Below are positions 1 through 59,511 of a stretch of 59,511 bases of DNA, in pieces (position 1 is the stretch's first letter; the number at the start of each line of letters is the position of its first letter). Source of the stretch: Chloroflexota bacterium (GTDB lineage Bacteria > Chloroflexota > Anaerolineae > Anaerolineales > Villigracilaceae). The notes below the pieces were generated by a model. The model worked only from the letters and a program-made list of their open reading frames with translations. It searched no databases and had not been told where the DNA came from. The position numbers and the translations under genes were made by a program. Location: positions 1-59,511 of the forward strand of contig QMIW01000012.1 of assembly GCA_024434165.1 (NCBI GenBank), read 5' to 3'.

Positions 1-918
1 CACATCCTCGAACAACTCCACCGGATGGTGCCGTATGACAGCGCATCGGTGCAATTGCTGGAGGAAAATGAACTGGTCATCATGGGCGGACGCGGCTGGG
101 AAAACCCGGAAGACGTGCTTGGAATGCGCTTCCTGATCCCCGGCGACAACCCAAACAGCGAGGTGATTCAGACCGGCAAACCTCTCAATTTAACGGAAGT
201 GGGGAAGATTTATCAAAAGTTCAATGAGCCGCCGCACAACCACATCCGCTCGTGGCTGGGCGTGCCGCTGATCGCCCAGGGGAAGATTATCGGGCTGCTC
301 GCCATTGACAGTTCCAAACCGGGCAATTTCACCGAAGAGGATACCAACCTCGCCTCCATCTTCGCAGACCAGGTGGCTGTGGCGCTCGAAAACGCCCGCC
401 TCTTCAGCGAGACAAAGGAGCAGGCTGTCATTGACCCGCTCACGGAAATCTACAACCGGCGCGGCTTGCTTCAATTCGGCATGATCGAATTCCAAAGGTC
501 AATGGAGGGAAACAGAAAGTTTTCCGCCATCATGGCAGATATTGACCACTTCAAAAAGATCAACGACACGCATGGTCACGACGCCGGCGACAAGGTCCTG
601 CGTCAATTCGCCCTGCAGTGCAAAAAATGCGTGCGTGATATTGACCTGGTGGGACGCTACGGCGGCGAAGAGATCGTCATTCTCCTTCCCAACACCGACC
701 TGACCGCAAGCCTGCGCGTGGCAAAACGCCTGGGCAGCGCCATTGCCGCAATGTTCGTCAACATTTCGGAAGGCGTGGACATCAACATAACGGCGAGCCT
801 GGGGGTGGCATGTACCGACGAGAACACCTCTACGCTCGATATCCTCATCAACCGCGCCGATCAAGCCATGTACACCGCGAAGCACAACGGGCGCAACCGC
901 GTGGAATACAGCGTTTGA
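1..918 (+). CDS. GAF-GGDEF diguanylate cyclase, 5' truncated by window edge
   Basis: Predicted to make cyclic di-GMP from two GTP under control of a GAF sensor domain. The reading frame is open from base 1, so the true N-terminus lies outside the window. The first ~130 residues look like a GAF domain (SWLGVPLIAQGKIIGLLAID). They are followed by a GGDEF domain with DPLTEIYNRRG, the metal-binding DIDHFKKIND and the signature GGEEI, an accepted GGEEF variant. RDID upstream of the signature matches the RxxD inhibitory I-site, so product feedback inhibition is expected. No membrane segment is visible in the part present. Catalytic competence is inferred from intact motifs; the signal sensed is unknown. 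The gene ends two bases before the convergent methyltransferase gene. Confidence 0.9.
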   Translation, partial: HILEQLHRMVPYDSASVQLLEENELVIMGGRGWENPEDVLGMRFLIPGDNPNSEVIQTGKPLNLTEVGKIYQKFNEPPHNHIRSWLGVPLIAQGKIIGLLAIDSSKPGNFTEEDTNLASIFADQVAVALENARLFSETKEQAVIDPLTEIYNRRGLLQFGMIEFQRSMEGNRKFSAIMADIDHFKKINDTHGHDAGDKVLRQFALQCKKCVRDIDLVGRYGGEEIVILLPNTDLTASLRVAKRLGSAIAAMFVNISEGVDINITASLGVACTDENTSTLDILINRADQAMYTAKHNGRNRVEYSV

Positions 919-919
919 C

Positions 920-1657
920 TCAGCCCTGCATACAGACCTGATACAACCCCAGCCTGCCGTTTTCCCCATCGGATAAGAACGACGCCTCGATCTCAAACCC
1001 GGCCTGTTCCGCCAGCCGGGAAAGTTCCCCCGCCGAGAACTGGTGCGCGTATCGCAAGCCCTCCCCGCCGCTGCGCCAATCGAGCAGGTAATCTCCTTCG
1101 TCCACATCCGCATCGGAAAGCCCCACCCGGCTCCACGGCTGGATGCGCGCCCGAAGTTTTTCGCTGTTCAAAAACTGCCAGTTGGACAGGATGAATTTTC
1201 CATCAGGCTTCAATAACTTTTTCACCGTTTTCAAAATCTCCAGGCGGATTTCATGCGAGGGGATGTGGTGCATTGTGGCAAAACAAGTAATCAGTGACCA
1301 GTAATTCGTAATCAGTGACTGATGACTGATGGCTGACAACTGATCCCTGACAACTGATAACTTCGTAAGATCAACTTCCTGAAACTCCACCCCGGGCGCA
1401 GACTCCGCTTCCCGCAGCAGAGGCAGGCTGAAATCCACGCCCAGAAGCGGGGCTTTGTGACCGCGTCCCGCCAACTCGCGCAGAAAATTCCCGTTGCCGC
1501 ATCCCAAATCCAAGACAGATTCATCCTCCCGAATCGTTTCCAGAATCTTTTTTACGCCGGGCTGCAACCGCCGGCGCGTGGCGGAAAAGGAATCGCCGAA
1601 GCGGTCGTAAAATTTGCGGTTCAGTTGCAGCAGCCGCGCGGCTGTGGAGGAATCCAT
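920..1657 (-). CDS. Class I SAM methyltransferase, Trm9-like, with in-frame repeat insertion
   Basis: A 245-residue SAM-dependent methyltransferase. Motif I is VLDLGCGNGNF (residues 48-58), followed by the acidic strand end GVDFS and the post-motif CFATMHHIPS with KLLKPDGKFILSNWQF. The C-terminal half resembles the Trm9/ABH8 tRNA-wobble methyltransferase group, but the substrate is an inference only. Residues about 101-124 (starting SVVRDQLSAISHQ) are encoded by a heptanucleotide repeat array and interrupt the expected link between DLTKL and CFATMHH, so this looks like an in-frame insertion in a surface loop. Start chosen at 1657 because TATAAT lies six bases upstream with no Shine-Dalgarno site. 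A longer reading to 1723 would cross that promoter. Divergent from cysH. Confidence 0.8.
   Translation of the reverse strand: MDSSTAARLLQLNRKFYDRFGDSFSATRRRLQPGVKKILETIREDESVLDLGCGNGNFLRELAGRGHKAPLLGVDFSLPLLREAESAPGVEFQEVDLTKLSVVRDQLSAISHQSLITNYWSLITCFATMHHIPSHEIRLEILKTVKKLLKPDGKFILSNWQFLNSEKLRARIQPWSRVGLSDADVDEGDYLLDWRSGGEGLRYAHQFSAGELSRLAEQAGFEIEASFLSDGENGRLGLYQVCMQG
1288..1362. repeat. Heptanucleotide tandem repeat inside a coding gene
   Basis: Six consecutive 7-base units related to ACTGATG occupy 1318-1359, preceded by looser copies of AATCAGTGAC. Three heptamers equal seven codons, so the array keeps the reading frame and encodes a peptide with a seven-residue period (LSAISHQ then SLITNYW). 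Confidence 0.85.
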
Positions 1658-1663
1658 GACAAC

Positions 1664-1669
1664 ATTATA
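1664..1669 (-). promoter_or_regulatory. -10 box, near-leaderless, methyltransferase promoter
   Basis: TATAAT on the minus strand ends six bases before the ATG at 1657. With a usual -10 to +1 distance the transcript would start at or next to the start codon. No clear -35 is seen. Confidence 0.6.
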
Positions 1670-1693
1670 CTCATGCCCGGTATGACATGACGG

Positions 1694-1699
1694 TATAAT
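1694..1699 (+). promoter_or_regulatory. -10 box, near-leaderless, cysH promoter
   Basis: TATAAT ends six bases before the cysH ATG at 1706, the mirror image of the divergent methyltransferase promoter at the same spacing. No Shine-Dalgarno sequence fits between box and start codon. Confidence 0.6.
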
Positions 1700-1705
1700 G
1701 CGGTC

Positions 1706-2464
1706 ATGGTATCGAGAGAGCAAATCGAAAGCCTTTCACAGGAATTTGAAACGAAGACGCCGCAGGAGATCATCCAATGGGCGGCGGATATGTTCTGGCC
1801 CGAGATCGCCGTAAGTTCGTCCTTCCAGACGCAATCCATGGCGCTGCTGCACATGACAACAAGCATCCGGCGCGGCATTCGTGTTTATTTCATTGACACC
1901 GGCTATCATTTTTGGGAGACGCTGATGTTCCGCGAGCAGATCGCCCTGCAATGGCACATCAACGTGATTGACCTGTACCGCGACCCGCGCTGGGATGTCT
2001 TTGCCCGCATGCACACCCGCACCCTGCCGCTCGAAGACCCAAACCTGTGCTGTTACCTGCACAAGGTCCAGCCGATGCAAAAGGCGTTGAAGGATGTGAA
2101 AGCATGGATCACCGGCATCCGCCGCGACCAGACGACCGCGCGCGCCCATGCGAAGATCTTGGAACTGCAAAGCGACGGACTGTTGAAGGTCAACCCGCTG
2201 TTGAATTGGACCAAGGCGGATGTGCAGAAATACATGGAGGAGCACAACCTGCCGCATCATCCCCTCTACGAAAAGGGCTATCGCAGTGTGGGCTGCGCGC
2301 CGTGCACCATCGCCATCGGCGTCAACGACGACGAACGCGCCGGGCGCTGGGCGGGCAGGGGCAAGATCGAATGCGGCTTGCACACGGAGATGTTCACACA
2401 CAAGGATATTTCCGAAGTGAAGGATGAATTTAGAACGGATGTAAAGGACATAAACCAGAGATAA
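1706..2464 (+). CDS. cysH: Phosphoadenylyl/adenylyl-sulfate reductase
   Basis: Reduces activated sulfate (APS or PAPS) to sulfite with thioredoxin in assimilatory sulfate reduction. The 252-residue protein has the PAPS reductase fold (SSSFQTQSMALLHM, VYFIDTGYHFWETL). Four cysteines, C115-C116 and C197/C200, form the CC...CxxC set that binds a 4Fe-4S cluster in the plant/bacterial APS-preferring type, and C223 in ECGLH is the catalytic cysteine. The cluster cysteines favour APS as substrate (inference). No other sulfate-assimilation gene is adjacent. The last residues (INQR and stop) fall in a dispersed repeat that runs into the intergenic space, so the C-terminus may have been extended by it. 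Confidence 0.93.
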   Translation: MVSREQIESLSQEFETKTPQEIIQWAADMFWPEIAVSSSFQTQSMALLHMTTSIRRGIRVYFIDTGYHFWETLMFREQIALQWHINVIDLYRDPRWDVFARMHTRTLPLEDPNLCCYLHKVQPMQKALKDVKAWITGIRRDQTTARAHAKILELQSDGLLKVNPLLNWTKADVQKYMEEHNLPHHPLYEKGYRSVGCAPCTIAIGVNDDERAGRWAGRGKIECGLHTEMFTHKDISEVKDEFRTDVKDINQR

Positions 2465-2521
2465 ACGGAGATGAACAGGACTCTTCATCCATTATCAGTG
2501 TTTATCCGTGTTCATCTGTAG
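2447..2521. repeat. Dispersed repeat with opposed GATGAACA / TGTTCATC halves
   Basis: The end of cysH and the gap before elp3 hold AGATAAACGGAGATGAACAG and a partly inverted copy containing ATCCGTGTTCATCTG. Similar degenerate text-like repeats are common between genes in many bacterial genomes. It supplies the cysH stop codon. Confidence 0.6.
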
Positions 2522-2524
2522 TGA

Positions 2525-4174
2525 ATGTATCGTATGGAACTTACCGAAAAACGCCAACGCTGGAAGAAAATCAACGCGCTGACGCCGCAGAAACTGGAAC
2601 TGGCGCGCCGCCTCCTCGAAAAGATCCGCGAGGGGGAGGATGTGCTGGCTTTGCTCCGCCGCCACCCGCTGGAAGGCGGCGGATATTTGAACAAAGCCGC
2701 GCTGGTTGCCGCGTACAAGCAGATGGTGGAAACGGGCACGATGCAGCCCGACCCTGCCCTGCTGGAAAAGATCCGCATGAAGCCGATGCGGACGCTTTCC
2801 GGCGTGACTACCGTGACGGTGCTGACCAAGCCGTATCCGTGCCCGGGGAAGTGCATTTTCTGCCCCACCGATGTGCGCATGCCCAAAAGTTACCTGCCCG
2901 ATGAACCCGGCGCGATGCGCGCGCTGGAGCATCAGTTCGACCCGTACACGCAGGTCGAGTCGCGCATCCGTGCCTTGAAAAATCTGGGACATCCCACCGA
3001 TAAGATCGAACTGCTGATTCTCGGCGGCACATGGTCTTCCTATCGCCGCGATTATCAGGAGTGGTTCGTCGCGCGCTGCTTCGATGCGATGAATGCCCTC
3101 ACCCCAACCCCTCTCCCAGTGGGAGAGGGGCAGGTGGGTGAGGGGAAATTGGAAAAAATTCATTCCATCAACGAAACCGCGCCGCATCGCAACGTGGGCT
3201 TGGTGATCGAAACCCGTCCCGACGAAATCACCCCCGACGAGATCCGCTGGCTGCGCCACCTCGGCGTGACCAAAGTGCAGATGGGCGCACAAAGTTTCGA
3301 CGACCGCATCCTCGAACTCAACAAACGCGGACACGACGTGGAATGCACGCGCAAAGCCGCCGCCCTGCTCCGCGCGGCGGGATTCAAGATCGTTTTGCAC
3401 TGGATGCCGAACCTGCTGGGCGCAAACCTGGAATCAGACCGCGAAGATTTCGCACGGATGTGGCAGGATTTCTGCCCGGACGAAATCAAAATCTATCCGA
3501 ATCAATTGCTCGCCAACGCCGAACTGTACGAATACTGGCAGCGCGGCGAATTCCATCCCTACACCACCGAAGAGCTGGTGGACTTGCTTGCGGACATCAA
3601 GCCGACCATCCCGCGCTACTGCCGTGTCAACCGCGTCATCCGCGACATTCCCTCCACCAACGTCGTCGAAGGGAACAAACGCACCAGCCTGCGGCAGGAT
3701 GTCCACGACGAGATGAGGCGGCGCGGCACGCGCTGTCAGTGCATTCGCTGCCGGGAGGTGAAGGGCAAGCCCGTGGAACTCTCCTCTCTGCGGCTGGATG
3801 ATCTTGTGTATTCCGCTGGAAAAGCCGAGGAGCATTTCATCTCGTTCAACACCGAAGACGACCGCCTCGCGGGATTCATCCGCCTCTCGCTTCCCCAGGC
3901 AGACTCACCGCAAACCGGAATCGCCGACCTCGACCGCGCGGCGCTCATCCGCGAAGTGCATGTGTACGGACAGTCCCTGCCCGTCGGCGCGGAAAAATCG
4001 GGTGCGGCTCAACATGCGGGGTTGGGTACACGCCTGCTCGAAGAAGCGGAAAAGATAGCCCTTAAGAGGGGTTTTTCACGCCTTGCGGTAATATCCGCCG
4101 TCGGCACACGTCAATACTACCTGGAGCGCGGCTTCGAACGCGGCGAGTATTATTTGGTTAAAAACCTTGCCTGA
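2525..4174 (+). CDS. elp3: Elp3-like radical SAM / GNAT tRNA U34-modifying enzyme, with REP insertion
   Basis: A 549-residue homologue of Elp3, the catalytic subunit that builds the carboxymethyl group on wobble uridine 34 of tRNA using acetyl-CoA and SAM. Bacterial single-subunit forms are known in Chloroflexota such as Dehalococcoides. The radical SAM cysteines are C106, C110 and C113 (CPGKCIFC, CX3CX2C). The middle contains ETRPDEIT and QMGAQSFDD. The C-terminal ~170 residues form the GNAT acetyltransferase half (GLGTRLLEEAEKIA). Residues about 191-208 (LTPTPLPVGEGQVGEG) are encoded by a REP-like palindrome and look like an in-frame insertion in the radical SAM domain between FVARCFDAMN and the IETRPD strand. 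Whether the enzyme stays active is not known, but the frame and motifs are intact. Confidence 0.92.
   Translation: MYRMELTEKRQRWKKINALTPQKLELARRLLEKIREGEDVLALLRRHPLEGGGYLNKAALVAAYKQMVETGTMQPDPALLEKIRMKPMRTLSGVTTVTVLTKPYPCPGKCIFCPTDVRMPKSYLPDEPGAMRALEHQFDPYTQVESRIRALKNLGHPTDKIELLILGGTWSSYRRDYQEWFVARCFDAMNALTPTPLPVGEGQVGEGKLEKIHSINETAPHRNVGLVIETRPDEITPDEIRWLRHLGVTKVQMGAQSFDDRILELNKRGHDVECTRKAAALLRAAGFKIVLHWMPNLLGANLESDREDFARMWQDFCPDEIKIYPNQLLANAELYEYWQRGEFHPYTTEELVDLLADIKPTIPRYCRVNRVIRDIPSTNVVEGNKRTSLRQDVHDEMRRRGTRCQCIRCREVKGKPVELSSLRLDDLVYSAGKAEEHFISFNTEDDRLAGFIRLSLPQADSPQTGIADLDRAALIREVHVYGQSLPVGAEKSGAAQHAGLGTRLLEEAEKIALKRGFSRLAVISAVGTRQYYLERGFERGEYYLVKNLA
3096..3145. repeat. REP-like palindrome inserted in frame in elp3
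   Basis: Begins CCCTCACC and ends GGTGAGGGG, with an inner stem CCTCTCCC...GGGAGAGG. The same family recurs between nusA and ylxR (39870-39955) and near 58259-58345. Here it is 50 bases within an open frame and free of stops. Confidence 0.85.
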
Positions 4175-4238
4175 CCATGGACGATTGACCACAGACCGCA
4201 GATTATAAAAACCATCGTCCATCGTCTATGGTCTGTAT
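4173..4238. repeat. Heptamer-built inverted repeat between elp3 and the DMT gene
   Basis: Left half is built of 7-base units related to ACCATGG/ACGATTG, right half of units related to CATCGTC. ACAGACC near the left and GGTCTGT near the right make it partly palindromic. It fills most of the gap upstream of the transporter. Confidence 0.65.
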
Positions 4239-4252
4239 TTACAGGAGAAAAA

Positions 4253-5131
4253 TTGAAAACAAAACATTGGATCGTCTTCATTACTCTCGGCGCGATTTGG
4301 AGTTCGTCCTTCCTATGGATCAAGATCGGCGTGCAGGAGATCGGACCGATGGCGCTCACCGCCTTCCGCATGTTGTTCGGCGCGTTGACGGCAGTTGCCA
4401 TTGCAGCGTATCAGGGCATTCCCTTTACCCGTGACCCAAAGGACTGGGGTATTTTCGCCATCTTCGGTCCTGCCAGCCTTGCCATCCCCATTTTCCTCAT
4501 CTCCTGGGGCGAGCAGACAATTGATTCAGCGGTTGCGTCCATCCTCAATGCCACCGTCCCGTTGTTTACGCTGCTCATCGCGCACTTCTGGCTGCACGAC
4601 GACAAGATCACCTTTCAGAAAACGCTCGGCTTGCTGGTCGGCTTTGCAGGCGTGCTGGTGCTGATGAGCGAAGACCTGCTTGCCAGCGAACACGGTTCGG
4701 TCATCGGTCAATTTGCCGTGATCCTCGCCGCGCTGTTTTACGCGGGCAGTGCGGTCGGCATCCGCAAATATTCCCAGCACATCAACAACACCATGCGCGG
4801 CGTAGGCTTTCTGATCACAGCCAGTGTGTTCATGTGGGCGATCGGTCCCGTCGCCGAAAAGCCGTTCGAGATTCCCGCCCTGCCCATCACCTGGGTCGCC
4901 GCGCTTTGGCTGGGTATTTTGGGTTCGGGCTTTGCGATGATCATGTTGTATTATTTGATTCACGAAATCGGTCCGACGCGCGCCACACTGGTCACGTATT
5001 TATTTCCCGTCGGCGGCGTGATCCTCGGCGTGATCTTTTTAGATGAGCATCTTTCCTGGCAGTTGGTCGTCGGCACGGTGTTGATCATCGCCAGCCTGGC
5101 TGTGGTCAATTACAAAAAGAAAAATCCGTAG
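4253..5131 (+). CDS. EamA-family (DMT superfamily) transporter
   Basis: A 292-residue inner-membrane protein with about ten hydrophobic segments and two EamA repeats, typical of drug/metabolite exporters. WSSSFLWIKIGVQEIGPMAL near the N-terminus and GSGFAMIMLYYLIHEIGPTRA in the second repeat match the family. Substrate cannot be read from sequence. The start is TTG at 4253 with AGGAG at 4243-4247 just upstream. The stop codon lies inside the perfect palindrome at 5128-5160. Confidence 0.88.
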   Translation: MKTKHWIVFITLGAIWSSSFLWIKIGVQEIGPMALTAFRMLFGALTAVAIAAYQGIPFTRDPKDWGIFAIFGPASLAIPIFLISWGEQTIDSAVASILNATVPLFTLLIAHFWLHDDKITFQKTLGLLVGFAGVLVLMSEDLLASEHGSVIGQFAVILAALFYAGSAVGIRKYSQHINNTMRGVGFLITASVFMWAIGPVAEKPFEIPALPITWVAALWLGILGSGFAMIMLYYLIHEIGPTRATLVTYLFPVGGVILGVIFLDEHLSWQLVVGTVLIIASLAVVNYKKKNP

Positions 5132-5160
5132 TAGTGCAAGTCTCAGACTTGCACTACTAC
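5128..5160. repeat. Perfect 16-bp inverted repeat at DMT gene end
   Basis: Two arms, GTAGTAGTGCAAGTCT and its exact reverse complement, flank a single C. It overlaps the stop codon of the transporter gene and precedes era. It could act as a transcript-end hairpin, but there is no T-run. Arm sequences of this kind occur as dispersed repeats in other genomes. Confidence 0.85.
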
Positions 5161-5181
5161 TTGCGCTGCAACGAGAAACTC

Positions 5182-6126
5182 ATGAACGAACATCGCACCG
5201 GTTACGTTTCCATCATCGGACGTCCCAACGTCGGCAAGTCCACGCTGCTCAACGCCTTGCTTGGGCAGAAGATCGCTGCTGTCTCGCCCCGTCCGCAGAC
5301 CACGCGGCGGCGGCAGCTCGGCATCCTCACGCTCAAAGACGCGCAATTGATCTTTGTGGATACGCCCGGTCTGCACCGACCGAAACACAAACTTGGCGAG
5401 TTTCTGAACGAGGAGGCAAAGGAAGCCCTCGAAGGCGTGGATGTGATTCTCTGGCTGGTGGACGCTTCGACTCCCCCAACGGAGGAGGACGCGAACATCT
5501 CCGCCCTCCTCAAGGAAGCCGCGCCTCAGACTCCCCGATTGCTGGCGCTGAACAAAATAGACATGGTCAAGGCTGACGATTTGCCCGCGCACGAGAGGGA
5601 GTATGTTCGTTTATTTTTTGCTCAAGGCGGCGTCCCCGCTGCCGGGGACGGCGGCGCGAGCAGAAATAAGGTGATGCGCATTTCCGCGTCGAACCGGCTT
5701 GGGCTGGGAGAACTGCTCGAAGCGCTGATTCAATCGTCGCCGGAGAGAGAGGCGGAATATCCCGAAGAGCAGATCACCGACCTTTACGAACGCGAGATCG
5801 CCGCAGACTTGATCCGCGAATCTTGTCTCATCCAATTGCGCGATGAAGTGCCGCACAGCCTGGCGATTCGCATTGATGAGTTCAAGGAACGCGAGAGTGG
5901 CATGGCGTACATCGCCGCGACGATTTTCGTCGAAAGAGAATCGCAAAAGGGAATCGTCATCGGCGAAGGCGGCAGGATGCTCAAATCCATCGGCTCGGCG
6001 GCAAGGAAGGAGATCGAGGAGATGGGCGGACGAAAGGTATTCCTCGAACTGCGCGTGAAGGTCTCGAAGGATTGGCGCAACGACCCGAACATGCTCAGGC
6101 AGTTTGGGTATGGAAAGAGGAAGTAG
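5182..6126 (+). CDS. era: GTPase Era, with in-frame palindromic insertion
   Basis: Era binds the 3' end of 16S rRNA and assists 30S subunit assembly. The 314-residue product has G1 GRPNVGKST (13-21), Switch-region TTRRRQLGIL, G3 DTPG (60-63), G4 NKID (124-127) and a C-terminal KH domain with IVIGEGGRMLKSIG. Start taken at the ATG at 5182; an earlier GTG at 5134 lies inside the upstream palindrome. Residues about 146-162 (FAQGGVPAAGDGGASRN) are encoded by a GC-rich palindromic repeat seen also at 29.2 kb and 58.4 kb, inserted in frame between the G4 and G5 (ISAS) regions. All GTPase and KH motifs remain. Confidence 0.95.
   Translation: MNEHRTGYVSIIGRPNVGKSTLLNALLGQKIAAVSPRPQTTRRRQLGILTLKDAQLIFVDTPGLHRPKHKLGEFLNEEAKEALEGVDVILWLVDASTPPTEEDANISALLKEAAPQTPRLLALNKIDMVKADDLPAHEREYVRLFFAQGGVPAAGDGGASRNKVMRISASNRLGLGELLEALIQSSPEREAEYPEEQITDLYEREIAADLIRESCLIQLRDEVPHSLAIRIDEFKERESGMAYIAATIFVERESQKGIVIGEGGRMLKSIGSAARKEIEEMGGRKVFLELRVKVSKDWRNDPNMLRQFGYGKRK
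5620..5672. repeat. GC-palindromic dispersed repeat in frame inside era
   Basis: Contains TGCTCAAGGCGGCGTCCCC and ends near GAGCAGAAAT. The first block is identical over about 21 bases to the reverse strand of the element at 58368-58461. The second matches GAGCAGAAATTTG at 29214 and 58170. Confidence 0.8.
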
Positions 6127-6129
6127 GGG

Positions 6130-6162
6130 GTAAGTATCAGTGATCAGTGACCGCTGGTTACT
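6130..6162. repeat. Short heptamer repeat between convergent genes
   Basis: Two copies of ATCAGTG in tandem followed by a degraded copy, in the gap between era and the convergent 419-residue protein gene. Same unit type as at 1318 and 28005. Confidence 0.5.
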
Positions 6163-7422
6163 TTACCTGTGCAAATTCCTCGCCGCAACGAAACTCAAGC
6201 CTGCCTTTGTCAAATCCCAGGCGGAGCGATTGCATGCCGCGACCTTTTCGAGGAAATTGCATTGCAGGTGGTCCCAGTCGCCGCTTTCGATAACTTCCTT
6301 TTTCTCGCGGAAGTAATCCAGGATGTCGGAGGGATGCGCGAAAGTCTGCTCGACCTCCGGGTCGCCGCCCTCGTGTTTGGCGGCAATATTGGCAACGTGA
6401 TCGGCGATCTCGACCAACTCGGCGCGGCGGTTGTATGGTTGGACGACGATGCTCTTCCACGTCTCGGTAATGTGATGCTCGAAGCGGACGACGCGCTCGA
6501 AGCCCAGCGCCTTGCGGAATTCGGCGGTCAGTTCCATCGTCCGGTTGTTGATCGAGTTCGACCAGTTGAATCCGATCAGCGGGCTCGTCCCGTCGTCGCG
6601 GCTGAATAGTTTCGCCATCGTCATGATCCACAGCGCATGGTAGGGGTTATCCGAACCGAAGAAGACCGAAATCTTGAATTGAATATCCACGCCGAGTTTG
6701 TAAAGCATGAAACCGAGCAGGATGGTGCCGGCATTGAAATTCAACACATGCTGAACGCCATAATGGGTGTAGTAATACAAGAATTCGTCCAGCCACATGA
6801 GCGCGTGTTCGTTGGGCTGGCCGATGCCGCCGAAATAACCGGTAATGGTGGCGGGTCCGCCGAGATGCGGGTTCGAGCCGTCGGTGCCTTTCGTGTCGAG
6901 CGTCTCCACAAACGACGCGCCGATGATGTCCAGCGCGGCGACGATGGCGGGCAGGTCGCCGTCGGCTTCGGATTCCTTCATCTTGCGGACGGCGATAAAT
7001 CGTCCGGGCACGAGGGTTCGATTTGCGATGGCTTGCTCCGCCATGACTCGAATCCAGGGGAAGTATTGCAGGGCAGAGACTTCGAGCGTGACGGCGTACT
7101 CGTCCTTGAATTGGGTCATCTTTGCCGCCTCACCCAGGACCTTTTGCCTGTACTCCGCGACCGAGACGAATGCGCCCCGGTCGCGCTGTTCGATCAGCCA
7201 ATTGAGGTCTTTGACATAATCGGGCGCCTTGGCTTCCACTTCCTTGAAGAGGTTTTCCATACTGCGCGCCTGGCGGTGTTTGCGGTTGATCTCTTCGGGC
7301 GTGCCGTATTTGGCGACCACAGCAAGGAAGTCCTTCATCACGTGCGAGTTGGGGTCGAGCAGGACCGCATTGACGGCTTCGAGGCGGTTGGGGTCTATTT
7401 CGAGCAGGGAGTGAATATCCAT
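6163..7422 (-). CDS. Uncharacterised 419-residue soluble protein next to panB
   Basis: I do not recognise a family with certainty. The product has no signal peptide or clear membrane segment. It has a helical N-terminal third (PNSHVMKDFLAVVAKYGTP) and a central region rich in conserved-looking aromatic and glycine motifs (HLGGPATITGYFGGIGQPNE, YGVQHVLNFNAGTILLGFML) that suggest a globular, possibly barrel-like enzyme. The start is set at 7422 (MDIHSLLEI) because GGAG lies just upstream; an ATG eight codons earlier is possible. It lies downstream of panB on the same strand with a repeat array between, so co-transcription is likely. A role in or near pantothenate metabolism would be a guess from position only. 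Confidence 0.7.
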   Translation of the reverse strand: MDIHSLLEIDPNRLEAVNAVLLDPNSHVMKDFLAVVAKYGTPEEINRKHRQARSMENLFKEVEAKAPDYVKDLNWLIEQRDRGAFVSVAEYRQKVLGEAAKMTQFKDEYAVTLEVSALQYFPWIRVMAEQAIANRTLVPGRFIAVRKMKESEADGDLPAIVAALDIIGASFVETLDTKGTDGSNPHLGGPATITGYFGGIGQPNEHALMWLDEFLYYYTHYGVQHVLNFNAGTILLGFMLYKLGVDIQFKISVFFGSDNPYHALWIMTMAKLFSRDDGTSPLIGFNWSNSINNRTMELTAEFRKALGFERVVRFEHHITETWKSIVVQPYNRRAELVEIADHVANIAAKHEGGDPEVEQTFAHPSDILDYFREKKEVIESGDWDHLQCNFLEKVAACNRSAWDLTKAGLSFVAARNLHR

Positions 7423-7453
7423 TTGATCTCCTTTTGCGTGCTGCATTTTCCGT

Positions 7454-7509
7454 GTTTACCTGTCTACTTGTTTACTTGTTTACCTGTATACCTTGACTAC
7501 CTATGTACC
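7454..7509. repeat. Octanucleotide repeat array at panB 3' end
   Basis: Five near-perfect 8-base units related to GTTTACCT at 7454-7493, then degraded copies. On the minus strand the array begins inside the last codons of panB and contains its stop codon, then fills the gap to the next gene. Confidence 0.8.
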
Positions 7510-8387
7510 TGTCTGCTGCCCTGCGGCTCCCCGCTCAACATCTTCAACAGCTCGTCATATTCCTCATCGGGCATGCCAAACCAGTTCTCCGGTGCGGGGA
7601 ATGTTTTTTCGGTCACTTCTTTGACGTAACCATTCAGCCCCTCACGAATGACCGCGCCGGCATCTGCAAAGACTTTTGCCATGCGCGGCTTGAACTTGGG
7701 GTAGAGGGCGAAGGCGTCGTGATAGATAAGAAGCTGCCCATGCGCGTGCGGACCCGACCCCAGCGACATGATGATGCAGTTCTTCGCACGTTCGGTGATC
7801 AGTTGGCACAGCCGGTCGGGGACGAGTTCGAGCAGGATGCAGAACGCGCCCGCTTCTTCGAGCGCTTTGGCATCGTCCACGATCTTCTTTGCCAGCGATG
7901 CGGATTTCCCCTGCAAACGGAAACCGCCCAACGCGGAGACGGATTGCGGCGTGAGCCCGAGGTGACCGATGGCGGGAATGCCCGAGCGGACGATGCCCGC
8001 GATGCGGTCCGCCATTTCGATGCCGCCTTCGAGTTTGATCGAGTCGCAGCCTGCCTCCGCCATAAAGCGCCCCGCATTGCGGATGGCGGTCTCCACCGAG
8101 GGCTGGTAACTCATGTAGGGCATGTCGCCCACCAGCCAGACGTTGGGCGCGCCGCGCCGCACCGCCGCCGAATGACGAATCATATCGTCCATCGTGACGG
8201 GCAGGGTCGAGTCGTAGCCGAGCATGGTCATGCCGAGGCTGTCGCCGACGAGAATCATGTCCACGCCCGCCTGGTCTTGAAGATGGGCGGTGGGGTAGTC
8301 GTAGCAGGTAAGCCAGGTGATCGGTTTTCCCTCCGTCACTTTTTGGAACAGACCCGGCAGGGTCATTTTCTTTCTGGGTTCCGTCAT
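7497..8387 (-). CDS. panB: 3-methyl-2-oxobutanoate hydroxymethyltransferase
   Basis: Transfers a hydroxymethyl group from 5,10-methylene-THF to 2-oxoisovalerate, making ketopantoate for coenzyme A synthesis. The 296-residue protein carries the family landmarks LTCYDYPTAHLQDQAG, MILVGDSLGMTMLGYDSTLPVTMDDM, DSIKLEGG and PAIGHLGLTPQS. Start chosen at 8387 (MTEPRKKMTLPG), preceded by GGAGGAA at optimal spacing; a longer frame to 8444 would cover a hairpin. The last few residues (after GEPQ) come from the octamer array. panE, which acts next in the pathway, is 47 kb away in this window. Confidence 0.95.
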   Translation of the reverse strand: MTEPRKKMTLPGLFQKVTEGKPITWLTCYDYPTAHLQDQAGVDMILVGDSLGMTMLGYDSTLPVTMDDMIRHSAAVRRGAPNVWLVGDMPYMSYQPSVETAIRNAGRFMAEAGCDSIKLEGGIEMADRIAGIVRSGIPAIGHLGLTPQSVSALGGFRLQGKSASLAKKIVDDAKALEEAGAFCILLELVPDRLCQLITERAKNCIIMSLGSGPHAHGQLLIYHDAFALYPKFKPRMAKVFADAGAVIREGLNGYVKEVTEKTFPAPENWFGMPDEEYDELLKMLSGEPQGSRQVHR

Positions 8388-8405
8388 GGGTTCCTCCGTT
8401 GATGG

Positions 8406-8439
8406 GAAATAAAACAGGTCACGCATCAACGTGACCTGT
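8406..8439 (-). terminator. Hairpin with T-run upstream of panB
   Basis: A 10-bp stem of ACAGGTCACG with its complement around a 6-base loop, followed on the minus strand by TTTTATTT. It lies 20-50 bases ahead of the panB start. It may end transcription of the small upstream reading frame at 8451-8714 or act as a panB leader structure. Confidence 0.6.
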
Positions 8440-8450
8440 AACATTCGGTT

Positions 8451-8714
8451 TTATTTGTATGCAGCAGCATCGAGTTTGGAAAATCGCTCGAAGGGGCAGG
8501 GTCTGGTCATCTGCTGGCGGCGGGCGCGGGAATCTGCAAAACTTGGGGGCACGTACCAACTCCTGGGTCGGGGAGCAGCTCCCCGGTCCGCGTTTGAAGC
8601 GCGGGGTTTGCTCCGGCATTCATGCAGTTGCGGGATCCGCATCCGCATGGTTTTGTCCATTTGATCCAACATAGCGTCTTTAAATCTTTTATCACAAGCC
8701 GCGCATTGATACAA
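8451..8714 (-). CDS. Possible small zinc-ribbon protein or remnant
   Basis: An 87-codon frame begins at TTG with LYQCAACDKRFKDAML, a CxxC knuckle. A further cysteine near HEC and one near RPCPFERF could complete a metal site. The frame stays open and plausible upstream of the TTG (EFAGCDKIT) to the end of the YitT gene, so this may be the rest of an older gene. Its middle (SKPRASNADRGAAPRPRSW) is encoded by a GC-rich palindrome at 8566-8624. The terminator-like hairpin right after the stop supports transcription in this direction. There is no good start signal, so this is weak. The rest of the 400-base gap before the YitT gene holds nothing else I can support. Confidence 0.3.
   Translation of the reverse strand: MYQCAACDKRFKDAMLDQMDKTMRMRIPQLHECRSKPRASNADRGAAPRPRSWYVPPSFADSRARRQQMTRPCPFERFSKLDAAAYK
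8566..8624. repeat. GC-rich double palindrome
   Basis: GGGGAGC facing GCTCCCC, then CCGCG facing CGCGG, ending GTTTGCTCC. Style is similar to the GC-palindromes at 29.2 and 58.4 kb but without clear identity. Confidence 0.5.
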
Positions 8715-8790
8715 CGTGATTTTGTCACATCCCGCAAACTCAAAAATAATTTCATATTGTCGGTCGTTTTGGTGAACAAAGCGGCGTGTA

Positions 8791-9675
8791 CTATCGGGCT
8801 TTCAGCGGTTTGAAGCCCTCCCCCAACGCTTCATGCGCAACGCCGATGACCATGAAGGCTTCGGGGTCTTTCTCGTGAACGATGGCTTTGAGGGTCGCCA
8901 ACTCGGCGCGGCTGACCACGCAATACAGCACGGGACGCGAATTGCCCGTGTAAGCGCCCCTGCCTTCGAGCCAGGTTACGCCGCGCTCCATCTCATCGAG
9001 GATGCAGGCGGAAACCTCTTCGGGTTTCGCCGTTACGATCATCGCCGTGCGCACGGTCCCGCCGCCTTCCAATACGGTCTCGGCGACCAGACCGCTGATG
9101 TAGAGCGCGATCATCGCGTAGAGGGCGGCTTTCCAGCCAAAGACAAACCCGGCGGAAAGGATGACGGCAGTATCCACCATGAGGTAACTTTGGGTCATCG
9201 AGATCCCGCGCCAGTTGTTGAGGATGCGGGCGAGGATATCCGAACCGCCGCTGGTGCCGCGCGCGCGATACACCAGCCCATAGCCCACGCCGCTGACGAT
9301 GGCTCCATAAAGCGAGTTGAGGAAGATATCGCCTTTCAGGTCGTCTATCAACACCTGCGAGTACTCCACGAAGGCGGGAACTTTCAAAAGCAGGTCGGTA
9401 AAAACGGAATAGGTAACGATGGCAGCCGCTGTGCGCATGGCAAATTTGAATCCGCCCAGGAAGCGCCAGCCCAGCAGAAAGAGCGGCACGTTGCCGATGA
9501 AGACCATCAAGCCGATGGGCCAGCCGGTGATGTGGTTGAGAATCTGCGCGATGCCGCTCACGCCGCCCGAAGCGAGGTCCGCAGGGATGAAGAACAGCCG
9601 CAGGCTGACCGCCTGGATCAAACTGGAGGCGACGATCAAAAGATAATCCCAAATTGACGGCAGGTATTTTTTCAT
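8791..9675 (-). CDS. YitT family membrane protein (DUF161-DUF2179)
   Basis: A 294-residue integral membrane protein with five or six hydrophobic segments in the first 200 residues (SIWDYLLIVASSLIQAVSLRL; FFIPADLASGGVSGIAQIL), then a soluble C-terminal DUF2179 domain (GVTWLEGRGAYTGNSRPVLYCVVSRAE). The family is widespread and its transport role is not settled. Start at 9675 has AAAGGA five bases upstream and a TATAAT box 22 bases before the ATG, so this transcript has a normal leader. Divergent from the flippase-like gene. Confidence 0.9.
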   Translation of the reverse strand: MKKYLPSIWDYLLIVASSLIQAVSLRLFFIPADLASGGVSGIAQILNHITGWPIGLMVFIGNVPLFLLGWRFLGGFKFAMRTAAAIVTYSVFTDLLLKVPAFVEYSQVLIDDLKGDIFLNSLYGAIVSGVGYGLVYRARGTSGGSDILARILNNWRGISMTQSYLMVDTAVILSAGFVFGWKAALYAMIALYISGLVAETVLEGGGTVRTAMIVTAKPEEVSACILDEMERGVTWLEGRGAYTGNSRPVLYCVVSRAELATLKAIVHEKDPEAFMVIGVAHEALGEGFKPLKAR

Positions 9676-9697
9676 GGTGAGTCCTTTCAGGGCGGAG

Positions 9698-9703
9698 ATT
9701 ATA
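9698..9703 (-). promoter_or_regulatory. -10 box of the YitT gene
   Basis: TATAAT on the minus strand, 22 bases before the ATG at 9675, with a Shine-Dalgarno site between. Confidence 0.5.
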
Positions 9704-9728
9704 GCCGAGGAGAGTTTTCAATATTTGG

Positions 9729-9734
9729 TACAAT
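9729..9734 (+). promoter_or_regulatory. -10 box, near-leaderless, flippase-like gene
   Basis: TACAAT eight bases before the ATG at 9743, with no Shine-Dalgarno site between. Confidence 0.5.
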
Positions 9735-9742
9735 CACGCCCT

Positions 9743-10753
9743 ATGCAAATGAAGAAGTGGCAGTTCTGGCTCGGAGTGCTCATCAGCATTCTGTTTCTCT
9801 GGCTTGCCCTGCGCGGGCTTCACCTGGGCGATTTTTGGAGTGCGGTACAGAAAGCGAACTATATCTGGCTCCTGCCAGGTATTTTTGTGTATTTTGTCGG
9901 CGTGTGGGTGCGGGCGTGGCGGTGGCATTACCTGCTCGGTCCCATCAAGAAAATCCCCACCCGGACCATGTTCCCCATCACGACCATCGGCTACATGGGC
10001 AATAACATCTATCCTGCGCGGGCGGGCGAGGTGCTGCGCGCGGTCATTCTGAAGCGCAGGGAGGGCGTGCCCGTCTCTGCTTCGCTGGCAACCATCATTG
10101 TGGAACGCATCTTCGACGGCGTGGTGATGCTGGCGTTTGTGTTCGTCAACCTGCCTGAACTTGCCAAACTGACCAGCGACTCCGGCGTTGTAGGCAACAT
10201 CCAGCAGGCGGCGCTCTACGGCACGGGGATTTTCATCGGCGCGTTGATCCTCTTTTTGCTGGCAGCCATGTTCCCGCAAAGAAGCATCACGATCGGCACA
10301 TGGCTGATCGAGCGGCTGACCCCGGAACGGCTGCACGAAAAACTCAACAGCATCATGCACAAGTTCCTGGATGGGCTGGCTGCGCTTCGCTCCCCGCTCA
10401 ACGTGTTGATGGTTTTCCTGACCTCGGTGCTCATCTGGCTGCTGGAGACCGGCAAATACTGGTTTGTGATGCACGCCTTCGATTTCAACGTCTCGTTCTT
10501 TGCGCTGATGCTGATGAACGGCATCGTGAATCTGGCCACCACCATCCCGTCCGCTCCGGGGTACATTGGCACGTTCGACGCGCCGGGCATCGCCGTGCTG
10601 ACGGCTTACGGCGTGAGTCAAGCCACAGCGGCTGGATACACGCTCGTGCTGCACGTGGCGTTATGGTTCCCAATCACCCTGCTGGGCGCGTATTACATGG
10701 CGCGCGAAGGAATCAAGTGGTCGGATAGTTTGAGAGAAGAAACCAAGGAATAA
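9743..10753 (+). CDS. Lysylphosphatidylglycerol synthase TM-region / UPF0104 flippase-like protein
   Basis: A 336-residue inner-membrane protein with about eight hydrophobic segments, matching the integral-membrane domain of the MprF/AglD group. It has no cytoplasmic aminoacyl-transferase domain, so a role in flipping or handling a lipid intermediate is more likely than lysyl-lipid synthesis (inference). Motifs include GYMGNNIYPARAGEVLRA near residue 85 and TTIPSAPGYIGTFDAPGIAVL late in the protein, both typical of the family. Start set at the ATG at 9743 just after a TACAAT box; the longer frame to 9674 crosses that promoter. A following FAD oxidoreductase is separated by a hairpin. Confidence 0.85.
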   Translation: MQMKKWQFWLGVLISILFLWLALRGLHLGDFWSAVQKANYIWLLPGIFVYFVGVWVRAWRWHYLLGPIKKIPTRTMFPITTIGYMGNNIYPARAGEVLRAVILKRREGVPVSASLATIIVERIFDGVVMLAFVFVNLPELAKLTSDSGVVGNIQQAALYGTGIFIGALILFLLAAMFPQRSITIGTWLIERLTPERLHEKLNSIMHKFLDGLAALRSPLNVLMVFLTSVLIWLLETGKYWFVMHAFDFNVSFFALMLMNGIVNLATTIPSAPGYIGTFDAPGIAVLTAYGVSQATAAGYTLVLHVALWFPITLLGAYYMAREGIKWSDSLREETKE

Positions 10754-10755
10754 TC

Positions 10756-10796
10756 ATGTCATTGCGAGTGGCGCGAGGCGCCGCTCGCAATGACAT
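10756..10796. repeat. ATGTCATTGC palindrome, compact copy
   Basis: Arms of 19 bases starting ATGTCATTGCGAG, one mismatch (a G-T wobble in RNA), loop GAG. Member of a family with copies at 27095 and 53834. It sits between the flippase-like gene and the FAD oxidoreductase gene. Confidence 0.85.
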
Positions 10797-10811
10797 AATA
10801 ATGAGGAATTA

Positions 10812-12086
<1,275 letters not shown>

Positions 12087-12109
12087 AAGCAAAATTTGTA
12101 GACATGTGC

Positions 12110-12115
12110 TAAAAT
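12110..12115 (+). promoter_or_regulatory. Extended -10 upstream of the TcmP-like gene
   Basis: TGCTAAAAT, an extended -10 form, 33 bases before the ATG at 12149. AGGAGG at 12136-12141 serves as ribosome-binding site. Confidence 0.5.
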
Positions 12116-12148
12116 CCGAAATACATTTGGCTGTCAGGAGGTTAGCGC

Positions 12149-12952
12149 ATGCCTATTGAAAATGGAGTTGGTTATGGAGAATATACGGGGGTAAAAATTG
12201 AACACTTGTCAAAAATAATTGCAATGCACTTGGCAATCACCCAAGCGGTAATCAAGAAACATGCTTCTTACTATGAACCTGAATATCGCTATGTTGACTT
12301 AACGGCAGGAAAAGGTAGCACTCCCGATGGAACTATGGGCAGTCCAGTTGTTTTTCTTACGAAAGCCAGTGATCCAAAGTTTGACATTCCCTTTCGTGCT
12401 GATTTGATTGAACGTGAGCCAAAAAACATTGAGGAACTCAAAAAGACCATATCAGCACACTCCACCAAATTTTTACAGCAAGGAAAAATCTATTATTACC
12501 CTGACGACTATGAGAAGGTGATCCCAAATTTATTCAAATCGAAAAAAGATTTTGAGCTGGGGCTCGTTTATGTTGACCCAACTGGAACAAAAGACTTGCC
12601 AGATATTAAAACACTTGCCTTTATATCCAAAATGAGACCCCGCATGGAAATTCTTTTTTACCTGTCTGCGACAGGCGTTAAGCGACAATTCCAACAAACT
12701 CATAATCTTTTGGAAGATTTTTTGAATGCGACGGGCAAGCAACATTGGTTAATCCGAAAACCAATCAAGGGTGACAGACATCAGTGGACATTCCTGCTGG
12801 GCAGCAATTCAGATCTGTTTAAGCCGTACAAAAGCATAAGAAGCTATTTTTATCTTCTGAATTCGCCTGAAGGACAACAAGTCTTTGAAAAAATGAATTT
12901 AAGTCAGGAACAAAGAACTGAGCACAGACAACCACGACTAGATGGATTTTGA
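12149..12952 (+). CDS. tcmP: Three-Cys-motif partner protein, TcmP-like
   Basis: A 267-residue protein of the family always found beside three-Cys Gp37/Gp68 proteins; function unknown. Visible motifs resemble a SAM-type Rossmann fold: [10 protein letters not shown] (about residue 48) like motif I, LIEREPKN like the acidic strand, and LVYVDPTGT (about 139) like a motif IV DPxG. I infer a nucleic-acid methyltransferase-like fold, not a proven activity. Shine-Dalgarno AGGAGG and an extended -10 precede it. Codon and base use are clearly more AT-rich than the flanking genes, a sign of transfer. It is followed 47 bases downstream by its partner. Confidence 0.82.
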
Positions 12953-12999
12953 AAATCAAAACATTTGTGCTATTATTGAACTGTTCTCTCGGAGGAGAA

Positions 13000-13728
13000 A
13001 TGGCTACCCAATCTCGAATCGAGTGGACCGAATCGACATGGAATCCACTTACAGGCTGTAACAAGATCAGCCCCGGCTGTAAGCACTGTTACGCAGAACG
13101 CATGGCAAAGCGTCTTCAAGCCATGGGGCAACCAAACTATGCGAATGGCTTCAAGTTAACCATGCATCCGCAAGCACTTGAAAAACCTTTGGAATGGAAA
13201 ACTCCGCAGGTTATCTTTGTCAATTCCATGAGCGACCTGTTCCACAAGGATGTGCCTTTGGAATTTATTCAAAGTGTGTTCGATGTCATGAAACGCGCTC
13301 ATTGGCATCAATTCCAGGTGTTGACCAAACGCTCCGAACGGTTAATGGAACTTAGCCCACAACTCGAGTGGACGGATAATATCTGGATGGGTGTCAGTGT
13401 CGAGAATGCTGATTATACGTTCAGAATTGATCACCTGCGAAAAACGGGAGCAAAAATAAAATTTTTATCCGTTGAGCCGCTGTTGGGTCCCATTCCGAAA
13501 ATGAATTTGAAGGGGATCAATTGGGTCATTGTTGGCGGTGAATCGGGACCCGGAGCGCGCCCCCTGCAAAGAGAATGGGTCGTTGATATTAAGAATCAGT
13601 GTTTAAAAGCAAAAGTTCCATTCTTTTTCAAACAATGGGGGGGAGTACAAAAAAAGAAGACTGGCAGATTGCTGGATGGCAGGACTTGGGATCAAATGCC
13701 AAAGGAGATGAATTTGGCAAAAGCGTAA
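13000..13728 (+). CDS. Phage Gp37/Gp68-like three-Cys-motif protein (DUF5131)
   Basis: A 242-residue protein opening with [16 protein letters not shown] and the three-cysteine cluster C20, C27, C30 (CX6CX2[14 protein letters not shown]). The spacing and the following YAE resemble non-canonical radical SAM enzymes, so a 4Fe-4S cluster is likely (inference). [46 protein letters not shown] and [13 protein letters not shown] are family hallmarks along the chain. These genes occur in phages and mobile regions; the substrate has not been established to my knowledge. Start at 13000 is fixed by GGAGGAG. A strong terminator follows the stop. Confidence 0.88.
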
Positions 13729-13736
13729 TCAATTCT

Positions 13737-13765
13737 AAGGTGGCAGATTGCCACCTTCTTTTATT
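13737..13765 (+). terminator. Rho-independent terminator of the three-Cys pair
   Basis: Nine-base stem AAGGTGGCA / TGCCACCTT with loop GAT, followed by CTTTTATT. Confidence 0.85.
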
Positions 13766-13776
13766 CAATCAAATAA

Positions 13777-14676
13777 TTACAAAAAGAACTCTGGCGCGAA
13801 GGTCAGGTAATTTTCGAACTTCCCGAATGGCACATTGCTCATCAGCACGGCGGTGAAGGCGTCAACCCGGTATTTCCTTTTGACAAAATAATCAACCGCC
13901 TTTTGGTTGACCAGCGGCACAGAGACGCCAAAATCATCGCCCTTTTCGGCGGCAAGGCTTTCCGCGTGGGCAAGCACAGCGGGAAAATCATCGGCGTTCA
14001 ACACGGCAAACGGACCGTGATTCCCGCCGACATAGCCGTAGCCAACCACCTCCCCGCCCCGCTTGTAGACAAATCCTTCGCGCATGGATGCCAGCCAGCG
14101 GTGGATTCCTCCGCGCGTGTGGCTGAGGATTTCACGGTCAATGCGGTTCACGGCTTCGAGGTGGGCGCTCAAATCTATCGGCTCGATGGTCAGGTCGGTC
14201 GGCACGGTCACTTTTTCGGCTTTGCGGCTGAAATACTTGAGCATGATGCGTCCATACACGCCCAGGCGCATGTAATTGAACAGGGCGCGTTCGTCCAGCG
14301 TGGCGATGATGGTGCGGTAACGCGCGCTGGTATCGGCAAAGGCGCGGGATAAGAGCCCGCTTCCGACCCCCGCCGATTGCTGGTTCGGCGCCATGAAGAA
14401 TTCGGTCAACTCCTGGAATCCGTCGTGTTCGAGGGTTCGGGCATAGCCCAGTATCTCGCCGTCTCGTTCCGCCACCCAGAACCGGGATGCGGTTTCCGCC
14501 AGGAAATCAAACAGGGGTTTGCGTTTTTGCCAGATCGCGTTGAGCATCTCCGGGTCGTTCCCGCCGGTGATGGCTTGGACGTTCATGCGTTCGCTGTAAT
14601 CCATGATGGATTTGAGGAAGACTTGAAAGACAGCGAACGAATCTGCGAGGGTGCCGGGCCGGTATGTGACGGTCAT
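13777..14676 (-). CDS. Tandem GNAT N-acetyltransferase
   Basis: A 299-residue protein with a GNAT domain in the first half (RFWVAERDGEILGYARTLE; FFMAPNQQSAGVGSGLLSRAF, the acetyl-CoA pyrophosphate loop being GVGSGLL). The second half is a degenerate GNAT-like unit (GFVYKRGGEVVGYGYVGG). The acceptor is unknown. Start placed at 14676 (MTVTYRPGTLAD), with AAAGGG upstream and a TATAAT box at 14729-14734 on the same strand. A longer frame to 14841 would run through that promoter and into the neighbouring gene's 3' end. Confidence 0.82.
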   Translation of the reverse strand: MTVTYRPGTLADSFAVFQVFLKSIMDYSERMNVQAITGGNDPEMLNAIWQKRKPLFDFLAETASRFWVAERDGEILGYARTLEHDGFQELTEFFMAPNQQSAGVGSGLLSRAFADTSARYRTIIATLDERALFNYMRLGVYGRIMLKYFSRKAEKVTVPTDLTIEPIDLSAHLEAVNRIDREILSHTRGGIHRWLASMREGFVYKRGGEVVGYGYVGGNHGPFAVLNADDFPAVLAHAESLAAEKGDDFGVSVPLVNQKAVDYFVKRKYRVDAFTAVLMSNVPFGKFENYLTFAPEFFL

Positions 14677-14728
14677 GGATAAAATTCCCTTTCGTGTTGT
14701 CTGGGCGCTTGGGACGATATGTCCGGGC

Positions 14729-14734
14729 ATTATA
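14729..14734 (-). promoter_or_regulatory. -10 box of the tandem GNAT gene
   Basis: TATAAT on the minus strand, about 53 bases before the ATG at 14676. Confidence 0.45.
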
Positions 14735-14801
14735 GCATCCAGCCTTAACGGAAAAGCCCCCCGAATGGGATATTTCGGGAGGCTGTCCTGGATGGTTGGG
14801 G

Positions 14802-15794
14802 CTATTCGCCCTTGGCGTGCGGGTATGGGCTCCAATCGCACAGGTTGATGAAGGGGGTGGTCAACCCGCCTTCGACGAGGAAGGACTTCATCAGCCCGTT
14901 CGTATGGGTGTACGCGCCTTCGAGGTTATAGTTGGGCGCCCAGGCATAGGCATAGTATCTGCCGTTGGGAAGGAGCACGCTGTAAATGTACTCGTTCTCG
15001 TCGATGGCAAACTGGATGCGTTCTCCGGTCACAGCGTTTTCGAAGTAGAGCGTCATGGGCGGGTTGAACTCGCTCGGGTAGCACAGGTTGCCGGTGACCG
15101 TCCCATGCGGCGGGACATCAGTTACAGCCTGCTTCTTTACGCGGATATCCACGTAGATCGGGGCATTTGCCTTGTCGCCGCCGCCAAAGAGCGCGCCGGA
15201 GGCGTTTCGTAAAATCCAGTAACCTCTGTAGGAACCCTCGGCGGTCGGAGCCGTGAAGGTGATCGAGACGTCAATGTATTGACCGGGGGACACGTAACCG
15301 GGCAGGCGTACGGAGGTTGTGCCTCCGAGTTGGTCGCCGCCGTTGAAGACGAGCGTGTAATCGGGCGACCAGGCGCAGGTGCCGCGGTTCTTGATGCGCC
15401 AGGTCTTGACGAAGGTCTCACCGGGGCGCAGGGTCGTTCCATCGGGAATGGTCACATCCTTGAGAAACGCCATCCAGTCACAGTAGGTAACGGGAGCGAC
15501 AGTCGGTGAAGCCGTCGGCGTGGGCGCGGCTGTGTTGGTTACAGGAGCAACTGTCGCCGTGGGAGGAGGCGGGGTTTGCGTCGGCGCGTTGAGGGTCAGC
15601 GCAATCGTCGTCTGCGTCACTATCGCCTGGACGGTGGCTTGCGGGTCGGGTTGGGGCTGGTCTCTTTGCAGTAAAGGCATGGCAAATACGCTGAGGGGAA
15701 ACAGCGCAAGCACGCACAATGCCAGAATGCCAAAAATAATAAGAATGGTGTTGGTTGTAAGTTTCACGATGAACCTCTTTCTGTCAGCCACCAT
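14802..15794 (-). CDS. Membrane-anchored NBR1-Ig-like domain protein
   Basis: A 330-residue extracytoplasmic protein. Residues ~10-40 (FIVKLTTNTILIIFGILALCVLALF) form a signal anchor. A threonine/proline-rich linker (TQTPPPPTATVAPVTNTAAP) follows. Then comes an NBR1-type Ig-like domain beginning FLKDVTIPDGTTLRPGETFVKTWRIKNRGTCAW in the usual pattern (only part quoted: KTWRIKNRGTCAWSPDY). The C-terminal ~100 residues look like a beta-sandwich carboxypeptidase-regulatory or similar fold (GTVTGNLCYPSEFNPPMTLY). Likely an adhesive or cell-surface role; function not established. Start set at 15794; an in-frame start at 15887 would overlap the divergent DinB promoter. Confidence 0.8.
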   Translation of the reverse strand: MVADRKRFIVKLTTNTILIIFGILALCVLALFPLSVFAMPLLQRDQPQPDPQATVQAIVTQTTIALTLNAPTQTPPPPTATVAPVTNTAAPTPTASPTVAPVTYCDWMAFLKDVTIPDGTTLRPGETFVKTWRIKNRGTCAWSPDYTLVFNGGDQLGGTTSVRLPGYVSPGQYIDVSITFTAPTAEGSYRGYWILRNASGALFGGGDKANAPIYVDIRVKKQAVTDVPPHGTVTGNLCYPSEFNPPMTLYFENAVTGERIQFAIDENEYIYSVLLPNGRYYAYAWAPNYNLEGAYTHTNGLMKSFLVEGGLTTPFINLCDWSPYPHAKGE

Positions 15795-15864
15795 AGAACG
15801 AAGGGGACTGGAAAAAGGTTCCCAAAGACATGGTACTTTTGTACCGACGCGGAACAAAGTAAGA

Positions 15865-15870
15865 TACAAT
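15865..15870 (+). promoter_or_regulatory. -10 box, near-leaderless, DinB-family gene
   Basis: TACAAT seven bases before the ATG at 15878. Confidence 0.5.
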
Positions 15871-15877
15871 CGGCGGA

Positions 15878-16432
15878 ATGATTTCATCCGACCTGCTCAA
15901 CCCCCTGATTCTTTCGGCGTTTACCGGAAAAATTACCTGGCTGGAGGCATCCACCCAATATCCGTTGGACGAGTTCATCGAAACGTTTTACAGCACGCGC
16001 GAACGGACGCATGAACGGCTCGACGGGCTGACCGACGCACAGGCGGCGTTCGTTTCGGATGCGCATCCGTTCTGGTCCATCAGCGAGTCGGTTACGCATT
16101 TGGTGTACACGCAGGGCTTTTATCACAACAAACTGCTGGATATTTCCACGAGCCAGATGCCGCATATTGTGGAAGCGGCAAAAGGATTCGGCGAGGGCGC
16201 GAGGCGGAATGTGCTGGTCAGGGATTTGGCGGTCAGCCTGAACGCGGCAACGGAGCGCATCCGGGTCGTGATTGAGGGCACACGCAATTCACATGATCCG
16301 CAAAGGACGGAGGTCAGCCCGTTCTTCGGCGTGTGCAATTACCGAACGTGGATTCTGCTCCTGCTTGCACACGAAGTGGATCACTTGCGCCAGATCGCAG
16401 CGATGCGCAGCGTGGCGAAATTGAATGCGTAG
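15878..16432 (+). CDS. DinB superfamily protein
   Basis: A 184-residue four-helix-bundle protein of the DinB/YfiT superfamily of putative metal-dependent enzymes. Candidate metal-ligand histidines are in SESVTHLVYTQGF (near residue 74) and at the end in LLLAHEVDHLRQIAAM, where HEVDH gives two, the usual three-His layout. Family members include thiol transferases, but substrate cannot be inferred. The start is next to a TACAAT box. The 3' end faces gyrB across paired hairpins. Confidence 0.82.
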   Translation: MISSDLLNPLILSAFTGKITWLEASTQYPLDEFIETFYSTRERTHERLDGLTDAQAAFVSDAHPFWSISESVTHLVYTQGFYHNKLLDISTSQMPHIVEAAKGFGEGARRNVLVRDLAVSLNAATERIRVVIEGTRNSHDPQRTEVSPFFGVCNYRTWILLLLAHEVDHLRQIAAMRSVAKLNA

Positions 16433-16452
16433 GTCACGCTAAAATGTGACCT
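16431..16452. terminator. AGGTCAC hairpin at DinB gene end
   Basis: AGGTCAC facing GTGACCT across a short A-rich loop, directly at the stop of the DinB gene and followed by an A-run. The stem is similar to the one upstream of panB at 8414-8439, and may be a repeat. Confidence 0.5.
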
Positions 16453-16453
16453 G

Positions 16454-16485
16454 CAAAAAAACAGCCCCGCGTTTGCGGGGCTGTT
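16454..16485 (-). terminator. Rho-independent terminator of gyrB
   Basis: On the minus strand an 11-base stem AACAGCCCCGC with loop AAAC and a run of seven T. It lies 14 bases after the gyrB stop. Confidence 0.92.
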
Positions 16486-16498
16486 CGGTTTAACCAAA

Positions 16499-18442
<1,944 letters not shown>

Positions 18443-18466
18443 TCAAAAAGAAGAATGGTCGAATTT

Positions 18467-19456
18467 TTATGCCTGTTTCACCGCGCCGCTCGGGCGCAAT
18501 TTCTCCAGCACGACCTGGATCCATTCGCTCATATCGCGGTAGTAAATGAAACTGCCAGCCAGCAGCGCAGTGGTGACGAACGAATGTCCGAAGATGCCGA
18601 CCAGCGTCATCCATGAATCTTCGGAGGGAAGGCTCCACAGAAAATTCAGCCCGGTGGCGAGCAGGAAAACCGTCAGCACGAAGAGACTGCTGGTGGGCAG
18701 GGTGAAGCGCGTCAGCTGGATGCTGCTCAACATGGAGGTGAGCGCGTTCTGCCGCTTCATGAACACGCCGAAGGGCCAGAAGAAAATCGGCACGATCACC
18801 CACACCGAAGCCAGGCTGAGGAACAACACGAAGATGTTGGCGAGAACGATGTGCACCTGCGCCGCCAGCGTCAAAAGGAACAGAATCGGCAGACCGAGCG
18901 CGGTCAAAAAGACGGTGCAGAACAGGGAAATCAGGACCGTCTGCATGAATGCCTGGGGCATGCGGGCGGTTTGTTCCTTTTCCGTCAATACCGTCCACGA
19001 CACATTACGGAAGTAAAGCGCCCCGCCGATCCAGCCGGCGAAGGTGAGCAGGAAAATCCAACCGGCAAAACTCAATGCACCCACCTGCCAGATGGCAGGA
19101 TCCCCCAACGGCGTGGATAAAGCCTCCTGGGGCAGGGGCAGGCTCGAGATCCCGACCGGAAGCGTGCGCAGGAGCCAGAACAGGTTCACTCTGGGAATCA
19201 CGCTGTCATACCACGTCAGAACCCGCTGAATCTCCTCTGCCGATACGCCGCCAGCCTGCCACAGGGTCACAACATCGCCTTTGATCGAGTTGAACAACGC
19301 ATCCATGCGCAGGCGCGGACCCAGCCACAGAAACAGGTTCAATAAAAGCGGGAACAGAATCGCAGTGACATGCGAAGCAATGGCGTCGAAGCCCGCCTTG
19401 ATCGAACGAACGATTCCCGGCGGCGGGGGCAGGTTTTCCATCCTTGGAACTTCCAT
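18467..19456 (-). CDS. Polytopic membrane protein of unknown function
   Basis: A 329-residue protein with about six long hydrophobic segments (ILFPLLLNLFLWLG; WIFLLTFAGWIGGALYF; VLISLFCTVFLTALGLPILF; IFVLFLSLASVWVIVPIFF; LFVLTVFLLATGLNFLW). A short acidic and basic C-terminal tail (YYRDMSEWIQVVLEKLRP) follows. I see no named domain. It lies just upstream of gyrB on the same strand, 45 bases apart, and may be co-transcribed. Start: the first ATG at 19456 is nine bases after TAGAAT; an alternative ATG is five codons in. Confidence 0.75.
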   Translation of the reverse strand: MEVPRMENLPPPPGIVRSIKAGFDAIASHVTAILFPLLLNLFLWLGPRLRMDALFNSIKGDVVTLWQAGGVSAEEIQRVLTWYDSVIPRVNLFWLLRTLPVGISSLPLPQEALSTPLGDPAIWQVGALSFAGWIFLLTFAGWIGGALYFRNVSWTVLTEKEQTARMPQAFMQTVLISLFCTVFLTALGLPILFLLTLAAQVHIVLANIFVLFLSLASVWVIVPIFFWPFGVFMKRQNALTSMLSSIQLTRFTLPTSSLFVLTVFLLATGLNFLWSLPSEDSWMTLVGIFGHSFVTTALLAGSFIYYRDMSEWIQVVLEKLRPSGAVKQA

Positions 19457-19465
19457 AACTGATTG

Positions 19466-19471
19466 ATTCTA
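19466..19471 (-). promoter_or_regulatory. -10 box, short leader, membrane protein gene
   Basis: TAGAAT on the minus strand, nine bases before the ATG at 19456. Confidence 0.45.
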
Positions 19472-19526
19472 CCATACCCATCGGGGATATTCCCGCGGGC
19501 GGAGACAGCCGCAAACCAAAACTTGG

Positions 19527-19532
19527 TACAAT
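19527..19532 (+). promoter_or_regulatory. -10 box, near-leaderless, DUF5656-like gene
   Basis: TACAAT six bases before the ATG at 19539, no Shine-Dalgarno site. Confidence 0.5.
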
Positions 19533-19538
19533 GCCCCC

Positions 19539-20351
19539 ATGCAGGAAAACCGTTCCTACTACCCTTCGGCAGACCGGCTGGGTGTGTTGACCGCTTCGAT
19601 CCTTTTGACGTTTGCCCTCACCCGCCTGATTCAATCCCCCCGCCTCACCCTGACCCTGAGCCTGCCCGGTTTTTACTTTGCCTTTCCCCTCACCCTCGGC
19701 ACGTTCATGACCGTGCTCGCCGCCGCGCTGACCGCCGCCGGTATGGATTGGCTGACGCGCGACCACCCGGCGCTGGACGGCAGGTCGAACCGCGAACATC
19801 TCCTGCTCCCCACGCTGACGACTTTCGTAATGGGCACTCCGCTCGCGCTGTTATCCGACCTTTCCGCATGGTGGGCGGGGTTTGCCGTTGGCGCGGCGCT
19901 GCTCATTGCCGTGTGCATGGCGGAATACATCGCCATCAACCCATCCACGCCGCAATATGCCTTTGCCCGCGCCGGGCTGACCGCCATGGCATACGCCTTG
20001 TTCCTCATCCTGCTCACTTCCCTGCGTTATTCCGGCGCGCGCATGTTCCTGCTGGTACCCATCGTTTTTACGGCGGCGGGTTTGATCAGCCTGCGCATCC
20101 TGCACCTCGACGGCGCCGACCGCTGGGATTTTCCCTGGGCAATCGGCATCGGGCTGGTGTGCGCGCAGATCAGCGCAGGGCTGCATTACTGGCCCCTCAC
20201 GCCGGTGCAGTTTGGGCTCGCCATCACCGGTCCGCTGTATGCGCTGACCATGCTTTCTGCCAGCGTCAGCGAAGAGGTTCCGCTGCGGCGCGCGGTGATC
20301 GGTCCCGCCATTGTGGTGGGGCTTTCGTGGGTCTCGGCGGTCTTTTTGTAA
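19539..20351 (+). CDS. Integral membrane protein, DUF5656-like
   Basis: A 270-residue protein with seven or eight hydrophobic segments (LGVLTASILLTFALTRLI; ALTAAGMDWLTRDHP; LLPTLTTFVMGTPLALL; YALFLILLTSLRYSG). It resembles a membrane family seen in Chloroflexota (DUF5656), recalled rather than checked. No function can be given. The next gene starts two bases after its stop, so the two are surely co-translated. The JAMM peptidase partner may act on a product at the membrane (inference). Confidence 0.75.
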   Translation: MQENRSYYPSADRLGVLTASILLTFALTRLIQSPRLTLTLSLPGFYFAFPLTLGTFMTVLAAALTAAGMDWLTRDHPALDGRSNREHLLLPTLTTFVMGTPLALLSDLSAWWAGFAVGAALLIAVCMAEYIAINPSTPQYAFARAGLTAMAYALFLILLTSLRYSGARMFLLVPIVFTAAGLISLRILHLDGADRWDFPWAIGIGLVCAQISAGLHYWPLTPVQFGLAITGPLYALTMLSASVSEEVPLRRAVIGPAIVVGLSWVSAVFL

Positions 20352-20352
20352 C

Positions 20353-20751
20353 ATGCAGTCCCTTACCCTCACCAACGAACAACTGAACAGGATGATCGCG
20401 CACGTCAACGCCCTCGCGCCGCTGGAGGCGTGCGGTCTGCTGGCGGGACGAGACTCAAGGGTGGAAACCGTGATCGAGGTGACGAACCAGGCTCAAAGTC
20501 CGGTGCGATACGTGATGGACCCCCTCGAGCAGCTGCAGGCTTTCGAGCGGATCGAGTCCCAGGGGCTGGACCTCCTCGGGATCTTTCACTCGCATCCCGC
20601 CGGACCCGAAACTGTTTCCCCGACCGACATCGCGGAAGCCGCCTATGCCGTTGTTCACGTCATCCTCTCCCGCGCAGGCGGCGTGTGGCGCGCCCGCGGG
20701 TTTTGGATCGAAGACGGCGCGTATCGTGAGGTAACACTGCACGTTCTGTAA
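20353..20751 (+). CDS. M67 family (JAB1/MPN/JAMM) metallopeptidase
   Basis: A 132-residue zinc isopeptidase-like protein. The JAMM signature is complete: E25 in PLEACGLL, H79 and H81 in FHSHP, S89 and D92 (HxHx7SxxD). Bacterial members cleave after C-terminal glycines of ubiquitin-like carriers such as ThiS/MoaD-type sulfur carriers or act in cysteine synthesis. No carrier gene is adjacent here, so the substrate is open. It is coupled to the upstream membrane protein gene, with one base between stop and start. Confidence 0.88.
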   Translation: MQSLTLTNEQLNRMIAHVNALAPLEACGLLAGRDSRVETVIEVTNQAQSPVRYVMDPLEQLQAFERIESQGLDLLGIFHSHPAGPETVSPTDIAEAAYAVVHVILSRAGGVWRARGFWIEDGAYREVTLHVL

Positions 20752-20839
20752 GCAACCATCTTTTCGGTTTCGTGTTTTACTTTTGCAAACTTTACCGGCA
20801 ATAAACCGGTACAATTCACCAACTCGTGGAGGAGTTTTG

Positions 20840-21529
20840 ATGCAACTCGTTTTGGACCTTGTGGCTATCCTTTTAGCATACGTGATCGGCTCGATTCCCT
20901 TCGGGCTGCTGATCGTTAAGTTGAAGACGGGAAAAGATATTCGCGAGGTGGAAAGCGGCAGGACGGGCGGGACAAATGCCCTGCGCGCGGCGGGTTTTTG
21001 GGCTGGGCTGGCAACGGCATTGCTCGATATTTCAAAAGGCGCAGCGGCGGTGTGGCTGGCAAGGGAGATTTCCCCCGAACAAAACTGGCTGCACGTCATC
21101 GCACCGCTTGCGGCGATCATCGGTCATAACTATTCCATCTTTTTGCCCGAACGCGACGCGAACGGAAAACTCATCCGCCTGCGCGGCGGAGCGGGCGGCG
21201 CGCCTTCGGTGGGCGGGGCGATGGGCTTGTACCTGCCCTCCATCCTGATCATCCTTCCGCTTGGGGTGCTGACCTTCTTCACCATCGGCATCGCGTCTGT
21301 GACCACGATGGCGGTGGCGCTGTTTGCCATTATCGTCTTCGCGGTGTATGCCGCACAGGACGTCCTGCCGTGGTGGTACGTCCTTTACGGTGTAGGCGCG
21401 GAGATTTTGCTCGTATGGGCGCTGCGCCCCAACTTGAAGAAACTGATCGAAGGCAAGGAGCGGGTGGTGGGCATCAGCCTGCACGGATGGTTGAAGTCGA
21501 AGCGGGAAGCAAAACAAAACGGCAAGTAA
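20840..21529 (+). CDS. plsY: Glycerol-3-phosphate acyltransferase PlsY
   Basis: Transfers an acyl group from acyl-phosphate to glycerol-3-phosphate in the first step of phospholipid synthesis, in the membrane. The 229-residue protein has about five hydrophobic segments. The PlsY motifs are GSIPFGLLIVKLKTGKDIRE, SGRTGGTNALRAAGFW (normally SGNxGATNxxR), GHNYSIFL and RGGAGGAPSVGG (normally KGGKGVAT). Two motifs therefore deviate from the usual, with RGGAGG replacing KGGKG, which is unusual for a bona fide PlsY. Start at 20840 is set by GGAGGAG. A bidirectional terminator follows. Confidence 0.85.
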   Translation: MQLVLDLVAILLAYVIGSIPFGLLIVKLKTGKDIREVESGRTGGTNALRAAGFWAGLATALLDISKGAAAVWLAREISPEQNWLHVIAPLAAIIGHNYSIFLPERDANGKLIRLRGGAGGAPSVGGAMGLYLPSILIILPLGVLTFFTIGIASVTTMAVALFAIIVFAVYAAQDVLPWWYVLYGVGAEILLVWALRPNLKKLIEGKERVVGISLHGWLKSKREAKQNGK

Positions 21530-21535
21530 GGAATG

Positions 21536-21568
21536 AAAAAGAGACCGGGCAAATCGGTCTCTTTTTTT
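21536..21568. terminator. Bidirectional rho-independent terminator
   Basis: Stem AAAAAGAGACCG / CGGTCTCTTTTT with a 7-base loop between the convergent plsY and nitroreductase genes; T-runs on both strands. Confidence 0.93.
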
Positions 21569-21580
21569 CATCTGGTTGAT

Positions 21581-22069
21581 TCATCTCCACTTTTCATGCC
21601 GGACGACATCCTCCAAAGGACGTCTGCCGCCTTTCTTCAAGGGCGCCGGCGGTTCGGCAGGATACCCAAATGAGATGACGATATCCATGCTTTTGCCGTC
21701 CGGCACGCCAAGGATGGCTTTCGCCTTTTCGGGTTCCCACATCGCGGCGAGACAGGAACCCACGCCATGTTCCCAGGCGGTCAATTGCATGTATGCCGCC
21801 GCCTGACCGAGGTCAAAATCGTAGTTCGGTTCAGATACCAGCGCCACGCCAAATTTCGCCCCCGCAAGATGACCGGCATACCTTCCACATTTCGATAGTT
21901 GGTTCAGCGTCTCGCGGTCATGGATGAGGATGAAATGCCACGGCTGGTCGTTCTTGCTGCTCTGCGCCCGCCGCCCCGCATCCAGGATCCGGCGGATGAT
22001 TTCCTGCGGAACGTTTTCATCGGTAAACTTGCGGACGGCGCGCTTGGTGCGAATGAGATCGAAAACCAT
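21581..22069 (-). CDS. Nitroreductase family FMN oxidoreductase
   Basis: A 162-residue flavoprotein of the nitroreductase family, which uses NAD(P)H to reduce nitro compounds or quinones. The FMN-contact start RTKRAVRKFTDENVP is typical, with RRAQSSKNDQPWHFILI following and QAAAYMQLTAWEHGVGSCLA in the dimer/FMN core. GVPDGKSMDIVISFGYPAE closes the fold. Small size fits single-domain members. Natural substrate unknown. Confidence 0.9.
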   Translation of the reverse strand: MVFDLIRTKRAVRKFTDENVPQEIIRRILDAGRRAQSSKNDQPWHFILIHDRETLNQLSKCGRYAGHLAGAKFGVALVSEPNYDFDLGQAAAYMQLTAWEHGVGSCLAAMWEPEKAKAILGVPDGKSMDIVISFGYPAEPPAPLKKGGRRPLEDVVRHEKWR

Positions 22070-22092
22070 GAACGTCGCTCCTGTGGAATGTG

Positions 22093-22128
22093 TAAAAACA
22101 GCGCGAGACCGAATCGTCCCGCGCTGTT
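22093..22128 (-). terminator. Terminator of the DUF3597 gene
   Basis: Stem AACAGCGCG / CGCGCTGTT with partial inner pairing, followed by TTTTT on the minus strand. It lies between the DUF3597 gene and the nitroreductase gene. Confidence 0.8.
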
Positions 22129-22147
22129 GATTTTACTCCCGATGAAG

Positions 22148-22624
22148 TTAATCCAGCAGGTCCTTCGGGATGTTGCCGCCGTTCTCGGCAATCTTCTTGA
22201 GGACCGTCTTGTGCAGCCAGACGTTCATCTTGGCGGAATCGCCCATCAATTCGGCGGGGCAGCCCAGTTCGAGCGCCAGTTCCTTGCGCGCCTCGTAGCT
22301 GCTTTCGATGTCGAGCAGTTTCAGCAGGTCTACAATCGAAACCTTCCAATTCAACTTGGCGGGGTTCGCGGCGGCGAGTTTTTCGAGCTGGGCAACCACA
22401 TCCACTTCCGAAATCGGTTTGGGAGCCGCCGCTTCCTCGGATTTTGGAAGTTCGTCGCGGTTGACCCCGCGTCCGACAGGGGCAGCCACGTTCTTTGCTG
22501 GAGCGGTCGGTTTGGTGGGGGCGCTGGCGGCGGCCGGTTTCGCAGACCCGCCCGCCTCGGCAGATGCCTTATCCTTTTCTTTTTTAAGACCGAGCTTTTC
22601 GAGAATTGTGTTGAAGAGACCCAT
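22148..22624 (-). CDS. DUF3597 family protein
   Basis: A 158-residue protein. The first ~20 residues (MGLFNTILEKLGLKKEKDKA) resemble the conserved start of DUF3597. A long Ala/Pro/Lys-rich disordered linker follows to about residue 75. A helical C-terminal domain ends it (VDLLKLLDIESSYEARKELALELGC; MNVWLHKTVLKKIAENGGN). The C-terminal domain resembles LysM-companion proteins, but no function is known. Start fixed at 22624 by AAAGGAA; the frame extends 14 codons upstream without support. Confidence 0.82.
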   Translation of the reverse strand: MGLFNTILEKLGLKKEKDKASAEAGGSAKPAAASAPTKPTAPAKNVAAPVGRGVNRDELPKSEEAAAPKPISEVDVVAQLEKLAAANPAKLNWKVSIVDLLKLLDIESSYEARKELALELGCPAELMGDSAKMNVWLHKTVLKKIAENGGNIPKDLLD

Positions 22625-22708
22625 GACAAATTCCTTTTGTAATGATATGAACGGCACTTGCAGCAACGTCGCCCCTATGGCAGTTTTATTATAACCGTCG
22701 CGGCGTCC

Positions 22709-23668
22709 CTATTCAATCGTCTTTTCCATGCGGAACATACCCGGCGCCGGCACGTACCCAAACTTGCGGTCTATGGCGAGCATGGGCAGGTTCAAGGCAT
22801 TGTGATCGGTGCGGACGGTGTTCACCTTCAGCACCGTCCTCGCATGGTGCAATGCCAGTGCTTTCACGGCTTGAGCCAGTTTGCGTCCGCGGTAGCGTTT
22901 GTCCACGCCGGTGAACAGGTTATAGGCGTAATCCGCGCCTTCAAAGCGGGTGATGGCGCTCATCGCCGCCCACTCGCCGGAAGCGTTGTCAATGACCACG
23001 AATTGACCGTCCGGCTTGTACCAATTGGTCTCGCAGACGGTTCTCTGAAAATCCTCGAACGAGAGCCAGGGATGCGCCCCTTCCGAGCCGGGGGTCTCGC
23101 TGGCGGCGGTGTCGTTCAAAGCGTACAGCCTTTGCCGAGCCTCAATGGTGTCGCCCAACTCTTCCATCGTCGTGAAGCGGAAGCCTTCCCCTTTGAGGCG
23201 CTCGATGACCGCATCATAAGGCTGGTCGTCGAAGTCGTCGAGATTCAATTCCATCGCCAGCGAGTGAGCGTGTTCAGTGAATCCGCGGCGGTCGGCAAAT
23301 GACCGGCTGTCGGGGCTGTCATCACGGACGCTGACCTGCAGTTTTTTCACGCCCGCTTCCCTTGCGATTTGAAGGAAATCCTCGTAGAGGCTCGAACCTG
23401 CTCCCTGCCTGCGATGCTCCGGTTTGACGATGACGTAGAAATAGGCTTCACCCGCATCGAACCGGCTTCGAGTCCCCCAGTTGAACCCAAGCAGTTTCCC
23501 CGCCTCATCCTCCGCTGCCATCAGGCGGATGATGCGTTCCTTGTGCGTCTCATAGTCCTCCCGGAGAGCGGGTTCGGTGGTCGGCTCGTTCTGCTCGCGC
23601 GTGAACAACTCCGCCAATTGACCGAAATCCCGCTCGATCTCAATCGGTCGTAACGTAATGGTTTTCAT
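22709..23668 (-). CDS. Tandem GNAT N-acetyltransferase
   Basis: A 319-residue protein with two GNAT units. The first has AYFYVIVKPEHRRQGAGSSLYEDFL, with the acetyl-CoA loop RRQGAGSS. The second has LFTGVDKRYRGRKLAQAVKALAL with loop RYRGRKLA and the family's NxxMxxxxxKFGY (LNLPMLAIDRKFGYVP) at the end. Such tandem GNATs are common in Firmicutes and Chloroflexota and are usually of unknown specificity. Start ATG has GGGAG upstream. Confidence 0.88.
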   Translation of the reverse strand: MKTITLRPIEIERDFGQLAELFTREQNEPTTEPALREDYETHKERIIRLMAAEDEAGKLLGFNWGTRSRFDAGEAYFYVIVKPEHRRQGAGSSLYEDFLQIAREAGVKKLQVSVRDDSPDSRSFADRRGFTEHAHSLAMELNLDDFDDQPYDAVIERLKGEGFRFTTMEELGDTIEARQRLYALNDTAASETPGSEGAHPWLSFEDFQRTVCETNWYKPDGQFVVIDNASGEWAAMSAITRFEGADYAYNLFTGVDKRYRGRKLAQAVKALALHHARTVLKVNTVRTDHNALNLPMLAIDRKFGYVPAPGMFRMEKTIE

Positions 23669-23703
23669 GTTCTCCCGTTCCCTTCGAACCTTGAAAAGAA
23701 AAC

Positions 23704-24240
23704 TCAGCCCCTGCCGCCAACCTTTTCCATGAACACATTGTCATCGTAATGATGGAGGATGGCGTTCTGATAGAACAACACGACCTGCAGGTCAATCGGG
23801 CGGAAGAAATGACAATCCACGCCCACGTTCAGCCCGTTGCGCTTGACCATCTGCAATTGGTGGACATGCCCAAAAAGGAAGAACTCCCCCGCAGTTGCCT
23901 CCTCCGGCTCGTGGATGAGTTGGAAGCGATGCCCTTCCACCTCCACCACCGTGTTCGGCTCGATGATCTGGCACCTCCGCGCGATGGCTTCGACCAGGTC
24001 TGGCGTGTCGTAATTCCCTGGCAGGAAGAGGATTCTTCCATGGAGCGACTCGAGATACCGCAGGCTTTCCGCCGACCCAAAATCGCCGAGGTGATAGACC
24101 GTATCCTCCGGCTTCACCACCGAATTCCAATTGGCGGTCAGCGCCGCATCCATCGCCGCCGCGTCCGCGAAGGGACGGCGCGAGAATTCCAGCGTGCGCT
24201 GGTGACCGAAGTGGGTGTCGGCGGTGAAGAAAGTGGTCAT
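23704..24240 (-). CDS. Calcineurin-like metallophosphoesterase
   Basis: A 178-residue phosphoesterase. Metal motifs are ADTHFGH (normally DxH, residues 7-12), HLGDFG (GD), LPGNYDTPD (GNxD replacing GNHE) and FLFGHVHQLQ (GHxH). These match the small metallophosphoesterase group similar to phage-type phosphohydrolases. The substrate is unknown. It ends 35 bases before the GNAT gene and may be co-transcribed with it. Confidence 0.9.
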   Translation of the reverse strand: MTTFFTADTHFGHQRTLEFSRRPFADAAAMDAALTANWNSVVKPEDTVYHLGDFGSAESLRYLESLHGRILFLPGNYDTPDLVEAIARRCQIIEPNTVVEVEGHRFQLIHEPEEATAGEFFLFGHVHQLQMVKRNGLNVGVDCHFFRPIDLQVVLFYQNAILHHYDDNVFMEKVGGRG

Positions 24241-24253
24241 CCTTCACCTGAAA

Positions 24254-24823
24254 TTAAGGCGCAACGCCCAAAATTAATACCGGTATATCAATATCAGAAA
24301 CCCCACGCTGCTCCAAATCCCAAACGAATTGTTCAAAATACGAAACACCCGAAGACATATCTTCGGCTAATTCCTTCACGGGCACAATTTCTATGCCAAC
24401 ATCAATAAACCCCATGTTGTGAAAAATGGTCATTTTGGCGCAGACGTTATAGACCATAAAAGAGTACTTGCCAAATTGCACTTCAACGCCAAGTTTGTTT
24501 TTGACAAAGTCCATTTCTCTGAACGCTCCCCTGGAAATCTGGGGCGGCTCATAATCTTCACTGTAATATTGCGTCGGATACTCGCATAAAACCCTTTTCT
24601 TTTCCCATCCCAATTCCAAAAAGCGTTCACTTATTTCTCTATTAAGAGAGCGCGGACTATACAAAACCTTGTCGCGCATGGTCTTTTCCCTGCTTGTTTT
24701 TGTCTTGTGTTTTCCTGCATCAACACGAGAAAGTATCCTTTTTACTTCGTCCAACTCCTTTGCATACTTCCTGCGAACTGCCGTTTCACCGCCATTGAAA
24801 GAATAAATTCCAGCAACTTTCAT
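24254..24823 (-). CDS. Type II restriction endonuclease, BglII/BstYI-like
   Basis: A 189-residue endonuclease predicted to cleave unmethylated DNA at a GATC-centred site. D105, E114 and Q116 (GVEVQFGKYSFMVYN) reproduce the D-x8-E-x-Q catalytic spacing of BglII (D84, E93, Q95). KMTIFHNMGFIDVGIEI and MSSGVSYFEQFV resemble BstYI. Recognition of AGATCT or RGATCY is therefore an inference. It begins with an ATGA overlap at the end of the methyltransferase gene, so the methyltransferase is made first. The gene is markedly AT-rich compared with neighbours. Confidence 0.85.
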   Translation of the reverse strand: MKVAGIYSFNGGETAVRRKYAKELDEVKRILSRVDAGKHKTKTSREKTMRDKVLYSPRSLNREISERFLELGWEKKRVLCEYPTQYYSEDYEPPQISRGAFREMDFVKNKLGVEVQFGKYSFMVYNVCAKMTIFHNMGFIDVGIEIVPVKELAEDMSSGVSYFEQFVWDLEQRGVSDIDIPVLILGVAP

Positions 24824-25812
24824 TTGTTGTATCCTCCCTTTGGCTCCAGAAGGTTTTTCTGCTCATAGACTTGCTTCCATTCGTCAGGGATTTTGGAGAC
24901 TTTGTCCTTGCCCGAAGGCTGGTAAACCGGCGTCCCAAGCTGGCGATAACCAAGCGTGCCATTGAAATATGAAAGAATACGTTCGCGCGCTAAATCAACG
25001 TAATCTTTTTCCTTGTCGCTCCCTGCGGCGCGACGGTTGTTTTTGATGGCAGCCAGGAGGGAAGACCCGACGCCTGCAAATGGGTCTAAAACCCAGTCGC
25101 CTTCATTGGTCAATGCCAGAACACAGCGTTCCACCAATTCAATCGGATACTGACAGGGATGTTCGGTCTTTTCTGGATGGTTCGCCTTCACATTTGGAAT
25201 ATCCCAAACTTCCCGTTCCCAATCCTGTAAAACGACCTCCCATACATCAGACGGATTCTTTCCCAACGGGTTGCCGGAAAGCTGCCCCTTTTTCTCTCCC
25301 TTAAAATGACGTTTTCCAGGATACTTCGATGGGACCCGAACACGATCCAGGTTAAATATATATTTATTGCTTTTTGTAAACCATAAAATCGTTTCGTATC
25401 TTCCAGAAAATCGTTTTGACGCATGAAGTCCGTGCCCGAAACGCCAAATAATTCGATTCCGCAAATACAAACCAAGTTTTTTGAATATTCCGTAATACAA
25501 AATATCCAGCGGGTACACTTCGCCGTCTTCAACAAAATTGCCCACCTGCCAGCACAGACTGCCTTCGTTTTTCAAGACCCGGTACAGTTCTGCAATGACC
25601 CCGGCTTGTTCGTCAAGATAACGTTCGATCTCGACCCGGCTTTCGTAATCCTTTCCAAGATTATAAGGGGGAGAAGTGATGATCAATTGAATCGAGTTAT
25701 CGGGAATTTCGGCAAGCAAGTCCTTGGTTTCACCGTTAAATAAGACAATCTCAGAGTTGATTTTAAAGTGATTGTCAATTGGTTTAGGGGTTTGAAATAG
25801 TGGAAGGCTCAT
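24820..25812 (-). CDS. DNA methyltransferase of the restriction-modification pair (SPPY type)
   Basis: A 330-residue beta-class DNA methyltransferase expected to protect the partner's site. Catalytic motif IV is TSPPY (46-50), the form most typical of N4-cytosine methyltransferases, and the SAM site is DPFAGVGSSLLAAI near residue 250. The order motif IV then motif I defines the beta class. It matches the N4-cytosine type reported for BglII-like systems (inference from family knowledge). Start set at 25812 (MSLPLFQT), six bases after a TACAAT box on the minus strand; the longer frame to 25866 lacks support. AT-rich. Confidence 0.9.
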   Translation of the reverse strand: MSLPLFQTPKPIDNHFKINSEIVLFNGETKDLLAEIPDNSIQLIITSPPYNLGKDYESRVEIERYLDEQAGVIAELYRVLKNEGSLCWQVGNFVEDGEVYPLDILYYGIFKKLGLYLRNRIIWRFGHGLHASKRFSGRYETILWFTKSNKYIFNLDRVRVPSKYPGKRHFKGEKKGQLSGNPLGKNPSDVWEVVLQDWEREVWDIPNVKANHPEKTEHPCQYPIELVERCVLALTNEGDWVLDPFAGVGSSLLAAIKNNRRAAGSDKEKDYVDLARERILSYFNGTLGYRQLGTPVYQPSGKDKVSKIPDEWKQVYEQKNLLEPKGGYNK

Positions 25813-25818
25813 ATCGCA

Positions 25819-25824
25819 ATTGTA
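25819..25824 (-). promoter_or_regulatory. -10 box, near-leaderless, methyltransferase gene
   Basis: TACAAT on the minus strand six bases before the ATG at 25812. Of interest because timing between modification and restriction depends on it. Confidence 0.5.
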
Positions 25825-25888
25825 CTCGAAACACAACCTCCCTTGCACAGCGGGATGATCTATCAAGATCGCTCAGTTTTTTCCCTTC

Positions 25889-25960
25889 ACCGAGGCGGGT
25901 CGCCCCTACGATTTACAGAGGGATTTTGCGTAGGGGCTGCAATCTATAGACAGGGCGAGC
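25889..25960. repeat. GTAGGGGC-type dispersed repeat
   Basis: GCGGGTCGCCCCTAC and a facing GTAGGGGC in the gap between the restriction-modification genes and the SDR gene. Text of this kind (GTAGGGGCGACCCGCC) is a common intergenic repeat in many bacteria. Confidence 0.55.
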
Positions 25961-25978
25961 GCAGACTCAAACCCGCCC

Positions 25979-26006
25979 CAGTCTCCAGTCTCTAATCTCC
26001 AATCCC
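25979..26006. repeat. Heptamer array overlapping the SDR gene stop
   Basis: Four 7-base units: CAGTCTC twice, TAATCTC, CAATCCC. The stop codon of the SDR gene lies in the third unit. Confidence 0.7.
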
Positions 26007-27011
26007 GTACCTCTTCCGAATCTCCGGCAGGAAGTATTCCTCGAAAAACCGGTCCACATCGTAATCGGGTTTCCAGTTCCAGTCCTTGCGGGCGCGGGAG
26101 TCGTTGATGTCTTCGGGCCACGAGTCCACGATGCCCTGGCGGCGCGGGTTCGGCTCGAAGGTAATTTCCGCATTCGGGAAGGCTTTCAGCGCGCGCTCGC
26201 GGAACTGCTCCGCCGTGATGGCGAACGCCGCCACGTTGTAGACGTTCGTCGTCAGTTTTTTACGCGGGGCATCCATCACCATCATCATGGATTTGATCGC
26301 ATCGGGCATCGCCATAAAGGAAATGATCGTATCCGGGCGGACGAAGCAGGCGTAAGGTCTGCCTTGAGCCGCGGCGTGGAGCATTTCGGGTCCGTAATCG
26401 CTCGTCCCGCCGCTGGGCAGGGTAAAGGCGCTGATCAACCCCGGGAAGCGGAGCGCCCGAAAGTCCAGCATGACCGGCGGGTGTTCATCCAAATGTTTCT
26501 GACCGTGGAACTTGCTGTAATACATCCCCAGCTTTTCACAGTACAACTTGTTGCATCCATACATCGTGTGCGGATAATCCCACTCCTCCTCCTTCACCGC
26601 GCCCGCCCTGCGTTTCGCTTCGATATCCGGCATCCCATACGCCGCAATCGAACTTGGGAAGATGAACTTCACTGCCTTGCCGTATTTCTCCGAACGGTAC
26701 GCCGCCAGCATCAGCAGCTGCATCGTCCCTTCCACGTTGATGCGATGCGCCTCCTCGGTGGCAACTTCCGCTTTGGAGGAGAGCGAAGCCGCCAGGTGGA
26801 AGATCACATCGAAGTCGTAATCGTAAAAAACCTTTACCTTATAAACCAGGTCCCCCTGTACATGTTCCGCTGCCAGGTCTTTGATCGAATCCGGCAGCGG
26901 CGCCAGGTCTGATGTTACGATTTTGTACCCGCCCCGTTTTGCCAGTTCCTGCACGAGCGCCTGACCAATCTCTCCACACGCACCTGTCACCAGCACCTGC
27001 TTTTCGGTCAT
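25992..27011 (-). CDS. SDR-type L-threonine 3-dehydrogenase-like NAD-dependent epimerase
   Basis: A 339-residue extended short-chain dehydrogenase. The NAD site is VTGACGEIGQALVQEL (TGxxGxIG) and the catalytic pair is Tyr and Lys in YGCNK. RFPGLISAFTLPSGGTSDYGPEML and SWPEDINDSRARKDWNWKPDY match the SDR-type threonine dehydrogenases rather than sugar epimerases. That is a family judgement; the reaction would oxidise L-threonine to 2-amino-3-ketobutyrate. Start set at 27011 (MTEKQVLV) because AGGAG sits six bases upstream; an ATG two codons earlier abuts the site. The last codons fall in a repeat. Confidence 0.85.
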   Translation of the reverse strand: MTEKQVLVTGACGEIGQALVQELAKRGGYKIVTSDLAPLPDSIKDLAAEHVQGDLVYKVKVFYDYDFDVIFHLAASLSSKAEVATEEAHRINVEGTMQLLMLAAYRSEKYGKAVKFIFPSSIAAYGMPDIEAKRRAGAVKEEEWDYPHTMYGCNKLYCEKLGMYYSKFHGQKHLDEHPPVMLDFRALRFPGLISAFTLPSGGTSDYGPEMLHAAAQGRPYACFVRPDTIISFMAMPDAIKSMMMVMDAPRKKLTTNVYNVAAFAITAEQFRERALKAFPNAEITFEPNPRRQGIVDSWPEDINDSRARKDWNWKPDYDVDRFFEEYFLPEIRKRYGIGD

Positions 27012-27033
27012 CTTCATCTCCTGATATACTGGA

Positions 27034-27058
27034 ATGTCGTAACTTTATTTTACGACAT
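27034..27058. promoter_or_regulatory. 8-bp inverted repeat between divergent genes
   Basis: ATGTCGTA and TACGACAT around a 9-base AT-rich centre, between the SDR gene and the divergent lipoprotein gene. It could be an operator for either; no regulator is known. Confidence 0.4.
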
Positions 27059-27078
27059 AATGAAATGAATTGATGTCA

Positions 27079-27084
27079 TAAAAT
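27079..27084 (+). promoter_or_regulatory. -10 box of the lipoprotein gene
   Basis: TAAAAT ten bases before the ATG at 27095. The earlier ATG at 27083 overlaps this box, so it is not used as start here. Confidence 0.45.
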
Positions 27085-27094
27085 GCGTATCCTA

Positions 27095-27168
27095 ATGTCA
27101 TTGCAAAGCAGTCTCCTGGGTATTTGGAGATTGCTCCGCCGCTCATTCCATCCGCTCCTCGCGGTGAC
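27095..27168. repeat. ATGTCATTGC-family element encoding the signal peptide
   Basis: Starts ATGTCATTGC, contains AAGCAGTCTCC facing GGAGATTGCT and ends GCTCCTCGCGGTGACG. The layout is that of the element at 53834-53920, but slightly degraded. The start codon of the lipoprotein is the first three bases. Confidence 0.7.
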
Positions 27169-27916
27169 GCTGCTGACTTCCTGCTCTGCAATGGATGCGT
27201 GGCTCGCCACGCCCACGCCGGTCATCCCAACGGAGACCCCGCTTCCCACTGCGACCATTAACTGGTTCCCGCCATCGGCAACTCCCACGCCCCAGGCTTT
27301 CACCACCAAAGCCCCCACCCCGGAGATGCGTCCCGGTCTCGGCGCAGAACTCGTCACCGACGACTTCTCCCGATCCTCCCTGTGGGAAACTGCCGCCTCC
27401 GACGAAGCCAGCGCGGAGATCATTGACAACCGCCTGACGCTCGCCGTACAAAGCCAGGTCTACATGACCAGCCTGCGCCGCGACCTGCTCATCGAAGACT
27501 ACTATGCCGAGATCACCGCCCAGCCCAGCCTGTGCCGCGGCGAAGATAGTTACGGCATCCTCGTGCGCGCGAACGGCGGCTCGTATTATCGTTTTGCGCT
27601 GGCGTGCAACGGCACGGTCCGCGCGGAACGGGTGACGAACAGTATCAGGCTCATCCTGCAGCAGCCGCTCCCCAGCGGGGACGTGCCTCCCGGCGCGCCA
27701 GGCAGCGTCCGCATTGGGGTGTGGGCGGTGGGCAGGGAAATGCGGCTCTTCCTCAACGGGCGATTCCAGTTCAGCATCAGCGATCCCAGTTTCCCCATTG
27801 GCACCCTGGGGGTCTTCGTCCGTTCGGCAGGCGAGACTGCGGCGGTTGTCTCGTTTACCGATTTGGTGATTCAAGAAGTGGATTATGTTTTGCCTACTCC
27901 AACGGCAATACCGTGA
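27095..27916 (+). CDS. Lipoprotein with Thr/Pro linker and LamG/3-keto-disaccharide hydrolase-like domain
   Basis: A 273-residue secreted lipoprotein. The signal peptide region (LLRRSFHPLLAVTLLTSCSA) ends in lipobox LTSC. A Thr/Pro-rich linker follows (TPTPVIPTETPLPTAT). Next comes a beta-sandwich domain from about residue 90 (ELVTDDFSRSSLWE; DSYGILVRANGGSYYRFALACNG; GVWAVGREMRLFLNGRFQF) resembling concanavalin-A-like domains. Ligand unknown. The signal peptide lies within a dispersed repeat, which is odd. The stop overlaps the next heptamer array. Start judged from the promoter. Confidence 0.75.
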   Translation: MSLQSSLLGIWRLLRRSFHPLLAVTLLTSCSAMDAWLATPTPVIPTETPLPTATINWFPPSATPTPQAFTTKAPTPEMRPGLGAELVTDDFSRSSLWETAASDEASAEIIDNRLTLAVQSQVYMTSLRRDLLIEDYYAEITAQPSLCRGEDSYGILVRANGGSYYRFALACNGTVRAERVTNSIRLILQQPLPSGDVPPGAPGSVRIGVWAVGREMRLFLNGRFQFSISDPSFPIGTLGVFVRSAGETAAVVSFTDLVIQEVDYVLPTPTAIP

Positions 27917-27956
27917 CGATTGACGATTTGCGATTGACGATTTACGATTGGCGAAA
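27915..27956. repeat. Heptamer array GACGATT at lipoprotein 3' end
   Basis: Five 7-base units (GACGATT three times, TGCGATT, TACGATT) and a degraded sixth. The first unit overlaps the TGA stop. Confidence 0.8.
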
Positions 27957-28004
27957 GTGGGAAATTCATTGCACAACATTCCCACACAACATCCTCAATC
28001 CCGC

Positions 28005-28032
28005 TCACTGATCACTGGCTACTGATCACTAT
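28005..28032. repeat. Heptamer array TCACTGA upstream of the 328-residue protein
   Basis: Four 7-base units related to TCACTGA, ending about 11 bases before the next start codon. Confidence 0.7.
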
Positions 28033-28043
28033 CTGCTCATCTC

Positions 28044-29030
28044 ATGCTCCTTCCCAGCGACCTCCTGCGCCTGCCCTACACCGCCGACCTGACCGAAGGC
28101 GGGATCGCGTACGCGCTTCGTTCCCTGCCATTTCTTCAGGAACGTGCGGGCGCTCCGCTCGCGGATGGACTGCGCCGCACGGTGGCAAACATTGCCGTGG
28201 AACTGGCGTTTCGCCGGCATCTCTCGCAATTGAACATCCCCTACGAAGTCCGCGCGACCGCTTCGTTTGCGGAACACGAGCGCTTCGACGTATTCCTCGA
28301 CGGGCGCAGGTGCGGCATCAAGTCGTTTTTCATCTCGGACCGAAATCAAATCAAAGCCATCAGGGAAAATCCCGCCGTCCTGCTAAACGCTCCCGCGCTG
28401 GTTCCCGCGGATGTCCATGCCGCCGACGGTCACGCATACAATGATGTGTATATCTTCGCATTTGCCACAGGGGTCGCCGCCGCATCGCATACGGATCTGC
28501 AAAAGGCAATCGCCAGGGGACTCCCGCACCATCTCGTCCACGTCATGCCAAAGCCGTGGCGCCAGCCGTCGAATTGGAATCCGCTTGGGGCATTGACCCT
28601 GAAATCGGAATCGGCGGAGGAAATCATCGTCGAGATCAACGGACAGGATGCGGGTCGGGAAATGAAGCGCAAGGGAATCAGCCTCCCGCCGGGGGGCAAG
28701 GTCAAACTGGATGAGTCGTTTTATTCCATTGCCGCGCTCCGGGTCCGGCGGCTGCCTGAAGCGCGTATCGGCATCCGCTGCGAGTCGAACCCGGAAGCGC
28801 ATCTCATCTCGCCGTTCGATTGGAGCAACCTTTGGGTCTACGGCATGGATATTTTCATTGCAGGCTGTCTCTCTTATGAAGAGTTCACCCGGCACGCAAA
28901 AATGCTCCCGCCAAATACGCCGGTGTTTCAATATAAACACACCAAAACGAAGAACCTTGCCGTGCAGGTTGCGGAATTGAAGCCCATTGGCAGGTTGCTT
29001 GAAACAGCGGGGAAAAATCAAATAAAATAA
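28044..29030 (+). CDS. Uncharacterised 328-residue protein with nuclease-like N-terminal motif
   Basis: I do not recognise the family. No signal peptide or membrane segment is present. Residues 45-95 (RRTVANIAVELAFRRHL; FAEHERFDVFLDGRRCGIKS) have the look of a PD-(D/E)xK core: a helix with E53, then D82 in a strand and K93 in GIKS. The usual acidic residue two before the lysine is replaced by glycine, so activity is doubtful. The C-terminal half contains FDWSNLWVYGMDIFIAGCLSYEEF. The DNA upstream is a repeat array and no Shine-Dalgarno site is seen. Confidence 0.65.
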   Translation: MLLPSDLLRLPYTADLTEGGIAYALRSLPFLQERAGAPLADGLRRTVANIAVELAFRRHLSQLNIPYEVRATASFAEHERFDVFLDGRRCGIKSFFISDRNQIKAIRENPAVLLNAPALVPADVHAADGHAYNDVYIFAFATGVAAASHTDLQKAIARGLPHHLVHVMPKPWRQPSNWNPLGALTLKSESAEEIIVEINGQDAGREMKRKGISLPPGGKVKLDESFYSIAALRVRRLPEARIGIRCESNPEAHLISPFDWSNLWVYGMDIFIAGCLSYEEFTRHAKMLPPNTPVFQYKHTKTKNLAVQVAELKPIGRLLETAGKNQIK

Positions 29031-29128
29031 AACCGGCAAGCATCCGAACAACCAAAAGCGGGGACCTGCCCGGCATCTTCATGTCCTTGGGCGCAAGGGG
29101 TGTCGCTTGATTCGGTTGAGTGTTTAAG

Positions 29129-29258
29129 TAGTTGGTCGAAATAAACTTTACAAAAACATGCTCCCGGCGGCGTCCCCGCCGCCGGGGAAGGCGCCCAGAA
29201 TGGGTGCGGCGGTTTGAGCAGAAATTTGTTTTCTAAAACCTTATGACCGACTACGTGG
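29129..29258. repeat. Dispersed GC-palindromic element, long copy
   Basis: Contains GGTCGAAATA, then GCTCCCGGCGGCGTCCCCG, a perfect inner palindrome, and TTGAGCAGAAATTTGTTTTC. The last 25 bases match 58164-58188 on the opposite strand exactly. It fills the gap between the 328-residue protein gene and the S41 peptidase gene. Confidence 0.85.
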
Positions 29259-29276
29259 AAATAAAAGGAGAATCCC

Positions 29277-30656
29277 ATGAACCGGCGTGCGCTCGCAATT
29301 CTTGTCGTCCTTTCTTCGCTTGCCTGCAATTTTTTGACGGGCATGCTCGAAGGCTCCACCCCAACCCCGCCGCCCCCAACGCCCATTCCTGCCACCGCAA
29401 CGCCGGCGATTCCCACTCCGGCATATATCCCAGCCGCCTGCCAGAACCAGCCGCTCGCCACCGTGCCCGCCGCCACCGCACTGGCGGAACCGACGCCCTT
29501 CCTGCTGGATAATCCCGACGTTCCGCCGGAACTTCAATTGCAGGTTTTCGACGATGTGGTCAGTGTGATCGAAGACGTGTACGTTTACCCCGATTTCAAC
29601 GGCGTGGATTGGGAAGGACTCAAAAAGACTCACCGTGAAAAAATCGAAGCGGGTGTGGATACCAAAACGTTTTATGAAACCGTGCAAGCCCTCGTCGCCG
29701 AATTGAACGACGACCATTCCTATCTCGAATCGCCGGTGGAAGTTGCCGTATCCGAAGCGCAGCTGGCAGGCACCGATGAGTTCGTGGGCATTGGCGCGTT
29801 CATCCTGCCGTTCGAGGAAAAAGGTCACGTCACGCTGATCTTCGCCTACCCCAATTCGCCCGCCGAACACGCCGGTTTGAAAGCGCACGACAGCATCCTT
29901 GCCGCGGATGGACTGCCCATCATTCAGGACGGCGAAGCGCGCATCGAACTCGTTCGTGGACCGGAATGCTCGGCAGTGGTGCTCACCGTCCAGTCGCCCG
30001 GCGAAGCGCCGCGCCAGGTGATGGTCGTCCGCGAGCGGATTCAAAGCCCGATGGTGATTCAAGCCAGCCTCCTGCCCACTTCCGACGGATCGCGCGTCGG
30101 TTACATTTTCCTGCCCACGTTCTTCGACCAGACCATCCCCGACCAGGTGCGGAATGCGCTCGAAAACTTCGGCCCGCTGGACGGCTTGATTTTGGATAAC
30201 CGCCTCAACGGCGGCGGGAGCAGCAGTGTGGTGGAGCCTTTGCTTTCCTTTTTTGCTTCCGGCAGGCTTGGCTCTTTCACCAGCCGCAGGGAGTCCAACC
30301 CGCTCACCATCGAGGCGGACCCGATCCACAACTCGCAGACCGTGCCGCTGGTTATCCTCGTCAGCGAAGATACCGTCAGTTTCGGCGAAATCTTCTCCGG
30401 CGTCCTGAGGGATGCGGGGCGCGCCAAAATCGTCGGCGAGCCCACGCTGGGCAACGTCGAAATCCTGCACGGTTACGAATTCGACGACGGCTCGATTCTG
30501 TGGATTGCGGAGGAAACTTTTGTGCCGGCAAATTCGTCCGAGAACTGGGAAGAAACCGGCATCGTGCCGGACGTCATCGCCCATGCGGATTGGGACACCT
30601 TCACCTTCGAAAACGACCCGTCCATTCAGGCGGCGGTCCGATTACTTGGGCATTAG
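29277..30656 (+). CDS. S41-like peptidase lipoprotein, catalytic Lys replaced by Asn
   Basis: A 459-residue lipoprotein with lipobox LSSLAC17 and a Thr/Pro linker to about residue 75. A PDZ-like region follows (FEEKGHVTLIFAYPNSPAEHAGLKAHDSILAADG), then the tail-specific protease core (LDGLILDNRLNGGGSSSVVEPLLSFF). The serine S368 in VSFGEIFSG matches the S41 nucleophile. The general-base lysine expected 25 residues later is N393 (PTLGN). H147 in DDHSYL could support a tricorn-like arrangement, but that is speculative; the enzyme may be inactive or use another base. Start has GGAG upstream. Confidence 0.85.
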   Translation: MNRRALAILVVLSSLACNFLTGMLEGSTPTPPPPTPIPATATPAIPTPAYIPAACQNQPLATVPAATALAEPTPFLLDNPDVPPELQLQVFDDVVSVIEDVYVYPDFNGVDWEGLKKTHREKIEAGVDTKTFYETVQALVAELNDDHSYLESPVEVAVSEAQLAGTDEFVGIGAFILPFEEKGHVTLIFAYPNSPAEHAGLKAHDSILAADGLPIIQDGEARIELVRGPECSAVVLTVQSPGEAPRQVMVVRERIQSPMVIQASLLPTSDGSRVGYIFLPTFFDQTIPDQVRNALENFGPLDGLILDNRLNGGGSSSVVEPLLSFFASGRLGSFTSRRESNPLTIEADPIHNSQTVPLVILVSEDTVSFGEIFSGVLRDAGRAKIVGEPTLGNVEILHGYEFDDGSILWIAEETFVPANSSENWEETGIVPDVIAHADWDTFTFENDPSIQAAVRLLGH

Positions 30657-30681
30657 GTTTTGAGGTAAGATTACATAGAAC

Positions 30682-31467
30682 ATGGAATCTACGAAAGAAC
30701 GACACGCCCCCCGTCCGCGCAAGCCTCATGCGCCGAGCGCCTTTTTCTCCACGATTGGAATGGCGATTCTGATTGCGACCCTCTTCACTGCGTGGACGCC
30801 GAACAGCCTGTTCGCCGGAAATCTGCGGGAACAACTTCGCACCCTGCTCACGCCTCAAACCGGACCCGACAGCGGATTCACCACCCCGCAGCCCAAACTA
30901 CGCATTGGCATTGTCGCCGGTCACATGGGCAATGATTCCGGCGCGGTCTGCACCGACGAAAACGGCGAAGTGACGCTGACCGAGGTGGACGTGAATTACA
31001 AGATCGCCTCACTCGTGCGCGACAGCCTGACCGCCAAAGGTTTCCAGGTGGATTTGCTCAACGAGTTCGATACGCGCCTGAATGGTTTCCGCGCAGTGGC
31101 GCTCGTATCCATCCATAACGATTCGTGTGAATACATCAACGAAGAGGCGACCGGCTTCAAGGTGGCGGCTTCGCTCGAAACGCGCGACCTCAACCGCGCC
31201 CAACGCCTCACCGCCTGCCTCGTAGACCGCTACGGGCAGATCACCGGTCTGACCTTCCACGCCAACAGCATCACGCCGGATATGACCGAATACCACGCCT
31301 TCTCGGAAATTGACCCGAACACCATCACCGCCATCATCGAGACCGGCTTCCTCAACCTCGACAGACAAATCCTCACCGAACAGACGGATGTCGTCGCCGA
31401 AGGTATCACACAAGGCATTCTATGCTTCATCAACAACGAGAGCGTCCTGCCCACACCGATCCCATAA
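30682..31467 (+). CDS. N-acetylmuramoyl-L-alanine amidase (Amidase_3)
   Basis: Cleaves the amide bond between N-acetylmuramic acid and the stem peptide of peptidoglycan. The 261-residue protein has an N-terminal signal anchor (FFSTIGMAILIATLF) and an Amidase_3 domain. Zinc ligands and catalytic acids are the His of IVAGHMG, the Glu of LTEVDVNYKIA, the His of VSIHNDSC and the Glu of IIETGF. It opens a run of four L,D-transpeptidase genes, and the next gene overlaps its end by 46 bases, so a shared operon is likely. Confidence 0.92.
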   Translation: MESTKERHAPRPRKPHAPSAFFSTIGMAILIATLFTAWTPNSLFAGNLREQLRTLLTPQTGPDSGFTTPQPKLRIGIVAGHMGNDSGAVCTDENGEVTLTEVDVNYKIASLVRDSLTAKGFQVDLLNEFDTRLNGFRAVALVSIHNDSCEYINEEATGFKVAASLETRDLNRAQRLTACLVDRYGQITGLTFHANSITPDMTEYHAFSEIDPNTITAIIETGFLNLDRQILTEQTDVVAEGITQGILCFINNESVLPTPIP

Positions 31468-32207
31468 CCCGGCGTACAGCCGCAGCCCCGCCGCGCAGGA
31501 ATTTCCTTTACCCGGTTTTGATGCTGGGGTTTTTCCTGCTTGCGCTTGCCGCCGCGGCATGGACGGCTGCCTCCTCCCCGGCGTTCAGCATGAATGCTGC
31601 GCCAACTCCCACCTACTGGCAGTCCTTTGCCCACGCGGTCATCGCAAAGCCCACCTACACCCCATCGCCCACCCTGCCTCCCACCGCATCGCCAACACCG
31701 ACGCAGCCTCCCACAGACACGCCTGAACCCGCAGCGCAGGCGGAGATCATTGTGGATACGCCCACCAGCGAGTATGTCGTGCCTGCCGTGCAGGATGCGG
31801 CATCCGCCCAGCCGCCGGGGGTTTATACGGGCGGCAAGTACATCCTTGTGGATATTTCCCAACAGCACATGTACGTTTACGAAGGGGAGACGCTCATCTA
31901 TAGTTTCGTCGCTTCGACCGGCATGAACAACGCCACGCGCACCGGCAGTTTCAGCGTGCTGAACAAAATCCCGAACGCATACGGCGCAACCTGGAACATC
32001 TGGATGCCTCACTGGCTGGGCATTTACTGGGCAGGGAGCCTGCAAAACGGAATCCATGCCCTGCCCATCCTGCCGAACGGCGCAACGTTGTGGGCAGGCT
32101 ATCTCGGCACGCCCATCTCCTATGGGTGTGTGGTGCTGGGTTCCTACGAAGCGCAGACGCTCTACAACTGGGCGGACGTGGGCACGCCGGTTGAAATTCA
32201 ATGGTAG
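31422..32207 (+). CDS. L,D-transpeptidase, first of four, with SYGC active-site motif
   Basis: A 261-residue membrane-anchored YkuD-domain protein. TM segment LYPVLMLGFFLLALAAAAW (29-47) is followed by a long Thr/Pro linker. The catalytic domain runs from about residue 138 (KYILVDISQQHMYVYEGE). The active-site block is IHALPIL (H212) and SYGC (233-236). In the family the second motif is SHGC with a following polar residue; here His is Tyr and VVL follows. C236 remains as nucleophile. Start: ATG at 31422 overlaps the amidase gene, with AAGG six bases upstream, implying coupling. Confidence 0.85.
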   Translation: MLHQQRERPAHTDPITRRTAAAPPRRNFLYPVLMLGFFLLALAAAAWTAASSPAFSMNAAPTPTYWQSFAHAVIAKPTYTPSPTLPPTASPTPTQPPTDTPEPAAQAEIIVDTPTSEYVVPAVQDAASAQPPGVYTGGKYILVDISQQHMYVYEGETLIYSFVASTGMNNATRTGSFSVLNKIPNAYGATWNIWMPHWLGIYWAGSLQNGIHALPILPNGATLWAGYLGTPISYGCVVLGSYEAQTLYNWADVGTPVEIQW

Positions 32208-32225
32208 CAAGCAAGCCTTTTTGCT

Positions 32226-32231
32226 TATAAT
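32226..32231 (+). promoter_or_regulatory. -10 box of the second L,D-transpeptidase gene
   Basis: TATAAT 35 bases before the ATG at 32267, with AAAGGTG as Shine-Dalgarno site. Confidence 0.5.
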
Positions 32232-32266
32232 GTTGATAAGCGCTTATCCGTAGTGAAAGGTGACCC

Positions 32267-33202
32267 ATGAACAACCGTTTTGCAAATTCACAGGAACCGG
32301 CCTCCCAGGCGCGCATGGGTGAGACGGCGCCTCGGAGGAGAGTCAACCCGCTGAAGGGCAGCCAGCCCAAAGGTCCAAAAAAGAAGCGGAATTTCATCCT
32401 GCCTGTTCTGCTGGTCGTGATGGGGTGCGGCGTCTTCCTGTTTGCGGCGTGGTCGGCGGTCCGGTCTCCGGCGCTGGCGTTCATCATCAACAGCGCATAT
32501 TCCCCGCAGGATCAGCAGCCGGCGCCCGTCCAGAGGTTTGCGCGGGTGTATATCGCCAAGCCGACGCAGCCTGCGGTGCAAATCCAGCCCACGTCCACGG
32601 TTACATCCCTGCCGCCCAGCGAGGCGCCCACACAGGTTGTTGTCATTCCTCCTACGGATATTCCCACGCTCGAAGCGGCAATCCTCCCTGAAACCCAGCC
32701 GACGGCGACACTTGAACAAGTTGCGGCAGTTGACCCAAACCAGCCTGCCGAAGCGGTGGCGCAGGCGGAGATCGTCCCCGATACTCCCACGCCTGAGTAC
32801 GCTGCGCCGACAGCTGTGGCATACGCGCCGCCAGGCGGAGTGGGGAACGGCGAGCGCTGGTTCGATGTGGATTTATCCGAACAGCGTATGTATGCCTACG
32901 AAGGCGATACGCTGATGCGGACGTTCATCGTCTCCACCGGCACGTGGCAAACGCCGACCGTGACAGGGCGCTTCAAGGTCTGGATCAAATTGCGCTCCGC
33001 GCCGATGTCGGGACCCGGCTATTATCTGCCGGATGTGCCGTACATCATGTACTTTCACGGCGATTACGGAATTCACGGCACATACTGGCATAACAATTTC
33101 GGCGTGCCGATGAGTCACGGTTGTGTCAACCTCAGCATCCCCGATGCCGAATGGGCGTATAACTTTGCGGTGGTCGGCACGGTGGTGAATGTCCATTATT
33201 AG
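32267..33202 (+). CDS. L,D-transpeptidase, second of four
   Basis: A 311-residue protein with a basic N-terminal cytoplasmic stretch (PKGPKKKRNF), one TM segment (ILPVLLVVMGCGVFLFAAW, 44-62) and a linker to about residue 195. The YkuD domain begins at WFDVDLSEQRMYAYEGD. The active site is complete: IHGTYWH with H270, and SHGCVN with C286. It makes 3-3 cross-links in peptidoglycan or attaches proteins (family knowledge). SHGC is the standard form here, in contrast to the first and last paralogues. Confidence 0.92.
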   Translation: MNNRFANSQEPASQARMGETAPRRRVNPLKGSQPKGPKKKRNFILPVLLVVMGCGVFLFAAWSAVRSPALAFIINSAYSPQDQQPAPVQRFARVYIAKPTQPAVQIQPTSTVTSLPPSEAPTQVVVIPPTDIPTLEAAILPETQPTATLEQVAAVDPNQPAEAVAQAEIVPDTPTPEYAAPTAVAYAPPGGVGNGERWFDVDLSEQRMYAYEGDTLMRTFIVSTGTWQTPTVTGRFKVWIKLRSAPMSGPGYYLPDVPYIMYFHGDYGIHGTYWHNNFGVPMSHGCVNLSIPDAEWAYNFAVVGTVVNVHY

Positions 33203-33340
33203 CAGATGTTACGCGGCGGGGGCGGCCCTTTCTTGCAGATGGGCTGCCTGTTTTGCCCAAACGGATCGCCCCTGCGGCGAAATCGCGTAAGGTGAGTTAT
33301 TGATTCGTAGAAGCGGCCCCTCAATGAAACTCAAGGTGTT
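33203..33340. repeat. Low-complexity GC gap with GCGTAAGGTGAGTTA
   Basis: The 175-base gap between the second and third transpeptidase genes. The sequence CGCGTAAGGTGAGTTA at 33285-33300 recurs as CGCATAAGGTGAGTTA at 56597-56612. Confidence 0.5.
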
Positions 33341-33377
33341 TTGATTTCACCGGCGGGCCGCCGCCATCATTGCAAGG

Positions 33378-34400
33378 ATGAACCGGAAGTTATCTCGAAG
33401 AGACTTTTTGAAATTGAGCGGAATGGGTCTGGCAGGCTTGCTTGCGCCTCCGCTCAATTTTGATTTGGAAGACCCTTTCGCCTCCCAGCAGGGACGTGTG
33501 ACCGTGCGCACGATCTGGCTGTACGATAAACCCTCCTTCGAAGGGGCAAAGGTCAAATTACTCCAGCGCGATGCGGTCATCGGCATCACCAACACCGCCG
33601 TCAGCGAAGAGACCGAGACCCACAACCGCATCTGGTATGAGGTCGGCAGGGAAGGTTACGTCTATTCGGGGACCATTCAGCCTGTGCGCACCGTCCTCAA
33701 CAAGCCGCAGATGGAAATCCCAAAAGAGGGCTTGCTTGCCGAGGTCAGCGTGCCATACAGCGATGCGCACGAAGAACCGAACCTTGAGTCCAGGGTGGGG
33801 TACCGCGTCTATTACGAGACCACGCACTGGGTCAAAGCCGTCGTCACCAGTGAAACCGGGCAGGTCTGGTATCAAATCCTCGACGACAAATGGGACGAGT
33901 TGTACTACGTCCGTGCGGAACATTTGCGCATCCTGACCGCCGAAGAACTCGCGCCCCTTTCCCCCGAAGTGCCGGATAAGGAAAAGAAGATCGTGGTGAG
34001 GCTCGCCTCACAACTCGTCATTGCCTATGAAGGCAGCCAGCCTGTGTTCGTCGTGCCGGTTGCCACAGGCGGAAGGCTTCGCAGCGGCACATACACCACA
34101 CCGCAGGGGAATTTCATCACGTTTTACAAACGTCCCTCGCGGCACATGGCGGCGGGCGATATTGCCGCGAGCGGCTTCGACCTGCCCGGCGTTCCCTGGG
34201 TGCAATACATCACCAAAAGCGGAATTTCCTTTCACGGCACGTTCTGGCACAACGACTACGGACGTCCGCGCTCGCACGGCTGCATCAACATGACCTGCGC
34301 CGCCGCGAAATGGCTCTACCGCTGGACTTTTCCAAACGTCGCATTCAATAAGGAATTTTCCTACGGCGGCGTGGGGACCAAGGTGGAAATCATCGAATAA
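33378..34400 (+). CDS. Tat-exported L,D-transpeptidase, third of four
   Basis: A 340-residue protein with a twin-arginine signal (SRRDFLK at residues 6-12, then LSGMGLAGLLAPP), so it is exported folded. Two SH3-like repeats (TIWLYDKPSFEGAKVKLL; VSVPYSDAHEEPNLESRVGY) precede the YkuD domain from about residue 205. The active site is complete: FHGTFWHNDYG and SHGCIN (299-302) with C302. It is more than half identical in layout to the next gene, so the two arose by tandem duplication. Confidence 0.92.
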   Translation: MNRKLSRRDFLKLSGMGLAGLLAPPLNFDLEDPFASQQGRVTVRTIWLYDKPSFEGAKVKLLQRDAVIGITNTAVSEETETHNRIWYEVGREGYVYSGTIQPVRTVLNKPQMEIPKEGLLAEVSVPYSDAHEEPNLESRVGYRVYYETTHWVKAVVTSETGQVWYQILDDKWDELYYVRAEHLRILTAEELAPLSPEVPDKEKKIVVRLASQLVIAYEGSQPVFVVPVATGGRLRSGTYTTPQGNFITFYKRPSRHMAAGDIAASGFDLPGVPWVQYITKSGISFHGTFWHNDYGRPRSHGCINMTCAAAKWLYRWTFPNVAFNKEFSYGGVGTKVEIIE

Positions 34401-34414
34401 TTCCCCAACCCGCC

Positions 34415-34486
34415 GACTCGCTGAATCGCTGATTCGCCGACTCGCTGAATCACTGATTCGTTGAATCGCTGACTCGTTGAATCTCC
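34415..34486. repeat. Octamer array, nine units
   Basis: Nine contiguous 8-base units related to GAATCGCT (GAnTCGCT pattern: GACTCGCT, GAATCGCT, GATTCGCC and variants) between the third and fourth transpeptidase genes. Confidence 0.9.
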
Positions 34487-34546
34487 GCCTAAACTCCCTC
34501 TCAAACTTCATCGTTAGAATTCGGATACAGGAATCATCTTATAACC

Positions 34547-35569
34547 ATGAGCCTTTCCCAACTTTCCCGCCGTGACTTTTTGAAACTGACCGCCTCGGGC
34601 GCGCTCGGGCTGGTTCTCTCCGAACTGGGCGTTGACCGCGCCTTGGCTGCTCCCCCCGCCTCGCATGGGCGCGCCATCTGGAGCGGCGTGCGCGTCTTCG
34701 ATGCGCCGTCCCTGCTTGCAAATGAGATCGCACGCCTGCGCGTGGATGAAGTAGTGCCGCTGCTCGGCGAAATGCAGGGCGACGGCATTGACAACAAATT
34801 CAACACCACCTGGTACCAGCTGGACGGCGGCTACACCTACTCCGGCTGGCTGCAACCGGTGGAGACAAAATATCAAAAGCCGGTCTATGAAATTCCCGCC
34901 GAGGGCAAACTTGCCGAAGTCAGCGTTCCGTACAGTCTCACCTATCTTGCGCCGTATTTTCACGCAAAGAACGCACACCGCATCTTTTACGAAACCACGC
35001 ACTGGGTCAAGAAGGTCGTCGTCACCCGCGAGGAAAAGACGGTCTGGTACGAAATCTACGACAAGGAATACAAGAAGTCCTTCTACGTCCCGGCGCATAA
35101 CCTGCGCATCATCCCGGACGAGGAACTGACCCTGCTTTCCCCGGAGGTTCCCAACGAGATGAAATTGCTCCACGTGGATATCGCCAATCAAATGGTCACT
35201 GCCTTTGAAGGCGAAACGATGGTGCTCTCCGTCCGTTGTTCCAGCGGGCAGCGCGGGACGGATACCCCCAAAGGCGAGTGGTTCACTTTTCACAAGGGAC
35301 CGTCCATCCACATGACCAACCGCGGCGATGCGGTGGCAAATATCTACAACCTGCCGGGCGTACCGTGGGTTTCCTTCTTCACCGGCATGGGTCACGCCTT
35401 CCACGGGACGTACTGGCACAACGACTATGGGCGTCCGCGCAGTAACGGCTGTGTCAACCTGCCTTCGAGCGTCTCCAAATGGGTGTACCGCTGGACCGAA
35501 CCCGTCGTGCCGCCGAATGTGGATTACCTGCACCAGCCCGGTCAGGGGACGAAGGTGATCGTTGAATAG
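34547..35569 (+). CDS. Tat-exported L,D-transpeptidase, fourth of four, SNGC active site
   Basis: A 340-residue paralogue of the preceding gene with Tat signal SRRDFLKLTASGALGLVL and the same SH3-like plus YkuD layout. FHGTYWHNDYGRPRSNGCVN lies at 286-304: the HGT histidine and C302 are kept but the His of SHGC is Asn (N300). In characterised enzymes this His is part of the catalytic site, so activity may be altered or lost. The start follows TATAACC with no Shine-Dalgarno site, so a short leader is possible. Confidence 0.9.
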   Translation: MSLSQLSRRDFLKLTASGALGLVLSELGVDRALAAPPASHGRAIWSGVRVFDAPSLLANEIARLRVDEVVPLLGEMQGDGIDNKFNTTWYQLDGGYTYSGWLQPVETKYQKPVYEIPAEGKLAEVSVPYSLTYLAPYFHAKNAHRIFYETTHWVKKVVVTREEKTVWYEIYDKEYKKSFYVPAHNLRIIPDEELTLLSPEVPNEMKLLHVDIANQMVTAFEGETMVLSVRCSSGQRGTDTPKGEWFTFHKGPSIHMTNRGDAVANIYNLPGVPWVSFFTGMGHAFHGTYWHNDYGRPRSNGCVNLPSSVSKWVYRWTEPVVPPNVDYLHQPGQGTKVIVE

Positions 35570-35691
35570 CACAGGCGGCGGTCACCGGCAATTTATTATA
35601 CAGATAGTACCTTTGAGGCGGACAAGGATTCGCGTAAAGTGGTATGCTGGGGAAAACAGCGTACTCCAATCACACTCAAAGAGGAAAAGAG

Positions 35692-36267
35692 ATGAACCCC
35701 GTTTTTCAATTTAACCAGTACACTCTCAAACGCCAGGTCTTTGCGCTGACCGGCAAATTCCGCTTTTACGACCCCAGCGGCAGGCTGGTCATGTTCAGCG
35801 AGCAGAAGATGTTCCGCCTGCGCGAGGACATTCGTGTCTACGCCGATGAAAGCAAAACGCAGGAAGTGCTGATGATCAAAGCCCGCCAGATCATTGACTT
35901 CTCCGCCGCCTTCGACGTGGTGGACAGCGCCACCGGTATGAAGGTCGGCGCACTGCGGCGCAGGGGGCTCAAGTCCATTTTGCGCGACGAATGGGAAGTG
36001 CTCGACGTGGGCGATAATGTCATCGGATTATTGTTCGAAGACAGCATGGGCATGGCATTGCTGCGCCGTTTTCTGACCGGACTCATCCCCCAGAACTATG
36101 ACATCACCATCGGCGGCGCCCGCGTGGCGGACCTGCGCCAGAATTTCAATCCCTTCACCTACCAGTTAACCATGGACTTCAGCATGGACGTCGCCCATCA
36201 GTTGGACCGCCGTCTCGGCGTTGCGGCTGGGATTCTGCTCGCCGCAATTGAAGGAAGGCAATCTTAA
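35692..36267 (+). CDS. LURP-one/Tubby-C-like (scramblase-like) protein
   Basis: A 191-residue soluble beta-rich protein. KRQVFALTGKFRFYDPSGRLVMFSEQKMFRLREDIRVYADE and MGALRRRG-type strand motifs (DSATGMKVGALRRRGLKS) match the LURP-one-related/phospholipid-scramblase superfamily. Ligand and role are unknown. It ends in a long hydrophobic helix (AHQLDRRLGVAAGILLAAIE). Start set at 35692 by GAGGAAAAGAG upstream; a frame 16 codons longer crosses noncoding-looking DNA. Confidence 0.82.
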   Translation: MNPVFQFNQYTLKRQVFALTGKFRFYDPSGRLVMFSEQKMFRLREDIRVYADESKTQEVLMIKARQIIDFSAAFDVVDSATGMKVGALRRRGLKSILRDEWEVLDVGDNVIGLLFEDSMGMALLRRFLTGLIPQNYDITIGGARVADLRQNFNPFTYQLTMDFSMDVAHQLDRRLGVAAGILLAAIEGRQS

Positions 36268-36331
36268 TCCCTGCATTCTTTCTTCTTTCCTGTCATAAAA
36301 TGAAAGGGGAAAGAAGAAAGAGGGCTTTCCC

Positions 36332-36754
36332 ATGTCCAACACTCCCCTTTTCGCCGGTCTCGTCGTGGACGAAGACGGCAACGCCGTACAAACCGCTTCC
36401 ATCGGCAGTGAACCCGCCTACGTGGTGGACGACGACGGTTTCAAGCGTCACATCCCCGCCGAGCAGGTGGACCGCGCCGTGCTGAACCAGATGGCGGAGA
36501 TGATGAAAGGCAGCGAAGACATCCTCTCTGAGCAGACCGCCAAAATGCTCGGTCAGGACGATCCGTTTTCCAAAGCGATGATCGAACAGCAGTTGAAGAA
36601 CATTGACAAGCAGTTCGATGCGCTGATGCAGACCGGCTTCCCCGAAGAAATGCGTGCTTATTTGGGAATGATGGGCTTCAAGGTGGTCATCAACTATCAT
36701 GGTGAAGTGGTCCGCGTGGAACAGCCGGGAAGCGCGGGGGATCAAGGAGAATGA
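36332..36754 (+). CDS. Conserved hypothetical protein, 140 residues
   Basis: A small acidic protein with no signal peptide or known domain. It starts with a short beta-like region (PLFAGLVVDEDGNAVQTASIGSEPAYVVDDDGFKRHI) and continues in alpha-helix (NQMAEMMKGSEDILSEQTAKMLG; IEQQLKNIDKQFDALMQ). The end is MGFKVVINYHGEVVRVE. Promoter not evident; GGGAAAGAAGAAAGAGGG upstream offers a ribosome site. A terminator follows. Confidence 0.75.
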   Translation: MSNTPLFAGLVVDEDGNAVQTASIGSEPAYVVDDDGFKRHIPAEQVDRAVLNQMAEMMKGSEDILSEQTAKMLGQDDPFSKAMIEQQLKNIDKQFDALMQTGFPEEMRAYLGMMGFKVVINYHGEVVRVEQPGSAGDQGE

Positions 36755-36764
36755 GCCAAACACT

Positions 36765-36799
36765 AAACCTCTGAGGTCTTCGAGACCCCGGAGGTTTTT
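36765..36799 (+). terminator. Terminator after the 140-residue protein
   Basis: AACCTC...GAGGTT stem with inner AGGTCT/AGACC and a TTTTT run. A second hairpin (CTGACA facing TGTCAG) follows at 36806-36840. Confidence 0.8.
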
Positions 36800-36860
36800 G
36801 TATCCCTGACAGTTTTTCAGTCGGATTGAAAATTGTCAGGTTTCTGCTACACCTCCCTCC

Positions 36861-37022
36861 ATGATCCGCAGAGCCATTTCACAACAGGTATTTTCCTATC
36901 TCCAGGAAGCGGGTAATCAAAAAGAGATGGGACGTTACCTACGCAGGACAGTCTGGACAAACGCGCTCCGGCATTCCCATCCGGGGTTGGAAGGAATTAC
37001 CGGTGATCAATTAATACGTTGA
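36861..37022 (+). CDS. Small open frame, 53 codons, uncertain
   Basis: A 53-residue frame begins MIRRAISQQVFSYLQEAGNQ and ends GDQLIR. Composition looks protein-like, with alternating charged and hydrophobic residues. There is no ribosome-binding site and no known family. It may be a remnant or by chance. The rest of the 372-base gap holds terminators and a partial copy of the methyltransferase 3' end. Confidence 0.25.
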   Translation: MIRRAISQQVFSYLQEAGNQKEMGRYLRRTVWTNALRHSHPGLEGITGDQLIR

Positions 37023-37082
37023 GCAAAGAATGCTCCCACGCGGAAGCCGCAATACAGCCGCATCCCCTCCATCGCCCAAAAT

Positions 37083-37120
37083 TGGACAAGCCAAACTTTT
37101 TCAGCGGTCATTTCCACCCA
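37083..37120. repeat. Degenerate copy of the neighbouring methyltransferase 3' end
   Basis: GGACAAGCCAAACTTTTTCAG here and GGACAAGCCAAATATTTTCAG at 37151 match at 19 of 21 positions. The copy lies beyond the stop codon of the gene at 37127-37861 and reads on as a degenerate WLVQFWAMEG-like tail. Confidence 0.75.
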
Positions 37121-37126
37121 AGCATA

Positions 37127-37861
37127 TTACACCTTCTCCACTACCCAGAAATGGGACAAGCCAAATATTTTCAGGGGCGTTTTTTCCAAAAACTGCAACA
37201 CGGCGCGCAAAAATTTTCCGAAGATTCCAAAGCGCGCGATGATGTTATCGTACGCGCCGAAGACAATCGTGCGTTCGATGAATTTCACTGGCAAGCCGTC
37301 GAATAGTTTTTGCAGGTCGCGGCGGGAATACACACGCACGTGTGGGGCGAGTTTATCGCGCCATTTGCGGGGAAGATAATTTACAAAAGGCTTGTTGCCA
37401 AAATAATACTTCTCTTTCCAAAAGATGCCGTGCGTTTCAAAGGGATAGCCGCGGTTGGGGCAAAAGATCGCCGCGCGCCCGCCCGCTTTCAATACGCGGA
37501 TCATTTCGCCAATCGCGGAGCGGTCATCCTGAACGTGTTCGATCACTTCATGGCTGAGGATCAGGTCGAAGGTCCTGGCAGGAAGCGGGAGGAATTCCCC
37601 GGCGGCGTTGATGATCTTCTCCGAGTTGACCTTTGCATCGCGGGCGCGGTCAAAGTCGAATTCCAGCCCGGTCACGTCCGCGCCCAGGGCGGTCATCTTT
37701 TCAACGTACATTCCCACACCGCAGCCGTTCTCCAAAACGTGTCCCTGCATTCGTTCGCCGGCAAATTTTATGATCATGTCCAGCCGCCGCTGCTGACCGG
37801 CTCTCCACACATAGGAAGGTTCTCCGCGCAGGGCGGCTTTGGATAGGTTTCGCTGTGTCAT
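37127..37861 (-). CDS. Class I SAM-dependent methyltransferase
   Basis: A 244-residue methyltransferase. Motif I is VLENGCGVGMYVEKM and motif II TGLEFDFDRARDA; the middle is LILSHEVIEHVQDDRSAI and ends with MIRVLKAGGRAAIFCPN, all typical of the UbiE/methyltransferase-11 type. Target is not known. TATAAT on the minus strand lies eight bases before the start, without a Shine-Dalgarno site. Divergent from the nusA operon, so the two share a ~100-base promoter region. Confidence 0.85.
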   Translation of the reverse strand: MTQRNLSKAALRGEPSYVWRAGQQRRLDMIIKFAGERMQGHVLENGCGVGMYVEKMTALGADVTGLEFDFDRARDAKVNSEKIINAAGEFLPLPARTFDLILSHEVIEHVQDDRSAIGEMIRVLKAGGRAAIFCPNRGYPFETHGIFWKEKYYFGNKPFVNYLPRKWRDKLAPHVRVYSRRDLQKLFDGLPVKFIERTIVFGAYDNIIARFGIFGKFLRAVLQFLEKTPLKIFGLSHFWVVEKV

Positions 37862-37869
37862 GAGAAAAG

Positions 37870-37875
37870 ATTATA
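37870..37875 (-). promoter_or_regulatory. -10 box, near-leaderless, methyltransferase gene
   Basis: TATAAT on the minus strand eight bases before the ATG at 37861. Confidence 0.5.
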
Positions 37876-37900
37876 CCTTGCGCACCATAACCCTTTATGC

Positions 37901-37906
37901 TAAAAT
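37901..37906 (+). promoter_or_regulatory. Extended -10 of the nusA operon
   Basis: TGCTAAAAT, an extended -10 form, about 92 bases before the nusA start. Confidence 0.55.
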
Positions 37907-37941
37907 GTCGCGCGTACGGGACAACCCAATAACGAAGTCAC

Positions 37942-37969
37942 CGAGAAGTGGGTAGCCCCCACTTCTTCG
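37942..37969 (+). promoter_or_regulatory. Leader hairpin before nusA
   Basis: GAAGTGGG facing CCCACTTC around a short loop in the leader, with GGAG ahead of the start at 37999. Such leader hairpins precede rimP-nusA operons in several phyla (recalled, not checked). No T-run, so it is not a terminator. Confidence 0.5.
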
Positions 37970-37998
37970 CTTATAAAGGAGCTTTGGAGCAAGAACGT

Positions 37999-39867
37999 AT
38001 GGCAAAGAATGATTTTGCGCTGGCTTTCAACGAAGTGTTGGAAGAAAAACAGCTCGCCAAGGATGTGGTCATCTCCGCAATCGAGTCGGCGATGGTCTCC
38101 GCCTACCGGCGCGCAGTGGGAGCCTCGACGGCACAGCATGTGGAAGCCAAACTGAATCCTGAAACCGGGGTCGTCACCGTTTTCGCCGAGAAGGAAGTGG
38201 TGGAAGACAGCGTGGTGGACGCGCGCACCGAAGTATTGCTGGAAGAGGCGCGCAGGGTGAATCCGGATGTGCAGCCCGGGGATATGCTCCTCGTGGAAAG
38301 TACGCCCGCAGATTTTGGGCGCGTGGCGGCTCAGACCGCCCGGCAGGTGATTCAACAGCGCATCCGCGAGGCGGAACGCTCGAACCAGATGGAATACTTC
38401 CAGCGCCAGGAAGGCGAGATCGTTTCGGGTCTGGTGCAAACGATCAACGCCACCGGCGTGACCATCGGTCTGGATATGAAAGCCGAGGGGGTGATGCCGA
38501 ACAACCAGCGCATCCCCGGCGAAAAATTGAAACTGCACGACCGCGTGCGCGCGGTGGTGATGGAAGTGAAGGACGGCACGCGCGGTCCGCAGATCATCCT
38601 CTCGCGCGCGCACCGCAACTTCCTGCGCCGCCTGATGGAAAACGAAGTGCCGGAGATCTATCACGGCATTGTCGAGATTCGCGCCATTGCGCGCGAACCC
38701 GGCGCGCGCGCCAAGGTGGCGGTTTCCGCCACCCAGCCGGGCATTGACCCGGTCGGCGCATGCGTGGGCATGAAGGGCGTGCGCATCCAGGCTATCGTCA
38801 AGGAATTGCACGACGAGAAGATTGACATCATCCAGTGGGACCCCGACCCGGTGGTGTATATTTCCAAAGCCATCAGCCCGGCGCGTGTGACCGGGGTCTA
38901 TCTCTCCGAAGACGAAGGCGCGCGCACTGCAACCGTGGTGGTGGGGGAAGACCAGTTGAGTCTTGCCATCGGGCGCGATGGACAGAACGCCCGCCTCGCC
39001 GCCAAACTGACCGGCTGGCGCATTGACATCAAATCGCTGACCGAAGCCGCGGGCGACGCGCTGGTCAAAATGCAGTCGGACCCGGAACTGGCAGCAATGC
39101 TGCCCGGCGCGGCGGAACAGATGCCGCTGGTGGAGGAGATCCTGGCGAAAAAGGCGGAGAACCGCCCCATTACGCCGGAAGAATATACCCTGCTCGGTCA
39201 ATTTGTGGACCGGGTGGAACGCCGCATGATTCAGGTCAAAGAAGAAGCCTCGCGCGAGGAGGACGAACGCATTTCCGCCGCGCGCGCGGATATTCCCGCC
39301 GCCGCTTTCAACACGCCGCTCGACCAGATTTCCGGTCTTAAAGAACATATTTATAACATCCTGACCGAAGCCGGCTATGAGACGGCGGGTCAACTGATGT
39401 TCGACATGAAGACCAACGCCAATAAGGTGCTGGGGCTGGCAGGCATCGGATCGAAAGCCATTCAGAATATCGAAGAGTCGCTGGCGGCGCTGTCCTTCCC
39501 CGAGGCGGAGGCTGTTCCCGTGCAGGAAGAAGCCGCGGCGACCGCGGCAGCGGAACCGGCTGCGGCGGAGGAAACGCCCGGTGCGGAGAAGCAGGCTGAA
39601 AGGAAGAAAGAAGCGAGGAAAGTCGTCGAGAAAGCAGAAGAGGATGGGGAAGTCTCCAAGGATGGCGTTTCGCTCGATGAGTTGTTCCAGATGAAGCCCG
39701 AAATGTTCCAAGCCGCCGGGGATGCCGACGAAGATGCGTCTGGCGACAAGAAGAAGGACAAGAAAGGCAAGAAGAAGGGCGTGGCTCTGGAATTCGATGA
39801 AGAACTTGGTGAAGTCGTCACCCGCAAGAAGCACAAACGCAGCGGCGGCGGCGAAGAGGAATGGTAG
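37999..39867 (+). CDS. nusA: Transcription termination/antitermination protein NusA, with charged C-terminal tail
   Basis: A 622-residue NusA, which binds RNA polymerase and RNA at pauses and terminators. The N-terminal domain runs [21 protein letters not shown] to about residue 130, then an S1 domain ([21 protein letters not shown]) and two KH domains ([44 protein letters not shown]). A helix-hairpin-helix unit follows ([31 protein letters not shown]). The last ~90 residues are a highly charged Glu/Lys/Ala tail, an extension beyond the usual NusA core. rimP, which commonly precedes nusA, is absent. Start by GGAG and the conserved MAKNDF. Confidence 0.97.
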
Positions 39868-39869
39868 TA

Positions 39870-39955
39870 GTACATGCCCTCATCTCCGACCCTTCCCCAC
39901 AGAAGGAAGGGAGTCCCTCTCTCCATGGGAGAGGGGTTAGGGTGAGGGAGAGCTG
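39870..39955. repeat. REP-like palindrome between nusA and ylxR
   Basis: GCCCTCATCTCCGACCC faces GGTTAGGGTGAGGGAGAG, with inner CTCTCTCC/GGGAGAGGG. Same family as the elp3 insertion. It interrupts an otherwise tight operon. Confidence 0.8.
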
Positions 39956-39962
39956 ATCGGAC

Positions 39963-40274
39963 GTGGCAAAGAAACCTGTACAACGTGTAAAGCATGTTCC
40001 CCAGCGCACTTGCGTGGGATGCCGGGAAGTGCTGCCGAAGAGGCAGATGATTCGAATCGTCCGCACGGAAGAGGGGGTACGCGTGGACCCGACCGGCAAA
40101 CTGGCTGGGCGCGGCGCCTACCTGCATGATCGTCGTTCATGCTGGGCGCGCGGGCTGAAGGGCGCGCTGGGACATGCGTTGAAGACGGAATTAAACCAGG
40201 CTGACCGCGTCCGTTTGGAAGAATTTATGAACTCTCTGCCGCCCGAAGCAGAGACCGAAGGTCAGACAATGTGA
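39963..40274 (+). CDS. ylxR: YlxR/RnpM family RNA-binding protein
   Basis: A 103-residue protein with the YlxR motif RTCVGCREVLPKRQMIRIVR and GRGAYLH. YlxR/RnpM is a nucleic-acid-binding partner of ribosome assembly and RNase P. Start is GTG at 39963. It lies between nusA and infB as in most bacteria. Confidence 0.93.
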   Translation: MAKKPVQRVKHVPQRTCVGCREVLPKRQMIRIVRTEEGVRVDPTGKLAGRGAYLHDRRSCWARGLKGALGHALKTELNQADRVRLEEFMNSLPPEAETEGQTM

Positions 40275-40347
40275 ACGATTAGCCACTCGCTCACAGGCTG
40301 CCCGGCGGTATGAACGACAAGTTTTCAGACTGGAAAGGAGGTGGCTT

Positions 40348-42117
40348 ATGAGCAGCAACGGACATAAAATCGAGCTCCCCGCCGCGATTGTGGTGCGGGA
40401 CCTGGCTCAGAAGATCGAAAAAAGCCCAATCGAACTGATCAAAAAATTGATGACGAACGGCGTCATGGCAACCATCAACCAGACGGTGGATTTCGATACC
40501 GCCGCCATTGTGGTTGCGGAATACGGGTTTGAGGCTGTCCCGGAGGTTGTGGAGGAAAGCATCAGGGAGGAGGTTGGCGAGGTGCCGCTCTGGCGGCAGA
40601 TGATCGCGGGGGAGGATAAATCGCAGTTGAAGCCCCGCCCACCGGTGGTGACCATTCTCGGTCATGTGGACCACGGCAAGACCAGCCTTTTGGATGCCAT
40701 TCGCTCGACGGATGTTGCCGCAGGGGAGGCGGGCGGCATTACCCAGCACATCGGCGCATATCAAGTCGAAATGAAGGGACGTTTGATCACCTTCCTCGAT
40801 ACGCCCGGTCACGCGGCGTTCACACAGATGCGCGCGCGCGGCGCACAAGGCGCGGATATTGTCGTGCTGGTGGTCGCCGCCGACGACGGCGTGATGCCGC
40901 AGACCAGGGAAGCCATTGCCCATGCCAAGGCGGCGCGCGTGCCAATCCTTGTGGCATTGAACAAAGTGGATAAACCCAACGCCAACCCGGAGCGCGTCAA
41001 GCAGCAATTGGCGGAACTCGAACTCGTGCCGGACGAGTGGGGCGGCAGCACCATGGTGGTGCCCGTCTCGGCAAAGCAGAAAAAAGGCATTGACGACCTG
41101 CTCGAAGGCATCCTGCTCGTGGCAGACAGCAACGACATCAAAGCCAACCCCAATGGGAAGGTCATCGGCACGGTCATCGAAGCGGAGTTGGATAAATCGA
41201 AGGGCGTGGTCGCAACCCTGCTCATCCAAAACGGGACGCTTCAAGCGGGCGATGTGGTAGTGGCAGGCACCGCGCACGGCAAACTGCGCGCCATCACCGA
41301 TTACAAAGGCAAGCCCATCAAGAAGGCGGGTCCTTCCACGCCGGTGGCTGTGATGGGACTCAGCGATGTACCCTCCGCCGGGGATTTGTTCGAGGTGGTC
41401 GGTTCGGAAAAGGAAGCGCGCGCCATCGTTGCGGAACGCCTCGAAACCGTCAAGTCCCAATCGCAGTCGCGCAAGAAGGTTTCGCTCGAAGACCTGTTCA
41501 GCAAGGTGCAGTCGGGCGAGGCAAAGGAACTCAACCTGATCGTCAAAGCCGACGTGCAGGGCTCGCTCGACCCGATCATCACCGAATTGAACAAACTCGG
41601 CACGGGCGAGATTGGTCTGAAAGTGCTCCACGCGGAAACGGGCAACATCGGCAATAACGATGTGATGCTCGCCGCCGCCTCGAAAGCCATCATCATCGGC
41701 TTCAATGTGCAGGCAGATGTGGACGCCCGCCGCATGGCGGAAAAAGAAGGCGTGGACATCCGCCTGTACGAGATCATCTACCGCATGACCGAGGACATCG
41801 AAAAAGCGCTCAAGGGCATGCTCGAACCCGACCTGGTGGAAAAGACCCTCGGACGCGCCCAGGTCTTGCAGGTATTTTCCGCTTCCAAGTTCGGCAGGGT
41901 GGCGGGCTGCAAAGTGACCGAAGGCGAATTGAAGCGCGGCGCAAAGGTGCGCCTGTATCGCGGCGCAGATGTCGTCTACGAAGGCGACCTCTCCTCCCTG
42001 CGCCATGAAAAAGAGGATGTCAGGGAGATTCGCCAGGGTTATGAGTGCGGTGTCGGCTTCAAAAACTTCAGCGACATCCAAATCGGCGATACGCTGGTTT
42101 GTTATATTCTGGAATAG
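40348..42117 (+). CDS. infB: Translation initiation factor IF-2
   Basis: A 589-residue GTPase that places initiator tRNA on the 30S subunit. The N-terminal domain is short (~95 residues) compared with many IF-2 proteins and lacks the long basic region. The IF-2 N-domain motif [30 protein letters not shown] is present (part quoted). The G domain has GHVDHGKT (105-112), DTPGHAAF and NKVDKP, followed by domain II and III, and the C-terminal FKVWIKL-type beta barrel. AAAGGAGGTG upstream is a strong ribosome site. Confidence 0.97.
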
Positions 42118-42181
42118 GAATTCGCGCTCCACGTTTTGTGAAGACGAAACAGGCATCACGTATAGTGCGAAACGCAAAACC

Positions 42182-42532
42182 ATGCCATCTGGAATTCGTA
42201 TTAAACGCATTGAAGACCGCATCCGGCAGGACCTCTCGGAGCTGCTGCTCCGCGAGGTCAATGACCCGCGCCTGCGCCAGATTTTCGTAACGGATGTGAA
42301 GGTGGATCGTGAACTCGCCTTTGCGGACGTCTACGTCTCTGCGGTGGAGGGTGCGGCGCGGTCTGCCGAGGTGCTAGCCGGGCTTGAATCGGCTTCCGGC
42401 TTCCTGCGGCGCACCCTCGCCGCCCGCGTGGACCTGCGAACCTTTCCCAAATTGAGATTCCACTGGGATCCAACGCCGGAGAACGCAGACCACATCGAAA
42501 GGATTCTGGCAGGGTTAAGAGACAAGAAATAA
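42182..42532 (+). CDS. rbfA: Ribosome-binding factor A
   Basis: A 116-residue KH-fold protein that matures the 16S rRNA 5' end. It opens IRIKRIEDRIRQDLSELLLREV with VTDVKVDRELAFADVYVSA, and ends LRFHWDPTPENADHIERIL, all family-typical. Start at 42182; upstream frame overlaps infB. It follows infB by 64 bases. Confidence 0.95.
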   Translation: MPSGIRIKRIEDRIRQDLSELLLREVNDPRLRQIFVTDVKVDRELAFADVYVSAVEGAARSAEVLAGLESASGFLRRTLAARVDLRTFPKLRFHWDPTPENADHIERILAGLRDKK

Positions 42533-42591
42533 ATGCCGCTGCGAGGCGCGAAAGACAAGGCAATGAACGACAACATATTCGGAGGAAATTA

Positions 42592-43548
42592 GTGGATATA
42601 CAACTCACAGGGGAAATACGAAACAGGCTTGCCGCAGCGAACCGGATCGTTATCGCATCGCATGTCCGTCCCGATGGCGATGCCGTCGGTTCGCTGCTTG
42701 GGCTGGGTCTCGCCCTGCAGGACGCGGGCAAGTCGGTGGAAATGGTGCTGGTGGACGGCGTGCCTTCCTCCTTTAAATATCTCGAAGGAAGCGAACTCAT
42801 CAAAAAAGAACCCGGCAGCGGTCATGATACCTTCATCACCGTGGACTGCGCCGACTTCAAACGGACGGGGAAAGCGTTCGAGAATTTCGGTCAACCTGAT
42901 ATCAACATTGACCACCACGTGACCAACGAAAAGTTCGGCAAACTCAACCTCATCGAAGCGGACGAGGTCGCCACGGCGGCCATCCTAACCAACCACCTGC
43001 CCGAATGGGGAATGAGCATCACCAAGCCGATCGCCGCCGCCCTGCTGACCGGCATCATCACCGATACGCTTGGCTTCCGCACATCCAACACCACGCCCGA
43101 GGCGCTCCGTCAAGCCGCCGCGCTGATGGAAATCGGCGTGAACCTGCCTGAAATCTATATGCGGTCCCTGGTGCGGAAATCCTTCCCCGCCGCAAAATAC
43201 TGGGGCGCGGGGCTTTCCAGCCTCGAGAGCAAAAACGGAATCGTCTGGGGCACGCTCACCCTCGCCGACCGTAAGTCCGCAGGCTACGGCGGGAACGACG
43301 ATGCGGACCTCATCAACATGATCTCCGCCATTGACGGGAACAAAATCGGAATGGTTTTCGTTGAACAGCCCGATAACCACGTGAAGATATCCTGGCGTGC
43401 GCTTGCGCCGGGGATTGACGTCTCGCAGGTTGCAAAATATTTCAAAGGCGGGGGGCATGCTGCCGCCGCAGGAGCAGATATACAGGGAAGTTTAGACGAG
43501 TTACAAAAGGAAGTGCTGCAAAAGACCCGCGAGTTGTTAAATTTGTAA
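42592..43548 (+). CDS. nrnA: Bifunctional oligoribonuclease / PAP phosphatase (DHH)
   Basis: A 318-residue DHH/DHHA1 phosphoesterase that hydrolyses short RNA fragments and 3'-phosphoadenosine phosphate. Motifs are SHVRPDGDAVGS, TVDCADFKRTG and the DHH core NIDHHVTNEKFGKLNL, with a C-terminal DHHA1 domain carrying GGGHAAAAG. GTG start is set by GGAGGAAAT. Position after rbfA is standard. Confidence 0.94.
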   Translation: MDIQLTGEIRNRLAAANRIVIASHVRPDGDAVGSLLGLGLALQDAGKSVEMVLVDGVPSSFKYLEGSELIKKEPGSGHDTFITVDCADFKRTGKAFENFGQPDINIDHHVTNEKFGKLNLIEADEVATAAILTNHLPEWGMSITKPIAAALLTGIITDTLGFRTSNTTPEALRQAAALMEIGVNLPEIYMRSLVRKSFPAAKYWGAGLSSLESKNGIVWGTLTLADRKSAGYGGNDDADLINMISAIDGNKIGMVFVEQPDNHVKISWRALAPGIDVSQVAKYFKGGGHAAAAGADIQGSLDELQKEVLQKTRELLNL

Positions 43549-43642
43549 ATATGATAGAAAGATAATAGTACCAATTTCCGTGTTGGAATCACCCATAAGT
43601 ATGTCATAATTGACCCGGAAAGAAACTCAGGAGGAATCCCTA

Positions 43643-44569
43643 ATGAATAGTCAAGATGTAAAAAACGCCATATCCGGCGCGCTTGTTGTGGATAAGCCCG
43701 TGGGAATGACATCGCATGACGTAGTCCAGGTCATTCGGAACGGGACTGGTCTTCGCCGCGCAGGTCATACCGGCACGCTCGACCCGCGCGCTTCGGGTGT
43801 GCTGGTCATCCTCGTCGGACCGGCTGTGCGCCTCAGCGAATACGTCTCGGCATCCGATAAGCGCTACCAAGCCATCATCCGCCTGGGCGGCACCACCGAT
43901 ACCTACGATGCCGACGGAAAATTCACCCCATCCACCGATCCGTCGAACATCACCGAAGCGCAATTCGAAGAAGCGCTCAAGACCTTTATCGGTGAAATCG
44001 AACAAACTCCCCCACCCTACTCCGCCGTCAAAGTCCAGGGGCGCAAAGCCTACGAAATGGCGCGCAAAGGCGAAGAGGTGGACCTTGAACCGCGCAAGAT
44101 CACCGTACATCACCTTGAGGTCCTCGAATGGACTCCGCCCGAAGTCGTGATTGACGTGCATTGTTCATCCGGCACGTACGTCCGCTCGCTTGCGAACGAC
44201 CTCGGCAAAAAACTGGGCTGCGGCGCGTACCTTGTCGGTCTGCGGCGCACCAAAAGCGGACGCTTCACCCTGCGCGATTCCGTGCCCCTGCGTAAGCTGC
44301 AGGAAGCCTTCACCGCCGGAAACTGGTATCAATACCTCATCCCCGCCGCTGAAGCGCTCGGCGACTGGCCCGCCGTGGAACTCAACCCCGATGAAGTCGA
44401 AGGCGTGCGCCATGGCCATCGCGTCAAGGCGAAGGAAGCCGATACCGTCCACACGAAAGTGCGCGGCGTCAGCACCCAGGGCGAATTGGTCGCATTGATG
44501 GAATTGATGGTCAATGAAGACGGCTCCAAGGAATGGCAGCCCAAGAAAGTCTTCTTCACTTCGGATTAA
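43643..44569 (+). CDS. truB: tRNA pseudouridine(55) synthase
   Basis: Isomerises uridine 55 in the T-loop of tRNA. The 308-residue protein has the catalytic motif HTGTLDPRASGVL with D47, the early VDKPVGMTSHDVV, and the conserved GAYLVGLRRTKSGRF. Start at 43643 follows AGGAGG. A C-terminal PUA-like extension (ELNPDEVEGVRHGHRV) is present. Confidence 0.97.
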   Translation: MNSQDVKNAISGALVVDKPVGMTSHDVVQVIRNGTGLRRAGHTGTLDPRASGVLVILVGPAVRLSEYVSASDKRYQAIIRLGGTTDTYDADGKFTPSTDPSNITEAQFEEALKTFIGEIEQTPPPYSAVKVQGRKAYEMARKGEEVDLEPRKITVHHLEVLEWTPPEVVIDVHCSSGTYVRSLANDLGKKLGCGAYLVGLRRTKSGRFTLRDSVPLRKLQEAFTAGNWYQYLIPAAEALGDWPAVELNPDEVEGVRHGHRVKAKEADTVHTKVRGVSTQGELVALMELMVNEDGSKEWQPKKVFFTSD

Positions 44570-44583
44570 ACAATGGAATAGGA

Positions 44584-44589
44584 TAAAAT
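44584..44589 (+). promoter_or_regulatory. -10 box of ribF, overlapping the truB terminator
   Basis: TAAAAT 15 bases after the truB stop. The expected start of transcription (~44596) falls in the left arm of the terminator hairpin, so new transcripts would lack part of the stem. Confidence 0.45.
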
Positions 44590-44590
44590 T

Positions 44591-44615
44591 AAGCCGCCGT
44601 CAAGGCGGCTTTTTT
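44591..44615 (+). terminator. Rho-independent terminator after truB
   Basis: Stem AAGCCGCC / GGCGGCTT with loop GTCAA and a T-run, ending three bases before the ribF ATG. Confidence 0.88.
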
Positions 44616-44617
44616 GT

Positions 44618-45544
44618 ATGCGACATTACCATGCCCTCGAAGAAGTATCCCTGCAACACTCATGGCTCACCGTCGGCGTTTTCGACGGCGTCCATCGCGG
44701 TCATCGTGAGATCATCCGCAAACTCGTCCGCGAGGCTCACGCGAACGACGCGCCCGCCGTTGTATTGACCTTCGACCCGCATCCCGCCAGCGTGTTGACC
44801 GGCAGGAACATCCAATGCCTGACCACGCCGGATGAACGCGCCGAGATGCTCGGCTCGCTGGGCGTGGATGTGGTCATCACCCAGCGCTTCACGCGGGACC
44901 TCTCGGCTGTCCCCGCCCATGAATATATGTTCCGGCTGAAAACGCGCCTGGGACTCACCCGCATGTTGATCGGCTACGATTTTGCGCTCGGCAAGGGACG
45001 CGAAGGCAACGCGCCGCGCCTCGCCGAAATCGGCAGGGAGTTGAATTACGAGGTCGAGGTCGTCCCCGCCGTCAGCGATGAAAGCGGCGTGATCTCCTCC
45101 ACCGAAATCCGCAAACTCATCTCCACCGGCAATGTGATCGAAGCAGGCAAACTCCTCGGCTATCCCTACGGGATGGGCGGGATAGTCATCCACGGCGCGG
45201 GACGCGGAAAGAAGATCAACTTCCCGACGGCGAATATTGACTACCCAACGCAGAAGGCAATTCCCACCAACGGAATCTACGCCTGCTGGGCGGTGCTCGA
45301 TGGCGAACGCTACATGGCTGCCACAAACATTGGGCTTAACCCCACCTTCACCCCCGAACGGACGTCGCCCAGTCTCGAAGCCTACCTGCTCGATTTCGAC
45401 CGCGACATTTACGACCAATATCTCAAAGTGGAATTCGTCGCCCGCCTGCGCGACGAGATCCGCTATTCCTCGGTGGATGCCCTCATCAACCAAATCCAGG
45501 ACGACGTAAACCAGACCCGCGCCATTTTGAGCAAACGCCGGTGA
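44618..45544 (+). CDS. ribF: Bifunctional riboflavin kinase / FAD synthetase
   Basis: A 308-residue enzyme that phosphorylates riboflavin to FMN and adenylates FMN to FAD. The N-terminal FAD-synthetase half has VGVFDGVHRGHREIIRKLV and the later ISSTEIRKLISTGNV; the C-terminal flavokinase half has GRGKKINFPTANI and AATNIGLNPTF. Start ATG is immediately after a terminator, so its mRNA must start inside the hairpin. Confidence 0.96.
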   Translation: MRHYHALEEVSLQHSWLTVGVFDGVHRGHREIIRKLVREAHANDAPAVVLTFDPHPASVLTGRNIQCLTTPDERAEMLGSLGVDVVITQRFTRDLSAVPAHEYMFRLKTRLGLTRMLIGYDFALGKGREGNAPRLAEIGRELNYEVEVVPAVSDESGVISSTEIRKLISTGNVIEAGKLLGYPYGMGGIVIHGAGRGKKINFPTANIDYPTQKAIPTNGIYACWAVLDGERYMAATNIGLNPTFTPERTSPSLEAYLLDFDRDIYDQYLKVEFVARLRDEIRYSSVDALINQIQDDVNQTRAILSKRR

Positions 45545-45687
45545 CTTTACAACCCATCTCACGGGATACTGCGAGATTCGCCTCGCCTCTGCCTCTGTAG
45601 AGCAACATGAATCCTCTGCGAGGGCAAGTTGTTGCGGCACAAGTAAACTGCGCAAGATTATTTATAAATCGGGAAAGGTCGGAGTTC

Positions 45688-46128
45688 ATGCGGAAGCGCG
45701 CGGGAATCATTTTGATCGAAGACGGCAAACTTGCCCTGATCGAACGCCACAAACAAGGACGCCACTACTTCGCTTTTCCCGGCGGCGGCGTAGACGAAGG
45801 AGAAACGGACGAAGAAGCAGCCGTCCGCGAAGCGGAGGAGGAATTGGGAATCCGGGTCGAAATTCTGCACAAAGCGGCGGAGGTCCACCGCCTGAACAAA
45901 TGCGACCAGGTCTATTTTCGTGTCAAGCGGGTGGGCGGGGAATTTGGAACCGGCGCGGGCGAAGAATATGGGGAACCCAACCCCGAACATGGAACCTACC
46001 AACCCATGTGGATGCCAATCGAGGAAATATCCCACAACAATGTCGTCCCGCCAGGCTTGGCGGAATTCGTAGTCAGGTCATGCAAGGAAGGTTGGAAGGC
46101 GGAAACGGAAATCGTTTTCGAAAGGTGA
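45688..46128 (+). CDS. NUDIX hydrolase
   Basis: A 146-residue hydrolase for nucleoside-diphosphate-linked substrates. The NUDIX box is GGGVDEGETDEEAAVREAEEELGI (GX5EX7REUXEEXGU), starting near residue 32, with the strand FAFPGGG before it. Specificity is not evident. Start placed at 45688 by GGAG; an upstream frame to 45607 lacks support. It follows ribF by 143 bases. Confidence 0.92.
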   Translation: MRKRAGIILIEDGKLALIERHKQGRHYFAFPGGGVDEGETDEEAAVREAEEELGIRVEILHKAAEVHRLNKCDQVYFRVKRVGGEFGTGAGEEYGEPNPEHGTYQPMWMPIEEISHNNVVPPGLAEFVVRSCKEGWKAETEIVFER

Positions 46129-46626
46129 AATGATACAAAGCGCGGAAATTGCACGCGCAAACGTATACTTTCAGCAAGACCTTACGATATTGTATGGTTT
46201 AGGCTACACGAAACCCAAATCCTTTTGAATTTGTAAGGGTGGTATCATTGGAATGGCAGCAGGGGGGACCTAGATTCCAAGACCTGGTATGTCTTACCTG
46301 CGCTTGCGCCAACATCAATCTTGCAGGCTCGACATGATTTATGTTTTTGGTTTTAGGCGCTCCTGCGTGGTCTGTTGATTCGCCGCTCTTGGAAAACGGA
46401 CTCTCTCAATTTTTAATGAATCCCTTTCTTCATTTCCTGTCCTGCCCTCCGTATAGGAGGAAAGATCGCTCCAACGGGGAATCCTCATACCATCATATGG
46501 GAAGGAACACGCGCCGGTCTGGCTGTGCATCGCTTGCCATGAATCCATTATGGAGGTGAAACGCAAACAACAAAAAATTGCCTAACCCAGCCCCACCCAT
46601 CTTCATCAGTTCGATAGGAGAAAAAA
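46129..46626 (+). other. 498-base intergenic region with no feature recognised
   Basis: Between the NUDIX gene and the surface protein. The region is less GC-rich than its flanks, has short A/T-rich stretches and no strong hairpin, tRNA or known riboswitch core that I can see. GATAGGAG just before 46627 is the ribosome site of the surface protein. A long leader is possible. Confidence 0.4.
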
Positions 46627-48588
46627 ATGAAAAAAATCAGTCTCTCATCTTTTCTAGCAATAATTGGCGCATTTTTGATTATTACCACAGCCCTTGCGTT
46701 GATTTCCAATGGCAACTTCGAGACCGGCGACTTCACCGGCTGGACCAAAACCACCGGCATCAACGTTGGTTTTAATTCCCCGCTCTCTCCCGGAGGCGCC
46801 GACCTGAGCGCCGTCGTTGGTGGTCCCGCTGTAACGCCATTGAGTTTATCCGACCCTAATAGCGGCAACAACATTTTGTTTCCCGCTTATGGTCACTACT
46901 CCGCTCGAATCAACAGCGAGGATTCCTATAGCGGGGGGGCGCTTGGAGACCTTGGTCAAAATGCAAACATGATCACACAGGATTTTACGGCAGTTTTATC
47001 CGGTGTGGACAACCAGGCGCATGTGCGGTTTGTCTATTCGGCAGTGATGGTAAACCCTGTTGACAACCCCCATACGGATGAACAGAAGCCCTATTTCCGT
47101 GTGCGCGCCATCAACACCAGCAATGGCAACGATGTGTTATATGATTTCTCTTCCTATGTCGGTGAACCCGGCAAGAACTGGCAGAACGGTCCTTCCTTTG
47201 GGGGTGGAAGCGATTTTTGGCAGTACCTGGATTGGGTCTATGTGGACCTGGCTTCCAGCGCGGCTCATCCCGTTCAAGCCGGCGACATTATCCGACTGGA
47301 AATTTCAGCCGCCGGTTGTTCCCTTGGAGGACATCCCGGATATGTTTATGTGGACGAAATCACGGATGGCGATATTACGGGACCAAACATTAAAGCCGTC
47401 GGTCCGGCAACCGCGCAAGCGGGTTCCACGATCACCTACACCTATACCTACAATAACGGGTCGGGCGTCAGTGTTGACCCGACCATCGTGATAAACCCGC
47501 CTGCCAATGTCACCTTCACAACCCTGGGAGATCCTGTCAATTGCAGCGGCTTCGCTCCGGTCACCTGCACTTTTACCGGCGTTCCCGCGGGCGGATCGGG
47601 CAGTTTTACCGTAACGGGTGATATTGCCCCCGCCGCTGCCGGCACGACGATAGCCCATGGAGATTACAGCATCAGTGCAACAGGCTTCCCAACCGTGGGC
47701 GGTCCCACAGTATTGACCGTTGTTCCGGCAAATTCCGCTCCGGTGGCCGTTGACGATACATACTCCACCCACATGAGCGTTGTGCTCAACGGAACCACTG
47801 TTTTCGCAAATGATTCGGACGCCGACAATGATACATTGACGGGTATAAAAGTCACCGACCCCGCCCACGCCTCCGCCTTCTCCTTCAACCCAACCACCGG
47901 TCAGTTCTCCTACACTCCTGAAAACGGTTTCCAGGGCGTGGATTCATTCACTTACATGGTCAACGACGGCAGCGTCAATTCGAATATCGCCACCGTGACC
48001 ATCAACGTCACGCCGCTGCGGGCAGTTTTGAAATCCCTCGCTTTGTACGATGGCTGGGTAAAAGAGTCGAGCGAAACCAGCGATACAGGGCTGAGGATCA
48101 ATGGAGTCCATAAAAATCTTCCCGTTGGAGACGACGGCAACGACAAGCAATGGCGTTCCATCCTGCACTTTAATACCGGGAGTTTGCCGGATAATGCCGT
48201 GATCCTCTCGGCGGCATTAAGGGTAAAAAACACCGCCATTCTCGGAGTCAACCCCTTCACCACACATGGAAACATGGTGGCGGATATGAGAAGAGGTTAT
48301 TTCGGGACCAGTCCTCAAATGCAGAGCATGGATTTTCAGGCCCCCGCCTCGGTAAACAGCATAGGAAACTTCGCCCCCATTGCAAAGCCGGGATGGTATC
48401 AAATAACCCTGGATGCAGGCTACTATCAGTATCTTAGCCTGACGGGACCCGTCCAATTCCGCCTGCGATTCGTCCTCGACGATGACGATGACAGGGTGCA
48501 GGATTACTTCAGAGTATATTCCGGCAACGCAGCCAAAAAGGCAAACCACCCTCAACTCATCATTCAGTATTATGTGCCCCTGCCGTAA
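46627..48588 (+). CDS. Large secreted surface protein with Ig-like/cadherin-like and DNRLRE-like domains
   Basis: A 653-residue exported protein. The signal peptide is KKISLSSFLAIIGAFLIITTALALIS. An N-terminal jelly-roll-like region follows (SNGNFETGDFTGWTKT; YVYVDEITDGD). Residues ~260-370 look like a DUF11-type repeat (GPATAQAGSTITYTYTYNNGS). Residues ~375-460 form an Ig-like/cadherin-like unit (APVAVDDTYSTHMSVVLNGT; VFANDSDADNDTLTG). The C-terminus (~465-653) resembles a DNRLRE domain (ALYDGWVKESSETSDTGL). No cell-wall anchor or sortase motif is seen. Probably a cell-surface adhesin or matrix protein. Start by AGGAG. Confidence 0.82.
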   Translation: MKKISLSSFLAIIGAFLIITTALALISNGNFETGDFTGWTKTTGINVGFNSPLSPGGADLSAVVGGPAVTPLSLSDPNSGNNILFPAYGHYSARINSEDSYSGGALGDLGQNANMITQDFTAVLSGVDNQAHVRFVYSAVMVNPVDNPHTDEQKPYFRVRAINTSNGNDVLYDFSSYVGEPGKNWQNGPSFGGGSDFWQYLDWVYVDLASSAAHPVQAGDIIRLEISAAGCSLGGHPGYVYVDEITDGDITGPNIKAVGPATAQAGSTITYTYTYNNGSGVSVDPTIVINPPANVTFTTLGDPVNCSGFAPVTCTFTGVPAGGSGSFTVTGDIAPAAAGTTIAHGDYSISATGFPTVGGPTVLTVVPANSAPVAVDDTYSTHMSVVLNGTTVFANDSDADNDTLTGIKVTDPAHASAFSFNPTTGQFSYTPENGFQGVDSFTYMVNDGSVNSNIATVTINVTPLRAVLKSLALYDGWVKESSETSDTGLRINGVHKNLPVGDDGNDKQWRSILHFNTGSLPDNAVILSAALRVKNTAILGVNPFTTHGNMVADMRRGYFGTSPQMQSMDFQAPASVNSIGNFAPIAKPGWYQITLDAGYYQYLSLTGPVQFRLRFVLDDDDDRVQDYFRVYSGNAAKKANHPQLIIQYYVPLP

Positions 48589-48630
48589 AGATTACGACAC
48601 AACATTGGCAGAAGCATAAAACCCTCTTGA

Positions 48631-48670
48631 AACTACGACGGCGGCTTTCAGCCGCCGTCGTAGTTTTTTA
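48631..48670 (+). terminator. Rho-independent terminator of the surface protein gene
   Basis: A 16-base stem beginning AACTACGACGGCGGC, loop TTC, and TTTTTT. Confidence 0.93.
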
Positions 48671-48796
48671 TTCCCGCAAATGCTCCTTTGCGAATATGCC
48701 GCATCCGCATGGGGTGAGGAGGCCAGCAATCAGATGCAAACAAAACTGTAATTGCCGCTGTTAGGAGATTGCAAGCCTCGGTTTATCTCCAAACTA

Positions 48797-48802
48797 TATA
48801 AT
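48797..48802 (+). promoter_or_regulatory. -10 box, near-leaderless, GGDEF-EAL gene
   Basis: TATAAT eight bases before the ATG at 48811, no Shine-Dalgarno site. Confidence 0.5.
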
Positions 48803-48810
48803 ATCAACCA

Positions 48811-51303
48811 ATGAAGACGTTTGCAAGAAAATACGCTCCCGCGCAGGCTGCCGGGCGTATGTCACCCGAATCAATATACAAGGGTGGTGTGGTGGTGGTT
48901 CTGCTGCTGGGGGGGGTTCAAGCAGGTCTTTTTCTTTTTATTAAAGAAGGTTCCACTTCTGCCGTCATCAACGACATTCTAACGGCGGTCAGCACGCTTG
49001 CCGCCGTGTTTGGCATGGCATACGGCGCGCATTGGTCGCGGCGCCTTGACCGCCGCCTCGGAGCAGCCTGGTACTTGTTTACGCTGGGAATGGTTTTCTG
49101 GGCGCTGGGGGATATTCTATGGGCGTTTTACGATCTATCCTTCGGGGAGGTCCCCTTTCCGTTCATCGGAGATGCGTTCTATCTTTTGACTTATCCATTC
49201 CTTCTCGTCGGAATCCTGCTCATACCCCGGCAGGATAAGACGTCCACCCAGACGGCGTGGGTCTGGCTCGACTTTTTCATCGTGGTTTTTTCGTCGTTCG
49301 GAATCTATTGGAACTTTCTGATCGGACCGACGCTCATGGACCGCAGTCAGTCGTGGCAGGCGGTATTGGTCAATTCCGCCTACCCGGCAGGGGATTTTCT
49401 GCTCATCCTGGCAATTACGTTGATCATTTTCCTGCCGCATTCCCCAACCTGGTTGAAGCCGATGCGGTTCATGCTGGCTGGGCAGGTCATGACGGCAATT
49501 GCAGACAGCATCTACGCCTATCAAACCATCAACGAGACGTACTATTCCGGAGCCTGGTTCAACCTTCTATTTTCCATTGGACCGCTGTTGATCATGTTGA
49601 GCGGTTTGTCGCAGGCGGTTGCATCGAAAAACGTTTTGATCGAGCAGCGCACCGTCCCTGTGCAATCATGGCCGGGATATCTGATCCTTCTCCGTCTGGT
49701 TGTGCCTTACATCTGGCTGTTATTCGCCTATGCCGCGCTGAATATGGATAAAACTTCAAAGCAGGCGCTCCATCCCGCTCAATTCTCCATGTGGGTTAGC
49801 GGCATCATCGTTCTGCTCGCGATTCGACAGATCCTTTCCACGCTCGATAATGACCGCCTTGCCGGCGAATTGCGCGGCATGAATGACACGCTTGAAAAGA
49901 GGGTCGCCGAACGTTCGTCCGAATTGATTTTGATGAACGCGGAACTGCGCAGGCAAATGGAGGAACGCAAGCGGGTCGAGATGATGCTGCGCGAACGCGA
50001 GGAAAGACTCGCCCACTTCGCCCTGCACGATGCCCTGACCGGCCTGCCAAACCGCTCCCTGCTCAGCGACCGCCTCTCGCAAGCCCTGCAACACTACCGG
50101 CGGACAAAGGAATATTTCGCCGTCCTTTTCCTCGATCTCGACAACTTCAAGTTCGTGAACGACAGCCTGGGACACCTGCCCGGCGATCAATTGCTGATCC
50201 AGGTTGGGAAGCGGCTATCGTCGGTCGTTCGGGGGGAGGATACGGTGGCGCGGCTGGGAGGCGATGAGTTCGTGATTTTGCTCGAACGGTTCAGCAATGA
50301 AGATTTTGCGCCCACGATTGCCAGGCGCATTTTGGATTCAATGAACGAACCGTTTTTCCTCGGTTCTCACTCCATTTACCTGACGGCAAGCATTGGGGTG
50401 GTGCTCGCCAGCCCCGATTACCACAATCCCGTTGAGATCATTCGCGATGCCGACCTGGCAATGTACAAGGCAAAATCGAACGGGAGGTCGCATTTTGTGA
50501 TCTTTACGCAGGGCTTGCGCGCCAATATCATGGATCGCATAACGCTCGACTCGGACCTCCGTCAGGCGCCGGCGTTGAACCAGCTCATTTTGCAATACCA
50601 ACCCATCGTCTCGCTGGAAGCGAACAGACTCGCCGGCTTCGAAGCCCTCGTCCGCTGGCAGCATCCCAACCGCGGCTTGATCGGTCCCTCCGAATTCATC
50701 CCGATGGCGGAAAGCAACAGCTTCATTGACACCATCACGCATTGGAGCATCCAGCAAGCCTGCCGCCAATTGCATGAATGGCGGGATAGATTCCCGTCCG
50801 GGTTCCCGCTGGGCATCAGCATCAACCTCTCCCCGTTGTCGCTCAGGCGGGTGGAACTCCTCCAATGGGTGGATGAAAACCTGCGCGCCTTTTCCCTGCC
50901 TTCCAACTGCCTGACGATTGAAATCGTGGAAACCGCCCTTATTCAGGATGCCGACCTGGCAAAACGTGTCTTTAACGATCTGCGGGCGCTCGGCGTCAAG
51001 GTCAGCCTGGATGATTTTGGAGTAGGCTATTCGTCCCTCGGCTACCTCAATGAATATCCGATTGACATTCTAAAAATAGACCGCTCCTTTGTAAGCCGCG
51101 TAACCAGGAGCCGGGAAGTGGCTTCCATTGTGCGCGCCATTATCACCCTGGGAAGGGAACTGGAAATTGACATCGTTGCCGAGGGAATCGAATCGTACGA
51201 GCAAGCCGAGTTTTTGAAACAGGCGGGGTGCGAGTATGGTCAGGGATTCCTGTTCTCCAGGGCGATCTCCCCTGCGGATATTCAAACCTTATATTTCAAC
51301 TAA
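48811..51303 (+). CDS. Membrane GGDEF-EAL protein (cyclic di-GMP synthesis and breakdown)
   Basis: An 830-residue membrane protein. The first ~350 residues hold nine or ten hydrophobic segments. A coiled coil follows (ELRGMNDTLEKRVAERSSEL), then a GGDEF domain (ALTGLPNRSLLSDRLSQAL; RLGGDEFVILL; RGED as I-site RxxD) and an EAL domain (FEALVRWQHPNRGL, EIVETALI, LDDFGVGYSSLGYL, KIDRSFV, EGIES, GCEYGQGFLFSRA). Both active sites look intact, so it may make or degrade cyclic di-GMP. Starts eight bases after TATAAT. Confidence 0.95.
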   Translation: MKTFARKYAPAQAAGRMSPESIYKGGVVVVLLLGGVQAGLFLFIKEGSTSAVINDILTAVSTLAAVFGMAYGAHWSRRLDRRLGAAWYLFTLGMVFWALGDILWAFYDLSFGEVPFPFIGDAFYLLTYPFLLVGILLIPRQDKTSTQTAWVWLDFFIVVFSSFGIYWNFLIGPTLMDRSQSWQAVLVNSAYPAGDFLLILAITLIIFLPHSPTWLKPMRFMLAGQVMTAIADSIYAYQTINETYYSGAWFNLLFSIGPLLIMLSGLSQAVASKNVLIEQRTVPVQSWPGYLILLRLVVPYIWLLFAYAALNMDKTSKQALHPAQFSMWVSGIIVLLAIRQILSTLDNDRLAGELRGMNDTLEKRVAERSSELILMNAELRRQMEERKRVEMMLREREERLAHFALHDALTGLPNRSLLSDRLSQALQHYRRTKEYFAVLFLDLDNFKFVNDSLGHLPGDQLLIQVGKRLSSVVRGEDTVARLGGDEFVILLERFSNEDFAPTIARRILDSMNEPFFLGSHSIYLTASIGVVLASPDYHNPVEIIRDADLAMYKAKSNGRSHFVIFTQGLRANIMDRITLDSDLRQAPALNQLILQYQPIVSLEANRLAGFEALVRWQHPNRGLIGPSEFIPMAESNSFIDTITHWSIQQACRQLHEWRDRFPSGFPLGISINLSPLSLRRVELLQWVDENLRAFSLPSNCLTIEIVETALIQDADLAKRVFNDLRALGVKVSLDDFGVGYSSLGYLNEYPIDILKIDRSFVSRVTRSREVASIVRAIITLGRELEIDIVAEGIESYEQAEFLKQAGCEYGQGFLFSRAISPADIQTLYFN

Positions 51304-51344
51304 TTGAATGGAAGAGCCTGGGGGCATGCCGGGAAAAGGCAGCA

Positions 51345-53141
51345 TTACATTTTGACCCGCCACATTTCCATCGGTCTGTCGTATCCCCGCAATTCGCCCT
51401 GAAAGCGCGACAGCGAATTGGGTGCGGCGTTCCGTTCCAGAAATTCGAGCACCTCCGGGTCGCTGCGAATGGTCTCGGAGAAAACCGCCTCGCCGCCATT
51501 GGAAAAGCCCGGCAGACGCGCCGCAATATTGACCGTGGAACCGAAGTAGTCCAGCCGGTCGTTCAAGTTGACGGCGATGCACGGACCGTGATGAATGCCC
51601 ACCTTGATGAGCAGGGGCGGCACGCCGCGCGCGGCAAGTTCCTTTTGCACGCTCCAGATCGCGCGCAGGGCGGAAACCGGCTTGCGGAACGCCGCCATGA
51701 TACTGTCGCCCATCGTCTTGATGATCGCCCCGCCCTCGGCAGCAATGGAGCGTTCGAGGATCTCGAAATGTTCGCGCACCCGCCCGAACGCGGGCGCATC
51801 GCCGATCTCGCGATAGAGTTTCGTGGAGTTGCGCAGGTCGGTAAACATCAACGTGGTGGACCCGACGGAGATCTCCTCTTCGGGGCGCAGGACTTCGCTG
51901 GAGAACAAATCGCGAAAAACCTGCAGGGTGGTCACATCTGCCGCGGTTGCTGCCTGGTCCGACCAAGCCGTGCGTTCCAGTTGGAAGGTCTGGGTGAAAT
52001 CGGTGCGGTTGAGCAGGCGGATATACGGCGATAACCCAATCGGTTGAATGTCGGTACTCCAGCCGAGGGCATCGGCATGGAAATCCTTTTGCGCGGGACC
52101 GTCTTTTACGGCAATCAGGTTCTGGGTGCCTTCGAGCCCCGAAGCGCGCAGGCGGTAACGTCCCTCCTGGAGCATGGTGGAAATGGGCAGTTCTTCGCGC
52201 GGCGGCACGACCAGCGAGAAAACGATATGCGGCTGTTTCTGCGGACTGCCCACGCAAAATTCAACCGCCGCATCCACAGCGCGAACCGAAGGATTCGGGC
52301 GGAAGATGACCTCCACGTTATGGTCGAGATTCACGTGAAAGTCAATCTCACAGGTGCTGCAATGCGACTTGCCGGATAACTCGTTGAGGTGCGCATGGTC
52401 CCTGGCGACCCCGCGGCATTCAGGGCAGAGCAGGTCCCAATACATATCCAACATGCCGGCGCGCGTGGCTTTTAGGAACGTCTCCAGCACTGCGCGGCGC
52501 GGAAGCCCCCAACCGTCGGCAAGGGCATAGGGTCTCATGCGCTGAATGGACAGGTCGTCGGCGCGGTGCAGGTACTCGTAGAGTCGGTCCAGGATTTTCA
52601 CGTCCGCGCCGTCTGCCCGCAGCCGCTCGCTCAGCAATTTGAGGCGGGCGTGTCCGCTTGCGGTGAGATTCCTTCCCGTCGCAACGACCAGCAGCGGGTC
52701 CCCGCGTGAGGCGATGCGGTCGTACAGTTTGTATGCCTCACCAAACCGTCTCCGGCTGTACATCCCAATTCCAAACACAATGGCGAGATCGCCCAACAGG
52801 TGGCGGGGTCTGATCCAGGCTTGATACGTCAGGCGTGTGCCGGAAGGCTCAAGGCGTTCGAGGCGGCAATCCACCCGCATTTCCACCAGCGGACCCGTGC
52901 GATAACGGCGCAGGATGCCAAACCGGTAGGGGTAGGTCCACTCGAAGGGTTCCTCCTCCCATTCCACCCGGATGGGAAGTTTGAACCGGACAAGTTTCAC
53001 GCCGTTTTGAATGCCGAGCATTTGCATGGGCGGCAGCCCCGTATCGCGGTTGAAACGGTTGGTATCCGAAACGAGCGGCCACAAGGCTTCGGGCGTCGAA
53101 GCCAGATCCCATATCCACGTGTAGTGATATTCCTGTGTCAT
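51345..53141 (-). CDS. Class III adenylate/guanylate cyclase with SRPBCC and DUF5939-like regions
   Basis: A 598-residue cyclase with an unusual layout. Residues 1-140 look like an SRPBCC/START-like lipid-binding fold (FNRDTGLPPMQMLGIQNG). The middle contains LCPECRGVARDHAHLNELSGKSHCSTCEI (part), a CxxC...CxxC zinc ribbon, and a DUF5939-like region. The C-terminal ~190 residues are the cyclase domain (TTLMFTDLRNSTKLYREIGD; IIKTMGDSIMAAF; YFGSTVNIAARLPGF) with both metal-binding Asp residues. Cyclic AMP is the likely product. No membrane segment. Convergent with the GGDEF-EAL gene. Confidence 0.88.
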   Translation of the reverse strand: MTQEYHYTWIWDLASTPEALWPLVSDTNRFNRDTGLPPMQMLGIQNGVKLVRFKLPIRVEWEEEPFEWTYPYRFGILRRYRTGPLVEMRVDCRLERLEPSGTRLTYQAWIRPRHLLGDLAIVFGIGMYSRRRFGEAYKLYDRIASRGDPLLVVATGRNLTASGHARLKLLSERLRADGADVKILDRLYEYLHRADDLSIQRMRPYALADGWGLPRRAVLETFLKATRAGMLDMYWDLLCPECRGVARDHAHLNELSGKSHCSTCEIDFHVNLDHNVEVIFRPNPSVRAVDAAVEFCVGSPQKQPHIVFSLVVPPREELPISTMLQEGRYRLRASGLEGTQNLIAVKDGPAQKDFHADALGWSTDIQPIGLSPYIRLLNRTDFTQTFQLERTAWSDQAATAADVTTLQVFRDLFSSEVLRPEEEISVGSTTLMFTDLRNSTKLYREIGDAPAFGRVREHFEILERSIAAEGGAIIKTMGDSIMAAFRKPVSALRAIWSVQKELAARGVPPLLIKVGIHHGPCIAVNLNDRLDYFGSTVNIAARLPGFSNGGEAVFSETIRSDPEVLEFLERNAAPNSLSRFQGELRGYDRPMEMWRVKM

Positions 53142-53212
53142 GATAGATAGACGGATAAATTTGGATAATTTTACCCGTCATTTTCCACCCAAATATTGCA
53201 GTCCGATGGCGG

Positions 53213-53821
53213 TTAGAGCGAGATCAAACCAAGTTCGATGCCCCGCTTCACCGCTTCGGTGCGGCTCGCCGCGCCCAGTTTCGCATACAACGACGAAAGA
53301 TGGAACTTGACCGTGTGCTCGCTGATGCCAAGCAGGAGCGCGATTTGTTTGTTGGCAAGCCCTTCCGCCATGTGTTGGAGGACTTCCTTCTCCCGAACCG
53401 TGAGCGGCTCTGCAAGCGACTCTTCCCCCAAAGCCCCCCCTCCCCTTGGCAGGCGCATCAACCCCTCGACCAGGCTTGGTGCGCCGACCCAAAGCCCCTC
53501 CGCCACCGCCAGCGCCGCCGCCGAAAGTTCATCCGCGCCGGCATCAGCAGGCAGGACGCCCCACGCGCGCAGGCTCGAACTCAACAGCGCGCGCACAGAC
53601 TCCAGGTCGTCCGTCAGGAACAACAGCGCAATATTCCCCTTCTCTTCCGGCAAACGCGCCGAAGAGACCGAGGCAAGCACTGCCACCTCGGTCTCTTTTT
53701 CGTTCACATCAGCAAGGCGCACAACCTCGCCCACCACGCGAATGCTGGGGTGGCGATTGAGCATTTCGCGCAGCCCCACCCGCAGTGCATGATTTGGCGA
53801 GACGATGGTGACTCGAATCAA
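53213..53821 (-). CDS. LuxR-type regulator with degenerate receiver domain
   Basis: A 202-residue regulator. The N-terminal ~120 residues have a response-regulator-like fold (RVTIVSPNHALRVGLREML) but lack the acidic pair after strand 1 (VSPNHA) and the phospho-accepting Asp (AVLASVSSA in its place). It is likely a pseudo-receiver not phosphorylated. The C-terminal LuxR/GerE DNA-binding helix-turn-helix is complete (LTVREKEVLQHMAEGLANKQIALLLGISEHTVKFHLSSLYAKLG, part). It lies downstream of the HtrA gene on the same strand, so it may be co-transcribed. Confidence 0.88.
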   Translation of the reverse strand: MIRVTIVSPNHALRVGLREMLNRHPSIRVVGEVVRLADVNEKETEVAVLASVSSARLPEEKGNIALLFLTDDLESVRALLSSSLRAWGVLPADAGADELSAAALAVAEGLWVGAPSLVEGLMRLPRGGGALGEESLAEPLTVREKEVLQHMAEGLANKQIALLLGISEHTVKFHLSSLYAKLGAASRTEAVKRGIELGLISL

Positions 53822-53833
53822 ATAGATTCTCCC

Positions 53834-53920
53834 ATGTCATTGCGGGGAGCGGCAGCCCCGAAGCAGTCTCCACCGAATAGATAAGATTGCTTCGACCATT
53901 TCGCAGTCTCGCAATGACAT
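53834..53920. repeat. ATGTCATTGC palindrome, long copy
   Basis: Outer arms ATGTCATTGCG / CGCAATGACAT; inner AAGCAGTCTC facing AAGATTGCTTC. Lies between the LuxR and HtrA genes and overlaps the last base of the HtrA stop codon. Confidence 0.88.
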
Positions 53921-54819
53921 CAACGTTCACCCACAACGACGTTCACAACCTGCAATTTGCCGCCGCGCAGCACATCCAGCGGCGTGGATTGACCGACCAC
54001 ATCTCCGCTCAGGCGGACGAACAGTTCGTCGTGATGTTCCACCGCGCCGCCAGACACCCCAACGAGGATGTCGCCCACCATCAAACCGCCTTTTTCCGCC
54101 GGGCTGTCTTTTTCGATGCCGACGATCAACAAGCCGGTTTCCTGCCCGCGTTTCAACTGGCTTTGCGCCTCGGCGGGCAGGTTCACGGTCTGGCTGCGAA
54201 TGCCGAGGTAGCCGCGTTTGATCTTTCCGTGCGCGGCGAGCGTTTCGGCGGCTTTCCAGGCGATTTCAACCGGAATGGTGATTGCGCCGCTTCCGCCAAA
54301 GCCGGAGGTGTTGATGCCATATACGCGCCCCTCGCCGTTGACGAGCGGTCCGCCGGAGAAGCCGGGGTAGGAAACGAAGTCGGTCCTGATGTATTTTTCC
54401 AACATGCCGCCGCGCCCGGTGCGGACGGGTCCGCCGATGGCGTTGACTGTGCCAAAACTGGATTCGATTCCGTTTTTGGAGGGACGCCCGACCGCCAGCA
54501 CGAACTCTCCCACGCGCGCGGCTGATTTCGCAGTTTCAGCGGGAACGGCTGAGGCGGAGTCTAACTTCAATACCGCGAGGTCGGTTCCCGGGTCCCGACC
54601 GGCGAGGCGGGCGGTGGTTTCATTCCCATCGGGGAGCAGAATTTTGATATCCTCATCGCGTTCCACCACGTGATCGGCGGTCAGGATCAGGTCTTTTGCA
54701 AATGCAATGCCGCTGGCGGGAAGGCGGCGGCGCGCGTCCACCATCACCGTGAATTTGCCCGCTGCTTCAGCGGCGTTTGCCATTGCTTCCGAAAGTTCGG
54801 TAAAAATATTTTTGCTCAT
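53920..54819 (-). CDS. Cytoplasmic HtrA-like S1C serine protease with PDZ domain
   Basis: A 299-residue protease. Catalytic triad is H in TADHVV, D in GTDLAVL and S in GFSGGPL (normally GNSGG). A PDZ domain follows (GLLIVGIEKDSPAEKGGLMVGDILVGVSG). No signal peptide or membrane segment is present, unlike periplasmic DegP, so it should act in the cytoplasm or be released otherwise. The gene sits next to a LuxR regulator. Start ATG has AAAGGAG upstream. Confidence 0.9.
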   Translation of the reverse strand: MSKNIFTELSEAMANAAEAAGKFTVMVDARRRLPASGIAFAKDLILTADHVVERDEDIKILLPDGNETTARLAGRDPGTDLAVLKLDSASAVPAETAKSAARVGEFVLAVGRPSKNGIESSFGTVNAIGGPVRTGRGGMLEKYIRTDFVSYPGFSGGPLVNGEGRVYGINTSGFGGSGAITIPVEIAWKAAETLAAHGKIKRGYLGIRSQTVNLPAEAQSQLKRGQETGLLIVGIEKDSPAEKGGLMVGDILVGVSGGAVEHHDELFVRLSGDVVGQSTPLDVLRGGKLQVVNVVVGER

Positions 54820-54962
54820 GGGGTACTCCTTTGCGCCTCATTCTAGCCGTTGCGCGTTGGGAGTGTATCGGTGAAACGGGCAGCCTGCTACTGGACGTTT
54901 GGGTAGGTGATGTAACCGGAGACGAACGGGATGATTCATAAATCTTCTTTCATTTCCGTCCC

Positions 54963-55898
54963 TCACGGTTGTTTTCCTCTCGCTTTTTGTTCGAGAGGCA
55001 GGAGGGCGGCAAGAAGTTTTTCGTGCGTGGGGGTCGGGATTCCCGCCGCCCTTCCCAAACGGATGACTGCACCGGTCTGCTCGTTCAACTCGGAGGGTCT
55101 GCCTTCCATCATGTCCTTTTGCATGGAGGCAAGCATGGCGTACGGCAGGGCGTCTATGCGTTTCATCGTCTCGGCAACCAGGGATTCGGGGAGCATCACG
55201 CCCCGCGCGCGCGCCACCGCCGCCGTCTCGTTCATGGCATCAATCAACATCTGGCGCGCCGCGGGGTCTTCGCGGTAGGCGCCGATCGGCTGGCGGGTGT
55301 AGGCGCCTACGCCGCTCGTGCCGGAGATGAAGACGAATTTTTCCCACATCGTCACGTGAATGTCGGCGGGTACGTCCACGAGGATTCCATCCAGTGCGGC
55401 GAACATCCGGCGGATGGATTCGATTCGTTCGCTTTTCGAGTTGTCCAATTCGCCGAAGGCGATGTACGGCTGGACGCCCACATGACGGATATGTCCCGGC
55501 GCTTCGACGAACGAACTGATGCGGCACAGCCCGCCGACGACGTTCCTGCGGTCGAACGCGGCGAGTAGTTTATCCATGTGTTCGATGCCGTTGAGCAGGG
55601 GCAGGATCACGGTCTGCCCGCCGACCAGCGGCTTCATCTGCGTGATGGCGGCATCCAACTGCCAGGCTTTGACGGCGAGCAGGATGAGATCCGCTTCGCC
55701 GACGGACTGGGGAGAGTCGCTTGCTTTGGCAGGGTGAACCCGGAAATCGCCGCTGATGGAATCCACGCGCAAGCCGGAGGTTTGGATGGCGGCGAGGTGC
55801 ATGCCGCGGGCGATAAAGGTGACATCCTGCCCGGCGTGCGCCAGCCTGCCGCCGAAGTATCCGCCCACGCCGCCCGAACCAAAGATGACGATTTTCAT
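54963..55898 (-). CDS. panE: 2-dehydropantoate 2-reductase
   Basis: A 311-residue NADPH-dependent reductase that turns ketopantoate into pantoate. The dinucleotide site is IFGSGGVGGYFGGRLAHAG and substrate-binding residues lie in LLAVKAWQLDAAI and the conserved Lys near WEKFVF (K in MWEKF). Length and layout fit the PanE/ApbA family. Start set at 55898 by CGGAG; an eight-codon longer frame exists. Confidence 0.93.
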   Translation of the reverse strand: MKIVIFGSGGVGGYFGGRLAHAGQDVTFIARGMHLAAIQTSGLRVDSISGDFRVHPAKASDSPQSVGEADLILLAVKAWQLDAAITQMKPLVGGQTVILPLLNGIEHMDKLLAAFDRRNVVGGLCRISSFVEAPGHIRHVGVQPYIAFGELDNSKSERIESIRRMFAALDGILVDVPADIHVTMWEKFVFISGTSGVGAYTRQPIGAYREDPAARQMLIDAMNETAAVARARGVMLPESLVAETMKRIDALPYAMLASMQKDMMEGRPSELNEQTGAVIRLGRAAGIPTPTHEKLLAALLPLEQKARGKQP

Positions 55899-55972
55899 TA
55901 GCCGCTCCGGTTTTGTTTTCAATGCACAAATACAGTTGCAGGAGGGAAGTATATCTTACGCGCGGGGTCTGC

Positions 55973-55978
55973 TATAAT
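55973..55978 (+). promoter_or_regulatory. -10 box of the RimJ-like GNAT gene
   Basis: TATAAT 16 bases before the ATG at 55995; CGGAG lies between. Confidence 0.5.
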
Positions 55979-55994
55979 CTTTTCGGAGAATCGA

Positions 55995-56510
55995 ATGGTC
56001 CAGGCGCTTCGTCCCACCCTCATTACGGAAAGGTTGACCCTGCGTCCGTTTACGATGGACGACCGCGAGGCGCTGCTGGTAATTACACAGGAGCCGGATA
56101 TCTTCCGGTACTTCCCCGCCAAAACCGCCTGGAATATGGAGAAAGTGGAGAGGAACATCCAGCACCAGATCAATCATTGGAAGATGTTCGGCTACGGTCA
56201 AATGGCGGTGACGATGCGTGAGACCGGTCAACTGATGGGCTGGTGCGGGCTGGAGTTTTTGAACGACACGAAGGAAACCGAGGTGGGATACCTGCTGGGT
56301 CGCGCCTTTTGGGGCAAGGGCTTTGCCACCGAAGCGGCGCGCGCATCCGTGCAGTTTGGGCTGGAGGAAGTCGGGCTGAAGGAAATCATTGGCTTGACCG
56401 ACCCGTTGAACGTCGCATCGCAGCGGGTGCTGGAAAAATGCGGGTTGAGTTTCACCTGGCGGCAGGTCTATTTCGGGATGGAAATGTTCCGGTTCGCGAT
56501 TCAGGCTTGA
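55995..56510 (+). CDS. RimJ/RimL-type GNAT acetyltransferase
   Basis: A 171-residue N-acetyltransferase. TERLTLRPFTMDDREAL is the family start, LLGRAFWGKGFATEA the acetyl-CoA loop (GKGFA), and TDPLNVASQRVLEKCGL the signature end. It belongs to the RimJ/RimL group that acetylates ribosomal protein N-termini or small molecules. Substrate unknown. Confidence 0.9.
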   Translation: MVQALRPTLITERLTLRPFTMDDREALLVITQEPDIFRYFPAKTAWNMEKVERNIQHQINHWKMFGYGQMAVTMRETGQLMGWCGLEFLNDTKETEVGYLLGRAFWGKGFATEAARASVQFGLEEVGLKEIIGLTDPLNVASQRVLEKCGLSFTWRQVYFGMEMFRFAIQA

Positions 56511-56619
56511 GGTCCGGGTTGAGGCGGGGACGGAGAGCCTGCTCAATTAAAAGCAATTTACTTGTACCGCAACAAGCGGGATGAATCTCGCGGTACCGCA
56601 TAAGGTGAGTTAAAAAATC

Positions 56620-56673
56620 CTGCCACAGATTACACAAACGTTCAATTCCGTAAAACTGTGTAATCCGTGGCAG
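56620..56673. terminator. Bidirectional hairpin between GNAT and MFS genes
   Basis: A 17-base stem beginning CTGCCACAGATTACAC with one mismatch and T-runs on both sides (ATTTTTT on the minus strand). The stem text matches a common dispersed repeat (GTGTAATCCGTGGCAG). Confidence 0.8.
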
Positions 56674-56695
56674 AACACGTTTTTTCGACTTTGAA

Positions 56696-58048
56696 TCAGG
56701 CGGGGACCGCCTCTGCTTTGGGCAGTTCGTCGTGATCGGGCAGGATGGTCTCAGCGTTGTGGATGGCGGGGATGAAGTATCCAGCCATCCCAACCATGAC
56801 GGCAATCAAACCTGAGAACACGATGAGCAATCCCATGCCTGCGCCGGGACCCGTGCCCACAAGCCAGCCGAACACCTGGGAGAGGCTCGATGTGGTGCGC
56901 ATCTGCGGTTCGAGCACAAAGTCGGCAAGTGTGCCGGCGATAATGGGCGAGATGGGATTGGTGAGCCACGCGATCAGGCGGCGCGCCGAGAACACACGTC
57001 CCTGCACGTCCGGCGCCACCTTGGATTGCCAGATGGCTTGATTCGAGCCGTTGACCAACGGGACGACGATTGCGGAGAGCGCGATGCCTGCGATCCAGAC
57101 CGGCAAGCCTCCCACCAGACCCATGACTGCGGTGCCCAGCCCTGAAATGATCCAACCGAGCAGCACGCCGTGAACGCGACGTTTGAACCCGCCCCACGCG
57201 CTCATGATCAAACCGCCCGCCAGTCCGCCGATCGCGCCTGCGGTTTGCACCGAGCCGAACATGAGGCTGTTATTGTCGGAACGAGAAAGGACCATGGGGG
57301 CGAGCAGGGTGAATGCAATGCCCGAAAAGAGATTGCCGGCAAAGAAGATCAACTGCAACCCAAGCAGGCTGGGACGCGCAAAAATGTATTTGAAACCGTA
57401 GGCGGCTTCGCTCCAAATGCTTCCCTGCCCCTGCGCTCCCTCCTCCGTTCGCGGAGGCTGGGGCACATGGACGATCAACAGGGCGCCGATGGCAAGCAAA
57501 AACGTGACCACATCGAAAAACAGGATGCCCGTAAGACCGATGATCGGAAGCAGCATCCCAGCCAGCATGGGGGCAACGACTCCGGGTCCCGCCTCGATCA
57601 GGGACATCATGCCGTTGGCGCGTCCATATTGCTCCTTCGGCACCATGGTGCTGATCGCGGCGGAATATGCGGGCCACTGGAACGACATGCCCAAGCCGTA
57701 GATGACCGAAGCGAAATACAGATGCCAGAATTCGAGAATGCCCAGCCACTGAAAGACCAGGATGAGCACGGTGGCGATTCCCGCCGCCAGGTCGCTGACC
57801 ATCATCATCAGTTTGCGGTTGTGGCGGTCCACCATCACACCGGCAATGGGCGAGATGAGCAGGAACGGGGTGATGAAGAAGACCTGCATCAAGCCGAGCG
57901 CGGTGGCGCTTTCGGTCTGTTCGTACATCCAAATGGTGAGACCAAACTGGCTCATGGAACTTGCCAGCACGGATACGATCTGCCCCAGCCAGACGATGGT
58001 GAAGCCCGTCATGCCGCTAAGGCGTTTTGTGGAAGTTTCCTGCATCAT
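56696..58048 (-). CDS. MFS transporter
   Basis: A 450-residue major facilitator with 12 hydrophobic segments. The N-terminal helix pair has IWMYEQTESATALGLMQVFF and GVMVDRHNRKLMMMVSD (motif A, GxxxDRxxRR). It resembles the macrolide-efflux MefA group. Probable drug or metabolite exporter. Start at 58048 has GAGGAG; a second ATG is adjacent. Confidence 0.9.
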   Translation of the reverse strand: MMQETSTKRLSGMTGFTIVWLGQIVSVLASSMSQFGLTIWMYEQTESATALGLMQVFFITPFLLISPIAGVMVDRHNRKLMMMVSDLAAGIATVLILVFQWLGILEFWHLYFASVIYGLGMSFQWPAYSAAISTMVPKEQYGRANGMMSLIEAGPGVVAPMLAGMLLPIIGLTGILFFDVVTFLLAIGALLIVHVPQPPRTEEGAQGQGSIWSEAAYGFKYIFARPSLLGLQLIFFAGNLFSGIAFTLLAPMVLSRSDNNSLMFGSVQTAGAIGGLAGGLIMSAWGGFKRRVHGVLLGWIISGLGTAVMGLVGGLPVWIAGIALSAIVVPLVNGSNQAIWQSKVAPDVQGRVFSARRLIAWLTNPISPIIAGTLADFVLEPQMRTTSSLSQVFGWLVGTGPGAGMGLLIVFSGLIAVMVGMAGYFIPAIHNAETILPDHDELPKAEAVPA

Positions 58049-58147
58049 TTCTCCTCTGGGTCTAAAGCAATTTTTGAATCCCGAAATTCCGCTTCAGGGC
58101 ACAATATTCCATTTTCTGAAAGCAGAACTTTCGGAGTTCGTCCCGGC

Positions 58148-58206
58148 AGCCGGTCGTAAGTTTTTAGAAAACAAATTTCTGCTCAAGCCGCCGGGAGCGT
58201 ATTTTA
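58148..58206. repeat. Copy of the dispersed element of 29 kb, opposite strand
   Basis: TTTTAGAAAACAAATTTCTG and then CTCAAGCCGCCGGGAGC on the plus strand. The first 25 bases are the exact reverse complement of the run at 29213-29237. Confidence 0.85.
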
Positions 58207-58258
58207 AAATACTCAAGTTGCCACCTTCCAATAGATTTTCTAGGTTCCCCGCCCAAAG

Positions 58259-58345
58259 CCCTCACCCTGCTCTCTCCCATCGGGAGAGGGGGAAGTCATC
58301 CCAGAATATATAACCTTGTTTGGGGTGAGGAAAGCCTCTTGAAAC
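58259..58345. repeat. REP-like palindrome, third copy
   Basis: CCCTCACCCTGCTCTCTCCC facing GGGAGAGGG, with a distant GGGGTGAGG. Confidence 0.7.
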
Positions 58346-58367
58346 CAAGGCAGCAACTCGGGTTATC

Positions 58368-58461
58368 TTAGACTTCTTGTATAAGTGCTCCCGCCGCAGT
58401 CCTCGGCGGCGGGGACGCCGCCTTGAGCAAGGTAAAAAAGTGACTTTTGCAAGAAGTCTAA
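58368..58461. mobile_element. MITE-like element with 12-bp terminal inverted repeats
   Basis: TTAGACTTCTTG at the left end and its perfect reverse complement at the right, 94 bases overall, around the GGCGGCGTCCCCGCCG palindrome. Short, noncoding and with homologous internal sequence in era and at 29 kb. No clear target duplication. Confidence 0.6.
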
Positions 58462-58639
58462 TCTATTTCGACCGGTTACTGAAAGCCGCCTTCAAATCCA
58501 ATACGAAAAGCGCAAGAGGTCTTCCTGCGCTTTTCTCCGGCTACTGCATCATTCGCATCATCGGATTGAGATATAGGTACAACATCTCTCACTCTCCTTC
58601 TGAGTAAGGGAAAAACAGGACGCGCAATTCGAAACAGGC

Positions 58640-59023
58640 TTATTCGACGAATATTTCAACGTGCTCGCCGTCTTCTTCGTCGGTCACGTCAATGATCTTG
58701 CCGGTAACGCCCATGCGCAGGGCTTCCATTACGTTGCTCATATCCACGCCCTGAACTTCAGGGGCGAAATGCGCGCCGATTTTCAGCCCGGCATCCACGA
58801 GCGCAAGCGGTATCTGAACGGAGGCTTTGGAGCGACCGGTGCGGGTATCGGTGACGCGCACCCGCAGCATGCGCGCCCCTCCCGCAGAAGGCGGGCGCGG
58901 CGGAGTAGGGACTCCCTTGCGGGAATCGCTCAGCGCCGCGAGCAGTTTCGCGCCTTCCTCCGCGCTGATCTTGCCTTCCTCGATCAATTTCAGAATCTTC
59001 ATTCGTTCTTCACTGTTTGCCAT
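58640..59023 (-). CDS. SHOCT-like / YvlB-N-like domain protein
   Basis: A 127-residue protein. The first 40 residues are the helical SHOCT-like domain (ERMKILKLIEEGKISAEEGAKLLAAL). After a Pro-rich linker, a beta-rich unit (RMLRVRVTDTRTGRSKASVQIPL) is followed by a helix-rich end (LKIGAHFAPEVQGVDMSNV). Members are often associated with envelope-stress proteins; function is not known. Shine-Dalgarno GGAGA precedes the start. Confidence 0.82.
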   Translation of the reverse strand: MANSEERMKILKLIEEGKISAEEGAKLLAALSDSRKGVPTPPRPPSAGGARMLRVRVTDTRTGRSKASVQIPLALVDAGLKIGAHFAPEVQGVDMSNVMEALRMGVTGKIIDVTDEEDGEHVEIFVE

Positions 59024-59077
59024 AGTTCTGGTTCTCCTTTCACCGTTCAGGGCATGCGCCTCCGAACAGACGTTTTC

Positions 59078-59511
59078 TCATCCTGCAATGACAGGCACGG
59101 TTTCTTCGGCGGGGTTTTCCACTTCGGGCTGTTCCTGCGTTTTGGGCAGTTTGAATTTCAACCAGATCGGGATGACGGACAACAGGATGACCGCCGCCGT
59201 CACCGTGAAGGGAACCGCCGGACCGAAACGCTCCCACATCTGACCGCCGATCCACGGCGCGGGCAGGGAGACGAGCCCCAGGCTGGTGCTGAACAAGCCA
59301 AACGCCAGTCCGCGCACTTTCTGCGGCACAGCCTTGCTGATCAGCGATTGATACGCCGGTCCCGAAATGCCTGCGCCCAACCCCGCCATGCCCCAGCCCA
59401 CATAGTACAACCACTGGCTGCCGGAACCGGAAGGGATGTTCACCAGCAGAAACAACGCGCCAGACATGAACACCATGCCCATCGCAATGCCCACACGCTC
59501 GCCGGCTTTAT
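59078..59511 (-). CDS. MFS transporter, truncated by window edge
   Basis: The frame is open to the last base (KAGERVGIAMGMVFMSG), so the N-terminal part lies outside the window. Visible are three or four hydrophobic segments (LFLLVNIPSGSGSQWLYYVGW; GISGPAYQSLISKAVP; PFTVTAAVILLSVIPIWL) and the motif GLAFGLFSTSLGLVSLPAPWIGG, typical of the C-terminal MFS half. Substrate not known. Confidence 0.85.
   Translation of the reverse strand, partial: KAGERVGIAMGMVFMSGALFLLVNIPSGSGSQWLYYVGWGMAGLGAGISGPAYQSLISKAVPQKVRGLAFGLFSTSLGLVSLPAPWIGGQMWERFGPAVPFTVTAAVILLSVIPIWLKFKLPKTQEQPEVENPAEETVPVIAG

Follow-up and report, generated by a model that had tools for sequence, protein, structure and literature searches.

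In a member of the Chloroflexota, a mobile palindromic repeat has probably supplanted the signal peptide of an old surface lipoprotein, and the same replacement seems to have recurred at this site across the genus. The window, that is, the whole stretch of 59,511 nucleotides analysed here, comes from contig QMIW01000012.1 of a Chloroflexota bacterium (GTDB Villigracilaceae), whose own genome of 4.4 Mb is labelled G000. In the proposed mechanism, the ancestral state would be a surface lipoprotein with an ordinary short signal peptide, and in the lineage of the window the coding part of its n- and h-regions would have been replaced by a repeat copy. In the fitting frame the repeat would be translated roughly as Met-Ser-Leu-Arg-Gly ... 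Arg-Arg ... Leu-Leu-Ala-Met-Thr, a positive stretch followed by a hydrophobic end, and this end together with the retained lipobox would rebuild a lipoprotein signal peptide. The mature protein would be unchanged because signal peptidase II is predicted to cut off the repeat-derived peptide. The same signal peptide would have been filled several times by the repeat and also by other insert-like sequences, and other lipoproteins likewise.

The translation of the gene begins MRILMSLQSSLLGIWRLLRRSFHPLLAVTLLTSCSAMDAW, and searches of the protein against Pfam and NCBIfam matched no family. Signal peptides were assessed by lipobox, charge and Kyte-Doolittle hydropathy only, and this heuristic predicts a bacterial lipoprotein with an LTSC lipobox, a best 9-residue hydropathy of 2.11 and a net charge of +5 upstream. 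The lipobox Cys is present in 53 tabulated orthologue rows, with Ser at position -1 in 50 and Ala in three, a conservation that is partly by construction, a Cys following S, G or A having served as the anchor of each row. The mature part was modelled from six sequences as a concanavalin A-like beta sandwich (mean pLDDT 68.6, pTM 0.65), and the top PDB matches of this model in a fold search were GH16 laminarinases and CBM66 modules (E 6e-8). From these matches we propose that the product is plausibly a surface carbohydrate-binding lipoprotein. The alignments also place the 5' end of the divergent epimerase/dehydratase gene next to the lipoprotein gene in several relatives.

Table 1. Features of the lipoprotein locus, with coordinates in the window.
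Feature	Position	Strand	Basis or remark
CDS, predicted surface lipoprotein, 277 aa	27083..27916	+	ORF list
Likeliest start codon ATG, upstream of the repeat	27083..27085	+	Register comparison with relatives
Degenerate repeat copy, 75 bases, in-frame translation MSLQSSLLGIWRLLRRSFHPLLAVT	27095..27169	+	Motif counts, nhmmer, element-end comparison
Lipobox L-T-S-C	27173..27184	+	Predicted lipidated Cys at 27182-27184
Mature lipoprotein: Thr/Pro-rich linker, then beta sandwich	27185..27913	+	Alignment, structure model, fold search
Conserved leader box TTTTACGACA	27048..27057	+	Between candidate promoter and start; alignments
Candidate -10 motif TATACT	27025..27030	+	TG at 27022-27023 ahead; not called by consensus scan
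NAD-dependent epimerase/dehydratase, divergent neighbour	25992..27017	-	Pfam PF01370, E 3e-22

The repeat was recognised by the 10-mer ATGTCATTGC, of which the window contains five copies where 0.17 would be expected, a number reached in none of 100 shuffles. As a left end it was found 127 times in the 4.4-Mb genome, versus three times for the reversed control. The 21 paired copies that were read are dispersed palindromes of 41-234 bp with a variable middle and near-constant ends (ATGTCATTGCGAG ... CTCGCAATGACAT) and, as in MITE or palindromic families, many dispersed copies bear terminal inverted repeats. Identity with a known RNA family was rejected, since the best Rfam scores at 26900-27400 (21 and 12.8 bits) were far under the gathering thresholds of 80 and 100.

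For the copy in the signal peptide, 16 intact copies lying elsewhere in the same genome, all outside the window, were combined into an nhmmer profile. It matched positions 27101-27167 with an E value of 5.4e-6 on the plus strand and of 2.4e-5 at the same place on the minus strand, whereas the best match in the reversed window was 2.2. The in-frame palindromic repeat that the original prediction had placed at 27095-27168 is therefore upheld, as a degenerate copy ending at 27169. Part of its left arm is missing and, on folding, the inner stem forms and the element as a whole is weak (z -1.4). Of the three frames of the right end, one gives Leu-Ala-Met-Thr, one contains TGA and one gives Arg-Asn-Asp, the hydrophobic end thus coming from the first only; the left end, where it lies in the Leu-Ala-Met-Thr frame, reads Met-Ser-Leu-Arg. 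In the window, the repeat immediately precedes the lipobox in the same frame, and its right end runs into LLTSC, with the Cys at 27182. The hydrophobic segment had been attributed to the repeat all the way to LTSC; this is right for LLAVT, but the h-region LLAVTLLTS also includes retained residues.

The age of the protein relative to the repeat was addressed with orthologues. Of 57 searched genomes of the genus, 55 gave matches, and 52 of these were accepted as having orthologues; among the remaining five, three had weak matches (best E 2.5e-9 or weaker) and two had none. The sister G017, grouped with G000 with a support of 100/90 in the tree and 94% identical in the mature part, is repeat-free and has the signal peptide MTFKRFSLSVLVTMLLTSC. 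Repeat-free lipoprotein signal peptides are also present in G025 (87% identical, MTMTFKRFLISTLLANFLVSC) and G018 (79% identical, MTVTFKRIFLSTLLAGWLSAC), and a peptide of MTFK/MTLK type is common to these three genomes and to G030b, G032, G063 and G074. When the window gene is aligned with that of G017, the ancestral h-region codons are absent from it, and they were presumably lost with or after the insertion. Eight rows from outside the genus were compared as well: each has a lipobox, and no repeat motif at two mismatches or fewer lies in the 420 nt that precede the matched part of any of them. Because the orthologues of repeat-free relatives are already lipoproteins, the repeat replaced an existing signal peptide; as judged from these alignments, the lipoprotein predates the repeat, which took over the older peptide. 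The comparison with repeat-free relatives, which had been put forward as the check on the original prediction, thus bore out that the repeat changed the signal peptide, the peptide of the repeat-free orthologues being a different one, but it also revealed that the protein was of the exported type already. The pattern is that of the Delihas type, with part of the signal peptide encoded by the repeat in G000 and unrelated signal peptides in G017, G025 and others. In addition, the insertion is in frame in a conserved gene under selection: the frame is open, and the mature part gave a dN/dS of 0.14 and a dS of 0.19 between the window gene and G017, indicative of purifying selection.

The distribution of the repeat over the genus was scored in 54 orthologue rows by a strict rule, namely at least two of four repeat motifs with two mismatches or fewer upstream of the lipobox Cys; at this level each motif appears in at most about 1.1% of shuffled regions. 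Two or more motifs were found in 20 rows, one in nine and none in 25, and in the single-motif rows G032 and G074 the motif lay upstream of the coding part. By hand, 53 rows were labelled as 19 clear, nine partial or decayed, two other insert-like (G005 and G036) and 23 without insert. The labels disagree for G034, G008 and G073, which pass the strict rule and were hand-labelled partial, for G062 and G070, which were hand-labelled clear although each has a single motif, and for G065, in which none of the motifs passes. G030, at a contig edge, was kept out of the hydropathy table and the fragment G030b out of the tree, and G063 contributes two rows. On well-supported branches of the mature-part tree, at least seven state changes are forced with the strict label and at least nine with the hand labels. 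A single clade of hand-labelled bearers was rejected by the AU test (p-AU 1.6e-78), as was a G000+G014+G035 clade (p-AU 3e-8). Presence of the repeat is therefore scattered on this tree. It is also clustered, since none of 500 shuffles was as low with the strict label, and so part of the presence is inherited.

The elements themselves were also compared. Of 19 elements, 15 have their right end 12 or 15 nt before the Cys; in the other four, which include G062 with its poor match at the right end, the distance is 24-27 nt. The left junctions, in turn, lie at 33, 42-43, 47, 51-52, 57-58, 61 and 64 nt from the conserved leader box, the junction at 57-58 nt being common to G001, G021, G026, G028, G029, G072 and G077. 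Thus, in the aligned rows the right junction is near-fixed and the left one varied. Element similarity and gene similarity gave a Spearman coefficient of -0.14 (p 0.06, 171 pairs), and the median element similarity in the 164 pairs with a gene identity below 0.80 was 0.67, versus 0.68 to unrelated G000 copies. G019 and G080 have 91% element identity yet 72% gene identity. The element is shared by the near-identical pair G021/G072, and other close pairs are moderately alike (0.78 for G001/G077 and 0.76 for G028/G031), values below the 95th percentile of unrelated copies (0.80). The elements thus carry little vertical signal in these comparisons. We read these data as one site that was refilled repeatedly, by insertion or recombination, with some inheritance in addition, the frame and the hydrophobic segment being selected.

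With regard to the route, the window allele could be a 5' region acquired by homologous recombination from a repeat-bearing relative and not a new transposition. This would be compatible with the replacement of the signal peptide, and we consider it unlikely. In its favour, the leader of the window (about 44 nt) matches G028, G025 and G077 at 88-91% and the sister G017 at 73%. Moreover, if the insertion is younger than the split of G000 and G017 (dS 0.19), the copy has diverged rather far, which leaves room for the import of an older allele. However, the leader is too short to decide, the repeat-free G025 is as close as G028, and no near-identical element was found among the compared repeat-bearing orthologues (0.48-0.62 in the G000 pairs shown). 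Even less probable is one ancient insertion in the ancestor of the genus, vertically inherited and often lost or decayed, of which the window would retain a copy. The clustered presence, the 57-58 nt left junction common to several lineages and the state of G004 beside G015, which looks like decay, agree with it; however, the MTFK/MTLK-type peptide of repeat-free relatives would have to return each time, the element sequences have little vertical signal and there are several left junctions.

Besides the repeat, other palindrome-like or repeat-like sequences were observed at the same signal-peptide site at L024 (G005), L036 (G036) and L089 (G076), where the sequences are translated as ETRASADGRGEKKIRVHLRLSASQ and KHKGHKGALSKKLRVLSVFCVKAF and correspond to a CGACATAAATGTCG-type palindrome, respectively. 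Because these loci bear other insert-like sequences, the site seems open to several repeat families. A second insert-like segment (GCTGGTCGAGTAG...CGAGACCA), apparently nested, was seen within the first repeat at L085 (G061), L030 (G016), L065 (G070), L055 (G062) and L025 (G026).

Peptides were also compared by hand label, with the first ATG that follows the leader box taken as their first residue. Those bearing the repeat have a median of 52 residues versus 20 for repeat-free ones and a charge of +5 versus +3, and their h-regions are slightly less hydrophobic (median hydropathy 2.48 in repeat-derived and 2.91 in repeat-free peptides). The repeat-bearing signal peptides look workable more than optimised, as would be expected if the insertions are tolerated more than favoured. 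Insertions presumably survive because signal peptides need little beyond charge, hydrophobicity and the lipobox.

The original prediction took the first three bases of the repeat, the ATG at 27095, as the start codon. Likelier is the in-frame ATG at 27083, 12 nt upstream, as an ATG in this register is found in 17 of the 38 relatives with a findable preceding box; the sister G017 lacks it and has AAG. From 27083 the peptide would be translated, exported and cleaved. Possible alternative starts are the ATG at 27095 and the TTG at 27134, within the repeat. A start of the latter kind (TTG 27134, for example, giving MLRRSFHPLLAVTLLTSC) would make the right arm the signal peptide and the left arm leader RNA. 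The resulting peptide has a normal lipoprotein length, and by eye no ribosome-binding site is visible before 27083 or 27095. Nevertheless such a start is improbable, as the frame is open through the repeat in repeat-bearing relatives, in the FGE-sulfatase family described below the start lies upstream of the repeat and has AGGAGGTG ahead of it, and G028, G031 and G014 are among the relatives without TTG at that place. As for the promoter, the -10 box that had been placed 10 bases before the repeat is apparently TAAAAT at 27079-27084, which overlaps the start at 27083, and a consensus scan of 26950-27250 found no sigma-70-type promoter. TATACT (Table 1) is a better candidate on comparative grounds, since in 38 of 53 rows TATACT or TATGCT is found at most 45 nt before the leader box, with TATGCT in many relatives. 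Finally, that the repeat created a new exported protein and supplied its start codon, as was first claimed, is hardly credible, and as regards the origin of the protein it is rejected: the ATG of the repeat is indeed in frame and the lipobox follows the repeat directly, but repeat-free orthologues have lipoprotein signal peptides in relatives of the genus and in the eight outside rows, and the ATG at 27083 is upstream of the repeat.

Replacement of signal peptides by the repeat was then looked for in other genes. The right end of the repeat followed by an in-register lipobox was matched in 14 of the 57 genomes of the genus, in this gene in 10 and elsewhere in four, and the reversed control gave one match. 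One of the four, L160, was dropped, as it has eight codons after the Cys. A second case in the own genome, on contig C19, is MKHILMSLRGGAERRRSN...STIALAMTLLASC on an FGE-sulfatase lipoprotein (PF03781, E 1e-32), with AGGAGGTG ahead of the start and the start upstream of the repeat. For this family, 30 of 35 matches listed were read, those with loci (about 49-100% identity); the repeat (at least two motifs) was found in eight of these 30 genus homologues, one of them decayed (G017), and in most of the rest the peptide is short and starts with MKR or a similar sequence. This set of homologues may comprise two subfamilies. An esterase-like lipoprotein of G036 carries a repeat signal peptide too. 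As a control, the S41 peptidase lipoprotein at 29277 showed the repeat in none of 13 rows, the G017 row being left out as it begins mid-gene. The S41 orthologue of G017 appears as two overlapping matches, L364 and L365 (G017:C2:2900670-2901978), probably split by a frameshift or an assembly error.

In the census of G000, two of 100 examined left-end copies (of the 127) lie in lipoprotein signal peptides; the C114 and C120 places were left out of it, and for 19 copies the available context was limited to about 450-640 bases. Of 28 right ends in a G021 sample of 800 kb, none lies in a lipoprotein signal peptide. Per genome, such cases are not common. The lipoprotein heuristic applied to the whole window found only this gene; as the S41 peptidase lipoprotein escaped it, it was not used for counts.

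A broad scan of public genomes gave, among the matches listed, at least 100 codons after the Cys in 13 of 36 in-register matches with the repeat signature and in none of 32 out-of-register ones (Fisher 7e-5; 0.002 without the five rows of this gene, which are among the 13). The frame control is, however, partly confounded: a lipoprotein-like h-region is spelled by the in-register pattern alone, and among the matches listed 23 of 37 in-register ones without the repeat signature also have long frames. Four of the 13 (L192, L206, L212 and L255) look like chance frames and were dropped as examples. The other four comprise an ApbE lipoprotein of Omnitrophota (L225; PF02424, E 4e-91), the FGE-like family again, in a further Chloroflexota record (L219), a lipoprotein of Kapaibacterium (L230) and a Bacteroidota protein that looks exported and has the repeat-like N-terminus RHCEALRSNPQHTQGDCFVRKAVLAMTLLFSCCAFSFAQ (L214). 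Since this last N-terminus looks like a Sec signal peptide, the phenomenon is perhaps wider than lipoproteins, and repeat-derived signal peptides may occur beyond them.

The repeat was also observed in other parts of genes. An intact copy at 53834-53920 of the window lies near the 3' end of another long frame, and several G000 copies are near the ends of long frames, where they translate as MSLRG, as if the repeat were an occasional supplier of protein C-termini. At L107 (G000:C99:20380-20870, minus strand) the same repeat is in frame within a WD40-like beta-propeller protein (Pfam PD40, E 2.7e-13), which by its predicted domain is an insertion of the Rickettsia type in a mature domain.

More tentatively, and with less confidence than in the replacement itself, we suggest that the repeat family, perhaps with others having an open frame of the type ...RR...LLAMT, might act as a portable signal-peptide module. 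Placed in register before a lipobox it would replace the old peptide, so that mobile DNA, besides point mutation, would drive the turnover of signal peptides in several phyla (Chloroflexota, a single Omnitrophota ApbE locus, L225, and two Bacteroidota loci, L230 and L214); some signal peptides in which a repeat is by now hardly recognisable (G004 and the second lipoprotein of G017) would then be decayed insertions.

The origin of new signal peptides is rarely visible, as these peptides evolve fast and align poorly. Here, depending on the member of one genus, the same lipoprotein has the ancestral peptide, a fresh or a nested repeat, another insert or a decayed remnant, and the feeding of signal-peptide evolution by mobile palindromes becomes directly testable. 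It is also a warning that in such genomes homology alone is insufficient for annotating start sites and signal peptides. In the literature searched, which covered few subscription papers, no description was found of this repeat or of the recurrent filling of one signal peptide by palindromes, and among the publications carrying 11-mers of the repeat as printed sequence none was, by titles and abstract openings, about this repeat.

Comparison with known systems places the case among small repeats that enter genes. REP and MITE repeats are high-copy palindromes located mostly outside genes and in some cases inside them (PMC3733652), and the repeat described here is alike in being high-copy, palindromic, mostly extragenic and sometimes intragenic. 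Target sequence is missing here with respect to repeat-free relatives. The palindromic elements of Rickettsia, of roughly 100-150 bp, are inserted in frame in many protein-coding genes, which nevertheless persist as genes (Ogata et al. 2000 via PMC2229807, PMC10969869). The likeness to them is in behaviour only, that is, an in-frame insertion with the gene kept; as portrayed in those sources they add to the product, whereas here the insert replaces sequence in a part predicted to be cut off. The closest parallel is the Yersinia protein YPO1552: a YPAL/RU-2 MITE encodes its first 30 residues, within the predicted signal peptide, and the signal peptides of its homologues from other genera bear no relation to that MITE (Delihas 2007, PMC2759123; 2007/2008, PMC2229807). 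In both cases, a small palindromic repeat in frame forms part of a signal peptide and the peptides of homologues are unrelated. The present proteins, however, are lipoproteins of Chloroflexota, with what is apparently another repeat. Moreover, YPO1552 is one locus, whereas here many species have the same site filled, the element turns over and more than one gene family is involved. A signal peptide built by a MITE is thus already known from Delihas as a single case, and what is new is its recurrence at one site.
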